A DNA stretch of 64,000 bases from Naematelia aurantialba (Eukaryota > Basidiomycota > Tremellomycetes > Tremellales > Naemateliaceae), in contig JAKFAO010000004.1 of NCBI GenBank assembly GCA_021527695.1, forward strand, positions 496,001 through 560,000, given 5' to 3'. Shown here one piece after another: positions 1 to 64,000 of the stretch (position 1 is the stretch's first letter; every line of letters starts with the position of its first letter). A model generated the notes under the pieces. It worked only from the letters and a program-made list of their open reading frames with translations, did no database searches and was not told where the DNA came from. A program made the translations under genes and the position numbers.

Positions 1-1845
1 CAGTGTCGACGACTCACAGGTAAGGCCCAGCTCAGTCTCCGACCTCGACCGGTCGAGGGTGTACGTCCCCTTCTCGCTGGGGTGCACGCCCGGCGTGCCG
101 AGGGGGATGGCCTTGTCGAGCTCAGGGAAGAGGCGGCGGGCGGTATCGGCCAGCTGCTGGGCGTCGTATGGCCCCGAGCAGATCAGGTACCGCCCGGTCT
201 TGGCGCGCGCGATGCTCTCGTACAGTGCCCCGACGACGTCGTGGATCTGCAGGCTCGTTAGGATGCTGTGAGGCTGTCATGGTTGCGTTGTGGCAGGACG
301 ATTGGAGCGACGAGGTGATGACATGTGGTGGGCAGAGGTGGATGGTACGGAATGTGAACAAGTGGCGGGGACGACTGGAGCTATGACGAAATGATATGGT
401 GGTGGGCCAGAGGTGGGTATGGGAGGTGGATAATGGGGAGAGACAACCGGATGAGCCTAGAGACAACTCACGCTGGCCCAAACGGGATACGGACTGTCGG
501 GCACAGGCGCATCCCGGCCCGCTGCGAGTACAGTATACAGCAGGCTGGTGGACACGTCGGCCTTGCTGAGCTCCTCTCCCGTGGCTGCGGCAAAGTGCAG
601 TGCCGGACCCAGAACCACTGTCCTCCGTCAGCGCGCTTCCAGAGCAACCCGTCTCGCTCCGCTGGCTTGTTCAGTTCTCCAGATCGGTGATACGCATCGA
701 CCAGGGGAGAGCAAGGGACACACGGGAGCGGAAGGAGCACATGGGAGCGGAAGGCGCACACGGGAGCGGAAGGCGAGGTCAACATGGTCGTGGGGGACGA
801 CGCGGTCGTAGAAGAGAGGAGAGATGGACTGACGAGGAGGGCAAATAGTGGCGAGACTGTATTTTTCGCCGGTGAGCTTGTGCGCCTCGCGCGCAGCTTG
901 CTCGGCCAGCTTCTTGGACGTGCAGTACCAGACCAACTGATCCATGGGACTCGAACCGCGTCAGCTTCGAGTGATCACACTGCGGGACTGGTAAGGAGCT
1001 AGAACGGGTGTGAATGGATACCAGGCGGCTCCGTCTGACCAGCGAGGGGAGACAGATACGACAAGAACATGCCACGGCGATATGTAATATGTACGCAGCA
1101 CCACTTACTCTGCGGGGTCGCCTTTCTCGCAGTCCTCCTCGGTGCACGGACTCCAGTCGTCCTCCGTGAACACCTTGCCAACCTGCTCGGTGTAGGGGAC
1201 AAACAGATCTGCCATGGCCGCGAAGGACGACATGGTCGCGACTGCCTTGACGCCTGCCAGTGCCCGCGTCAGCCACGCCGCACACGCCAGTCATGACAAG
1301 GTTGCTCGGTGAGCAACTACTGACTCGGCACCGTGGCAGCTTGCTCCAACACCCGCACAGTGCCCTTTATCGCTGGGTCGCGAGCTTTCGCCCAGGCATC
1401 CGTCGAGCGGAAGACCGGGCTCGCAACGTGCGCTACCTGCAGATGATATCAGTACCTACTCATCTCTAACCGACGATGCCGCATCTATCCGGATCCAGTG
1501 ATGCGGTAATGTGCCCTGCCTCTTGCCAGGCCGACAAGGCTGACAAGGAATACCGTATGATTTATAAATGCGAGGATGGTCTCATATGCATGTGCGAGCG
1601 ACTGTACTCACCGCGTCCACGCCATCGAGCGCCTGGGAAAAGTCGCCCGACACCAAGTCGGCAACCACCACCACCTCGATCTTGCCTTGCAACACATACG
1701 GCGCCAACGGCGCAAGCTCTTGGACCCGCGCCGCCTTATCGGCGGAACGAACCGTGCCCCTCACCGACCAGCCGTGCGACAGGAACTCGAGCGCCGTGTG
1801 CACCCCCACGTAGCCGTTGATACCTGTGATGAGGACTTTCGGCAT
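1..1845 (-). CDS. Extended SDR reductase (dihydroflavonol-4-reductase/Gre2-like), 3' end outside window
   Basis: The protein begins at 1845 with MPKVLITGINGYVGVHTALE, which holds the TGxxGxxG-type NADP-binding loop of extended short-chain dehydrogenases. Later exons, in minus order, carry an alanine/valine-rich Rossmann part (about 1440-1310), VATMSSFAAMADLF near 1250-1200, the catalytic WYCTSKKLAEQ (YxxxK) near 935-900, and a C-terminal segment with IHDVVGALYESIARAKTGRY near 260-190. Members of this family reduce aldehydes or ketones with NADPH in the cytosol; the substrate cannot be read from sequence. At least four short introns interrupt it. At the window edge a consensus donor (GTGAGT, about 10-20) suggests the last exon lies outside. 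Family assignment is firm, exact exon ends are not. Confidence 0.85.
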
Positions 1846-2440
1846 GATGCTGAGAGATTCGATTGTTCGTCAGATGGATGAGGTCAAGCGCACTCGGCCC
1901 AGTGGAGCATTCATCGGTCCCAACATCTTCCTCATTAGCGCCGCAGCCCCCTCGCACCACTATCGCGAGCATCTCCAGCTGCACGTGTGGCAGTCGGTGA
2001 ATCAGCATACAGCAGCCTCCACCAGCGAGGCCGGCGGCCAGTTGCATCGACGACGTCCCAACGACTGCGAGTTGAGAGTGAAAAATGGCCATCCAGCAGG
2101 CGGCAACTTGTTCCGATGACTAAACACCTCCACAGGCTTCAGGGACTGCACACTGATCGTCCAAATTCCAGTTGCCTCCGGCCGAGACCCGATACCCATC
2201 TCGTCGGGTCGTTGAAGATGAAAGCTGGCAGCAGCGCAAGTCGCAAGGGTACTTGGGTAGCTGTAGCGGCTATCACAGAACATGCATGTCTTCTGGGCCG
2301 TATCAGATGCACAACGCCATGGCCCCTGTTGCTGCCATGGCACCCGGGAGAATTCGGCCTTCCACTCTCGGATGTCCGGAAATGGCCGGCCGATAGTTCC
2401 AGCCCAAGACAAGCTTCACTGGCCTTCTCACCGCATGTGC
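1846..2440. other. Intergenic, 5' of the SDR gene and outside the transposon
   Basis: About 600 bases with no recognisable gene. Open frames here on both strands have no family motif and read like chance frames. The stretch holds the SDR promoter and probably the left flank of the transposon; no clear TATA box or duplicated target site was seen. Confidence 0.5.
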
Positions 2441-2508
2441 AATTAATCTCGGTTTGCATACACAAAATCCCAGTCTGATTTTGGAAATCCGTCATAAACC
2501 AGTATACA

Positions 2509-2635
2509 CCGTCAAAATCCCGTCTTCGTTGTCAGAATCTCGACTTCGTTGTCAGAATCCCGTTTTCGTTGTCAAAATCTCGACTTCGTTGTCAAAATCT
2601 CGACTTCGTTATCAAAAGTTCGCCTTCATGCTTAA
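2509..2635 (+). repeat. Left subterminal 20-bp tandem repeat (about 6 copies)
   Basis: Six head-to-tail units of about 20 bp, such as AAAATCTCGACTTCGTTGTC and AGAATCCCGTTTTCGTTGTC, with one to four differences each. The same motif occurs inverted near 12.6-12.7 kb. Subterminal repeats of this kind commonly serve as transposase-binding sites in MULE and hAT elements; that role here is inference. Confidence 0.8.
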
Positions 2636-2952
2636 ATTGCCGACATTGTCTGCAACTTACTGACTCTGGCATTGTCACCCAGTGTTGCCGTCTGTTATGG
2701 ATCTTAGCCCGTCATCAGCATACACTATGCACCCCATTCGGTTGCCCGAATGCCTTTTGGAACACTCATGTGCGTGCTAGGGTTGAATGTATGAACAATG
2801 GTTGGTGCGCTGAGTCGTGAAACATCAGGGGTCTCTTTTCTTTCGGGAGTCGAGCACTTCGAAGCATTTTCCAGGGTTTCCCATTTTACCATTCACCTCT
2901 TACCTTACTTCTTCTCTGACCACCACATCGAGTCACGTTTCTTGCAGCGATC

Positions 2953-4755
2953 ATGCCTCCTCGACACAGCATATCGTCCACGCGAAACGCTGGAGCCACT
3001 CCTGCTAAGTCCCGCAAGAAATCCCCAGCTCCAACACCCTCACGGGCTTCGGCAAATCCTGAAGTTGTCGCACGAAACAACCGCTATGCCTCTGCTTGGA
3101 TCCATACAGCTCAGGCCTCGGACCCGGTCTTCGCCTCAGCAGAGGGTCTGGCTGACATCGAGCGACTAATCGGCCGTGCCATACAGCCATACTCCCATTG
3201 CCCACCCGATTTCTTTCCGACTGTGGCTCTCAAATTCGGCTTGGAGCGTTACTTGCCCACACCCGGTCTTCCCTTAGGAAGTCGTGGCCCTGCTTGCCAT
3301 GTTGAGGGTCTCAAAAAGGCTTGCCACAAACCTTGCTTACCTGCATTCCTCTATACGTAAGTGCGTCGGGCTGGGTCGAGTTGACTCATCAGCTCACCGA
3401 AATTATCTTGTGACAATTGTGTCAAGCACGGTTTTCCTACCCTCATTTGGTGGTACACAATCAACTCGAGCTCGCTTCCAGGTGGACGGCTAAGCGAATT
3501 GGTCCCCCAATCCTGCTGGGCATGCTACACCAAGGTTTATACCGGTTGTTCGATCACGACTGTCAGCTTATCGGAAGCGAAAGATGCCTCAGAATATGCT
3601 CCCGAGACCCCACCGGCCCTATTCCCACTTACAGAGGAGGTGGAGAAGTCCATGGCGGACTTTACGCCAATGGCAAGGACAGCCAGTCAAGCTGGACTCG
3701 AGTCACCAAGACGGACCCGGTCTTTCAATGCTCCTCCAACTCCGTCTCCCGCTGCCCCGCTACAACACTCTCCAGTTCGGAAGCTTCGCAAGGGACGAGC
3801 CTATCAGCAAGAACTCCGGGATCGAGCGAAGTCCACTGGTTCGGTTCAAACTCGCCAACCTTCGGTCGTCGATGATAAATCTGCCGAGGACTCATCAGGC
3901 GTGGCTGAATTCGCTATGTCATTCCTTACGTTCCCGAATGATATTACATCACTCCCAAGTACACCAAAGCCTGCCGTGTCTCGTCCCACAATTGGGTCGC
4001 TACGTTTTGACATCGAAAATACATTCGCTAGAGCGATTGATGGCGCCGAACGCCATCTCCAGACAGTGCGAACGAATGCTGCAGACGTCACTGGTATCCT
4101 CGATAAATTGTTCTCCCTCTGTCAAGAAGTGGAAGGGGAGGCTCAGTTGGCTACGGCCTCGATTGCTGGTGTGCGGATGGAGAGAGACAAACTGGCGCTG
4201 TCGATGAAGACCATGGACACACGCCTTGCGGAATACACCCGGCAGTTGCGCACACACGAAAGCAGTCAGGCCGAAATGCAAGCAAAGCTATGATTCCTGG
4301 AAAAGCATCTCGATGACGCTCAACGCCAGCAAGCTGTGGTAGACCAGCGCATGGCACAGGCTGTTGAGGATAGGGATAGGGTAAACGCAGAATGCGCTGA
4401 GTTACGGTCTTCGATCAAGGATGCGATTGAACAGCGGGACAGAGCGGATGCTGCGCTTTGTGATGCTTTTGCCGAAGTTGACGAGGTGAAGGCGAGGTCG
4501 ACAGCGGTAGAAATCGAAGTCACCATGCTTAAACGCAGACTTGAGCAAGTGGAACCCAATATGGGGCCAGCTTCGCCGAACACAAAAGGGCCTCTCGAGA
4601 AGGAGAACCCTCTAGCGATGCCTCCTGCAAGGGACGACCCCACGACAACACATCATCTTGAGGTACCTGATGCGGAGCAGCATGCCTCGATGCCCCATTC
4701 TCCCAAGGCGCCGTTCACAGACAAACAGCCGGTGGTAGAGCATCCCACAGTCTAA
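2953..4755 (+). pseudogene. Transposon-borne Cys-rich finger/coiled-coil protein with internal stop
   Basis: No known family was recognised. The first exon starts with a basic Ser/Pro/Arg-rich tail (MPPRHSISSTRNAG). A 36-nt intron (GTAAGT at about 3359 to CATCAG) joins it to an exon with paired cysteines, CDNCVKHGFPT and later CWACYTKVYTGCS, a C-x2-C...C-x2-C pattern that could bind zinc. The C-terminal half is strongly heptad-like (ELRSSIKDAIEQRDRADAAL) and predicts a long coiled coil. The frame is broken by TGA at 4291-4293, between QAKL and FLEKHLDDAQ, and then stays open in the same frame to 4755. A single CGA-to-TGA transition explains it. It lies inside the element and runs convergent to the transposase gene, so it may be an accessory gene of the transposon. 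Confidence 0.6.
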
Positions 4756-4911
4756 TAGCATCCTTGTCTGTTCCTGTGATTCCTCTTGATGTGAATCGGC
4801 AGTTGCCTCAATTTCTGCACATATATTTGTTTACGTTCGGTGGAATGTTTAGAAGCTACAGTTACATCGGAGATGGAATGCATATTTTGCATCTCTCTCG
4901 TACTTAAGTAA

Positions 4912-7900
4912 TCACTGCTTAAGTTGCTTGAACTTGTGCCTCCACTCTGTCATCTCTTCCAATGATCCGAACCAATTGCCCTCCGAAGTCCTGGATTGTA
5001 TCTCTACTTCTTCCAAGAACACCATCACAATCGAGTCTCTGAGGATGGTAGCAGCCTCAGAGGAGTACTCTGCGGATGGAACAGAGAGTCCGAGGAACGT
5101 CGCACACGGACGAAGCCCCTGTAAGACCATCATGGCAGCGGCAGTGGCCAAGGGGCCACACATGTGACTGTCAGTCTGCTTAACCCATCCTATGGCATCC
5201 CTTGACACCTAATATAACATCAGCCAGACGCCTTTTGAGCTCGCCTTGTACCTTGGTATTTGGCACAAAGATCCATCCCTGGTTATCCTCTGATTTGACC
5301 CAGCCTCTCTCTTGTTCGTAATCCAGTCGATCCTGGAGTAACGTGGTCCATTTCTATTTACATCAGCTCTTGAATGTCACTGGACCCAACATACATTTGC
5401 AAGTAAGGGGTGGTCATATATTCCACCAGCACTGTCAACCGGTACTACCACTTTCTGAATTCCGTAAACCACTAGGGCTGCGAAATGTGTCTGCCATGCC
5501 ACCGCTACCACTCCTACAGTGGTTCGGGATCGCCAGGATGTATCCTTGCCGAGCCCAAGCCAGGGTATAGGGCCATTCCTACCGGAGTTTCCCTCAAAGA
5601 CAGGTGTGTGAGTCGTTTGGTTCCACCGAATGAGCGCAGGCGCATAAACCACAGGTCCAGAGCCTACCGTCTGGTAAGCGCGAATGTCCCGCCGAGCTGC
5701 TAGTGACAAACAAGCCGAATCGATGAATTCATCATTCCACCAGCTAGTCTTGTCGTGCAGGTTCGAGAGATATTTGAGTTCGAGATTGACTTTCGGATGT
5801 CGGGTGCGTAAAGTGCTGTTAGACACTCTGGTATTGTTGCGCTGCTTAGGCATGTCCCGACATCGTTTGGCAATCTGTTCGAATAAATCCGCAGACAAGG
5901 GCTGGGGGGGCCCTGATTCATACGAGGACGGCTCACGGGCCGAAATGACATTGTCCTTGTGTCTCTTTGAGGAAATCGGTGCTACCGGCTTGGAAAGGTG
6001 CATAACATTGGGTTGCTCTCTTAGTATTCGATAAAGTGGCCGTAGGTAGGCTGAAGGTGGCGCCCATTGGGGTTCCCGCACCTGATTCCAAGGGTCAAGA
6101 TTTTCGGGCAATAGGCGGGCTTCGTTGGTGTCTCGTAGGGGTTGAGAGGAGCTGGGGGTGATGTCATGAATAGCTGATGCATCTGAATGTGGGACCGAAG
6201 GCTTGATGGGCGCAGGCGCTGCAGCAGGTATGGACAGAGGCTGTGTCGTCACTGATGGCGACTGATCTTCTAGTTCGTGTGCAGGAGGCTGGGACGGGAG
6301 TGTTCGAATGACAGAGATGTCTGGGTTCTCTGCTGCTTTGAGCGTCAATGGTTCAACGCTGTTTAGAATGTCGTCATATTCTAAGGCGAGTTGGACTTCA
6401 GGATAGTGCTTTGGTGTGCCAACGGATGCTGACAGAGCTGTCTGAGAATCCTCATCTGACTCGGGCGAGGTTATGAAATCATCGGCCTCAGTACTAACGC
6501 CCACGAACGGCATCGTTGGGATCGACTCTCTGAGATATGGGTATTCTGAGTCGAATTTTGTGTCCAAGTCCAGACCATTTGCGGCCGCAGGGTCTGAATG
6601 AGCATCCAACTCTGCATCGATTGTCATCATGAGAAGGTCCTGCACCAAAGGTGGTACTGCACTTACGAGTATCATTGAAAATACTTTCCAGGAACCCAAA
6701 TCCATCTGCAGGTGCTGCAAATGGACTGGCCCCTAGCGATGCTCCTTGAGCAGCCGAATAATCTGGAAGTTTCGACTCAACCAGTGCCAAGCCAGAGTCT
6801 TCCATCGAAGGCTGATCGATGCTGAGGCCACTTGGATGGTGACCGACACGTAAGGCTGTCGATGATGCACTTGTGAATTCATCGGATGGGGTACAAGGTT
6901 GAGCATTTGCTGTCCTATAGTCTTCTTCGGGGCCTGACTGCTCAATTGGTTGAAGTATTACTGCAGCAGGATCGACCCCAACTGAGAGAATTGCAGGCGT
7001 AAGTGTCTGAGAATTGCCTGTGGGCAAGACCATGGCCACAGGAGCAGTAGGGACAGGAACAGCAGCGTGGAACTTCCTCTCGGGATCCCCCTTCAACGAT
7101 GATTGGTATGCACCTGTGGGTATGGTTGTGCTGATTGTATGATCGGCTGGTATCAGCAGCTTGGCGCTGCTATTCGGGTGTTCGGAAGCGGCGCTTGAAT
7201 CTTGGGGCATTGATTCTCGAGGCATTTGGATATCGTGCCCAACATGTTCAGAGCGGTCCTCCCGGATTGGGGTTCGCTTCTGGGCCGAATCAATTGTCGA
7301 GGGTTCGAGATCTTCAAATGACTGTGAGCGATGCATATAGGCACACATTGCGATGCACATGGCTATCTGCCTGAACAACTCACTTGCGATGCCCCGATTA
7401 TTGAGTTCACTACTCGGTCGAGATTCGCCACTCATACTATTTTTGCCACTTGTCTCTACCTTGCCGTCCTTATCCCGCTTGTACATGATAAGCACAGGAT
7501 ATTTGCCGTTCTGGAATGCTTCCACTCCAGGAATACTTGAACGGGAAACTCGGTCATCATCAATGACCCACCAAAGCCCCTTATGCCGGATAATGGAGAT
7601 ATAGTGTCCAGAGGAAATGCTACTGCCGACCTTGCAGATGATACCAGATAGTTCGTACTCGAGTGATGGTAGCTGCCTAGTGACCTCCGAAATGTGAGGC
7701 TGATCATAAGACAGTCGGGTCGGTACGAAGAACGGCTCCTCTTGTGCGATAGACATGACTCCGTTTGCTGACAGTGAATTCCACACCACATTGAGACAGA
7801 ATAACGTAGAGTTGAGCGAGAGTGTTGACTTTGCGCGGCAGTAATTATCTTCTCCACAAGTAAAATTTTGGCAGACATTAGTTCTCAGCGATCCTACTTG

Positions 7901-8188
7901 AATTCCATCGTAGATCATTGAAAGCAAGTCACCGCGGCCACCCAGGTCCTTTTGGCGCCGAGGATGGATCGTGAGCACCTTTAAGTTTGGCGATTCGTCG
8001 AAGCAAACCGATCGCTCGTTGCAGGCCAAACAATGGAATTCGCTTGTGATATCTAGTTCGAACACAGATCCAAAAGCTCGATCTGGATGCAGCCTGTCCA
8101 GGTACTCGATCAATTTATAAAACAGGTGGACGGGATCTTCCATCTGGGATGACGAATCCACAAGACCGTAGGCTACCCAAATGAGCAT
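4912..8188 (-). CDS. Transposon gene, C-terminal half: USP catalytic His region plus Ulp1-type protease
   Basis: This continues the frame of the transposase gene after the TAA at 8189-8191. It opens with SSQMEDPVHLFYKLIEYL, matching the Q-x-D-x-x-E/H-F segment of ubiquitin-specific proteases. Cysteine pairs follow (FHCLACN; NFTCGEDNYC), then the His box SSGHYISIIRHKGLWWVIDD. After a long Ser/Pro-rich linker and a GTAAGT intron near 6665, a C48/Ulp1-like domain appears: WWNDEFIDSACLSLA, WQTHFAALVVYG (His), VVPVDSAGG (Asp) and KQTDSHMCGPLAT (Gln...Cys-Gly-Pro), the last reached through two short introns near 5380-5340 and 5255-5210. The full USP and Ulp1 catalytic sets are visible, so both folds could be active. 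Such enzymes remove ubiquitin or SUMO from proteins. The stop falls at 4912. Confidence 0.75.
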
Positions 8189-11100
8189 TTACCATTTGTT
8201 AATGACTAATGACTTGCCATGCAACTGTTTGCGGAGTGCTGGGAACTCTTGAGGTGTATCACCACTCAGACTGTCAAGAAAGGAGCTGAGTAAGGTAATG
8301 ACACCGTCGGTCGACATCGTTCGGTCTCCTTTGCTGGCTTGCAAAGGTGCAACCCAGCATGGCTGTCGACACAAGACTTGCAGCAGTGATAAAACATAGC
8401 AGTCAATTCCTGTATTGATTGCACCTATAGGTTGTTCCATTTTTGCTGTTACTTTAGCCGATAAGGCGAGCGAGCTTGCCTGTCTCTTCCTGTTTGGTTG
8501 CAGGGGCCGAATGTTTGCGGGACGCCCATCGAGAGGGCTAGACGGGAAAGCCGTTGAGAGTTGATTATCGACATCGATGGCTTGGTGACGTCGCCCTATA
8601 GGGGAGATCTCTCTCAAGAATGGAGCAGATGCCTCCCTGCCGTCCGGTTGCAGTTTATTGAGAGTTATATCTTTGGCTGGTGAGGTTTCGAGATGCTCAG
8701 GGCTATAGGATGTGGCCGTGCCGGATGCGGGATCTGACTGTTCGGGGGAAGGCAGTGCGTCTGTGCCTGGCGCGAGATCTGGCTTCATTCGACTAGGCGG
8801 TGCATCGTTGGCTGGGGTGAGGCTTTCACCGTGCCGGTGAATTTGTGGACTTCTGCCTTGACGGGAGGGTTGTGAGGGTTGGACAGCTTGAGACTTCCTG
8901 AGGCTTGCAGGCAGCAAAGGAGGAAACACTTGGGATGATGAAGTGACAGACTTCAACTTCGCACTGGAGGTGGCATTATTAGGTGGTACCGGCAAACATT
9001 CGAGGTCCAGAGTCGAAAGAGACTTGAGTTCATTGATGTTTTCGTTCCAATAACCCTCGAAGTCCTCCCTATCGTCGGGTAAGTCGATCTTGGTCCTGGT
9101 GAATTGGACGCGTCGCAATTTCTCCCCAATCGAGGCTGCGTTCTCGTCGAACTCCAAGATTGGGCCACAGAGTTCATATGCCACCATCGCCCATAGATGC
9201 ACACAACGCTTTCCTGTCTGCTCCGAATAACGACAAGTGCAGACCTCTCGGTTCTGTCCTGTGTTGTCTCTGCGCCCGCAATACTGAGGTCGATGTCCTG
9301 AACCTCCTTGACGCCGAGGGGGATATACACAGTAAACTGTAGTCCCAAACAGACGTCTCTGTGGGACCGGTACTGCGCTAATGCGGCATGGACGAACACA
9401 ATCAACCTCCCATCGGTGCAGACCACCAAAGAGAGCTCGTTCGAGGTCAACACTAGGTCTGGATTGACGGTGAGGAACATGTTCATAGAATGGGAAATAG
9501 GCGGTGATGAGTATCGAAATCAAACGATCCAATCTGGTCCAAGTCAGCATTGCTGGCTTCGTTCTCAAGCTGAACAGGCTCTACCTCTTGTTGGCACGAC
9601 ATCCTAGGAACACACGGTCGAAAGTCCTGAAACTTGCTTCGGTATAGTTATTGGTCGACCAAGGGCCATCTCGAGTCACATGGGAAGGCATTCCATAGTC
9701 CACCACGTACGCCCGCCATCGTTCGCTGAACCATTCCCGTTCGAGGTAGTCGGCAAAGAGTTGCCAGGATTCACCTTGGTCTTGCGCTAACTCCTTGACC
9801 TCCTCCCTCAAAGTGCCATAATACTGGTTCCAGAGCTGGGGTGAAGGACAACGCTGGCAACGCCTTATTGCTTCCAACAGGGCCGATGTCATGATCTCGC
9901 CATTTTGAGAGCGTCCAAAAACCTTTCTGGCTTTCGATCGACAGGCTTGCATGACATGAAACTGGCACACTCGTATCGCGATGTCGGGGAAAGCCTGCTC
10001 TATTGCTGTTCGAGATGGGTCATCACCATCGATCATCATAAATGCTGGTGTGAGTCCGTCGAACACCACCGCTTGACACGCGCTCACAACATCCTCTTGA
10101 CTGATATCTTCGACAGGTATGAAGACATCCCCGTTGACGATCTCGGTTGCTATCTTGACGACAGCAGTCTTGAATGTGGCCAGGAGATAACTGTATGCTT
10201 CATGGTCACTGTGATTAGAGACCATGGCGGCAACTGAGACTGTCAGTGCGGCACTGGCTGCCCAAGCTTACGTGGAATCATTCGGTGATGGTCATTGATA
10301 GTTACGAGCATAGTCAGAGGACATCGAAAGGCATTCTTATTCCGCCAGGATGCATCCATGTACATGCCCATTCGGAACACTTGAAGAATTGCCATCACCA
10401 GCGAGTAAGGGGAGGAGATGACGCATTCGAAGCGATCGGTTTTGTTGATTGTGGCTGTCTGCTTATCTCCAAGACATTTCGGGTACCTAGAACTTAAACA
10501 AGCTTAGCAGGTTACTACTACTCCTCGATGTCAGAACACGAACGCCAGAAATGCCTCAGGATGACGCTGAGCGAGGATCTCTATTGCGACCAGCGGACTT
10601 TTGTCGAGGCGGCCGATCCGCTGAGCGGTGACAACAGCCGTTCGATAGTCTTTGACCGTCGGGAGCCGATGGGGACAATTCTCTTGGATCCATTGAGCAT
10701 GAGTATCCGTTGTCAAGATATGCTGGGTGAACCCTGCAGCAGAATATCAGTGAAAGGAGGCTCGTCTCATTGGACAAGACATACAAGCACTGAGGGCCCC
10801 TTGGGTCATGCCACAACCTGATGCAGCCTCGTGCAGGATGCGTCTCATGTAGTGGGAGGGCCGCAATAGGCCTAGGGACTTGACAGATGGATGCCATTCT
10901 TTCTTTTGTAAGAAGATCGAACAGACCCCTTCCCTGCATTGACGGACGGTCATCTGCACCTAGAAACAGTATGAGCAACAACTAGATGGTCCAACATACC
11001 ACTAATTTTGAGTTGCAGGCTATAAGCTTGTTACGAGCTTTATGAGGCCTCACCGCAGAATCTTCGGAATCCTCTTCGCTTTCAGGTTCACTTTTGGTAT

Positions 11101-12300
11101 CGGAATCATCATCGCTAGATGGCTGGAGACCCTCTCTTGGTTTGTCCTCTGCACATCGCTGTCAGCCAATCCTCTAAGTATTGAACAGAGTCATCAGCCT
11201 ACTATGTACCCGTACCCCAGCATAGAAGTAGTCGTCGCTCAGGTCTTGGTCATCTTTGCTTCCGGCAACTTTGTCTGCTTCCTGAGATGGTTCCGGAGTG
11301 AAAAGCGAGGGGCAAGAAGTTTCGCTAACGTGAGACATGCGGCGTTTGTGTTCGGTTCGTCTGCGGACAGCACCGATTGCATAGTTGTAGAGCTGTGGGC
11401 CCAGGTTGTCGCGAGTAGACACAGAGGAACGGTGGACGTCATTGTCGTTTGCCTCACTGCGACAGGCACCATTACACGTATAGTTCACCCGCCATATTAC
11501 TCGATCACCTGAGAGATGTGGGTACTCCGGGTTTATGAGAATACGCAGACGCCGACCACGAATGTCGGCTGGTGCAAGACCTGGACCGTCCATCCAATGT
11601 ATGGTTGCTTGTTCATGAATCACATGTCCTTCCAGATTATAATCGTTTTTCTACAGCCGTCAGCAAGTATAGGCATACACCTAGAATCTCAAACTTGCAA
11701 GTTGTTCGAAATATCGCACAATCTCATCCGTTTGGATCACTTGACCCTCGTACCCCTCATCCTGCGTCAATTTCAGTCTCATTGACAACAGCCGTCGACG
11801 TTTCTTGACACCTGGTGTCCGACAAGGTGAAAAGGAGATTCCAACAGGGCTAGAGTCTGGCGAATTTTCCGTGGGTGTGGAAAGATCCCCAACAAGATGG
11901 AGATCTTTTGCTTGATGGTACTGAGTCGCCCACAAGTCGAAAGAAGAGTCTGCCTCCTTGAAAGAAGAGTCTGTGGGAGACTCGTGCAGGGCGCCGTTGG
12001 ATGACGGAGACGTGGAGAGTTCGCCATTATGGCGGAGGGCATGAGATGCAAGTAGATCAGCGACCTGGAGAGGTGAGTCTGTCGGAGAGGAGACTGGGGA
12101 GATATCCAGTGAAAAGGTCGCTGCTTTGTATCTTTTCTTGGGTGTTGCCGTAGGAGTACGAGCCGCTGCACGTTTAGTAGGTGTTTCCGGTCGCCTCGGG
12201 AGTTTTCTGGGTCTTCCTTTCTTCTTTACCCGAGAAGCCTTTGAGACGAGATCGACAGGCACAACTCCTTCAGGTGGTAAACGAGGATGGAATGGTGCCA
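8189..12300 (-). CDS. MULE-type transposase with AT-hook, SWIM finger and USP Cys box
   Basis: The start MAPFHPRLPPEG at 12300 is followed by an AT-hook-like KKKGRPRKLPRRPE. Short introns join later exons. The transposase core shows MGMYMDASWRNKNAF (first Asp, about 10350), MMIDGDDPSRTAIEQAFPD then VCQFHVMQACRSK (second Asp and the C/H motif, about 10040-9950), and WSTNNYTEASFRTFDRVFL (Glu, about 9640). This is the MULE DDE layout. A SWIM finger follows: VCTCRYSEQTGKRCVHLW (CxCx(n)CxH, about 9240-9190). After a Ser/Pro-rich linker comes a USP Cys box, INTGIDCYVLSLLQVL (about 8420-8370). The frame ends at TAA 8189-8191 but continues directly into USP sequence, so the stop looks secondary. A further frame change near 9480 (FYEH to MFLTVNPDLV) has no visible intron. 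Confidence 0.8.
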
Positions 12301-12604
12301 TGTCAATCTGTAGACGGATTGACAAATGTGGTCTTCATGAATCCAAGTGGATGTCGATCCATCTTCATGATTGATGGAGTGGATGCTGACAGGGTCTGTT
12401 TTGCCTCGAGGAGACAAATTGATTGTACCTGAAACAATACCGAACGCCTTGTCGTACCATGAAACACGTCCGAACGTGCTTTTGTCGCTGGCACCGAACA
12501 CCACCTGGAGCAGACCGAATGGCCCGAACAGGCATCCGTTCAACCTTGTTGAAGCTCCCCGTTGTATTGTGGCTGTTCGTCATCCTCATTCGATGTTCTC
12601 TATG

Positions 12605-12700
12605 GGAAGCCGAGATTTTGTCCTAGGAAGCTGGGATTTTGTGGACGAAGTTGGGATTATGTCTGACAAAGTCTGGATTTTGCAGCTGAAGTCGGGACAA
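12605..12700 (-). repeat. Right subterminal repeat, inverted relative to the left copy (4-5 units)
   Basis: Read on the minus strand, the units AAAATCCAGACTTTGTCAGAC, ATAATCCCAACTTCGTCCAC, AAAATCCCAGCTTCCTAGGAC and AAAATCTCGGCTTCCC match the left array in length and core (AATCYCGACTTCG). They are more diverged than the left copies. Confidence 0.7.
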
Positions 12701-12942
12701 TGCCGCCCAGTTGCCCCGCTTTGTTCTCGAGACCGGCATAATGCCCATCACACCGGAGTTTTGCAATATTTCAAATTACAGTACGATATCTTGTCACCGA
12801 ATTCTGGTTTATCTGGTTTTGCCCTTCTCACCACCATTCTACCGCACAACCTAGACCGTAGATCGTAGACCATAGACGCCTTATCGCCTGTATCCTGTAT
12901 CCCGACCGCGAGAGTGCTCGTCGGTGGGATGAGTCGGTTCCC

Positions 12943-15111
12943 ATGTCCATGCCCAGTATCCAGGTCCCTATCTCCTCGTCCACTCCCGCATCCACATCCA
13001 TCTCCCCCAAATCCCCGCCTCCCCCAAAGTTTTCGAGTGCGGCTGCGTCGATATCGGCCCGTGAAGAACCAATAGCGATCGTGTCGGCTCCTCTGAGTCC
13101 GTCGATCCCAGAGGGTATCGAAATCGACGAGGATCTGTCGCCTCACTCCCACTTGGGAGCCGGCGTCGAGGAAGAGAAGCTTCGCGGACGTCTTCGGCAG
13201 ACCATCATGGACAACCAGCTGGTGATCAATACGTTTATCGCCGGCGGACTGGCAGGCGCGGCAAGTAGGACCGTGGTCTCTCCCCTAGAGCGTCTCAAGA
13301 TCATCCTGTGAGCTTCGTGGGCCGAGGCGATCATCGGCTTACACAACGTAGGCAGGTGCAGACGAGCGGGGCGGGCGCGGCCGGCCAGGCATACGGCGGC
13401 GTGTGGCCTAGTTTGGTGAGGATGTGGCGCGAAGAGGGGTTGAGAGGGTACATGAAAGGCAACGGGATCAACGTCATACGTGTGCGTCTTTTTTCCCTCT
13501 GAACCCACGGATGTGTGTCACATGCAGAGATAGCGAGCGCCAGCAAGAACGAGAGATGGTGAGGACATATGAGCGGAAGCAGGAGGTGGAGACGAGAGAA
13601 AGGGGCAAGAGGGAAGAGGACAGATGAATGGGAAAGAACAAGAACACGAGAGGACGAGAGAAAGAAAAGAAGGAATGAAGGAAACACCAAACGCAGGAAG
13701 AACAACAGAATGACAGGAGGAGAGACGAAGCTCTTCATACCTAAAACGCTGAAGAGTTCTACTCGCTGACACATGTGGATAGATCCTTCCGTACTCGGCA
13801 TTGCAATTCACCTCGTACGGAGGATTCAAGTCTCTATTGGCGGGATGGTCAGGCGAGACCAGCCTGTCCACACCGCTAAGGCTCACGGCCGGCGCTTTCG
13901 CAGGTATCGTCGCTGTCGGTGAGCCATGGTCACCCTCTGTCATCCCTGCTACCCCTTCTGGATGTAGTGAGGATCTGCTATACTGTCCAGTAGATGTAAT
14001 GGGATCGGCCACGCTGTCAGGTGGATGGTTGGTCACTGACCGCTCTCTAGCCGCCACCTATCCGCTAGACCTTGTACGAGCGCGACTATCAATCGCAACA
14101 GCCAACATGGCAATGACGACTTCCACTTCAACGTCAACTGCGAAAGCGGTCTTTAGTGCCGAAGATGCCAAACTCGGGATAGCAGGCATGACCAAGAAGG
14201 TGTATATGACCGAGGGTGGGATTCGAGGGCTGTATCGCGGTTGTTGGGCCACCGCGGTGGGGGTCGCTCCATATGGTGAGTGAATTCTCTTTTCTTCTTC
14301 TTCTTTCTTCGTTCTTCTTTCTTCTCTCTTCTTTCTCCTTTCTGCTTTCTTCCTTCTTCTCTCTTCTCTCTTCTCTCTTCGTTCTTCTTTATCCTCTCTC
14401 CTTTCTTCTCCCTCTGCCTTTCTCTGTTCTCTTCGTTCTCTCCCCTCTCTTCTTCTCTATCCTGTTCCCCGCGCTCTCCCACCCATATATCACTCCATGC
14501 ATGCTTGACAGCTGACTCGGGCAGTATCTCTCAACTTCTACATTTACGAGTCCCGTAAGTACTCCCTGGCTCTGTACAGAACCCTTCTGACGACAAGGCA
14601 GTACGATCCTATATCCTCCCAGCGCACGACGTGCACTTGAGCGCAGGCGACCTCACGCTGCGCAAGCTTTTCTGTGGCGCTCTGGCAGGAGCCACATCGC
14701 TCGTCTTTACGCACCCTTTTGACGTGTTACGGCGCAAGCTACAAGTCGCTGGACTCGGCGCCGCAGGTCCACAGTATAATGGGGCGTTTGATGCTATGCG
14801 CCAGATCATCAGGAGAGAGGGTTTCTGGAAGGGCATGTAGTATGTCTTCATCGCTTCTTGCCGCAATTTTGCGTTTTACTCCTTCGTTGTCCCTTCTTGC
14901 CTCTCCATCGCCTTTTCTTCGCTTTGCGTGATTCTAACGGTTGCCTTTACGACGCCGCTGTACCCAAGCTTACAGGTGCAGTCGTGGGCTCACCCCAAAC
15001 CTCATCAAGGTCACTCCATCCATCGCGGTCTCTTTTTACACTTTCGAGTCGGTGCGGGATCTATTGGCACGCTGGGAGAACATAGACGAGGCCAGGAAAC
15101 TGCATATATGA
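12943..15111 (+). CDS. Mitochondrial carrier protein (SLC25), CoA/adenine-nucleotide type subgroup
   Basis: About seven exons give a three-repeat carrier of the inner mitochondrial membrane. The three signature motifs are VVSPLERLKIIL, TYPLDLVRARL and THPFDVLRRKL, each P-x-[DE]-x-x-[RK]. The segment YMKGNGINVIR...ILPYSALQFTSYGG is typical of the Leu5/SLC25A42/Ypr011c group, which moves CoA, ADP or APS/PAPS; which one cannot be decided here. A Ser/Pro-rich N-terminal extension of about 90 residues precedes MDNQLVINTFIAGGLAG. Introns are mostly short, but one (about 13481-13783) is filled with purine-rich sequence and another (14278-14523) with CTTCTTTCTTC pyrimidine repeats. The last splice joins ATG-TA to T-CGT to restore MYRGLTPNLIKVTP; the stop is at 15109-15111. 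Confidence 0.88.
14285..14460 (+). repeat. Intronic polypyrimidine (CTTCTT/TTCTCT) tract
   Basis: About 175 bases of almost pure C/T with repeats of TTCTTTCTTC and CTTCTCTC, within an intron of the carrier gene. A matching purine-rich tract lies in another intron at about 13530-13720. Confidence 0.85.
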
Positions 15112-16881
15112 GGCTAGAGCAAGGCACGCAGCGACAACAGCATCTAGGATCCCAGGCGGGCGCTAAAAAGTCACAGCATCTAGAAAGGGACGCTAGAACA
15201 TCTACAGGAAGGAGGAGGACGAGGTTGGACATCAAGGTTGGACATCAACGTATATCAAGGTCTTCACCATGGGAAATCCCGCAGATGAGGGGATCTGTAG
15301 ATTCCAGTGCATGATCGGATGGGCGGGATTTAGCTAGAATCTTTTGGGACATGGCGCACACCGGGGAGTCTCGAACGACATGTCGTACACCACAGTCTAT
15401 AATCGCGGCATACTGGTTGTAGCAATACACATTGCATGGGATGGCTTGATTCGGGGCCACGTCGAGCACCAAATGCGCCAAGCACCTACGCCACATCTCT
15501 ACCTGACGTTCGAGGTCTCGTAACCCACTCAGGGTGAGTGAGCCTCATGTCCCATGTGCTGTTCTGGGTGACAGACGAGATGTATCGTGCACAAGCCAAA
15601 TGATCGAAGTGTGGGAAAGCTTCTGACACATGGGCGGGCCGAGTAGAGTTTTGCAGGCGTGAGCGTGTATAGTATTCTCCATTCCCACTTCGTACTCCTC
15701 CCCGCAGTGGGCGGCGGTGCACATACACATGCACACACTTTTGCTTATCTCTTATCGCACGTTGTCGTGTCTGTCGTCACCTCATTCCTGCGAATCCTCC
15801 TGTTTCGCAGCGCCAGTGGCGTGCTGGGCTTGCTTGGGCTTTGATGATGCTCTCGCAGTGGCGGCAATACGGTTGCGGGTAGGTTTTTAATAGGTTTTCA
15901 CGGATGGAGGCAAGGGGAGGATTACGAAAGTTTGCCACTCGAGGGGGGAGGGGAAGGAAGGAAGGAGGGGAAGGAAGGAAGGAGGGGAAGGAAGGAAGGA
16001 GGGGAAGGAAAGGAGAGGAACAAGAGGGAAAGGAGACGGAAAAGAAATCGACCCTGCGGGGCTTCTGCGGCACAGTCCCTGCCCTTGTCCTTTTTTTTTC
16101 TTTCTTTCTTTCTCTCGGATTTTCGTTTGCAGAGGAACCGAGCAGCTGACGTACTATTTCCGTTTGATGCCGCGGCCTGTTATATACCTCCTATTTCCTT
16201 GACTCTTTCACTTCCACTCCCATCACATTGCGTGTTCATCCCCCCCCCTCCCCCCCCGCGCAGGCTACAGCTGAGCTCGGCAATCGGGGGCTCTACCCAG
16301 ATAGATCGTCACAGGGAGACTGAGGTGGGAGGGTGTACCTATTTCCAGCGGAACCTGAGACTCGGGTTGCCTTTTTGTCGACCTTAGCGGAAGCGCGAGC
16401 GGCAACGCTCGTCGTCTTCTTTCTTCATCCGCAGGCCAAGCCGCATGTCCAGTATCCCATCTCGACGTCCCGCACAAGTAGTGGGAACTGAAGTGTCTCG
16501 GGATCGGCAGTCGTGAACCGAGGGTGTCGGTCCGAGAGTCGCAAGGCAACACAGCACGCGGTCATCTCACCTACTCGCCCTTCGCTAGCAATTCCAACTA
16601 CCACCGCCGGGCGGGTCTCGAACGGTCTCCTCACCTGAAGATTGGCGTCGCATCCTGGTCTTGCTTGTCACCCGCTGGGCTGGTTCGGGCAGCGTCACAG
16701 TCATTGTAATTGATCAAGGCAACCCTCAAAGAAGAACACCTCATCAAGAACGTCATTCCCATCATACCTCGGTCTCGTATCACGGCTGCGAGACTCCATG
16801 TTATAGTGCCTGCCAACGATACCGTTACAATACAGAACGAACAACGACCCCGCAATTCTCGTGCCCCTCTCATCCTTTGAC
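15112..16881. other. Intergenic, 1.8 kb with microsatellites
   Basis: The stretch between the carrier and the Mga2-like gene holds a GGGAAGGAAGGAAGGA tract at about 15945-16020, a TTTCTTTC run near 16092-16117 and a C-rich run at about 16241-16258. A short minus-strand frame at 15245-15496 is described separately. No other gene was supported. Confidence 0.6.
15245..15496 (-). CDS. Candidate small Cys-motif protein (CHCH-like), uncertain
   Basis: An 83-codon frame starts MWRRCLAHLVLDVAPNQ and contains cysteines spaced C-x3-C-x9-C-x11-C (CNVYCYNQYAAIIDC then VVRDSPVCAMSQKIL). The C-x9-C spacing and the hydrophobic helix-like context resemble small CHCH mitochondrial proteins such as the NDUFAF8 group, but the match is by eye and the exon structure is not established. 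It could equally be chance open frame in intergenic DNA. Confidence 0.22.
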   Translation of the reverse strand: MWRRCLAHLVLDVAPNQAIPCNVYCYNQYAAIIDCGVRHVVRDSPVCAMSQKILAKSRPSDHALESTDPLICGISHGEDLDIR

Positions 16882-19800
16882 ATGTTCCCAGACTCGTCCT
16901 CCGCCTCGAGCCCTTTCTCGACTCGTTCGACGCTCGCGTCCTCGCCAGAAGCCACCGTCCCAAACACGTACGAACAGCAACGACATGCCTACCAGCTCAG
17001 CAACGGCAGTGAGATGATGCAGGGCATGGATGCTTTGCTCGCCAACTTTGTGCATGGGTAGGTCTCAACAAAAGGCAACGAGCTGATACGAAGGCCGCGA
17101 TCCATCTCATCCTCTGCCACCGATTATTCCATGGACCAACCGTCGCCCAAGAGTCCGATCGACATCAAGCCCAACATCATCGGTTTCACAGCCGCCCACC
17201 CACGTCACGTCGTGCCACCAGCGCCTGCCAGCACAGCGGGGTCAACGCACCATGGAGGGACCCGTTCAGAGGCGCCAAAGCGTATGATAGAGGTTGAAGG
17301 CCTTCCGGTGCGCAGTGTACCCCTGGATCAGCTATCCACGTCTAAACAGTGAGTGACGTCAGACCTCGGAGCTGATGACAGGATTCTCTTGCTCCAGGGC
17401 GACCCGCAATACATCCATAAGCAGAGAGTCGAAACCGCCATTCGAGTCATCCTCGATGTTCTGCGTCTCATCCCGCCATCTCCATCTATGCCCGAGCCCC
17501 ATCCGACATTGTCGCGCTTACTTCCCCGGGACAGTAACAACAAACTCCTCGCAGCTCTTGAGCGCGTTGGTACGTTTCGAGCACTTCGCCTCCAGGTTGG
17601 TGCGACAACCAAGTCGAGTTCGAAAAAACAGCTGCAAGCGGGGCCGACTCCCAAGGAGCAGCTAGTGTACCTGGAGACTGCTGTATACATGTCGGGTGAC
17701 AGCGGCAAACGAGTGTATGTTTGCAAGCGGTGCCGATCGCGCGAGAAGCGGAGACGAGAACACAAGGACGCAAGCAGGAAAAAGCAGTCCAATTCAGAGT
17801 CGGACTCCTCCAATCGACCCACTCCACCTCGCCAAACGGCCATCCCACCATCTTCAGACTACATCACTGGCGAGAATCCAGAGCAGTATGATCCACATCG
17901 AGGCGGGCAGATTGTTGAGGAGCCCGTGTGGAATCCGAACTCTGCGGATTGGAGACACGAGATTGTACTCTTCAATTCGGCGCCCGAAGTGCCCATCAGA
18001 GACGGGAGCTGCATGTGGTTGCCTTTCAGAGTCGTGTGTTATGGAAAGTGTCACGGGGAAAAGATTGGGTTCAGGTGAGTTGTAAGCATTTGACCCGCTA
18101 ACGACAGGATCAAATTCACTCTTCGCGCATACGACGGTCGTATCATTGCAGAGTCCATGACGCATCCTATCAGGATCACCGATGACCACAAGACCGACTC
18201 CAAGATCAAACCGAAAATCGAGGCGTTGACTTCGACGGGCAATGCGGCGGTGTCCCGACATCGACGATCTCGCCCAAAGACGGTCAGTGCGGCCTCGTCG
18301 ACGGGACAGTCGCCCGTACCTTCCGACGCGGAGAGCGTGCAGTCGTTGTCGGAAGCAGGCGCATTGCTGCAAAAGCAGACACCATCAATGCGGGCGGGCA
18401 AGCCCTATGAGCGGCCGCCTAGCCAATCGCCCCTCACCGCGACTCTTCCCATGGACGACACCAAGTTCAGGAGGCAACATTCATCGACCTCTGTGGCGTC
18501 TTTGTCGGGCCTGCAACTCCAAAGCGACCCATCCACAGACTTTGCCAACTTTGGGCCACGTACGAGTGGGACGGTCAGCCCGGGCATTCTGCGGCACCCA
18601 AACTTTACCAACGGTTTCAGCTCGTTTGACGGCACGTTTCCCACATCGCGCCCGACCTCGAGCGTGGGCAGTCCTTCCACCCAACTTCGACCACTCAACG
18701 GAGATGACATACTCTTTGGCAATCAGCAATCGTCCAACGACCTCATGGCGATGCTGGCACAAGCTCAAATGCAGTCACCTCAAGTCGCACGCGGCCCTAT
18801 GCTTGGGGGCCACCCAGGCGAAGAAATCGACGCTATCACCCAGGGCTTTGACAGCATGCTTGATTCATCATCCCACACATCGCTGGCCTCGAGTTATCAG
18901 GACGACGCGTTCTCGTTGTTCAGTAACAGCGGCTTGGTCCCAGAGGTACTGCATGAGGACGAGTTTCTTGATTTCTCCGGTGGCCAGGATCAAATCTTGG
19001 CTCCGCCGATTTTCGGCCATCCCCCCATGGGGTTCTTGCAAAGTCCGCACAGCATGCCACCTGCGCTTTCGCCATCCGCGCAAGCCGTACAGGATCAGCA
19101 AATTGACGAGATGCTGGCGGTCATCGCAACGCAACCGCTTGGGCAGGTACCTCGACCCCAGCCAGCTCCGGCTCAGACGGATCCCGCAACTATACATACT
19201 GTCATTCCTGCAGAAGGTGGCATGGCAGGAGGAGACACCGTCGCCATCATTGGCGCCAACTTTGCACCTGGGATCACGATCATGTTTGGCGACAGGATTG
19301 CCCGCATTGAGGAGGTCCTGCCGACATTTGTCAAGGTCAGGTCGCCGCCGGCTGCTCAGCCGGGTGCGGTCGAAGTCACTGTCCAGGGTGCATTCAAGGG
19401 CATGCATGCGTGCATCTACAAGTACAATCTCGGCGACAGCGACTTGTGAGTTACAAGGTGGTTTTTTTTCTGACAAATAGGATGCGACTCGCGCTAGAAG
19501 TGCGGGATCAGTATCAAGGCTCTTCAAGCGATGCCGCGTACCGGCTCGCGACGCACTTTGCCGCCGGGCGTTCGGGCAGTGTCTCGCAATACAGTGGATC
19601 CAGTCCGTCCGGCTCTAACCCTTCTCCGCGCGACAACGACAAGCCCGGCGATGATGATTTGCAGACGACTGTGATCAATTTCCTCGCGTCGCTCGATGAG
19701 AATGCTCCCGGCTCGTTGCGTCGTTCAGGTGCAGTCAATCATCGCAATGACGCGCGACAGACACTACTCCACATCGCGACGGTCATGGGATTCCACCGCT

Positions 19801-20876
19801 TGGTCCGGCGTCTCGTGGTCATTGGCGCCCATTTGGACATGCAGGATGTCAACGGTTTCACTCCTTTGTCACTCGCGACGTTCACGGGACGCACTGCGTG
19901 CTTGCGGGTGTTGATTGAGGCTGGGGCGGCGTACGATCGACCCACGGTGTTTGGTGAGATGCCGCTTGATCTCGCCAAGATCAAGGATCACTCAGATGTC
20001 GAGGCATTGCTGCTTTCTGCAGTATGGTGTACGGAGCCTGAACAGCTTGAGGCTTCGTCTCACGATGTGGAAACGAGCAGCGAGATTGACAATGACAATC
20101 CGTCGTCTGGGTCCGAGGGAGAGGTATCGAGCCTGGCCCGAGCGAGGAAGAGTTCCCACTCTCGAGGAAAGCAACGTGCATCTACTCGTCGTGGATCCGC
20201 TTCGCGTTCAGCCTCTCCCGCAGTGGCTCCTCTCGTCGCCGACGATCCGCCGCCATACGACGGGCACGTGACGCCAGACACGTCGTCTTGGATGTCGCGC
20301 ACACTCTCGAACATTGCGCATCCGCAAAACCTGCCTGAAGCCGTGCTGGGCCGTCTACCGCTGCTCTTTGGGCCCGAGAAACATGCGACCTCGGCACAGG
20401 GATGGGTCGCATTTCCCGCACCATCATGGGAGACCTTGCAGAAGATGGCGAGCCCCGAAGAAGTCAAGATGTTCACTCAGGCGATGGCGGCAGCAGCGTT
20501 CAACGCCGTCGTACAGAGCGGAGCGACGACGAGCGCCTCGACCGGTCGGTACCGCGGCGACGCAAGGCCGAGCGACGAACGCTCGGGACGCAAGAGTAGG
20601 TCAGGGGGTGGGCATAAGCGCAAGACCAGTTCGCCCGGGGAAGTCGTGCGGCCCGTCAAACGTGAGTCTGGACTGCCCTGATGACTAGGAGAAACTAGCA
20701 ATGTGTGACTGTGGCGGCGGCTGATAATGTTAGACGACCGGATGCTGTATCTGTTTTGGCTGCCGATTTTGCTGTTTGTGGGATTCTGGCTGCTGGTGAC
20801 GGCGTTGCCTATCGCCACGGGATTCTGCCTGATCTACGCTCGACAAATAACCAGAGCTATCAAGCAGAAGATGTGA
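16882..20876 (+). CDS. MGA2: Membrane-tethered Mga2/Spt23-type transcription factor
   Basis: The product has the Mga2/Spt23 order: an N-terminal Ser-rich region, the conserved DNA-binding-like block (KRVYVCKRCRSREKRRREH, then WLPFRVVCYGKCHGEKIGFR joined to IKFTLRAYDGRIIAES), an IPT/TIG domain (TIHTVIPAEGGMAGGDTVAI to GAFKGMHACIYKYNL, about 19195-19435), two or three ankyrin repeats (RQTLLHIATVMGFHRLVRRL...NGFTPLSLATFTGRTACLRV, about 19755-20020) and a C-terminal transmembrane helix (LYLFWLPILLFVGFWLLV, about 20735-20790). In yeast these factors sit in the ER, sense membrane lipid packing, and are released by ubiquitin/proteasome processing to switch on the desaturase OLE1. The start ATG at 16882 precedes MFPDSSSASSPFS. 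The membrane helix is encoded by a separate last exon (20733-20876). Confidence 0.9.
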
Positions 20877-21270
20877 CTCGTACAGACTCCTTGAGCGGCG
20901 GGAGAGATTCGGCAGAATACACGTCTGGTTCGATGGTGGGGTGTGCGGCGATGAGGCGGCTGGAGGCTGAGTGACGTGTTTGGGGATGGTAGGTGCTTGG
21001 GATGATCAGGTGCTTAGGGATGGGTGAGGTCATTGAGGATGGTGGGCAGCTTGGACTAGACAATATACGCTCTGCTTGTGTGCTTAGGATTGGGGAGGCG
21101 GTTGTGTGTATAACCAGCTTTGCTTGTAGATTACTGTTTGGGAAACATGATGATGCAGCCGTTCACTCGCACACGGTGATGCAACCGTTCATTCGTACGT
21201 TCTCCATTCTACATCGCTCGTCCAAGGCAGATAGTGTGGGGATGTATGCAGTATAGTTGCCCTGATGCTG

Positions 21271-21400
21271 TATACAGGAGTATACAGGAGTATACAGGAG
21301 TATACAGGAGTATACAGGAGTATACAGGAGTATACAGGAGTATACAGGAGTATACAGGAGTATACAGGAGTATACAGGAGTATACAGGAGTATACAGGAG
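21271..21400 (+). repeat. Thirteen perfect copies of a 10-bp repeat (TATACAGGAG)
   Basis: The unit TATACAGGAG is repeated 13 times without a single mismatch, just downstream of the RdRP stop codon, so in its 3' untranslated region or terminator zone. The rest of the 20877-21425 interval has no gene. Confidence 0.97.
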
Positions 21401-21425
21401 TCAGGAGTTGTACCTTCTTCAAGAC

Positions 21426-24400
21426 TCAGAAATCGCCATCGCTGAACATGGCCTTGTGCGTCGGCTTGAGGGAATCAAAAGCGGCGCTCGTGATGGGAAC
21501 CGTCGCGCCGGCCCCCGCTGACTTGGCCTTGATGGCGCAGGCCGTGTGGAAGTCGAGATCGAACCTGGTCGTTGACTGTTAGCTGGCTCGTGAAGGAGCG
21601 GTGGCGCGGATGAGGTGACGAAGACGAGGTAACAAAGACGAGGTGACGGAGACGAGGTGACGGAGACGAGGTGACGGGGAGGAGGTGACGGGGACGAGGT
21701 GACGGGGACGAGGTGACGGGGACGAGGTGACGGGGAGGAGGTGATGGGAGTTGAGGTGATTGGAGTTGAGGTGATTGGTGCTGAAGTGATTGGTGCTGAA
21801 GTGATCGGTGTGTGACGGGACAAGTTGCGGGACAGTAACTGGACGGGTGCCTTGTGAGGTGACTGGACAGGTGACTGGACGGGTGATGTGAAGACAAGTG
21901 ATGTGGATGAGGACTGGGTTGCTGCGCGGGATGGCTGAACTGGAGACGACGAGGTGACGGCAGACAAGGGACGATCCACTAACGGCATGAACACCTTCCG
22001 CTTGCGCCCCTGCACCCAGTCCTGCTGGGCTGCACAGGCGACCTTGAGTTCTCGCAAGATATCGTCCCTGCCCAACGGGCACAGGAGCGGCACCTGCTCC
22101 GCCGACGGGTGGGACCGCCAAATCGCGGCTAGCTGGTTCATCCGCGCAGACCTCACTCTGCTCTGCGACGGCGGCGCGCCGTCGCTTGACGTTGACGTCG
22201 ATTTCGAGCGCAGCCACGCCCCGGGGGTGCGTGGCGTCGGCGGGCGGCGCGGGGCTGTTGTAGGTTCCCGGCCTTCCAAGGACTGGAGGTACTGCTCGAG
22301 CATGGGCGTCGAGTCGTCGTATCGCCCAATATGGATGTTCTGCCACACTCTCTCGCATGCCTGGACGTGCAGCCGCACCATGTCCAGCTGGTCAGCGAGG
22401 CCAGGTGGCGCCGGTTCTCGTCCTGGTCTTGGTGCTCGTCCTGGTTCCGACTCGGAGGCCGTCGCAGTTCGCCACAGCTGGCCGAGGACGACGGCGTCGC
22501 TGCTCGTCTTGCTGGACGGCGCGCCGGGGGTGAACGCCGAGAGCAGCTCGTTCTTCCGGCTCTTGCCGGCAGTCATGATCTGGTCCATCTGGGGCCACTG
22601 TATCAGCTGGACTGTAGGTCGGGGCGGCGAAGGGAACAAGGAGACATGCGAAGGCAGGGGCTCACGATGAACGCGCCCAGCGATGGGGGCCGCATGATGT
22701 CTATCTCGTTGTACGGGTTATCGCCAAGCTGCGTCTCGCCCTCCTTCTTCCACCTGCGCCACTCAACTCGCCCGCCATACGCCTGCTTGTCCCGCTTTTT
22801 GGTCGCCTTCTTGACGACGAGCCCACTCTTCCTGGCATCCAAGACGTGGTTGAACCTGCCTATTCAGTGCACTCTCCCTTGTGCGCGATCGGACTCACAT
22901 CCGAGCGAGGCGCAGCGTTTCGGGATGGTCAAAACCAAGCTTGTACACGGCTGTTCCGTGCATCTCCGAGTCTGCACCACGTTATACAAACGCTCGCAAG
23001 GCCGAGTAGAAAGACTCACATTCCCCCGTCGACTTGTCATCCAGTAACGCCGAGAGCAGAAAGTGCTGCAAGTTGGCAATCGTCCCCTCTTCGTCCTGGG
23101 GGTCGAGGTGTGCAAGGAACGCTGCACCGGTCAGGACTTCCTTGTCAAAGTTGTCCGCCACAAAATTTACAGGCACATCGGCCAGCTCGTGTGGGGCGTT
23201 GGTGAATGCGTTGACAAGCTCCGAGTCCCAGAAGAGCTGCACCGTGTCGCCGTCGTAATCGCCACCGGCGAGTAAGCTCGCAGGAGAACGTTGGCAGAGG
23301 GTCGAATCGGCCGACATGACGATACAGTCACGCAGGTGGGCAAGCTCGGGCTTGTAGACCCCTCTGAACTTCTGCACATCGGTCGGCAACTTGCACGGAG
23401 ACCGAAAGGCGAGGACGTCGCCGACTAGATGAGCCATCTGGCACTGCGTCGTAGGATCCACAGGACCGTTGGACGAGAATGCCACATGGATCTCGTCTGG
23501 GGCGAGAGACCCAGTCGAGTCGGGCACGATGAACGCGCTGAGGCTGTTGGCCACTGGTATCCGGAACTTCTGCAAGATCTGGTCAGACAATGACGAGAAT
23601 AGGAACCGCAATTTGTCGGATGCATAGTCTGACTCGAGGGGATCAAAGCCGGCAACGAGCACTCGGTACAAACTATCGGATCAGCTGCGCCACCAAAGTG
23701 GCAAAGATCACTGACCATTCACCAGCGGAAGCAGGCGCCTTGCTTTCCGTATCGATCGATATATCCATGTCCTCGTCCAGCTCTGGTGATGATACTTCGG
23801 CGTCATATGCTGTCCTCAATCCTTGGACTTTCGCGGACATGCCTTGTTCCGCACACTGCCGCTTCTTGACATCGGCAGCAACTCCACCCAAGCGGTACAC
23901 ACCCGCGATTAGCCGCCGCTTTGCTTCCTCTGGCGTCTCTAGCGGAGATGTTTGCGGTGCGAGAGTATCTCGAAGTCCATTCAGACTAGTGGTCATGAGT
24001 GCCAAGAATGTATCCGGTGAGACTCCGCCATGCACCATTGCGATAATGGGTTCCGAGGTCAGCGCGGTACCGTTTCGCAGACTGTCGAACCGGACGACAT
24101 CAAGAGATAGTAAAGATGGATCGCTTGTGTACTCGGCGCGCGAGATTGCCTTGATCATTGACGGGCGTAGCAACACGTCTTTGCCGGGATATCGCTGCTG
24201 CTCTTCTCTGCTCATGAGAACGAGCATGCCCTTAGCGCCCGAAATACGCATCTGCACTGCGCACGGCAGTGCCGAATGTGGACATAGCTTGTCGCGTATT
24301 TGGCGAGCGACGGTCTCAGCTGAAGACGCATCAGTTCAGACAGTGTCATCTCACATACACATTAGACCGGCTCCATCGCTCAATATCTGCTCTGCCGCTG

Positions 24401-26113
24401 GTTCACCAGTCGCACTGTGGGAGACTATGTCCGGGATGACACCGATCTGGTCTCCTGATGACAGGCAGACTGCAGGAACTGAATCTGAAAACAATAGTTG
24501 TAGTCTCACCGCCCATCTGCCACTGTCAGCTATCGTTGAGCGAGCAAACACACTTGGCCATGGCTTGTTGGGGTTTGCTGTGCAGATGGTTGTACACTTT
24601 GCGTCAGTCGGGCTTTTCCATCACTCACTAGATAGCAAGTCAAACATGCTGGGCATTTTTGGCCCAGGCTTATACGTTGGTTCGTTCGGAAACGGCTCAT
24701 TCGTCTCGATGGCAAACACCACATCTCTATCCGCAGGTGCCCACAACGCTCTGAAAGATCTTCCGAAGAGGATAAAGCATCTTCCCACGAAGAGATTTAT
24801 AACAGCATTTCGCTGACTTCCGGTTCCGACCTTTGCGATCCTGAAGGTAAGGATGCGGCGTGATCCGAAGCGACGAGCGAGACGGTCCGACTTGCCAGAC
24901 CTCTCTGGTTTGCAGAGGTCCATGCGGAACGGCAGGGTCGAAGCTGTCTTGGAGGGTGATCTGCTCGGTGAACGCTTCTGAGGGCTTCGGCGATATGGAT
25001 TGTCCTCGTCGACTGCAGAGCAAGCATACTTGACGGCCCCCTTGTCTCTTGCGCTGCCCAGGGGTGTCACTACGATCGAGTACGAAAGCCGGCCGCCATA
25101 CGGCCACTCGAGGGAATTGTTCCCGACGCCTCGCAGGTCATTCGACTGAATCGAAAGTTCTTCGCGGTCGACCTCGAGAATGGTACTCGCTTCGATCGAC
25201 GAGAGCCTCGCCGCAGATATTCTCGAGTATGACCCTATTTTCCGTTGCTCTACCGTTGCGAGCAGTTCCCGTAGCTTCGGCATGGCTTGAGTGGCAGACC
25301 CGCTGAGAGAGCGGATGTTGTCGAGGTCGAGGTCATCCCAGCTGATAGTGCGACTCCGACTCATGTATCGCTCGAGCTCCCATTGCACGTGGTACTTCAC
25401 TCCTTCCCGGAAGGCCATAGTCTGCCAGGCGTGGGGTGCGAGTACGTGAACATAACGCTCGTCTTCGTCCAGCGCGGGCAAGGGCGTCCAGGATTTTGGG
25501 TTCCCATTTCCATCAGGTAGATTGAGGAAGGGGTTAGCATCGTTCACTGGAATTGTATAGCTTGAGGCGGAAGGTATGTCGGCCGTAGAGTCGGCATGGT
25601 CCGGACATCGCTCGCGGATTGGATCTTCTGTCTTGACAGCTTTCAGTCGCTTGATGAAGTTGTCGGCGTCTCCATCAGAGAGCCGTTTGGAGAGGTAGGC
25701 GGACAGGCCTCCATTGTCCTGCGCGCTGGTGATAGGATGCTCGACATCTACGTGAGTTTAGCACCGCAGTGTACACACAGCCTACGTTGATGTCGATGGC
25801 CGGGAGGAAGACATGTTGCTCCTTCCTTGGTGCTCCCAGTGCCGTCTACTGGTCCCGGTTCCTCTTGCTGGGTTTTGTGTGTTCTCTCTAGATTGTCTAA
25901 TTCCCTCTGCAGGGAGAGATAGAAATGCAGCTTCGGCTCAATACGTCGCGCTGGTCTGGTCTGTGGTGGATTTCGGGGGATCGCTTCAATCAACCTTGCA
26001 ATGACCGAGCAAAAATGACAGCTGTACACACTCAGAAGGCGATGCAGACAATGGATTATCCTCTTCTCGGTATCAGAGGAGAATGAGCCAGAGCCAAGAG
26101 GAGGAAGATGCAA
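21426..26113 (-). CDS. RNA-dependent RNA polymerase (QDE-1/RDR family)
   Basis: This is a cellular RdRP of RNA silencing, which copies aberrant RNA into double-stranded RNA for Dicer. The catalytic motif is LLAGGDYDGDTVQLFWDSEL (DxDGD at 23246-23260). Upstream are family blocks SDGAGLMC, VQMRISGAKGMLVLMS and VLLRPSMIKAISRAEYTSDP (about 24360-24120). Downstream are LDFHTACAIKAKSAGAGATV and the end SDGDF. The N-terminal part includes YVHVLAPHAWQTMAFREGVK and FGSRRILTFRIAKVG. The start at 26113 (MHLPPLGSGSFSSD) is joined to the main frame by a 35-nt intron near 25750; a later start is possible. A GTGACGGGGACGAG minisatellite at about 21600-21775 falls between KRKVFMPLVDRPLS and the last exon and is probably an intron, although the frame is open. 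Length (about 1,200-1,400 aa) fits the family. Confidence 0.9.
21600..21775 (+). repeat. GTGACGGGGACGAG-type minisatellite inside the RdRP gene
   Basis: Imperfect units of 14-15 bp (AGGTGACGGGGACG and variants GGTGACGGAGACGA, AGGTGATTGGAGTTG) run for about 175 bases. On the gene strand they read as TSSPSPRPRHLV-like peptide, or lie in an intron ending at the branch/acceptor GCTAACAGTCAACGACCAG. Confidence 0.8.
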
Positions 26114-26676
26114 GGGGGGTTGCCGTAACAGAGCGTACTAGAGGTCAGTGATGTGTGCGAACCTGCGGTCTCACCGATTGTTGAATGTCATGGGAGTAGC
26201 TTGACAAGGACCAAGAAGGTTCCTCCATTACGCGGCGTGTTGCATGGAGAGCCGGCTTAGGTATGCTGCAGCATAACAGCGGGAAGGGCGCTCGCTAGGC
26301 TGCGGGATCAAGACCGCGACTCGTTGACATCAAAGGGGGGTCTATGCGTTGATGCCAGGTGCCCGACATTTGATGGTCGCCGGGAGCTAGGCGCGATTCA
26401 TGGGAAGATGAGTCCACCAAGGGAGCGGACGGGCTTGCTGCCTGGCGCTAGTCGCAGCCTTATTTGAGGGCAGTCCTTGTCAAAAGTGTCCTTGTCTAGC
26501 GCCAGAAACGTCTCCAGATTGCGAGTGCTTGACAACTGAGCGACGGACGATGCGGCGAGCTCCGCCATTTGTCCGGGGCCAAGGCCAAGCCACGTGATTA
26601 TCCGCCGACGAGACGTTAGCTGGGCCGAATTTCGATTCGATTCGAAGCCTCTCCGTAAACCGTAGTCAAGCCAGCG
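26114..26676. promoter_or_regulatory. Divergent promoter region, RdRP / mitochondrial PheRS
   Basis: About 560 bases between two divergent starts. It must hold both promoters. No TATA box or long repeat is evident; a minus-strand open frame here has no family motif. Confidence 0.5.
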
Positions 26677-28503
26677 ATGCGGCTGGGCAGACGGGCCCTC
26701 GTGGAGCATGCGTCCCTGCTTGTCCGCTGCTCGCGGCATTCATCAAAATGTACCCCCGGCAGACTATGTGGTCTTCGATACCAATCAACGACAGCAACTC
26801 CTCAGCCTTATGTGATCGATTCGCTCCAGTACCCTCGAGACAGCCTCTCCAACACTCCACCCAACATCATCTCCAAACTCCCTCGTCACCTCCACCTGAC
26901 ACCCAATCACCCGCTTTCTATCATCCGACAGTCTATTGAAGGCCACTTTGGACCCACCTTCACTCCGGTGACACCTAAGTCTGCCGTAGTATCCGTCAGG
27001 CAAAACTTTGACGAGCTCGGCTTCCCAGCGGATCACCCGGGCCGCAGCGTAACCGACTCGTATTATCTCAACAGCGAATACATGTTACGGACGCACACGT
27101 CGGCACACGAGGTGGAGACGTACCGCACTGGTTTGGACAGGTGGCTGCTGACGGCCGACGTGTACCGCCGAGACGAGATTGACGGGACGCACTATCCGGT
27201 CTTCCATCAAATGGAGGGGACGCAAGTATGGCCGTCTTCCGAGCTGTCCCAAATACCAGATCTCAACGCGGAACTGGCAGCGAAATTGGCAGGTTGTCCA
27301 TTGGTGATTGAGGATCCGACGACCATCTCTCCTTCCAACCCGTACCAGGCATCGCATGACGCGGCCCACGCCGCGCAGATCACACAGCATCTCAAGCACT
27401 CGCTCAACTCACTCATCTTCTACCTCTTTGGACCGATCGCAACTGCACATGGCGAACCCCTGAGAATACGCTGGATCGAAGCGTTCTTCCCGTTCACAAC
27501 GCCGAGCTACGAGGTGGAGATCTGGTGGAACGGCGAGTGGCTGGAACTTCTGGGCTGTGGCGTCGTCATGCAGAAGACTCTTGACCAGGCAGGTGAGGTT
27601 TATGACCCAACCATCTCACGACCCTGCTGATCATTCGCCCGTCGACTCCCTCGTCACAATCACTGCTCGTCTGACCCTCGTCACGATCACTGCATTTTCC
27701 GGCCCACTTGCCGCCTGTGCCGCTTCTTTCCACACACGCCTCGCGTGTCGCGCTCCTCTCTCCGATGCATCTTCAGGCCAATCCCACAAGTCCGGCTGGG
27801 CATTCGGCCTAGGTCTCGAGCGTCTCGCCATGGTCCTGTTTTCGATCCCCGATATCCGCCTCTTCTGGTCCCACGACCCGCGGTTCTTGTCCCAATTCGC
27901 AGACGGGAACGTCCGTACGGCGTTCAAGCCGTATTCCAAGTACCCTGTGAATCTTAAGGATATGAGCTTTTGGATAGGCGGGGGATGGCATGAGAATGAT
28001 TACTGCGAGATTGTGAGGGACGTTGCGGGGGACCTCGTCGAGACAGTGTCAATGGCGAGTTCCTTTCTTCTATGTGATCCTCGCTGCTTCCGCACCATCC
28101 TTCCCTTCCCTCTTCACTCTTCCTTCTCTCTTCCTTCCCTGATCTCCTATCTTCACTCGTCGCCATTTCTGTCTGCTTCTTCCTTCGTCCTTCTTCCGAA
28201 CGCACGTCTGTGTCCCCTGCTACAGGAAATAGAACGAAATCCCAGCTGAGACGCTACAGATCGACCAGTTCACACACCCCAAAACTGGCCGCGAGAGCAA
28301 GACGTATCGCATCAATTACAGGAGTATGGACAGGTTAGTCTCCACGTTGTCTCACCCCCTCTCGCTCGTACCATGCATGAACCTATTCTCAGCACGATGA
28401 GCCCCGCTAACTAGACAGGGTGCTGTCGAACCCTGAGATCAACGCTTTACAAGACCAGATCAGCCGGCGGATCGTGGCGGACATGGGCGTGGAGATGAGG
28501 TAG
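26677..28503 (+). CDS. MSF1: Phenylalanyl-tRNA synthetase, mitochondrial
   Basis: A monomeric class II synthetase that charges mitochondrial tRNA-Phe. The start [20 protein letters not shown] is basic and hydrophobic, as expected for a mitochondrial targeting peptide. The catalytic core contains [14 protein letters not shown] (motif 2 region), [37 protein letters not shown] and the motif 3 block [20 protein letters not shown]. The C-terminal FDX-ACB tRNA-binding domain is reached as [32 protein letters not shown] and, after a 190-nt pyrimidine-rich intron (about 28054-28245), [20 protein letters not shown] and the end [12 protein letters not shown]. All expected domains are present. The stop is TAG at 28501-28503. 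Confidence 0.92.
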
Positions 28504-28829
28504 CTGCAGGTCTCCTGGGTTTCGTGTCCACACATACAAACATATTGATCCCTATGCCTTGTCGTCTGGACGACAAGACGACAAGACAGGGAGGTACTCT
28601 ACTCGACAAGAGTGACAGCATGCATAACATGGTTGAAATCATACGCTTCACTGGGCGTCTGGTCGTCTTGGTAATGGATAGATGGAGATCTGCACATCTC
28701 CGCCGCGGTGCTTTTCCGGCCGGGACATGAACGCGTCTTGCCGACTGGAAAGCCAATCTGTCCATTTGGACCTGCGACATCGACGTCAACAGTTAGTACC
28801 GCCAGCAGACTGCAGACCGCTGTAATGCC

Positions 28830-30469
28830 ATGGCCTCGATCAAGATCTTCAGCTTGGCAGTCAAGGTGTGTCCGCGAGTAGCGTTTCCTGCCTGGTAGGA
28901 GCTGGCTGACCGTAGCACTCCTGGATTCTTGTTCCTCTCTCCCTGCTGTTCCTTCTTCCCTCTGATGCCCTGGACATCTGTGGGATATCACAACGGTGGT
29001 CGTCCGGCACCCGTCTAATCGGATGATAATGCCCATCTGTTGTTCGCTTTCTACGCCTTGGCCCATCTGGTGGTAGACCCTTGCCAAGCCCATAGCGAAT
29101 ACCATCAAGGCCCAAGCAGCCGAGTGCGTCACTCCTTCCCTTGGCATTTTGCACTTGCTCCCTCTCCCATACTCCCCTCCATTAACTCTCCCTCCTCCCC
29201 TCTTCTTCTCATGGCGTCCCTCCTTCTCTTCCCGATCGCTTCTCTGCCGTTATCATTCTCCCCAGAATGAGCTCGGAACCCGGTAAGGAGACGGCAGCCA
29301 GCGATCTGTTCCGGATCCAGCGTCGAATCCAACGACCAACCCCGGGCTAGCTTGGGCCCAGCGATGGAGCTTGCAGCCAGCGAAATATAGCTCGGAAGAC
29401 GCAAGTGACTTGCAGTAGGCTGATCATCCCAGCAGACACGAAACGTTTCGCAACATCTGCATTGGCCTCGCGCAGCGCATGCATCGGGCCGAGGCGAGGA
29501 TGCGGATGGGGCTCTTAAATGAGGAAGCGAAGAATATCAAGCCTCTGAATGATACGAGGTGGGTCATGCTTCTGTTCTCTCCATCTGCTTCCCCCTCTCC
29601 TCCTCTTCCTGCCTTCGTCCTTCTTCCGTCTGCCTTCGTCCTTCTTCCGTCTGCCTTCGTCCTTCTTCCGTCTTCCGTCGCCTGTCGCCTGGCTTCATTC
29701 TTCTGTCTTCTGTCGTCCCTCTTCCGTCTCCCTTCTTCCTTCTGACTTCTTCGTTCTTCCTCCTCTTCATGCCATATCGCGCACGTACGCATATCCACCC
29801 GCCTCTCGCCCTCGGCCGGCTGCCAACATCCGCTGACCAACGGATGCAGAGCCGTCCAGAACGGCGCTACAACCCTCGCCGAGACATTCCTCTTCCTCGT
29901 CGGCGCTGGCCTGGTGTTGGGCGAGTCGTTCAGGTCGTCGAGAAAGGAAGGGAAAAGGCGGGATCTAGTCTCTGAACGGCTGGATGGACTCGAGGAGGAG
30001 ATGAGGGCTTTACGAGCGACGTTGGAAGGCGGTGGGGGTTGGCAGGACGGTTTGTCAGAGATTAGACAACAGTGAGTCTTGTTTCCTATCTGGACTGTCC
30101 AAGGCGTGCATTACACGGGGCGCACCTCCGTGTTGTGCGCTCTGTCTTGTGATACGGGATGATGCCTCGACTCGCATCCAGGATGATGCCCTCGCCCTAA
30201 TTTCAGGCGTCTCAAACCGACCAGTTGCGCTGATGCCCCACAGGAACGAACAGATAGAAAAGGTCCTCGCGACTGTCATACATAATGGCCTGAAAGCCGG
30301 CTGGATGTCCCTGGGCCACGACCCAGATACACCTCACGCTTTACCACTCGTTCAAACTGGGCAACGGGCCTTTCCGCCTGCGCCGCGGATACAGGGACTT
30401 TCGCTGCAGCCACGTGAAACAAACAGTAACACTGCATCTTCTATCAATAGCCAGGATCCCAAGTCTTAA
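28830..30469 (+). CDS. OPA3: OPA3-like mitochondrial membrane protein
   Basis: Five exons are inferred. MASIKIFSLAVK (28830-28865) joins TLAKPIANTIKAQAAE (29078-29124), then HETFRNICIGLAQRMHRAEA (29436-29562), then AVQNGATTLAETFLFLVGAG (from 29850), and the last exon opens NEQIEKVLATVIHNGL. These blocks match the OPA3 family, small mitochondrial proteins linked in animals to optic atrophy and 3-methylglutaconic aciduria, with one hydrophobic segment (FLFLVGAGLVLG) and a following coiled coil. Introns are unusually long for this window (about 170-310 nt), and the intron at 29563-29849 is filled with a CTTCCGTCTGCCTTCGTCC pyrimidine repeat. The stop is TAA at 30467-30469. Confidence 0.88.
29580..29765 (+). 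repeat. Pyrimidine minisatellite in an OPA3 intron
   Basis: Units close to CTTCGTCCTTCTTCCGTCTGC recur at least three times at 29615-29680, surrounded by further C/T-rich sequence to about 29765. Confidence 0.8.
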
Positions 30470-30754
30470 TGTCACCAAGCATGCATAGAAAATACAATCC
30501 TGCAGATAACCGCTTTGATCCGTGTCCCGGAGAATTCCAGCAGGACGCCTTTGCGGCAGAAATCTCCGGTGAAGAGATAGCAGAAGCCTCCAGGCTGTGT
30601 CTGAGCGACATCGCACGCTTCTGTCATCGTGGCTCCTCGCAGTCCCCCTATTTGGGGCATTCCATCGGGGAGGTCTCTCTTTGGGCCCTCTCCCCTTGGG
30701 ACCTGCTTCCGATGCTCGCTTTTTGTGTGCATGCTGATATCACTCGTACGTTAT

Positions 30755-31168
30755 TCAATTCCTATGCCACTTTTGGTGTCCACCCTCTATTTTTATGCCA
30801 CATTTACAAAACCCCGCGGTCCCCGCGCCCCCCCCGCCGTCTTTTCCCATATAGACAGAAGAGGCGAACATTGCGCGCCAGTCTACCACTAGGTTTGGCA
30901 CAAACGGAGGCTGGACATCCATCTTCTGTAGCAGCGACTCGTACTCCTCCTCCCCTCCCCCGCCCGCCTCTCTCAATACCGACTCTTGCAAGGAAGTCAC
31001 CAGCGTACCCGCTACTTGTACTAGGTCGTCACTTGCACGGGCTTTCTTTCGCTCGCGATCGCCGCAACGCGCACAAGCAAATCCTTCTAGTCTCTTCAGC
31101 TGCCTCGCTTCCAACAGCCCAACGCTGCATTCCCCGGAAAACCACCTGTAGTTCACCTTGAGTCTCAT
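30755..31168 (-). CDS. Possible small hypothetical protein upstream of HOG1
   Basis: A 137-codon frame starting MRLKVNYRWFSGECSVGLLE has a balanced composition and a C-x2-C pair (CARCGDRERKKARAS), and runs divergent to HOG1. No family is recognised and no intron is needed. It overlaps the expected HOG1 promoter, so it may be chance coding potential. The rest of 30470-31309 shows nothing else. Confidence 0.3.
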   Translation of the reverse strand: MRLKVNYRWFSGECSVGLLEARQLKRLEGFACARCGDRERKKARASDDLVQVAGTLVTSLQESVLREAGGGGEEEYESLLQKMDVQPPFVPNLVVDWRAMFASSVYMGKDGGGGAGTAGFCKCGIKIEGGHQKWHRN

Positions 31169-31309
31169 CCGGTAAGCTGTGGCGTACGAGTGCGGAAGCG
31201 TATGCTGACATGATCATTCCTTCCCGGCGTTATGCGTTCTTTCCTCGGCCTGCCTTTAAACTCGTCCTCGATACCTATTCGCCTGCAGAACAGACACATC
31301 CATCTCACC

Positions 31310-32877
<1,568 letters not shown>

Positions 32878-33646
32878 TTGCCTCCTGTTTGTGGTTTCGC
32901 AGTCTCGGAGTTCCTGGGCATATACGCGTGTCTGAAGAGAAGATTTCGAATGAAGCAACAACGGAGCAACAGATGTACAAGCATACTCGCGATGGTTTCC
33001 CTTTTTCTGCCTAGGTCTCGACCCCTCTGTACTACTCTCTACTCTCATCATTCGAGCACTCCAGCTCCCCAGAGTCTCGCCATCCGATCACACCGCACCA
33101 AGAGTGTCTAGACCCCACATGTGCCCCGTCTTAGGTCATTAGTACATATTCACCCCCGTCCCTTTCTCGGTTTCTCGTTTCCTTTCCGATTCGGTCCAGC
33201 CAGGCGCGACACATATGATTCGCAAGCTTTGGTGATTTACATATCTGGTCGAGCAGGATGCGCATGCACAGCGTGCGAGGCAGATATGCAATGAATAGAG
33301 GGCGCTTTGGGTCTTGTGCTGACGGTGCTTTGGGTGTTTGGTGCAGACGGTGCTCGGGGTGTTGATGCAAGAGAGAAATGGAGGGCGACACGCTGCATAG
33401 TTGGACACGCTCGGTATAGTGGCGGTGAGGCTCGCTACAGCGACAGGCATCGTTGGGGACGCGGTCGTGAGCCGCGGACCCGGTGCTCTGTGGCGAGGAC
33501 TATACATTGTTGGTGCTTACATAGGTGAGGTAGGTACACGATATGTGGCGGCGGGTCGTAGTGATACAGGATACTAGTGATACATAATACGATGCGACAT
33601 GCGGATGGGATCGGGGGCCATACAGCGATTCGCAACGATCCATGTC
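32878..33646. other. Convergent intergenic region
   Basis: About 770 bases between the convergent HOG1 gene and the small membrane-protein gene. Short A/T-poor repeats (GGTGCTTTGGGTGTTTGGTGC near 33318-33360) are the only structure seen; no gene is supported. Confidence 0.5.
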
Positions 33647-34452
33647 CTAGGGGCCTGGCATCAGTGCGAGCCACTTGCAGATTGCCGTCGTGAGGTGAGT
33701 CACCAACGTGCGTCGTCCGTCGTGAACGTGAGTGTGAACGGGAATCGCGAGAACGTGAGTGTGAACGGGAATCGCGAGAGTGAAGAGAGTCGTGGACGTG
33801 AGTGTGAGCGCGGACCTACAGAACCAATGCCGTTTCCAACCTACTGCCAGCAAGCAGAGGCCAACGACCAGCACCCCAAAGACTAGGAAGGTCGGCACGA
33901 TGTAGCTCCCGTAACACTTGATCTCGCTGTTGGCGTCAGCTTTGCGCCTGCTCTCATCCAGCTTTGCGCCTGCTCTTATACAGCTTTGCGCCTGCTCTCA
34001 TACAGCTTTGCGCCTGCTCTCATACAGCTTTGCGCCTGCTCTTATACAGCTTATACAGCTGAGGGTTGGGGGTCGCTCATTTCTCCGTCTTCTCCGTCGG
34101 GTCGCAGGAACCAAAGCCCCCCTCACCTCCAGAGACATTCCCTGCTGAGCTTCGGCAGCCCCTCCCGGTGCCCCGTCGTCCCAATCGCCGCGGACCCATC
34201 GCCACCGCTGGACGTCGTGTCCGTGTATCCTCGAGGCTCTCCATACCCTCGCGTCGAATTTCCATACCCTCGCGTCGTATTTCCATACCCTCGAGGTTGC
34301 GGCTGAGGCTGGAGCGAAGTGGAGGAAGGCGTGCCGCCATCGTCGGGGAGTGCCGAGGCCGAGGGGAAGGAGATTTGGGTGGTCGAGAGACGGTGCGTGT
34401 CGGAGCGGTTTACGTGGGCCGGTAAGAGCGGCTGGCGGTCAGACGGTGGCAT
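33647..34452 (-). CDS. Small hypothetical protein with C-terminal membrane anchor
   Basis: No family recognised. The start MPPSDRQPLLPAHVNRSDTH is followed by a seven-residue repeat (RGYGNTT, RGYGNST, RGYGEP, RGYTDT). A clear donor (GTGAGG after CTCTGGAG, about 34126) pairs with the acceptor GCTGACGCCAACAG near 33927, joining RECLW to SEIKCYGSYIV and the hydrophobic helix PTFLVFGVLVVGLCLLA. The product would be about 140-200 residues with a single C-terminal transmembrane helix, hence probably tail-anchored. Whether a second intron follows LLA is ambiguous, because its length keeps the frame and both versions use the same TAG. The intron (33927-34126) is largely a 22-bp minisatellite. Confidence 0.5.
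33724..33777 (+). repeat. 27-bp direct repeat, two exact copies
   Basis: The unit begins GAACGTGAGTGTGAACGGGA and ends ATCGCGA, repeated head to tail. It lies in the 3' part of the small membrane-protein gene, in coding sequence (VLAIPVHTH repeats) or a possible intron. Confidence 0.85.
33937..34046 (+). repeat. 22-bp tandem repeat, five copies
   Basis: Five units of CAGCTTTGCGCCTGCTCTCA plus two bases, differing only at the last positions (ATC, ATA or TTATA). They lie inside the predicted first intron of the small membrane-protein gene. Confidence 0.95.
34240..34297 (+). repeat. 21-bp coding repeat, about 2.8 copies
   Basis: Units start TCCATACCCTCGCGTCG. At 21 bp they keep the reading frame and encode the RGYGN(S/T)T heptapeptide repeat on the minus strand. 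Confidence 0.85.
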
Positions 34453-34483
34453 TATCGCTTGCGAGTACTCTCGAGCTCGAGCC

Positions 34484-34525
34484 GGGAGCTGGGAGCTGGG
34501 AGCTGGGAGCTGGGAGCTGGGAGCT
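34484..34525 (+). repeat. 7-bp tandem repeat GGGAGCT, six copies
   Basis: Six perfect copies of GGGAGCT lie 32 bases upstream of the small membrane-protein start, in the 464-base interval (34453-34916) shared with the divergent DNA methyltransferase gene. No other signal is seen in that interval. Confidence 0.95.
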
Positions 34526-34916
34526 GAGGGGTCTCAAAGAGGTTGACATCGATCACTCACTCGATGACGGCATTGTCGGCCCGGTGCGATTTCGATGTTG
34601 CTGTTACATGTTACATGTCCACCTCTGACAGCCCATTTGCATATCCATGCTCGTCCTCGTACTCACCCCAAGCCTGGATTCTCGTGTACTGCATTGCATT
34701 GGTGTCTGTGCGAGACTACGACGCTCGGGCTATCACAGCTGCGGCTCGAGCGTGGCGTATGGGAGAAATGGATCTAAGCGGTCCTTGACGACACGCTAAG
34801 CTTTGGTTGAATACTCGCTCAGGCCCCTTTCTGGCCTATCCTTACTGCTGATTCGACTCACTTGCTGACTACCTTGCACATGTCTTGCTCAAAAGCACAA
34901 GCGCATTGGTGTGTCA

Positions 34917-37900
34917 ATGATCAGACTGAACGACGACATGAAGGACGAGTTGGATGACCGCCCAAACGACGACTCGGATGTAGAATACCTCGGTACGGCG
35001 ACGGCCTCGTCAAGACGCGCTCAAGCTTCCGCGCCCTCTCTGATCTCGACAGTGAGAACGCACGCAACGCCAAAACTGCCTCCCGTCGATACCCTGACCA
35101 ATCTTGCATCTCGTATCCCCCTCAATACGGGTGATCGCTCCACGATCAAGCTGCTCGATCGTCTCGGTCCTCGCTCGTCCAACAATGACGCTGATACACC
35201 CAACGTCTCTGCGTGGCGCGCAGTCCTAGTCGACGGTACCGAGATCTCCGTAAGTGGAAATGAAGTCGACGAGCTGATGCAAGATCGGCGACTGCGTTGA
35301 AATCCAGGTCCAAACAGCCGCCGGCCGTGCTTGTAAACCAGGCATGGTCCGCAAGATTCTGCGCATGGATCGGCACTGCGTCCATGTGCAGTGGTTACGG
35401 ACGTCGGCAGTTGGGCAAGAGGGAGAACTGTTTCTGGACCACGGGCATTGTCAGACGTTGCCTATCAAGTGCATCACGGCAAAGCTCACGACTAGCGCAC
35501 GGTATGTCCCTCCTCCATCTCCATCGTCGAGACTCCGTTGTTACCTCGACCCCATTGGACACTTCGACTCAATTCACACCGGGATCATTTGGCACTTCGA
35601 CTCAATGCACACCCAGACTCATTGACACGGCTTAGGCTGGTCTACGACGAGACACGCAATTCTTGGTCGTGCCCAGCGGGATTGACCATCTGCGATGCCT
35701 GTGTACACCAGCGACAACGCTACTTTCGCAGCCATGTGCATGCCGGCACAACTTATCATCAACTCGACTTTGTATTTCTGGACGCAAAGTCGACGGGACA
35801 ACCTTGGGCTGTTGGCCAGATCCTCTCAGTCCTAGGAAAGAGCGAGGGCGACTCTGCTGAAATTCATGGAAAGGTCGAGGACGGCTCTGCGGAAAGCCAA
35901 GAACAGATCGACCATGATTCTGTCGACATCCAGCTCTTCGAAAGGCGTGCGCATGGACGGAATATCTCTCCGACCACGAGGGATCGTGTCGCGCTTTCTC
36001 AGATCCGAGGCAAAGCATATGTGGTCAGCGATGCTGACGAGCTGACAGTCATGGACCATCCCTGCGTGCTCTTCTGGCAGAATGCATCAGAGGTATGCCA
36101 TCGCTGTCTGGCATCGTTCCGGGCAGAGCAGGCAGACCTGCTAGCTTTGCTCGCATTGGAGAGGCTCGAAGCGGCAGATTACTACGCTGGTGGTGGCGGA
36201 AGCGCGATTGCTGCACGCAAGTACTTTGACGTTGCGAGCTTGGTGGATATGGATCCTGTGGCCTGTCAAACCCTAGCGCAAGTTCCTCCTTGCTGTAGTC
36301 ACCATCAGAGCAGAGCGGCTGACTCGGCCAGAGCCAATTTCCCTTCCGCTGCGATTGTCTGTGGACAACTGGGCAATCTTCTCGACGCGTCCCGGTCACT
36401 AGTCGAAACCTCCCAACTTGGCGATACGTCGGCGCAGATACACCTACCCGCACAAGTCCGACTACCGCAGCCAGGCAGGATCTTCATCCTGACGGCCGGT
36501 CCACCTTGGTTCGTCTCACTTGCAGCTAATACTTTGCATCCCACAGTACTACTCGAGGCCTAAGCCCGGCTGATGCTGGTACAGTCAAGGACACTCTGGA
36601 GCGAATATGTTCAGATCAATCGATGATACGAGAAACAACGAGCTCCATGTCATCCTGAACGTCGTGAAGCTCCTACAACCAGACTTCTTCCTACTTGAGA
36701 ACGTCCCAGGTTTCAAGCGAGACTGGGACACCTCGGAAGGCGGTGTCGACGGGGAGTCCACCCGTAACTTTGCTATCGACGCCATTCGCAAATTGCTAGC
36801 GATCGGGTGAGGTTGAGGGGGCGGAGGCTGACCATCGATTGGAAGTCTTCAGTCAACAGCTAACCAGATGTAGGTACCAGGCCCGACTGACAGTCCTGAG
36901 TAGTAGGTCGTACGGCAGCCCACAGAACCGTATTCGATTGTTCATACTCGCCGCGAGAGTGGGCATCAAGCTGCCAGACTTTCCATCGCCAACTCACGCC
37001 AACCCGGGCATTCGAGCGACCATCTTTTCAGTCGAGGAGGATGCGGACTTGAAAAAGGTGTATCTGGGGTTTGGGACGCCAGGCTGCGGCCCGCTACCTG
37101 CTGTCGCCGCAGAGGACGCCATCTCGGACCTCCCACGTTAGTTTCACATGTCCCTCTCGGGGGTGGGGGTCGACTTTCTGCTGACGGTGCAGCTTTCGAG
37201 TATGCGGGGTAGGGTCGACCAGCTAGGGGCCCCTGCTCTAACTGATGAATGCAGAGGTACACTTGTTCGATCGAGGGCAGCGGGGATCCCCCGGTTCCGC
37301 GCAACGGTAGCGCCAGTGGTAGGTGCCACGCGCGTACGAGAGAGAAAAGTGGGCTTCACCCATCCCGTGCCCTACGCCACACTGCCTCGAAACGACTATC
37401 AGCGCCGTAAACGGGGGTCGCAAACAGCCGTGGTGGACCATCAGACTTCTCATCGGTCGCAGCGGGAGCTAGACATGTGCGTTGCCCCTCCCCCGTTCTC
37501 AGTCGTCGCTTCGACTCGTCAGCCACGTGAGGCTCCTGACTTGGCTAACTGACATGGCGGTTCCGCACTTAGCGTGTTTGGAGCGTCGGCGTATGCTGGT
37601 CGACCGGGAGATCGGGAGGTGCGGGGCTGCGAACGGATGACAGACCCGCACGGCGCCTTTGCGACATTGATGACCAGCAGCCGGCCGGGTGGCAAATACA
37701 CCGGCCCGGTGCACTGGAACGTGAGTGAGCCACTCGAACACCTGTTCGAAACGCCGTGCATGTGTACCTAGGGCATGTCGTCAGGGGTGATGTAGAGTAC
37801 TGATGGGATGTTGGACGATAAGCAACGACGGACATTCACGATCGCCGAGCGCAAGCGGATCCAAGGCGTGCCGGATGGGTATACGCTCATGGGCTCGAAC

Positions 37901-38307
37901 GACGATGTGAGTCGAGCGGATGGCATATTCTCTGGAGCGTATGTGTATAGGAGCATGGGCCGATGAGAAGCTCTAGTTGAGGCGAGGTGTAATTGGAGGA
38001 GAGGGTGGGTTCAGTTGGAGGCGAGGATACACCTGTACGAGAGCGTTCACTTAAAACGGAGGACAGAATTGCAGGAGAGGAGGGAGAACGCCGAGGTCCA
38101 AGCTGGCGAATCTGGCGAACCTGGTGGCCGGCGGCCGGTGGCTGACAGAGGCAGAAAGACCGCATGCTGGGAAACATGATCAACGTCGATATCGCCGAAG
38201 CGATCTACGGCCAGATCATACACCAAGTCGTCTTGCCGTGGTGGAAGAGCGCCGGGCGGCCCACGGACGTTCGTGCTCAGTGGCGGCACGCGCATCCACT
38301 CGCATGA
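34917..38307 (+). CDS. C5 DNA methyltransferase with BAH-like domains
   Basis: The enzyme transfers a methyl group from SAM to cytosine in DNA. Two BAH-like modules precede the catalytic part: PGMVRKILRMDRHCVHVQWL...GELFLDHGHCQTLPI and YHQLDFVFLDAKSTGQPWAVGQIL. Methyltransferase motifs follow in order: I (ADYYAGGGGSAIAARKYFDV, about 36175), IV (LTAGPP-CQGHSGAN, catalytic Cys codon split by intron 36509-36584), VI (FFLLENVPGF, about 36690), VIII (SYGSPQNRIRLFILAAR, about 36910), IX (RTFTIAERKRIQGVPDGYTL, about 37830) and X (LGNMINVDIAEAIYGQII, about 38165) after a 246-nt intron. The set is complete, so the enzyme is probably active. The BAH pair and architecture suggest a DNMT1/Dim-2-like class rather than the SNF2-fused DNMT5. 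Start ATG 34917; stop TGA 38305-38307. Confidence 0.88.
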
Positions 38308-38453
38308 GCACTTGAGCACTCGACCTTCGACACTCGACCTCATTCCCCAATTCAGTATACACCGGCGCGCCACTAGCCCGCCCCGCGTCGTAGGTATCTG
38401 TCTCGAGGATTGCCAGTACGACCAGGCAAGACGCGACTGCTCAAACAGCACGA

Positions 38454-38602
38454 CAGCCGAATCTCATGTCTAGGCATCGTAATACAAACTGCAGCCGAAT
38501 ATCACGGCGAGGCATGGCGATACAAGTTGCAGCCGAATCTCATGGCGAAGCATGGCTATACAGGTTAAAGCCGAATCTCATGGCTATGCATGGTGATACA
38601 AG
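38454..38602 (+). repeat. 38-bp tandem repeat, four diverged copies
   Basis: Units begin CAGCCGAATCTCATGG and contain GGCATGG.GATACAAG; copies at 38454, 38492, 38530 and 38568. They fill about half of the 308-base interval between the convergent methyltransferase and VPS54 stop codons, so probably the 3' untranslated regions or terminators. Confidence 0.9.
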
Positions 38603-38615
38603 ATGGACCTGATCG

Positions 38616-41600
38616 TCATACGAATTCTGTATTACGAGGATGTACTGTATAATGCGTTCTATGCCGCACGCCCTCCCCTATCTGCTCCTCCCCCTCTGAC
38701 CGGCCTTGCTCTTTCTCAGGTATGGGAGGCGCAGGCAACTCGGCCTCGCTCGGCTTGTCCGGCACAGGCGGGTTTTGCATCTCCGGAACCATCCCGACAC
38801 CTCCGTCTTCCTTGTCTCCGACATCCTCTTGCTTGCTCGGTACATCCGGTGCCGCGTCTCCCTCGTCTACTGCGATAGGAGTAGATCCGTCCGGCGGTAA
38901 CGTGGTCGCGGTCGTAGTGTCTGCATCAGGGTCGCTGGGAGACGGAAGTCGCGTCTGTTCAGTGGACGCCGCTGCAAGGAGTTCCAGATCAGGCCCTCCC
39001 CGTTGCTCCGGATCGACCGGCTGGTTGCCCAGCTGAATTTCCTCAGGACCCGCAGGTACCTCGGCGATATCTGCCGGTTGACTATCCGCTGCGCCGACCT
39101 GACCTCCATCCGGCGCTACCAGACCGACCCCATCCTCATCCTCATCGTCCTCTGCGTCTCCGTCTCCGCCTCCCGGCTCTTCCTGCGCCTCTTGCACACC
39201 CTGTTCGGAGACAGCGTCCTTGGCCGCTTCGCCTTTCTTTCCCGACCCGCGCCGGAGCAAGCCTTTCAGGCCCTCGGCCATCTTCCGAGGCGTCGGTTTG
39301 TCCCTCACCAGCGTCTCTAGGCTCTTGACGTTTGTTCCTGCTTCGGACAGAGGTGACAGCTTGTTCGAGATGAGGGTGACATCCTGCGTCATCCTGCACC
39401 CAGTCAGCACATACGCCGTACCCTGTGTACGACGGGCGGCATGCTCACCTCCGCTTTGCCTCGTCAGACTTTAACTCGACTTTGCCAAACTCCTCAGATA
39501 GTCGATGGACGATGGCCGCGAGGACCTCGGACATGACTCCCTCGACAGTCTGTGTAGCCAAGTACTTTGACAGGACTTTGTGCAGCGTTGCAGTCTCTTT
39601 GACCAGCATCTCCGCGTACGGCCTCGCGCCGTCCCTGTCAGATGACGCCTCCCAGTCGATCTCACGAAGCGAGGTGACATGCACTGCTATACGATCTGAC
39701 ATGATCGCGACAAGTTTAGCGTGGATTTCGTTCTGGTGCTCTTGGTAATCCTACCACCGTCAGTTCGTTCACCAACAGGAAATCATAGACGAACCCGCTT
39801 GAGCTTGTCGAACTCTGTCAACATGACTGCCTGCTTCGTACTGAGATGCCGCCGGATGAATTCGCGAATATAGGGGATGAGAGAGACGACTACGCTGAGA
39901 GATTGACTCGCGAGAGCTAAAACCATATAATCAGCAAATGCAGACACAACAAGCGAAAGGTGCTCACCGAGATGCTTTGCAGTGATGTTTTTCAGCCCCG
40001 CAGACCTCATCGCTCCCGCCCCAAGCACGACTTGGCATGTCCGAGAGTTGAACGACTGGTTCCATCAGCCATATTCTCTCTTACATGGAACGGCTGCCTT
40101 ACCTTGAGAAACTCGATGATCCTCCCCATCACATCTGTCACGACCAGTTCGAGATTGATCACGACCTTCAGATAGTCCCCCAGCAGGACCAAGCTTTCCG
40201 CGGTCGCCTTGACCACAAAGAACGATTTGTCTTCGATGTTGAGCATTTTCTGCGCTACGTCGCTGTCCCCGTTGGTATGGCCATTCCCATTCCCGTTCCC
40301 GTTTCCATCCTGCTGCCGAGGGGGGATGAACGCTTCTGGTGGATCAGAAACCGCCGCATCGATAAAGAGGTTCACGACATGTTGTGCATCCGCTGGCACG
40401 TCGATCTGCGTCCAAAGCTCCTCCTCCACTAGTTTGGCGGATTTGGTGAGGCGCTGCGCATGGTACGACACGAGGAAAGCTCTGGCCTGTGACGTCGTCA
40501 CGCCGCGCAGAGATACGATCATTCGTTTCGCCAGAGATTCTGTTGCAAGGACGAAATCCCAACTCTCTTTGAAGAGCTCGTAAAACTCGACGAGCGAAAG
40601 GGCCGCATGCTGTTCCAATCGAACAGCAAGAATCTTAGAAGCGCGATTGTTGGCCAATTCGCAAGAAGATGAAAGGACATCGGCGAGATCTAGGGTCTGA
40701 GGTGATTCAGGTGTACTGGAAACAGTGGACTCCAAGGTAAGTGTAGGGAATTTTCTGTCCAAATCAGGGATGTCACGCCACGCCGAGAAGGGTGCCCACC
40801 TGACAATATCTAATATATCTGAAATGATGTTGCCCAGCGTCTGGCCCAGTCGCAGACGAGCTAAAAGCGTGGTATACATCTGGGTGGAAAGGAGAAGATA
40901 TCGAGAGTGGTCCATGCCTCTGAGAGCTTGTGCAAGGGTTGCCCTACCAAGGATCAGCATCCAATCAATCCGAGATTCTTGAACCTACCCTCGTTGTTCC
41001 GGTGGTTTTCCTTCTTCATCTGGCTCGTCCTCCGTCTGGGACACGGGCAAGTGCTGCACCACGGTTAACGCTTGAAACGACCCATGACTGCCACGAACCT
41101 TTCTGGATCCCTCGCGAATAGTAGCTAGCATGGCTTCTCTCCACAATGCCTCCACTCCGCCTAATCTTCCACACCTTGCCAGACCCGCCAACATTGGCTC
41201 CACCGAAGCTCGATAACTCTCGTCTGACTCGCTTCTCGACTCCGCTTGTGTTAATACTGCGAGCAGTAAAGTGGAAAGGGCAGATTCGAGCTGATCCGCA
41301 ATCGAGTCTGCCAGATCTGATATCGCTGCCGGTAGCTGGGCCAGTGCCGATAGTGTCGACAAGGGCAGGCTAGACTCTCCGTCGGTACCTGCACCATGCT
41401 TTTCCCACCACCGCACCACGTCTTCCAGGAAACCCAGACCCCCAGCCCAATCGCCAGCATCGACCAAGCCTTTGGTAACGCGGAGCAGCTCTTCGAGCTC
41501 GCCTACTGCCTTGACTCCTCGTTCCGTGATTCTCAGCGCATGTAAACGTTCGTGAGCGTCAATGATCTGGAGGCCCTTCTTCGCTTGATTTGTGCCGACG

Positions 41601-42361
41601 TCTTTCAGCGAAGTCTGAAGGTCTGCTATTCGCGAGAGACACGATGCCGACTCTGAATGCAGATCTTGCAGGTTTGACAAGGCTGAGAAGAATGAGGTGG
41701 ACCGCAGAGTGATCTCATGGACGAGGTGACGCTCCAGCGTGTCCAGGTGGGAGGAGAGGGAGTCTTGCACAGCATTTGATGGGCCGGCAACCGAGGACTC
41801 ATCTACGATGGTCCCCCACGTTACCGGGTCGGCCAAGTCGAACGCGAGGTCGAAGAACAGGGAGGGAACCGAGTCGAGGGAAGGTAGCTCAGACTTGTCT
41901 GGCGGTTTCACGTCAAAGTCGTTCGGATCTGAGCCTGTCGAAGACTGAGCGGCGAGAAATGAATCATACAGTGGGGTGATGGACTGTAGATACGCATCGT
42001 AGTGGTTCGCGGGTGGTGGTCGGGGAAGGATGGGCGGCTGTTGGGTGAGAGGAGGTAGCGGTTTCCGCGACGACCGTAGAGGATTGGCCTTCCTGGTGGG
42101 GTGGTTCAAGACAGTCGAGATGGCGTTGAATCCACGCTTGTCCACGCCATCCTCAGCGCGCGCATTAACGTCCAGCTTCCATGAGACCAGGTTGAGCCCT
42201 GCCGAGTCGACCCGGCTGGCATCCCACAAATCACCGGTCGTAGAGTCCAGCACACTTGTCGCGGTACCGTCTAATTCGGATAAGAACGACTCGGACGGCT
42301 GAGGCGATGAGGGCGCCGGCGTTGCCGTCGCAGAGGCAGGGGTCGACGCTGGCGTAGCCAT
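38616..42361 (-). CDS. VPS54: Vps54, GARP complex subunit
   Basis: Vps54 is a subunit of the GARP tether that receives retrograde vesicles from endosomes at the trans-Golgi network. The start MATPASTPASATATPAP at 42361 was chosen, although two in-frame ATGs lie upstream. The N-terminal coiled-coil region includes LERHLVHEITLRSTSFFSAL and LQDLHSESASCLSRIADLQT. The conserved C-terminal domain includes VLGAGAMRSAGLKNITAKHL, LALASQSLSVVVSLIPYIRE and FIRRHLSTKQAVMLTEFDKL (about 40025-39780), then EMLVKETATLHKVLSKYLAT. A Gly-Asn repeat (DGNGNGNGNGHTNG) occurs mid-protein. After the conserved end (LISNKLSPLSEAGTNVKSLE) a long acidic Pro/Glu-rich tail of about 220 residues is present, longer than in yeast Vps54. 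Introns are few and short. Confidence 0.9.
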
Positions 42362-42486
42362 GGTCGTCACCCCGGCATGGATACAGACCGCTACAGAGGG
42401 AGATCCACAGCAAGTACAGAGCATAGCACGCTGTGATCGCGTGGGAATATTCAGCAACGCGTATTTCTTGCATTTCTCCCACTAAA

Positions 42487-42496
42487 GTCACGTGAC
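42487..42496. promoter_or_regulatory. GTCACGTGAC palindrome (E-box) between VPS54 and ADE4
   Basis: A perfect 10-bp palindrome centred on CACGTG sits in the 310-base divergent promoter shared by VPS54 (starts 42361) and ADE4 (exon 1 ends 42672). CACGTG is the core bound by bHLH factors such as Cbf1 or Pho4 in fungi. No TATA box was seen. Confidence 0.45.
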
Positions 42497-42671
42497 CGGA
42501 ACGGTCCGCAAAAGCTTAATGAGTCGGGTACGCGACGGCCAAGAAAGATTATTTTTCGCTCTTACACATACAATTGTATTTGTAGCCCATTAAATCTGCA
42601 GCGGCACTCGTGCTGCTCCATTTGAACGTACCGCCTAGACGTAGGGACCCCTCGGAGACCGGTGCAGCGAG

Positions 42672-44938
42672 AGTAAGTGCTGCTCTGGTGGTAGTCACAA
42701 AGCTGAGTCACATCAGTGTGTGGCATTCTGGGCCTTCTTCTCCATGATCCTCTGGCAACGCAGACGTCTGCAGCTGGAGCCGAGATGTCCGTTATTCCTG
42801 CCTTGACTGTGATGTCTTCTGACGAGTCTGTAAAGTGCTGAGGGGCTCTCGTTGCTACAACATCGGTGAGTCATGCTACACATGACGGTTAGGAGCAGAG
42901 CTGATCCATCTTGCAGTGGCCAAGATGCCGCTGGTATCGTGACTTGCGGGTCGGGCGGTCGGTTCTACCAGGTCAAGGCCAATGGAATGGTGCGGGACGT
43001 GTTTGATGCGCAGGGGATTGCTGGACTCAAGGGGTGGATGGGCGTTGGACACGGTATGCCACGCATTCTCTCTCTCCAGGATGACAATTGATAGCTTTCA
43101 GTGCGGTACCCTACTGCTGGCAGTTCGGCCCACGCCGAAGCTCAGCCATTCTACGTCAACTCGCCTTACGGAATTGTCTTTGCACACGTGAGTGCATTTC
43201 TCTCCTGTGCCGGAGCCGGTACGCGAGCTGACTGGCCTAGAACGGCAACCTGATCAACACCCCTGCGCTGCGGCAGTTCCTGGACGCCGAGGCGCACCGA
43301 CACAACAACACCGACTCTGACTCTGAGCTCGTCCTCAACATCCTCGCCAACAACTTGCAGAAGACCGGCAAATTCCGGTATGCCCTGCCTCCTCTGCTGG
43401 GAAAGGGTGCACAGATTGATGACTGTGTAGTATCAACGAGGAGGATATCTTCAACGCCATTCGAGACTTGATGAAGTCGTGCATTGGCGCTTATGCCTGT
43501 GTATTTATGCTTGCCGGGTTCGGTCTCATCGCCTTCCGGGATCCCAACGGCATCCGACCGCTCGGCACGGCCACGCGTGTCGGCGCCAGGGGCGGACAAG
43601 ACTACCTGGTGGCGAGCGAGAGTGTCGTCGCCCAGGGATCGGGCTTCACCCAGTGGCAAGACGTGAAAGCTGGTGGGTCGTCAGAGGGGTTTCGAAGTTT
43701 GAGTGATGGCTAATGTGGAAAAGGCGAGGCGGTCATCATCACCCGGAGCAAAGTGTCCAGGCGTATCGTGGCTGAGCCGCAGCCGTTTGCACCGGACATT
43801 TTTGAATACGTCTACTTTGCACGACCAGACTCCACGATCGACGGGATCAGCGTCTACCGATCGCGTATGGCCATGGGAGACTTGCTGGCAGAGACAGCAA
43901 AGAAGGAACTGGAAAGGGCGAAGCTGGAGGTCGATGTCGTCATTCCCGTTCCTGATACCTCGCGGGTGGCAGCTTTGCAGTGCGCGCAACATCTCGGTAT
44001 TCCGTATCGGGAAGGCTTTGTGAAGAACCGATATGTTGGACGAACATTTATCATGCCGGGACAAACCCAACGGTCAGTCGCTCAGCGAATACGGCGGAAG
44101 CATTCAGGCTGATGGAGCGTAGACGAAAGAACGTGCGGAGAAAGCTCAATGCCATGCCGATGGAATTTGCCGACAAAGTAGTCATGCTCGTGGACGGTAC
44201 GTGATCCGTTACCCTACCTTCCCTGACGTGGTTTGGCCGCTGACTGGCCCTAGACTCGATTGTCCGAGGGACGACGTCGCGCGAGATCATCCAGATGGCC
44301 AAAGACGTTGGTGCGAAAAGGGTCATCTTTGCTTCGTGTGCACCACCGATCCGGTTCTCAAACGTATACGGGATTGACATGCCGTCACCACATGAGCTCG
44401 TTGCGCATGGGCGTACCACCGAAGAGGTCGCTGAGCACATTGGCGCCGACCTGGTAATCTACCAGACACTCGACGACCTCGTCGAGAGCTGCAGGCAGTT
44501 CAATCCTGCTATCAAGCAGTTTGATTGCTCGGTCTTCACTGGCGAATACGTCACTGGCGGTGTGGACGAGCGGTATCTGGAACACCTGCAGAAACTGAGG
44601 AACGACAAGGCGAAAGCCAAGAAGGCCCAAGCGGCGTTTGAAGAGATTGAACTCTTGGATCAGACCTGCAACGGTCCAATGAGTGAGTACAGCGTTGCCC
44701 GTTGTTTATCGGTCTAGCGGAGGAGCGTCGATTCCGCAGAGGACGTGAATCTAGCAGAGGAGCGTCCATTGAGAAGAGGAACGATGCGGCAGAGGAGTGC
44801 AGACAGCTGATGGTCGTGACAGACGGGTCAGATTCCCTCATTGGACTGGCGAACCACTCGCCTAAGATCGGACCAAGGTCAGATTACCCCTCCCCGAACG
44901 ATTCGGTCGGCCTGCACAACTCGTGGTACGGAGCATAG
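42672..44938 (+). CDS. ADE4: Amidophosphoribosyltransferase (glutamine PRPP amidotransferase)
   Basis: This enzyme performs the first committed step of purine synthesis, making 5-phosphoribosylamine from PRPP and glutamine in the cytosol. The start codon appears to be split: the last exon-1 base A (42672) is followed by GTAAGT...CATCAG (42673-42716), and the next exon opens TG-TGT-GGC, giving Met-Cys-Gly-Ile-Leu with the N-terminal nucleophile Cys2. Then come [52 protein letters not shown] and [14 protein letters not shown] of the glutaminase half. The phosphoribosyltransferase half has [36 protein letters not shown], the PRPP loop [18 protein letters not shown] and [19 protein letters not shown]. 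The end is SWYGA with TAG at 44936-44938. All catalytic parts are present. Confidence 0.95.
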
Positions 44939-45574
44939 TACGTAGAAGTTGGAGGCGAGAGGCGCAGGGAAATCCCGGAAAGCGTGGGCCAGGTGGTGGA
45001 CATGTTGTCAGACGGGAAGGGTTGCATCCGTCATCTTGTTGAGTATATTGCATGAATGTGGCGTCTGACGGCTGGAGAGTGGATATGTCTGCGCGGCGAG
45101 TCACCCATATAGCCCACTACAGTAGTGGCGGCAGCTTGTTCATGAGCCTTCCGTTTCGCCACTCCGGAAGAGCAGGCCGTGGCCCGTGAGCCTTGCGTCG
45201 GGGCTTCGTCCATGTACAGATTTCATCCCAGCTCGATATGTAATAGCCATAGAGCTGAGAACGTTGAAGGGATGCATGTACACTTGAGACCAGGCCCAAT
45301 CAAGCCTTCGCTCCTATCGAGGTGGCTTTTCGCCCAAGCCTGCCCCGGACATGGCGTAGCCTTGTTTTCGCCACTCTGACGTCTGTACGTTCAATCCTTT
45401 GAGAGACAGTGGAGTGGTCTGTGAAAAGAGGGGTTGACTGGAAGCTTGTCCTTTCCAAATGGTCATTCATTCGCCATTCCAATGCATCCGTCCTGGAGCA
45501 AACAAGCCCAAGGAAGAAACTCAGAGCATCCCCAGTTGCAAATCTCGCCTTGTCTTGCTCCTGCTCAGTCATCC
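44939..45574. other. Intergenic, before the paralog array
   Basis: About 640 bases with no recognisable gene or repeat. It contains the promoter of the first array gene. Confidence 0.5.
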
Positions 45575-46231
45575 ATGTCCACTCCTAATGCCATCCACAA
45601 GCCAGATCCTTACTTTCCGATATCGCCAATCCCCTGGACGCACGCGTCAAGAAGTGCCCCAACATCGGTGCTGGAAGAGTCTGAAGAGCATGTCGCCATC
45701 TACGAGTGGTGTAGGTCGGAGGCGATGCGGATGCAGCGGCGCACGGTGTTGGGGTACCATCGGCCCGACCTGACCAACCAGTTCTGGGTGTCCGTGTACA
45801 GCCTGGGTGCAGAGGGGTGGGTGTGGTCAGAGATGCCGCGCGGCCAGTTCACGCATGAATATGACTTTTCCTTCGATTGGCCGCTGCTCTATCGCCATAT
45901 CTTCCCCACCATCAGTGGGAACAGGTTTGCCTCTGTCGGCAGATTTGTGGGTCTCCCTAAAGTACCTTGGTCAGCGCTCATTGGGCCACCGCCATCAGCC
46001 ACGAGTGTGAGGGCGGATGACTCGGCGGTGACACTGTGGACACCAACGACGACAGTGGTGATCAAGACGGCCTTTGGCGATATCCAGACCACGGTGACAA
46101 TGGCGACGGTTAGGATTCGCCGAAGGGATTCAGCTGCCAGAAGCTGTCGAGATAGCCATGCAGATTATTGGTGGGGGGGTAGTTCCGGAGGTGAGTTCAG
46201 TACCGTAGATGAGTTGGATTCAAATTCGTAG
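45575..46231 (+). CDS. Orphan paralog 1 of a five-gene tandem array
   Basis: Unknown family. A single exon of about 218 codons from MSTPNAIHKPDPYFPISPIP; an in-frame ATG farther upstream (about 45482) is also possible. It shares with the four downstream genes a Tyr-acidic-Trp segment (HVAIYEWCRSEAMRMQRR), a block of FWVSVYSLGAEGW type, a WTE-like WSEMPRG, and NRFASVGRFVGLPKVPW, matched in paralog 5 by ARFPRPGRFVGLPSSE. No signal peptide, membrane helix or catalytic motif is visible. It is intronless, whereas genes outside the array are intron-rich. The C-terminal half (TTTVVIKTAFGDIQTTVTMA) has no counterpart in the other members. Confidence 0.6.
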   Translation: MSTPNAIHKPDPYFPISPIPWTHASRSAPTSVLEESEEHVAIYEWCRSEAMRMQRRTVLGYHRPDLTNQFWVSVYSLGAEGWVWSEMPRGQFTHEYDFSFDWPLLYRHIFPTISGNRFASVGRFVGLPKVPWSALIGPPPSATSVRADDSAVTLWTPTTTVVIKTAFGDIQTTVTMATVRIRRRDSAARSCRDSHADYWWGGSSGGEFSTVDELDSNS

Positions 46232-46536
46232 CAGCCCTATCATGCACCGCAATTGTCCTTGGTTGGCCACCCCCTTGTCAATTGGAGAGATGTTTCGCTA
46301 CCTTATATGCGCTCGGCTATATGCATACGATGCCGTCCACCCTTTCACACTCTGCAAACCTTAGCAGAGCACCTGGGAAAACCCGAAACAGTCTCTCCAT
46401 TATGTCTCTCTCTGCGTAGGGCCATGACGCCCTTCGTGATTCATACAGGAAGCGGGCGGAGTGCGAATACGAGGGAATGCGAGGGAATGTGGATAAAATG
46501 CGCCGTAGACCTCTGTATCTGACTCTTCCATCGCCA

Positions 46537-47439
46537 ATGACAACCACCATGCACCACGCGGAACTCGTCTCCTCTGAGACCCTGGAGAACTGCGAGACCC
46601 CGATCGACGATGAAATGCACTTCGAGATGCCCAGCACTGCGGCAACCGGCGCCATCGACTTCACCCTGACCCTCCCTGAGCAGCCGGGGGAGCTGGCTGT
46701 CAAGCGGTACGAGGACATGCGCCGTTTGAAATCGCGTATGGCCGAACCGTGCAAGTTGAGCTATTTGGTACAGCACAAGCGGGAATCCTGGGAACTGGGC
46801 ATCTCAGTGCTTGGCAAGGACGAGAGCGGTCACATGAGATGGACGGAACAGAGACCTTCGATCGGCTGCTCCATGGCATCCATCTGGCCGTATCGCCCGC
46901 CGTACTCCGTCCTGAGCAAGTGGCGCTTCCTCCCGTCAGGCGAGTTCTGGGGCTTACAGCCCGAAATATCCGAAATATCACCTGACACGGCCCTCGTGCC
47001 CAATCGCCGGCCAGCCGATGAGGATATCGTCCACATGCAGGCTTACTTCCCTCGAATGTCGGCGGCTAACGCTGACGAGACGGGAGAACTGGAAACGGCG
47101 ATGACATGTGCGACGAGAGATATGGTGTTGAGTGCAGTCTCGCTCAGATCAACAATGAAGGCCGTGCCTGCAAGAATGGTGCCCATAAGTACCACGACGA
47201 TAACGGCGGCCACAGGCTCGCTGACCTTTGGCTTAGCTGTTTCCCCCAGAGACACCCGATCCAGTGGCGGGAAGTGGAGAGCTCGTGCAAGTCGGCAAAA
47301 ACGGGAAACAACGCAGACCAACGCCACTGTTTCTGAAGCAGGAACCACAGCCACCAAGGGTACCACGTCGTCGTACTCTCAGGAGACAGTGCTGACCAGG
47401 AGGCTCTGCTCCTGGAAGAAGGAAGCTGATATACGGTAA
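46537..47439 (+). CDS. Orphan paralog 2 of the array
   Basis: A single exon of 300 codons from MTTTMHHAELVSSETLENCE. Family motifs are recognisable but weak: LAVKRYEDMRRLKSRM (the Y-acidic...R segment), WELGISVLGKDESGHMRWTE and WRFLPSGEFWGLQPE (the RF...G-F-GLP box). The C-terminal 150 residues are Ser/Thr/Arg-rich, unlike the other members, and may be an extension or drift past an ancestral stop. A GATAAAA sequence at about 46492 lies 45 bases before the start. No known domain. Confidence 0.5.
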   Translation: MTTTMHHAELVSSETLENCETPIDDEMHFEMPSTAATGAIDFTLTLPEQPGELAVKRYEDMRRLKSRMAEPCKLSYLVQHKRESWELGISVLGKDESGHMRWTEQRPSIGCSMASIWPYRPPYSVLSKWRFLPSGEFWGLQPEISEISPDTALVPNRRPADEDIVHMQAYFPRMSAANADETGELETAMTCATRDMVLSAVSLRSTMKAVPARMVPISTTTITAATGSLTFGLAVSPRDTRSSGGKWRARASRQKRETTQTNATVSEAGTTATKGTTSSYSQETVLTRRLCSWKKEADIR

Positions 47440-48364
47440 CGCCGTCCTGATTGTCTATACCTGCTTGCGAGTGGCGAACGCTTTGAAATTGTTTCTCCCC
47501 TTCTGTCTCCGCCGCCTTCTTGAAATGAGAAGGGGATCGGGCCGCTGGTAGTTTGTTACATAGGAGTGGATGCAGTATTTCGGAAGCGCATTGTGTCCTG
47601 TTTACTTCTTTGGGCTAGCAACACGCCCGCATACCAGCACTCACGCTGTATGTACGCAGTCCGTGCGTACCGCCACCGACCGCGAGAGAAGTGGTACCAC
47701 CGAGCTGATCGCGCTGGAGAGTGGTTCTTGAATATTAAGTCCAATCACATGGAACAGCACTGAAGCTCGGGACCTATACACCTGCAGTAGGACCAAAGCC
47801 ACGAAAATAGTGTTTGTCGAAGCCCTGGGGCAACATGCTTCCTGTCGTCGAAGGATATTCGCCACCCAAGCCGAGGCCTGTTTGATTGCCGAGCGGAAGC
47901 GAGCATGCCCGACTTGGCCCGAAGCGAAGAAGACAAATAGAGCGAGGAATGAGACGAGGCCCCGATGTAATGCCTTCTTTCACGTCGAGATGCCGCGCCA
48001 GTAGAGACCCACTTGACTCTGAGAACTGATGAAGAAGGACAATGAGCGCGTCATTGGGACGCGGTTTCCATGTAGATTTGCACCTGAACGAGTGGGGCGG
48101 GGAAGACCGGGAAGCAGGGAGTGATGCGCGAAACAACGTCGACGCATTGCTTCGCACCGGCGAGCGTCCCGCAAGCCTTCGACCAGTTTGCCCCGACCCA
48201 GAAAAAAGGACGAGAGCGATCTGGGGGACTGTCTGGCACGGTCCACAAGGCTATAAAAGCTTGCGGCGTCCCCTCATAATTCAAATATCCGTTCTCCCAC
48301 TTCGAACTTTTTGCGTCAGATCCCTCGTCATCTCTCAAACTTGCTGATTTTTTTATCTGCAGAC
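47440..48364. other. Intergenic within the array
   Basis: About 925 bases without a supported gene. Minus-strand open frames exist but lack the array motifs or any known family. The downstream end holds the TATA-type promoter of paralog 3. Confidence 0.45.
48252..48258 (+). promoter_or_regulatory. TATA box of orphan paralog 3
   Basis: TATAAAA in the context GGCTATAAAAGCTTG lies 107 bases before the paralog 3 ATG, a normal spacing for a TATA promoter in fungi. TATA promoters usually mark inducible genes. Confidence 0.55.
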
Positions 48365-48901
48365 ATGCCAGAACAGAACAGGGCGACCAACAATTCTCGG
48401 GAAGCGACATGGACTGCCACGGCGAGGCCAGACCTGGCACAGTACAGGTCTTTGGAAGAGTTGCCGCATCAGCGTGGGGAAGAATTTGTCGAAGGCTATG
48501 ATCGGGCTCGGTCGGCCATCAATGCTTCCACTGCCCATGAGATTACCCCCCTCTCTTACCACCTCTTGCGACCCGACGGGTCCAAGCGGCTCATGGTGTC
48601 CGTTCCGTCCGCGACCTCCGTGGATGGAGCAAGGCAGTGGACCGAGCTCAAAGTCCTGGCCGGGATGGACATCAGCAGAGTTTGGCCGAACAACGTCCCC
48701 TTGCACCAGCATGATGTGAACTTCCCGACGCTGTCCGACAGGCGATTTCAAGCAAGCACCACCACGGCCCCCACAGGCGGACACGCCACTGCGACCACGT
48801 CGTATGGCGCTCAGTCTCAGATCCCCTGGTGGGATGCGTGCGCCCCATCAGAAAGTCAGACTCGCTCGAGAGTGGATGCCTGGCGGAACAGCATTGGATA
48901 A
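48365..48901 (+). CDS. Orphan paralog 3 of the array
   Basis: The shortest member, 178 codons, single exon, from MPEQNRATNNSREATWTATA. Shared features are EEFVEGYDRARSAINAS (Y-acidic...R), YHLLRPDGSKRLMVS (the L-x-x-DG block) and GARQWTELKVLAG (W-T-E), and the C-terminal SRVDAWRNSIG, comparable with RINRWMARS of paralog 4 and RIRRWMEQT of paralog 5. The RF...GLP box is poorly conserved. No signal peptide or known domain. Confidence 0.6.
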   Translation: MPEQNRATNNSREATWTATARPDLAQYRSLEELPHQRGEEFVEGYDRARSAINASTAHEITPLSYHLLRPDGSKRLMVSVPSATSVDGARQWTELKVLAGMDISRVWPNNVPLHQHDVNFPTLSDRRFQASTTTAPTGGHATATTSYGAQSQIPWWDACAPSESQTRSRVDAWRNSIG

Positions 48902-49307
48902 GAGCAGCACTTGAGACCTCGAGTGTCATATTCAGTGAAGCGGCGCAGATGTACATCCTCTGCTCTTGTCATTGAGGAACAGGACACCAGAGGGCCCAGT
49001 CCGATTACTAGAAGGCTGAACAGAGGAGGTTCTCGTCCAGCTCGGGAGGGAGATGTCCTGTTGAGATGATAACACATGCATTACGCATACAACACGAATC
49101 TAAAAGATCTCACTGAATTGCTCGGGCTGCTACACAATGCCCTCTTTTGAACAGAAGAAAAAAACGATTCAGTCGCCGCTCTGTGACCGTCGAGAAAGGA
49201 GCTATCGGGAGCATTCACAGTACAGTACAACCTCACAGCAGGCAGACTGTACAGTTCGCTACCAAGCCACCCCGACTCGCATCTGCTTTCTGGCCGACTT
49301 GGGAAAG
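48902..49307. other. Intergenic within the array
   Basis: About 400 bases holding the promoter of paralog 4. No repeat or additional gene was seen. Confidence 0.5.
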
Positions 49308-49940
49308 ATGAGTGCCCAACATGCCTCTTCGTGCTCCTCTATCTGCTCTCCCACCTACTCTTTCCGACCGAGTTCGGACTCGGTCCGAACCACCAAATAT
49401 ACGACCCGCGTCAAGGGTGTGGACAGTGCGGTCGCGACGATGCCCATGCAACCCGGTGAATGCAACGTACGACTCTATTCAGTGTACAGGGCTGCCCTGA
49501 CGCATCTGGTCAAGACCGAGAACGTATCATATGCATCATTACGCCCCGTCGGGACCCACAAGATCTTCTATTTTGCACTGGGACTGGACGGGTCAATCGA
49601 TCCCGTGATGCGTGCTTCCTGTCTGTACGAAGTGGCGGACGGTGTCCTCGAGTGGACAGAGGGCCTTGCGCCGTTACCGCCGGAAACTCTATCTGGAGAA
49701 TTGGAATCAGAGTACAACCGGCCGACACCACTGGCCATTGTGAGTGCCGCTCGTTTCCCTCGTCGAGGTGGTTTTATCGACCTTCCCGCATTTCAAAGAC
49801 AACGACCGGTTCCTTTGTCCAGGATCACCCTTGCCCATGCCAACATCTTGTCACGCATGGCTGCATCCACGCATCCTACCCAAGCGCTGGGAGAGAGAAT
49901 CAATCGCTGGATGGCAAGAAGCGTCGCCGAGACTGACTGA
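49308..49940 (+). CDS. Orphan paralog 4 of the array
   Basis: A single exon of about 210 codons from MSAQHASSCSSICSPTYSFR; an in-frame ATG at 49137 would lengthen it. Family motifs are clear: NVRLYSVYRAALTHLVKTE, IFYFALGLDGSIDPVMRAS, VLEWTEGLAPLPPE, AIVSAARFPRRGGFIDLPAF and the C-terminal GERINRWMARSVAETD. Together with paralog 5 it defines the family best. No membrane helix, signal peptide or catalytic motif. Function unknown. Confidence 0.65.
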   Translation: MSAQHASSCSSICSPTYSFRPSSDSVRTTKYTTRVKGVDSAVATMPMQPGECNVRLYSVYRAALTHLVKTENVSYASLRPVGTHKIFYFALGLDGSIDPVMRASCLYEVADGVLEWTEGLAPLPPETLSGELESEYNRPTPLAIVSAARFPRRGGFIDLPAFQRQRPVPLSRITLAHANILSRMAASTHPTQALGERINRWMARSVAETD

Positions 49941-51002
49941 GCTCGATTACTGGCGTGGGTTGCGCCAATATGCACTTGTTGACGAGACTTTTTGGCCAGA
50001 GAGTTGGACAAACGCCGCCACATTCATGGCTCCCCACTTCGGGGTGATACTGAACGGTGATGGCGACTCTATCATACTTGGTCTTCACAGTCTCAGGGAT
50101 GACAAGCATCCCTAAAGACAGTTAGTTAGCTGTAGACATATCTCAAGCTGGCATGAGATGCTAGACGCCAAAAACCAATCCGCGGAGCACAGACTCATGG
50201 GCATTTTTGCACGTCTCTGCGATGTCTGAAGAAGTCCAGCGCTCAAGTTTATCTCGTCGAGAGACGCGAGAGCAGATATGTTGCTACTAAGAGTGCTGCG
50301 CATTTGGCCCGATATAACAACGATACGTGGGGGAATGATTATGGTCCGTATCGCCCACCTGCTTCCAAGTGGCGACATACCGTCCACCGTGCCATGTGTG
50401 ATGCGCGTCCGACACCCCAGAAACCCTCAGCGCGATGATGGGTATGAGTGACGATTTCTTCCCCTCTGCATCCCGTCTCCCAGTACATTTACTCGGAGAT
50501 GACCGCTTGGGGGCCTCTTCATCAGTATCACGGTGCTGCAAAACACCCCGAGTTGATTCGCCACCCATCCCATTGCCGCATTACTGAGGATGGGCTGCGA
50601 GACCAGATCACACATCGCTCGCAGCTTCTGCGAAGCACAAAGGACACAGCCTTCTGAGGAGCACAAAGGACCGGCAGATGGGATCTGATAGCCGGGATCC
50701 GTGACGGGCCGTGATGAAGGCAACACCCTCGAGGCGGGGCTTGCCTTCGAATTGGAAGCTGGGATGGATACGAAGGACGGACTGCATCCGGCGAGGCGTG
50801 ACGAGGACACGACGGCGCGGGGTATGAAGCGGGCTGCTCAACTCAGTTCTGCACTGCCTGTTTCTTCCGCAGCTGAACAATCGCCTCGACCATCTTTGCG
50901 TCCAAGCTACCGACCAGTGCCGACCACTATACGCCCTCCGCGGCTGTGTCCTCCTCACTGAAACTCCTTCGGCCCGCTCGTGACGCTGACCTCCTCCCGG
51001 CC
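49941..51002. other. Intergenic within the array
   Basis: About 1,060 bases. No member of the family and no known gene was found; several short open frames read as chance. It contains the promoter of paralog 5. Confidence 0.45.
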
Positions 51003-51743
51003 ATGTGGGCTCAGAGACGGGAAACCATGTCTGGTCCGCATGACGCTCCTTGGGACGACGATGCTGCAACCATGCCGCAGCAGGACAACGAAGTCGCTGT
51101 GCAAGTGTACGAATGGGCCCGGCGCACTATCACCCGATCGGCCCGGACGCCCAATCAGCTTGCATCTGCCACTCTTGCGTCCGCGCCGTCCTCGTCGAAT
51201 AACCAGTCGCCAACGCTCACGCTGTGTTACTTTCTGCTAGGTGAGAACGGCACCCGCAGCTTACGCGCTTCTACCCTATCTGTTGACAAGAACCGCACGA
51301 CGACATGGACAGAGGGGCCTGCACCGGCATCCGCAGTGGCTCAGAGGTACAACCCCGACATGCCGATCGCGACGTTATCTTCTGCGCGCTTTCCGCGCCC
51401 AGGACGGTTCGTCGGCCTCCCCTCGTCTGAGCAGCTTGAGAGACTTGAGAGAGATATACGCAAAGCATCTGAAACGCGATGGACGGATCCCAACCAGAGC
51501 AAGCAGGTCGCCCCGGCAAACCAGGCGCCCAGGCAACGGGTTTCGGGGCCCGGTAGGTCGCGCGAAACGCGTTCCGAAAACGAGGTCCTGCAGTCAAACC
51601 AGACAAGCAGGGAGGAGCCTCCGGGAGCTGGCGGGTCTTGTGACGCTTGCTCTTGCTCTGAAATGGAGGCACTACAGGCAAGAATCCGAAGGTGGATGGA
51701 ACAGACTCATATTTGTGGATCCGGGGACGATGTCACCCTATGA
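51003..51743 (+). CDS. Orphan paralog 5 of the array
   Basis: A single exon of 246 codons from MWAQRRETMSGPHDAPWDDD (a second ATG at 51027 is possible). It carries every family motif: VAVQVYEWARRTITRSAR, LTLCYFLLGENGTRSLRAS, TTTWTEGPAPASAVAQRY, ATLSSARFPRPGRFVGLPSS and the C-terminal ALQARIRRWMEQTH. A Ser/Arg/Gln-rich linker separates the GLP box from the C-terminal motif. The core is close to paralogs 1 and 4. No known domain; function unknown. Confidence 0.65.
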   Translation: MWAQRRETMSGPHDAPWDDDAATMPQQDNEVAVQVYEWARRTITRSARTPNQLASATLASAPSSSNNQSPTLTLCYFLLGENGTRSLRASTLSVDKNRTTTWTEGPAPASAVAQRYNPDMPIATLSSARFPRPGRFVGLPSSEQLERLERDIRKASETRWTDPNQSKQVAPANQAPRQRVSGPGRSRETRSENEVLQSNQTSREEPPGAGGSCDACSCSEMEALQARIRRWMEQTHICGSGDDVTL

Positions 51744-52317
51744 CACAGCATGAGGCTAACACGATAGAGGCCAGAGGCGATCGAGAGAAGAATCAAGCCG
51801 ATGCAGCGAGTTGCATAGAGTGACGATAACTTTGAGGTAGATGGAGAGACTAGGTTGCGAGGAAGTTGAATGTGCCCGGCGAATCACTTTGCATAAGGAT
51901 GCAGTTGATCAAATAGCTGTGCATCCTTCACAACATACATGACCAGCGTTGATGCGGATGAGGTGGAACATGGCTCATGCGCAAAATAGCGTATGAACCT
52001 TCTCTCACCTCCCACCATTTTATAGGTGCTGGACCGTGCAGAAACCGAGGTATGCTGGCAGAGATCTTCGCTGATCCGCAAGACAGTCATATCCATGTAT
52101 CATAGCAACATTCTATCTGGGCTCTACCCAATATACCTTTATTCCCACGGACACCACAGTCTACGCATTATACGTCCATACCTCTACTCCAACGAAAACC
52201 ACACTCTACCCAATACGCCTCTATTCCCACGAGATCGATCCTCAATCCCAAAAACAGCTGTTGAGAGCTTTCCATGCTTGCCACACAACCGCCACGTCAT
52301 TCATGAACCGCGATGAC
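51744..52317. other. Convergent intergenic region with imperfect repeats
   Basis: Between the last array gene and the permease stop. Diverged repeats of a CTCTACCCAATAYRCCTYTA motif followed by TTCCCACG occur at about 52122-52230. No gene seen. Confidence 0.5.
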
Positions 52318-54616
52318 CTACTCGTCGTTTGAGACGATCCCTTGCCTGTCGGCGTCGGACAGGTTGCTCCTTGGCCCGAAGTAATATCTTCGGCCCGCCA
52401 GGACATACCAAATGAGCGATAACAGCATGACGCCAATTGTGATCACAGACTATTGGACATGTCAGCAAGGGGTGCATTTTCAGATTTTCCAATACTCACT
52501 GCGTAGTTGAAGTTCTGCGAAGTGATTGGCCAAACAGTCGGGAAAGACAAAATGGTGACTTCGAACAAGGTCCACCCAATCCTGCGCAGGACGTCAGCCT
52601 CCGTGCGTTTGAACAAGGGGTAAACCCACATGACAGCGTTGACATATTTGGCGTAACCACGCATGTTGAAGGGTCCTGGCACGAAATGCACCTCAGGGTG
52701 GTTTCTGAAAACCCATCGAGCGATGATAGGGATGACGTATGACAAGTCGAGCGCCACTGCACACTGCGACACGCTTTAGCTCATGCCATCTGACCTGTAG
52801 TTGAAGACTCACCATCGAGAAGATAGCCGAGACTGCTATGAGACTGGCAAAGCTCAAGACACCCATGAGGACACTGATGAGTACTACGAACCACACCGAG
52901 ATGATCGGTGTCTTGGTACGCTCGTTCATTTTGCCCAAGTAGCCGCGGTCTGGAAAGGCACCATCTCGAGAGAAGGCGAAAATCGAGCGAGAGTTGGCTT
53001 GCAGAGCGGTTTGTACGGTGAAGGCAGCAATCAGACTGTGTCGACATCAGCGAGCCAGACGGGGGGACAGAGGGAAAGAGATAAAGTTGCCAATCATGTC
53101 GAGGCAACCAAGCAACTCACCAGACGAAGGTCCAAAGTACCATTGCGCCTGCCTTGCCCATCCGCAGGTACATAATAGCCAGGAAGGCATTTCCGCTCGC
53201 TCCAGGCAGCAGAGTCACGTCACCTGCACAGACGCACATGACGATGTTGAGGACCCAGCCGATCATCCCGGTATTAAGAACGGCGACGAAGATAGCCACT
53301 GGGGCGGCGATTGCGGCGCGGTGTACTTCCTCAGAAATGTGTGCAGCGGCGTCGTAATCTGTAAGAACCAGGATGCAATCAGCTTAAGTTCTCTGGATCG
53401 GAGCCATTGGTATTCACCAGTCATGGTCCACTGCACAGAGAGGAGACCCATCATGAACGCCAGTCCGTTGTTACTCCAGCCGCTACCGTTGATGACTTCG
53501 GTGAAAACGACACTGCCAGAGTGCATCTCGCTTCGCGGGGTCGTGGCGAGGAGAGTGATGATAATGATAACGGCTGCACCGATGTTGATGAAGACGAAGA
53601 AGCGAGTCATCCTTGCCAAGCTTTTCGTGGGCACCGAGCTGTGAAAATTGGTCAATACAGCTCTGTCTGCGTAGTCATGACATCTTGAGCCACGACATTG
53701 AACTCACTTGGCGAGACCGTGCAGGCAGAGTAGCCCGACGTAGAGCAAGAATTGGTGGTAGTTCTTCATCACGTAGTCCTCGCGGCAGATCACGACAGCA
53801 GCAAGGATCATCTGATCTAGTCAGACTATGGCGTGTTTGGATCAGGAGGCACCTACACCACTAAGACCCCACTCGGTCGATGCAACACCAGCAATCTGCC
53901 CAAGGGCATTCAAGTAGCCAGTGACCCAGCCGACGCTGCAACTATCAGTTTGATCCGACCGCCCTCCAGAGAGGGGGTTACGCTTACATCGGTCGGTATG
54001 CGCTAGGAGTCAGATATGCAGACGCCTAAACAAGTTCAGTTGGGGACGCAGCGGTAGTCTTGAAGGACGTACGGTGTAAATACCGCCAGCAGTTGGGTAC
54101 GCGGACACAATCTCAGCGATTGACGCTCCCAGGGAAATATTCACTGCTTGTAAGCTTCAAGCAGCCGATGGACACGCCCAGCTCACTAATGGAACCGACC
54201 AGCCAACACCAGCTACAAACGGGATCAGCCGGTACGAACTACCCTTCCTCAAGCGGCACTCACACGACCGAAGAGAGACCGCCTAGAGTCAAGGGAGTCG
54301 TGAAAGTCGTAGCGATAGATGCAGTCATTCTGCCTCGTCAGTCAAGCACAGATTCAGCAGAGCTTGAAGATGACACACCCCATGATGCTCATAGCGAAGG
54401 AGAATGTCTCGAGGTTCCCAAACTCTCGCATGAATTCTGACTTGTACCTGACGCGATCAGCTCCAAGACCGGTCGTCCCAGGCTTCCCACCTACCCAAGC
54501 TTGGCAAGGACAGCATCGTCGTCTGTGGAGATGCTCTCTGCGCCACCATCGTAGTATGGAAACTGAGCCTTGTCGGCGTCCCTCTGCTTAGTGTCTGCAT
54601 CTTCGACGCGCGACAT
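52318..54616 (-). CDS. Amino acid/GABA/choline permease (APC superfamily)
   Basis: A 12-helix plasma- or vacuolar-membrane transporter of the Uga4/Hnm1 group, importing GABA, choline or related amines; the substrate is not decidable. The N-terminus is MSRVEDADTKQRDADKAQF, a cytosolic acidic tail. Family blocks are FMREFGNLETFSFAISIM, SIAEIVSAYPTAGGIYTAS, WVTGYLNALGQIAGVASTEW, TALQANSRSIFAFSRDGAFP (the conserved loop before helix 7) and KMNERTKTPIISVWFVVLIS. The C-terminus is RSNLSDADRQGIVSNDE with TAG at 52318-52320. About ten introns of 40-60 nt interrupt it. Confidence 0.88.
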
Positions 54617-54714
54617 GACGGACCAGCTCGAGCTTTGGCAGGATGGACGAACGAGTCGTGAAGAGGATGCAAGGAAAGGTGAAGGGGAAAGAGAAGCCTT
54701 ATGGAAGGGGCCTG

Positions 54715-54830
54715 GAAGGAAGGAGGTAAGGAAGGAAGGAAGGAAGGAAAGGAGGAAGCAAGGAAGGAAGGAAAGGAGGAAGCAAGGAAGGAAGGAAAGA
54801 ACTACGGAAGGAAGGAAAGAAGTGAAGTAG
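54715..54830 (+). repeat. GGAA-rich microsatellite in a divergent promoter
   Basis: GAAGGAAGGAAGG runs and AAGGAGGAAGCAAGGAAGG units over about 115 bases. The tract starts about 100 bases upstream of the permease start, within the divergent interval 54617-55371. Confidence 0.85.
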
Positions 54831-54934
54831 CAAGGGACTACCCCCGTTTTTCCAGCGCCAATGAGAGAAAATGAAGTGGGTCGCGTGAACCGAAAAACCG
54901 TTTTGATTGGTGTGATCATCCAGGCACGACGCTC

Positions 54935-54964
54935 CACACGTGTGACGTGTTGTGGACCACGTGG
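54935..54964. promoter_or_regulatory. Two CACGTG E-boxes between permease and RhoGAP genes
   Basis: CACACGTGTG (54935-54944) is a 10-bp palindrome, and CCACGTGG (54957-54964) is a second. Both contain CACGTG and lie 13 bases apart in the divergent promoter. They are candidate bHLH sites; function is inference. Confidence 0.4.
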
Positions 54965-55371
54965 GAACAAGCATCACCGATGTAATGCCACGTCATACGT
55001 CGCGAAGCACGAGAATCAGTTTGTTTAGGCCAGGGCCCCCGCGTTGCCCGTTTCTTTGGCGAGCGTTTATCCTCGTCGTCGTCTTTTCTCAGCTGTGCAT
55101 CTACCAACTCTTGCCTTTTTATTTGTATCCTTCTCCCTCTAGGGTCCCCTATACCCTCGACTGGACCCGACTCACACTCTCGGCGCGACGAACGACTGGT
55201 GACAGGATCCATCACGCGTGGTGACGTGTTGACGTCGCAGGCGCGGCCGAGGCGGGCCAGCTGCATCTCCTTGTACCCATGCCCAGGTACCCCGCCTCCA
55301 TTGTCCCTCGCAACGCCATTTCGTAGCATATTCTCTTTCTATTAGACTCAACATAGAAGGCGGCCGGCGAG

Positions 55372-58300
55372 ATGTCGACTCAAGTCGAACAACCCCCTGC
55401 ATTGGGCGCGCCGCTAGTCCCACCTCTCATCATCCCCGCCGCCGTGTCCGACCGGCCCTCGAGCCGGCCCCTTTCTGTGATTTCTGACAATTCAGATCGG
55501 CGGCGTTCGACAGTGCGCGACTCACCCAAACTAGGCAAGGACGGCAAGCCGTCGCGGCCCAACAGCGAGGTGCGTGATGGCGGCGGGGACGTGGCATCGG
55601 CAGCTGGGAAACGCATGTCCGGAGCAAGTCCACTGCAGACCATCACGGTCAATTTGGTCGAATATGCGTCGGCCGTAGGAGGGACAGCGGACGAGTGTCG
55701 TGTCGACGGGTGGATCGCGGCCATTATCAGCCACCTCCAGTATAGGATCTGCACCGCCTATCCCCTCAAGTCCAAGCTCAAAGTCTGCGCCGCCCAAACC
55801 CGAGAAGCCCGCCGGCCTGGCGAGCCGATCTGTCTCGACATCGTCTATCCGTGAAGAACGCGGCGCAGAGACAGACATCGAGGCGCCAGATGTATACAAA
55901 GTCACTGAGCGGGACTCGGAAAGGTATGTCGGGAGCACGAACTATCCTTCCAACGCGGAGCAAGGTCGTGGCTGATGGCATCAGCTCCCAAGATGGCGTT
56001 TCGGCTCTTCTGACGGTGAAGCGCGCATCCCTTCGGCCCTCGCCACTGGGCGCGACTTATGCAGATGTCGCCAAACCCGTCCCTTCACCTCCGCCCTCCA
56101 GCGCCGGCAAGTCATCCTTTGACAGTCCCCAGCGCCCGTCCGTGGAGATACCAGGGAGACCGTCGACCCGTACAAAGCCCTCGTGGCTACGGCGAGCATC
56201 GGGTACCGCCGCAATGCGCACCAAGTCCAAATCGCCCGTCCAGAAGGACGAAGAGACGTTACCTTCTTCGTCGTCCTTGCCCCCAGTCCTTCCTCCTCGC
56301 AAAGGTCTATCGGCATCTGCTTCGCAGCTGTTCTCGATCTCCGACTCGTCCCGGATGCTCCCGCCTGATGTCCCGAGTAAATCGTCCTATGCGACCGTAG
56401 CAGCAGCAGCGGGACCTAGCCGTAGTCGCTTGGCAGATGGGCAGGGCCGGCCCGCATATTCCCCCTCTTCCGGACCTCCTCCCCTACCGCCTCGGGACGG
56501 GGTTGGCAATATCCGGACGCGCTTAGCAGCATGGACAGCTGCGGCTCAATCATCCACCTCTTTCTCCCGTTCAGAGTCATCAAGCAGCCTCGCAAGCACA
56601 GCGACCTCGACGTTGCACCACCAGCGCATCCCCTCATCGGCGCAGCGAGTGCTCGGCCATGCTGGCTCGGCGGTGCAGAAAGGCTGGGCAGGCCTGCGTG
56701 CACGAGGCGTAGGCGGCAGTATATCCAGCATGGGTGGGCTGGCCCAGACGGCCAGGCGGGGCTCGATGGACCCCTCTGGATCTTGGAGCTCGGGATTGGC
56801 AGGCAGGCGAGGAAGTCGGGACCGGACCCAAACGGAACAGCCGGATCTACAAGGCGGCGACGGACCGATCTTTGAGGAAGGCGTGGTGAAGCGCCGCGGA
56901 GGAGACCGAGGCGGCAGGGTGTTCGGACGCGATCTAGTCGAAGCGGGACGAGCTTGGGGGACGGCGGACTCAACTCTGTCCCTTGCCGAGGAGAGCGAAT
57001 GGCAAAGACGGCGGAAACAGTCCCTGCCGGCTGTTGTCGTCCGTACTGTGGATTATCGTGAGTTGCTATCTGTTCTTCCGCGCTGACGTGGCAGTCGAGG
57101 AATGGGGACCGAAAGAAGAAGGTATATTCCGGATCAGTGGGAGGAGTAGCCATCTTGTCCGACTGCGGAAGGAGTTCGACTCTGGTGAGCTGGGTCCCTC
57201 AATCTGTCGTCGTCATGCTCAAATCTCCAGGTGCCGATCTGGATCTGAGGCTCTGCCACCCTGGTGACCTCGATCCTCATGCGGTCTCCGGCATCTTCAA
57301 GACGTATCTCAGAGAACGTGAGGTACCGATTTGATTCATCGGCTGACATAGCAGTGCCGACGCCGTTGTTGACACACGCCCTCGCCCCCAAGTTTGAGGC
57401 GTACGTGCGGGCGCAACAGGACGCTCGTGCGGGAGTGACGCATCTACATTCCATCTCGGAACAGCCGGAACCCCCAGAAGATCTAGAAACACTGCTGTCG
57501 CGGCTGCCCAACGCCCACTGGTTCCTCTTGGCAGATATCGGTGAGTCACTAGGACTACTTCATCGTGGACCTAACATCTTACGTGACACAGTCAAGTTAC
57601 TGGACCTGATTCCGAGATATACCGAGGTGAACCGCATGACCCTCAACGCAGTCATGTTATCTCTTGGACCCTCGCTGAACATCCCTGGGCCGGTCCTCGC
57701 TCAACTTCTGGATAAAAAAGACACGCTCTTTGCGACCCCTCCGCCGCCAAGTACAGCCGATACCGTGGACTCGCTCATCCAATTCAGCGACGTCGATATC
57801 ACGCCTCCCGCGGTTCCGATATCGTCCGAGATGGTAGAGCTGCCTTCAAGATCCGCTTCACCCGCATCTGCCTCTTTGATCAGCGGCACCAGTAATGGCC
57901 ATGGCAGCACGAAGATAACGCCTCCGAAGAGGGCGCCGCGGCTGCCCAGCAAGCCGAGCTTGACGAGGTTGTTCACGGGGACCAGCCTGGGCAAGAGGCA
58001 GTCGAGCGTGGATAATCTCAGATCACAATCATCATTCTTCGAGGTCGACCCACCACGGATCGACACACCTATCCTGCCAGTCTCGCCGCTCCCCAATTTT
58101 GCGGCAGTTGTCCCTTTATCCGTGGATTCCTCGCCCTCGAACCCCTTGCCGTTGGATCTCTCACTCTCGAAACGTACACTCTCGAAAGACGAATCGATGG
58201 AGAGGCTCGCTGAGCCGCCTGTATCCGCCAAGGTCAAGACGGACGACCCACAGTATCCCTCTGGAACAGTTGAAGAGCGGGCACGCCTGTTCTCCCTTGG

Positions 58301-58718
58301 TCCAGCCACTTCGACCCCCATCGCTGATAAGTTCACGAGTACAGGCGGGCAGCTGCCTCCGCTCCGGGGTTCTCCTCGCGTATCAGGGGGCAGCGTTAAA
58401 GCTGCCACAGCGGCGACGTCGCCATCGACGTCGGCATCGGGATCACCGAGAGCGCCTAGTGCGTCGGCGGGTTCCGACTCGGCACCCACGATCTCGAAAT
58501 CCAGCGAGGACGCCAGCCCAGCGAATCCCGCCAACCCAGCGAGTATCGTCCGACGCGGTCAACCCGTGTTCTTCTCCTCTAGCAGTGGCGTGGACAGGCC
58601 CAAACGGAATTCCAATGCGAGTAGCAAGAGTAAGCGCAAAGACGAAGAAGTCGAGACCGACGGCGGTGAGGCGGCGCGCGTCAAGCGGCTGTCGGTGGGC
58701 GTGGCCGAAGTGGCATAG
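55372..58718 (+). CDS. Rho GTPase-activating protein
   Basis: A long, Ser/Pro-rich protein with a central RhoGAP domain, which stimulates GTP hydrolysis by Rho/Cdc42-type GTPases in cell polarity and morphogenesis. The GAP domain (about 57090-57760) contains the arginine-finger block EEGIFRISGRSSHLVRLRKE, the segment AVSGIFKTYLRE and NRMTLNAVMLSLGPSLNIPG, the standard RhoGAP C-terminal motif. Proline motifs of SH3-ligand type (PPPLPPRDG, PPVLPPRKG) lie in the N-terminal half. The start MSTQVEQPPALGAPLVPP at 55372 follows a pyrimidine-rich leader. Three to five introns shift frame near 55650-55900, 57060-57100, 57180-57230, 57315-57355 and 57540-57590. No other domain was recognised. Stop TAG at 58716-58718. 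Confidence 0.85.
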
Positions 58719-59039
58719 GCGTCGCTGTGGTGGAGTACTGGGGTTGTGGAAAGACAAAGGGTACAGTGGTAGCGGGAGGACAGAGGGATACGGTGGAAGG
58801 GGAAGACACAGGCTACGGGGTGGAGCGGGTGGTAGAGTCGGCGCAGGACGCCTAAGCGAGTGGAGCACGGGAGAAGTGGGCATGTTGCGTAGAGGCGGGT
58901 ACGACGCCGCAGAGAATGCGTAGGATGGATGTGGTGCAGGTGAACTAGGGAGCGTGCGACCAGCGCCTGCAGAGGAGCTGCTGTCGAGCTGGTGTATCTG
59001 TTTGATCTGAGGCGAGGCGCGTGACGCATGGTCACATTC

Positions 59040-59150
59040 GTGGGAGCAGTGCATGGTGCATAGTGCATGGTACGTGGTGCGTGCGTGCGTGGTGCGTAGT
59101 CGTGGTGCGTGGTGTGTGGTCGTGGTGCGTGGTGCCCGGGGTCCATAGAA
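59040..59150 (+). repeat. GTGCGTGGT minisatellite
   Basis: Irregular units of GTGCGTGGTGCGT and CATGGTGCATAGTG over about 110 bases, in the 760-base convergent interval 58719-59477. A second short repeat (GTGGCAGTTGGTGMGGTGG) is at about 59265-59300. The interval contains no supported gene. Confidence 0.85.
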
Positions 59151-59477
59151 AAGCGTCAGTGGCGCGATGATACACGAAGTTGATGATGTGCAAAGATGTC
59201 CTGCGTGATGTATACGTGTGTGTATTCCGGCTTGGACGAGGTGGTCTGGGTGAGCAGTCGGTGAGGTGGCAGTTGGTGCGGTGGCAGTTGGTGAGGTGGC
59301 ACATAACTGGATGAGCACGAGGCTGTCTACAGGTTGATCACCCTGTCTATGCTCTACAATTTTACCTTGTCCTGTCCTGATCCTGATCCTGATCCTTGTC
59401 CCCGTCTGCGTCTGCGTCCACGGTCTTGTTCTAACCCTTGCCCTTGCCCCTGTCCTCTCCCTGTCCACGCCCTGTCC

Positions 59478-61273
59478 TCATCCCGACCTGGCCGCCTGAT
59501 CCCTGCTGCTGCCCCCTCGGCTGCTGGACCGTCCCTCAGCCTGTGCATGTCGTCTCGCCCTCTCCTTCTCCTTCTCTTTCTCTTTCTCCTTGTCCTTGTC
59601 CTTATCTGTATCCTCCTTCTCTTCCGGAGGCGGCTTCGGTGCGTCAGGGAGGAAGTAGGCGATGAGTTTCGTGGCTCCCTACGTATCAGCCATTGGCGAG
59701 ATTCGCCCTCTGACGAGGCGGATGGTAGCCCTGTCGCCAAGGCACCGAATGTAGGGTTACGTGAAATCCTATGGACAATGTGGGGTGGGTGGGGGTACTG
59801 ATTTGTGGCAGTTGGGCTTGGAGGAAGGAGAGCGGTGGGTATCTGAGCCTGAGGTTACTTGGCCCCAGATTGGCTCCGTTCGGTAGTGGCGACTGGGCGA
59901 CTCGACTCACCGATACCGCCGGGCGCACCTCTCGTGAGCTGATGCGCTTCTCAAGCTCGATCGAGCTGTACAGCACCACAGAGAAGATGAGCTTGACCTG
60001 AGTACGTGGACCTATCAGCCAAGAGCGGAACCAGCAGAGTGACGAGGAGAGGCGTGGAGGGGGAGGAACAGCGAGCAGGAGATATGGGGACAGGATCGGA
60101 ACTGGGACCTGCAGAATACATGGCGTTATATGCTGCGTCTCAGGGAAGGTAAAGATGCGACTGTGAGGCGCAAAATGAACAGCAAAGAGGATACAGAAGA
60201 GCGAGCATGAGAGCTGGAGTGGGGCGGATACATAAACTGGCAACTGGAGACTTAGAGTGGCAACTGAAACTAACCTGTGGCCACCAAGTCAACTCTCTGA
60301 CCGAGTCGCCAAAAAAGCCGGACTCCAGGTAATCGATCGGCACGAGGATCGTCCAGAATGCGAGCCTGTGCTAGTCAGTCGTGAACACGGGGGGAAGCAG
60401 GTCGGGATGAGTGATGCCCGGGATGCCGTCCCACATGACCCAGGGGAAAGAGATCCGACGTGCGAGTGCCAATTATGGCTGTCGCGCTGTTGTTGACAGC
60501 GAGATGTCGATGGACTCCGGTCGAGGACGAGAGGGCGATATACTCAAATTCCAAGTGGTACAGGAAGCTGGAGGGGGGAGGTGCAGACGCAGACGCACCA
60601 CATGAACCGACTCTCCCCCGTATACACCGCCCTCGAAGACTGCACCAAGGGAACCCCATATTGCAGTGGGTACGGCAGGAGGAAATGCAAGTACCACGGG
60701 ACGAGGTACCAGAATGCCAAGTGGGCGATGATGAAGGGTGCGAGAGCGGCGTGTGGCGGGGCGAACGAGGTCGAGGGAACTTCGTATAGCGGACGACAGC
60801 GGTCTTTGATCTACACCACCCAGAGCTGTCAGCACCTGCCTCACACACTGACCAAAGCTGGGCCAATGTAGCTGTTTCTGTTTCGTGCTCGATGCTCGGT
60901 TGCCGAGCTCCACCGAAGCAGCAAGTCTTCATGGACAGATAGGACACGTCCCAAGACGTCGGTGGATGTTTAGTCGGGAGTTGGAGCATGAGTAAGGGGA
61001 GGGGAACCAGGAGGGAAGGACAGTAGTTGCAGGGAACTCGGAGAGCAGTGGACGTACGAGCGCATCCACCACCCCGCCCGCAGAAACCTCATGCGCCTTG
61101 CTGTTCTTTCCTTCTTTCTCCCTCCTCTCAAGCTCTTTCTCCTCCCTCTCCTCCTTGGCCTCAGCAGCCAGGTCGCGCAGGTACTGCTCCGCCAGACGTT
61201 GCTGGTTCACCACTGCTTGCGAGATGGGCTCCCATGCTGTTAGCGTGGCGACGTCGAGCCCGTCTGCTGGCAT
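59478..61273 (-). CDS. Multi-pass membrane protein of unknown family
   Basis: Starts MPADGLDVATLTAWEPISQA, then a charged helix (EAKEEREEKELERREKEGKN). Exons joined by short introns give hydrophobic stretches AALAPFIIAHLAFWYLVPWY with LHFLLPYPLQYG, RISFPWVMWDGIPGIT, LAFWTILVPIDYLESGFFGD and VKLIFSVVLYSSIELEKRIS. The tail is GATKLIAYFLPDAPKPPPEE followed by a Lys-Asp/Lys-Glu repeat (DTDKDKDKEKEKEKEKER) and an Arg/Ser-rich end. At least four membrane helices and two charged cytosolic ends are likely. No family was recognised; a faint resemblance to REEP/Yop1 layout was noted but not convincing. Exon order rests on frame continuity and acceptors such as GACTAGCACAG. Stop TGA at 59478-59480. Confidence 0.5.
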
Positions 61274-61600
61274 CGTCTAGGTGTGTGGTGCTTCTTCAAC
61301 CCAATGATCTGCCCTTCTAGCTCGGCAAGCAACTATCAAGACTGTCAGTACCCTAGAGTGAGTATTCAGTAGACAGGTCCACACGTAGGTGAGATGTTTC
61401 ACGAGCTAGATAAGCAGCGGGCCGGGTAAAGCTGATGACAGCAACGCTCCTTTGAGGCCACTTCCTTTCACCAAAACAACTTGCAAGGCCAGACTGTACT
61501 CAACTCCTGGCATGCTTGCAGGCTTGCCCTCCGCCTACTGTCACCTCACTGAAACTCCCCTTCGGAGCCCTGGAATTCCCACTCGCCGAGCCGAGCGGGC
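61274..61600. other. Intergenic, 5' of membrane protein and 3' of polyol dehydrogenase
   Basis: About 330 bases with no gene, repeat or clear TATA box; it must contain the membrane-protein promoter. Confidence 0.5.
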
Positions 61601-63304
61601 TTAGGCCTCCTGGTTCTTGACGATGACCTTGATCTCATCGCCGCTCGCCACCGCCTCGAACGCCTCAGTACTAGCCGACAGCGGGAGGACCTTTGTGATG
61701 AGCTGTTTCAGATCGACCACACCGCGCGACAAGAGGTCAATGGCGGCAGGGAAGCATGACGCAGTGTACCGCGTGATCCCGCGCACGTCGATCTCCTTGT
61801 TCGTCACTGCGAGAGTAGGGAACGAGTTGGTCTGGTTGTGGCTCAGTCCGACGGCCAGGTCTACCGAGTCACAGTCAGCGCGCGACTCTCCGCCTCGCTT
61901 CCCCTTTCGGGAAGTATAGCCAAATAATTGAATCAAGGACAAGGGGAATAGGACATATAAGACGTACAGATTCCTCCTTGTTTCGTGACAGCCACACCTA
62001 GCAGACCGGCGTCTTCGGCACCGCTGGCTTCGACCATGCGATCCACACCTTCTTCCGCTGTGAGGCCGGCCTCTTCGATGTACTTTGCCGCTCGTAGCTT
62101 CGCCCATTCCCATTTCCAGTCTCCAGCAGGAACGTTGTGCTCGTCGTCCGCGGCGGTCGCCGCCCTGCTCTCGCCATCCGCCAAGCCCGCCCCGCTTGGC
62201 GCCTCCGAGACCTTCTCCACCAAGTCATGATTGTGGCCGTTGGCAGTAGGCGCAGGGATCGGGGTGGAGGGCAGCGCGTCGACGAGGAAGACGTGGTCGA
62301 TGATGGGCCGGCCTGTGATGGGCGAGATGTACTTGCGGGCAAACTCAACTCGGGACGGTTTGATATCGAATGCGATGATCTTGCGCGCAGAGTATGCATG
62401 TGCGACTGCAGCAGTGATCAGGCCGATTGGTCCGCATCCCCTAGCTGGTGTCAGCACCGGCACACTTGCAGATGGTGCAAACCAGCTCCGACTCACATGA
62501 TGGCCAAGGTCTGGTGGGCTCGTAGATCCACACGTTTGCCAATTTGGACGCCGATCTGCGCCACGTCAGGCCCACGCACACATCCTCTGCAGGGACTATC
62601 ACCCAAGGGCACTCACGGCAAGAGGTTGGATGCTCCCGGCTTCTTCCCAACTGATGTTCTCGGGGATGTGCGGCGCCATGTCCGACGGCAAAGCAAAGAA
62701 CTTGGACAACGAGCCTACGGACCCCGGCGAGCCGCAGTACCTCATATCTGACGATCACATCTATCAGACATCTGATGACACTGCTGGTAGGCTTGACACA
62801 TACCGAGGCAGATATTCGAGCGGCCTGTCTTGCAATTGATGCAGCGCCGACAGGGCAGTCCTGGCTCAACTGGCCACTGTCAGGCTAGACTACGAGAGAC
62901 GGAAGGTGAGGAGGGACGGGGGACGCACTCGCGACGCGGTCTCCGATCTTGTGCGTTGTGACGAGATCTCCGACGGCAATGACTTCTCCAGAGCTCTCAT
63001 GTCCCATGACGATAGGCTCGGTGACCGGCCGACCGCCGACACCGCCTGCCACATAATTATGCAGATCTGACCCGCAGATCCCTATCGTCCGTCAGTATAC
63101 GATGTATCTGTCTGAAGATGCGCATTTAAGCTTACCTGTAGCGACGACTTTGACAAAGACACCATCGGGCTGCAGAATAGGTAATGGCGTGGACTCGACC
63201 GAGATGGTCCGTTTTTTCAGGAGCACGCACGACGTGTTTGGCGGCAGGTTGAGCGATGTCACCTGTGGCGGCTGGACCTTGTTGAGAAAGTGAAACGACG
63301 ACAT
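61601..63304 (-). CDS. Zinc-dependent polyol dehydrogenase (xylitol/sorbitol/arabinitol type)
   Basis: A medium-chain dehydrogenase that oxidises a polyol to a ketose with NAD, in pentose or hexitol catabolism. The start MSSFHFLNKVQPPQVTSLNL is followed by ICGSDLHNYVAGG (catalytic Cys), VMGHESSGEVIAVGD (His-Glu), VEPGLPCRRCINCKTGRSNI (structural-zinc cysteines) and PENISWEEAGSIQPLAV. The Rossmann half has LAIMGCGPIGLITAAVAHAY and AFDIKPSRVEFARKY. It ends AFEAVASGDEIKVIVKNQEA with TAA at 61601-61603. An unusual insertion of about 60 residues (VDALPSTPIPAPTANGHNHD to PAGDWKWEW) sits after the second Rossmann strand. About five short introns. Xylitol dehydrogenase is the most likely specificity, not proven. 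Confidence 0.88.
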
Positions 63305-63704
63305 GACAGCTGGACTGGTCTATGCTCTTTACTGCTCTAGATCGTTGCGTTTAGTCGTCTCTAGGATACCAACGCTCCACGACTTGTCCTCGTCTGACAA
63401 GGTGTGCTTTGGAACATCGGATTCGGACTTCGGTCCGGGCCGGAAACCGGCATTCAGCGGGGGTCACCCCGCGGGGCATTTTAGTAATGACGTGTCACCT
63501 TGCTGATAACGGAAGCAAATATATCACTAATCTGAAACTCGAGTCTATGCGTTGTAGGAATCCAAAATTCCATTCTGGGTCTCATCGACTTGCGTTGCCC
63601 AAGCTTGCATGCTAGGTCGCCAACCAAGCACTCGCAGGCTGATATATCACGTACTTGGATTCAGAACCCAGCTTGCCTCTTCCGCGCGTCTCCCAAAGCG
63701 TCCC
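63305..63704. promoter_or_regulatory. Divergent promoter, polyol dehydrogenase / HisRS
   Basis: A 400-base interval with a GC-rich stretch (GGGGTCACCCCGCGGGG, about 63460-63476) and TGACGTGTCA (63488-63497), an imperfect palindrome close to the bZIP/CRE core. No TATA box seen. Confidence 0.35.
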
Positions 63705-64000
63705 ATGTCGTCCATTCCCGACCGCATTGCAGCGCTCCAAGCGCGCATCAAGGAGCTCAAAGTCGCCAAGCAAGATGCGAGCGCCGAGGTGGACGAGATG
63801 AAAGCGCTCAAGGCACAGCTTGGAGATCAGAAGAAGGATACCGGCCACGAGCTGCTGCTCAAGACTCCCAAGGGGACGGTGGACCACAAGCCCGAGACAG
63901 CATTGTTGCGGAAGAAGATCTTTGGAACCCTCGAGAGCATCTTTGTCAAGTACGGAGCCAGCACGATCGACACGCCCGTGTTTGAGTTGAAGGAGATCCT
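63705..64000 (+). CDS. HTS1: Histidyl-tRNA synthetase, 5' part only
   Basis: The protein begins MSSIPDRIAALQARIKELKV, a WHEP-like helical segment, and continues KTPKGTVDHKPETALLRKKI and YGASTIDTPVFELKEIL, the class II HisRS entry block (TPKGT-D...TPVFE). HisRS charges tRNA-His in the cytosol and, in many fungi, in mitochondria from the same gene. The ATG at 63705 is the first in frame. The reading frame is open to the window end, so the remainder lies outside. Confidence 0.88.
   Translation, partial: MSSIPDRIAALQARIKELKVAKQDASAEVDEMKALKAQLGDQKKDTGHELLLKTPKGTVDHKPETALLRKKIFGTLESIFVKYGASTIDTPVFELKEI

What the first reader, a model, noticed from the sequence alone, without database searches (positions are those of the whole stretch)
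4912..12300. One transposon gene fuses a MULE transposase, SWIM finger, USP deubiquitinase and Ulp1 deSUMOylase
The sequence shows, in one minus-strand reading order, the MULE DDE core (MYMDASW, MMIDGDDP...CQFH, NNYTEASF), a SWIM finger, the Cys and His boxes of a ubiquitin-specific protease, and the His/Asp/Gln-Cys set of a C48 protease. MULEs carrying Ulp1 genes are known in plants (Kaonashi), and Ulp1 domains occur in Zisupton-type elements. A USP plus Ulp1 pair on one transposase gene is, as far as I know, not a described arrangement. It suggests that the element removes ubiquitin and SUMO from its transposase or from host silencing proteins (inference).
Basis: partly seen in the sequence, partly recalled or inferred. 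Interest (0 to 1): 0.8.

Follow-up and report, generated by a model that had tools for sequence, protein, structure and literature searches.

The report
Jumping gene fused to two proteases
A mobile DNA element in a fungus carries one gene that joins its jumping enzyme to two different proteases of the kinds that strip ubiquitin and ubiquitin-like tags from proteins, and the same fusion is found in several related fungi, which hints that the element interferes with its host's protein-tagging machinery.

Summary
Window 2433-12822 is a complete, recently mobile Mutator-like element (MULE): a second copy (99.97% identical) lies on another contig, each copy with its own 9-10 bp target duplication. 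Its minus-strand gene (12301-4912; 12 inferred exons, 2264 aa, no internal stop) joins an AT-hook-like N-terminus, MULE core, SWIM-like finger, USP domain (PF00443, 53 bits) and a C-terminal Ulp1-like domain. Two other MULE families in this genome (at least 5 and 4 copies) and public proteins of four other tremellomycete fungi show the same order. Five Polyporales relatives have a Pfam C48 protease and no UCH match. Ulp1-carrying plant MULEs and deubiquitinase-carrying Helitrons are known; in the held papers I found no USP, or USP plus Ulp1, fused to a MULE transposase. Function is inferred.

The parts
2433..12822 (.). whole transposable element, family A (10390 bp); ends GCATGTGC... and ...GGTTTTGC; 10-bp target-site duplication CCTTCTCACC on both sides
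   Evidence: collinear near-identical copy on contig C12 with a different 9-bp duplication (CAACTTAAG)
4912..12301 (-). fusion gene: exons 12301-11695, 11628-11216, 11146-11000, 10959-10785, 10733-10544, 10486-10272, 10233-9585, 9533-8207, 8143-6667, 6611-5395, 5332-5252, 5208-4912; 2264 aa
   Evidence: splice sites chosen by eye, GT-AG, frame-consistent; the exact sites of introns 1, 2 and 8 are uncertain. 8 of the 11 introns have a counterpart of the same phase at the matching place in my models of families B and C; introns 1 and 8 have counterparts of another phase, intron 2 has none
12203..12217 (-). AT-hook-like GRPRK (residues 29-33)
   Evidence: sequence; GRPRK also in families B and C; the name AT-hook is recalled, not tested
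9629..10365 (-). MULE DDE core from MYMDASW (residue 552) through MMIDGDDP, CQFH to NNYTEASF (777-784)
   Evidence: PF10551, 36.9 bits, above cut-off
9197..9241 (-). SWIM-like finger CTCRYSEQTGKRCVH (897-911)
   Evidence: PF04434 below cut-off; motif conserved in B and C
7532..8428 (-). USP domain (residues 1168-1445), Asn1172, Cys1177, His1421, Asp1436; split by intron 8206-8144
4996..5775 (-). Ulp1-like protease domain (about residues 2013-2237), His2109, Asp2126, Gln2177, Cys2183; split by introns 5394-5333 and 5251-5209
2511..2630 (+). left subterminal array of a 20-bp motif (about GTCAAAATCYCGACTTCGTT), five close units and a sixth diverged one
   Evidence: (family D6); candidate transposase-binding sites (inference)
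12604..12679 (-). right subterminal copies of the same motif, inverted; four, with 1-3 mismatches to the 14-base core
   Evidence: (local alignment score 24, largest of 200 shuffles 13); three of them pass the matrix threshold
3385..4755 (+). convergent second gene for a coiled-coil-like protein (judged by eye), in two open pieces (3385-4290 and 4294-4752) separated by an in-frame stop in this copy; the window copy and copy 2 differ at that codon
   Evidence: families B and C have a convergent coiled-coil-like ORF in the same place without detectable sequence similarity

Best explanation
Shown or strongly supported: window 2433-12822 is a recently mobile MULE without terminal inverted repeats. 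Its transposase is encoded as one protein with a USP domain and a C-terminal Ulp1-like protease, an arrangement kept across diverged families and species. Inferred mechanism: the transposase brings ubiquitin- and ubiquitin-like-directed activity to where it binds (its own DNA ends and target chromatin). The Ulp1-like protease removes SUMO or a related modifier. The USP part binds ubiquitin and, in families that keep the Cys, cleaves it. Acting together they would spare the transposase, or chromatin at donor and target sites, from SUMO-dependent ubiquitination and degradation or silencing. In families B and C the USP part would have become a ubiquitin-binding module without cleavage.
For: One open frame across all domains. 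Complete element; second copy with 3 substitutions in 9,969 aligned bases plus 427 identical, each copy with its own target duplication. Same domain order, alignable from end to end with long gaps in the linkers, in families B (5 copies) and C (4 copies) of this genome, and in public single-gene models P0001, P0003, P0004, P0005 and P0007 (marked partial); P0002 lacks the Cys box in its model. USP Cys kept in 6 of 8 aligned sequences, His and the first Asp of the Asp motif in 8 of 8; in the Ulp1-like part His/Asp in all 8 sequences whose models hold that segment, Gln/Cys in 9 of 9. B-C dN/dS: MULE+SWIM 0.08, Ulp1-like 0.13, USP 0.17, linkers 0.24 and 0.30, N-terminus 0.47. Trees of the three domains show no strongly supported conflict. 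[quoted passage not shown]
Against: No RNA or protein data: splicing and fusion are predicted, and a product could still be processed. Pfam C48 does not match this protein's C-terminus, the PDB profile search gave only three weak Ulp1-type hits (E 0.26-0.44), and modifier specificity cannot be read from sequence. USP catalysis is probably lost in two of three families in this genome, which argues against deubiquitination being essential. Synonymous sites between B and C are near saturation (dS 1.4-1.9), so dN/dS values are rough. P0003's model lacks most of the USP zinc-finger Cys. Three of 11 introns of the family A model have no same-phase counterpart in B and C. No substrate is known.
Confidence: 0.5

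Rival explanations
1. The proteases act mainly on host chromatin (ubiquitinated or SUMOylated histones and silencing factors) to open donor or target sites, a counter-silencing function like that of VANC proteins of plant non-TIR MULEs, and not on transposase stability.
For: A review reports that Ulp1-carrying VANC-type genes (KIU) of plant non-TIR MULEs induce hypomethylation of related elements (PMC13317346, passages only). An AT-hook-like motif and a SWIM-like finger could bring the protein to DNA.
Against: In the plant elements the Ulp1 part is described as one of three genes of the element; here it is fused to the transposase. The same review calls the function of the plant Ulp1 domain unknown. 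Nothing in the sequence points to histones as substrates.
Confidence: 0.25
2. One or both proteases process the long fusion protein itself (polyprotein-like self-cleavage), releasing the transposase.
For: Long low-complexity linkers separate the domains in family A; some related viral proteases process polyproteins (recalled).
Against: No cleavage site was searched for systematically; linkers and N-terminus are the least conserved parts.
Confidence: 0.08
3. USP and Ulp1-like parts are captured host gene pieces without function (ordinary MULE gene capture).
For: MULEs tend to acquire host gene fragments (PMC6446971, start of abstract in the listings).
Against: Same order and conserved catalytic residues in diverged families and species; purifying selection on both domains; a search of this genome with the USP domain listed only copies of families A and B, 12 candidates scored.
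Confidence: 0.05
4. USP and Ulp1-like proteins are separate genes that happen to lie head to tail in the element, read as one by my splicing.
For: Splice sites were chosen by hand; no transcript data; three introns of the family A model have no same-phase counterpart in B and C.
Against: SWIM and USP Cys box share one exon; the intron between USP and Ulp1-like part has phase 1 in my models of all three families; public annotations of four other species give single genes, whose support by transcripts is unknown to me.
Confidence: 0.04

Closest known systems
Plant non-TIR MULEs with Kaonashi (KIU) Ulp1 genes (Arabidopsis, grapevine, melon, rice)
   Same: MULE superfamily, Ulp1-type protease carried by the element, no long terminal inverted repeats
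   Different: There the Ulp1 domain is described as one of three genes of the element, linked to VANC (PMC13317346 passages), not fused to the transposase; that review does not use the word ubiquitin
Polyporales proteins with Peptidase_C48 (Earliella scabrosa P0006, P0008; Lentinus brumalis P0009, P0010; Postia placenta P0011)
   Same: P0006 is related over the transposase part (25% identity over 618 aa to family A, E 3e-43); C48 above cut-off in 5 of 5; SWIM above cut-off in P0006; GRPRN linker motif in P0006
   Different: No UCH match in 5 of 5; PF10551 not matched in four and below cut-off in P0010; a second Q-x5-CG box stands before the C48 domain in 5 of 5 but no profile identified it; P0008 covers only 39% of the P0006 query
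Mutyl subgroup of fungal MULEs (group 35)
   Same: 9-10 bp target duplication and a second ORF in antisense (PMC6446971 table passage); here 9-10 bp and a convergent second ORF
   Different: 22-bp terminal inverted repeats and a C2H2 finger are listed for Mutyl; no protease is mentioned in that paper's main text
Helitron/Helentron transposons with VTD or OTU deubiquitinases
   Same: Transposon protein carrying a deubiquitinase; transposon VTDs were shown active (PMC9741609 passages)
   Different: Rolling-circle elements; other deubiquitinase classes; the OTU examples were not tested for activity
KDZ (Kyakuja-Dileera-Zisupton) and Ginger elements with Ulp1
   Same: Ulp1-type protease linked to a eukaryotic DNA transposon (PMC2836005: search listing only; the KDZ link is recalled)
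   Different: Other transposase superfamilies; not tested here
USP-class deubiquitinases (USP46, USP12, USP34, USP7 in the PDB)
   Same: UCH domain, zinc-binding Cys pairs, catalytic boxes
   Different: Embedded in a transposase; catalytic Cys replaced by Ser in families B and C

Membership tests
Mutator-like element (MULE) | MULE transposase domain PF10551 | tested here: met
   36.9 bits, cut-off 27.6, on the spliced product
Mutator-like element (MULE) | target-site duplication of about 9 bp (9-10 bp listed for the fungal Mutyl subgroup in PMC6446971) | tested here: met
   10 bp and 9 bp at the two copies
Mutator-like element (MULE) | terminal inverted repeats | tested here: not met
   only GCA shared at the tips; subterminal inverted motif arrays instead; non-TIR MULEs are a known subgroup
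Mutator-like element (MULE) | SWIM zinc finger (present in many, not all) | tested here: inconclusive
   motif present, Pfam score below cut-off
USP (peptidase C19) | UCH domain above curated cut-off | tested here: met
   53.0 bits, cut-off 23.9; 7 of 7 aligned family members match at E up to 1, scores of B and C not shown apart
USP (peptidase C19) | catalytic Cys, His, Asp/Asn | tested here: met
   Cys1177, His1421, Asp1436 in family A; Cys replaced by Ser in families B and C
Ulp1/SENP (peptidase C48) | Peptidase_C48 PF02902 in this protein | tested here: not met
   no hit in family A; 2 of 7 family members match, best E 7e-07
Ulp1/SENP (peptidase C48) | His-Asp-Gln-Cys catalytic set in that order | tested here: met
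   invariant in 7-member alignment A1; aligned with Pfam-recognised C48 domains by hhalign
Ulp1/SENP (peptidase C48) | activity on SUMO | not testable with these tools
   related enzymes have other specificities; OtDUB and two Ulp1-type proteases were the only, weak, PDB hits
Kaonashi-type plant MULE | Ulp1 domain in a separate, non-transposase gene | tested here: not met
   one frame with the transposase
KDZ superfamily | KDZ transposase domain | not tested
   no such family was among the Pfam matches, but no dedicated search was made

The most novel reading that the evidence does not exclude
A long-lived basidiomycete lineage of MULEs has made a paired ubiquitin/ubiquitin-like isopeptidase a fixed part of its transposase. 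The pair counters the host pathway that ubiquitinates SUMO-marked proteins. USP catalysis was lost at least once while the domain was kept as a ubiquitin reader, and a differently built protease arm is used in Polyporales.
Probability: 0.3. Interest if true: 0.78.

Novelty: new variant of a known kind. Interest (0 to 1): 0.62.

Why it matters
If the proteases act together on transposase or chromatin, this is a natural fusion in which a transposon carries its own counter to ubiquitin- and SUMO-type control, and a clean test system: the same protein exists with an apparently active USP (family A) and with a Cys-less USP (families B and C) in one genome. It would make the role of ubiquitin and SUMO in limiting DNA transposons directly testable, and the Cys-less USP would be a candidate ubiquitin-binding module selected in a mobile element.

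Tried and rejected
Separate-gene reading: judged less likely because SWIM and the USP Cys box share an exon and public models in four other species are single genes.

Second gene as a homologue across families: tblastn of the two family A pieces against B and C gave nothing significant (best E 0.36); only position and coiled-coil-like make-up (by eye) are shared.

First Q-x5-CG segment of the Polyporales proteins as a second Ulp1 or a USP relative: hhalign confirmed neither (probability 20% or less). In that set P0008 does not show the His box of the others.

The 20-bp motif in families B and C: 0 matches in each at the threshold used, though both ends of B and the right end of C were not held; 2 matches in the 51-kb rest of the window. 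The matrix was built from the left array itself, so scores there are circular. Single copies with 3 mismatches are at chance level (28 matches in all, shuffles mean 9.7, largest 16).

Structure prediction was not run: the spliced proteins are not contiguous in the window and the public relatives exceed 1200 residues; I did not try fragments. Pfam was not run on the whole spliced proteins of B and C, only on their USP and Ulp1-like pieces.

Terminal inverted repeats: none found beyond 3 bases. Target duplications of families B and C are untested because the ends needed were not held.

Splice models of B and C: most sites are the best-scoring; the last intron of each was chosen by analogy with family A and not by score (34 nt each), and some ties were broken by eye.

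Papers: searches are. Passages by 'find' were requested for PMC6446971, PMC12730594 (none of the terms occur), PMC13317346, PMC13359780 (none of the terms occur) and PMC9741609; all other papers were seen only as listings. The library lacks most subscription journals, so absence there is weak evidence.

Protein searches scored 7994, 7715 and 7984 candidates; only those sharing most words. The species list is a lower bound, as are the copy numbers in this genome.
Full report
What is there. The window is contig C10, 496001-560000, of a 21.0-Mb assembly in 15 contigs. The sequence from 2433 to 12822 occurs a second time on contig C12: 9,969 aligned bases with 3 substitutions plus 427 identical bases, with 418 extra bases in copy 2. 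The matches stop abruptly at both ends. The window copy is flanked by a 10-bp direct duplication, CCTTCTCACC, and copy 2 by a different 9-bp duplication, CAACTTAAG. This is a complete transposable element of 10,390 bp, recently mobile. It has no terminal inverted repeat worth the name (GCATG... against GCAAA...). About 80-200 bp inside the left end are five tandem units of a 20-bp motif and a sixth, diverged one; about 145-220 bp inside the right end are four diverged copies in the opposite direction. The two 200-bp ends align in inverted orientation with score 24, against a largest score of 13 in 200 shuffles. I take these as likely transposase-binding sites (inference).

The gene. On the minus strand, removing 11 GT-AG introns of 38-69 nt gives one frame of 2264 aa from 12301 to 4912. 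I chose the splice sites by eye; those of introns 1, 2 and 8 are the least certain. Domain order: AT-hook-like GRPRK (29-33), MULE core (552-784), SWIM-like finger (897-911), USP (1168-1445), a low-complexity linker of several hundred residues, Ulp1-like domain (about 2013-2237). Pfam: UCH 53.0 bits and MULE 36.9 bits, both above cut-off; SWIM 13.0 bits, below cut-off; no C48 hit. SWIM and the USP Cys box lie in one exon.

Other families in the same genome. Exon-wise protein searches found two further families (the tool calls such counts lower bounds). Family B has 5 copies (contigs C1, C2, C11, C14, C15; against C1 the others differ by 2 to 9 bases over about 7.3 kb held, an insert in the C14 copy aside). 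Family C has 4 copies (C9, C12 twice, C14; left end seen at all four). Identity to family A over the longest matched stretch of the transposase is 45-47% (36% over a further stretch of C); the USP part of B is 27% and that of C was not hit by the USP search; the Ulp1-like part is 31-37%. Their spliced products (1794 and 1751 aa) align with family A from end to end, with long gaps in the linkers. My models of B and C share 10 of 10 intron places and phases; 8 of the 11 introns of A match these in place and phase, introns 1 and 8 match in place only, and intron 2 is peculiar to A. So the arrangement is older than the split of these families.

Other fungi. Protein searches returned single-gene models with the same order in Naematelia encephala (P0001), Tremella mesenterica (P0002-P0004), Kwoniella newhampshirensis (P0005) and Tremellales sp. 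Uapishka_1 (P0007, marked partial). Class Tremellomycetes was looked up for the first three; the look-up for the fourth failed and its placement is by name. P0002's model lacks the USP Cys box and P0004's lacks the Ulp1-like His/Asp segment; P0005's UCH and MULE matches fall just below cut-off. More distant relatives in Polyporales (Earliella scabrosa P0006 and P0008, Lentinus brumalis P0009 and P0010, Postia placenta P0011) have a C48 domain above cut-off in 5 of 5 and no UCH match in 5 of 5; PF10551 is not matched in four and is below cut-off in P0010, so their tie to the MULE core rests on sequence similarity (P0006 to A, B and C; P0009-P0011 to P0006 over 94-98% of the query). Before the C48 domain they show another Q-x5-CG box (5 of 5) that profile comparison did not identify.

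Catalytic residues. In the USP alignment (8 sequences; P0002 and P0006 left out) the Cys is kept in 6 and is Ser in families B and C; the His and the first Asp of the Asp motif are kept in 8 of 8. The Ser version is present in all 9 copies of B and C. The four zinc-finger Cys are invariant in the 7-member alignment A2, B and C included; P0003, which is not in A2, lacks most of them in its model. In the Ulp1-like alignment (9 sequences; P0006 left out) Gln and Cys are kept in 9 of 9, and His and Asp in the 8 whose models include that segment.

Is the C-terminal domain Ulp1-like? Pfam C48 matched 2 of 7 members, best E 7e-07. A PDB profile search gave three weak hits, all Ulp1-type (E 0.26-0.44). 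Profile-profile alignment to the Pfam-recognised C48 domains of four Polyporales proteins gave probability 73% and E 3.2e-05, with His, Asp, Gln and Cys aligned. I judge the fold assignment likely. The substrate (SUMO, NEDD8 or ubiquitin) is open.

Selection. Between B and C, Nei-Gojobori dN/dS is 0.08 (MULE+SWIM), 0.13 (Ulp1-like), 0.17 (USP), 0.20 (segment before the core), 0.24 and 0.30 (linkers) and 0.47 (N-terminus); dS is 1.4-1.9, so values are rough. The Cys-less USP therefore looks kept by selection. Trees of MULE core, USP and Ulp1-like parts (10, 8 and 9 sequences) group B with C at 100% in each, and P0002 with P0003 at 100% where both are present; the other branches have 20-93% support, and P0005 is placed differently in the USP tree with support under 50%. 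This fits co-inheritance but does not prove it.

How it most likely works (inference). The transposase recruits the two isopeptidase-type domains to its DNA ends and to target chromatin. Removing a SUMO-type modifier while binding or removing ubiquitin is what would be needed to escape SUMO-dependent ubiquitination (pathway recalled). That fits the pairing, and the loss of USP cleavage with retention of the fold suggests that ubiquitin binding is the more basic role. The alternative target is silencing chromatin, as suggested by plant non-TIR MULEs, where Ulp1-carrying VANC-type genes are linked to hypomethylation of related elements (PMC13317346, passages). Helitron-borne deubiquitinases are a functional precedent in another transposon class (PMC9741609, passages).

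Novelty. No paper in the held library contains all of the terms MULE, transposase, Ulp1 and ubiquitin-specific protease, and seven further searches listed none whose title or abstract start describes the fusion. The main text of a survey of 1631 autonomous MULEs holds no word beginning with ubiquitin, protease, peptidase or Ulp (PMC6446971); that of an arthropod survey holds none beginning with ubiquitin, Ulp1 or peptidase (PMC13359780). The library is partial. I rate it a new variant of a known kind: a MULE with a USP and Ulp1-like transposase fusion. The public relatives are filed as hypothetical or uncharacterized proteins; source names include 'USP domain-containing' for P0001.

None of these moved the odds.

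Noticed in passing
copy 2 of the element, C12 (between the bases matching window 2855 and 2859); family B copy on C14: 418 extra bases in each: a body with TGTCA...TGACA ends and a 5-bp duplication. The two bodies are 97% identical and lie in opposite orientation; they look like solo LTRs of a young retrotransposon.
   Followed up: partly
family C copy, C12:68001-78403: Two inserts of about 490 bp, 96.5% alike, each flanked by a repeat of at least 4 bp (CAAC, GTGG), split this copy.
   Followed up: partly
window 3385-4755: Convergent coiled-coil-like second gene, interrupted by a stop in the window copy; the window copy and copy 2 differ at that codon. Families B and C have a convergent coiled-coil-like ORF in the same place (407 and 514 codons, both open to the edge of what was held) without detectable similarity.
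   Followed up: partly
between SWIM and the first protease, families A, B, C and P0006: A short linker motif GRPxxxxPL recurs just before the first protease, also in the Polyporales protein that has no USP match.
   Followed up: no
P0011 (Postia placenta), P0006 and P0008 (Earliella scabrosa): Some Polyporales relatives carry further domains after the C48 protease: a TauD-type dioxygenase in P0011 (above cut-off) and a PHD-like finger in P0006 and P0008 (below cut-off).
   Followed up: no
window 21240-21431, 21586-21753, 29588-29762, 33915-34052, 54687-54826: Several tandem repeat arrays (periods 10, 14, about 21, 22 and about 8) elsewhere in the window.
   Followed up: no
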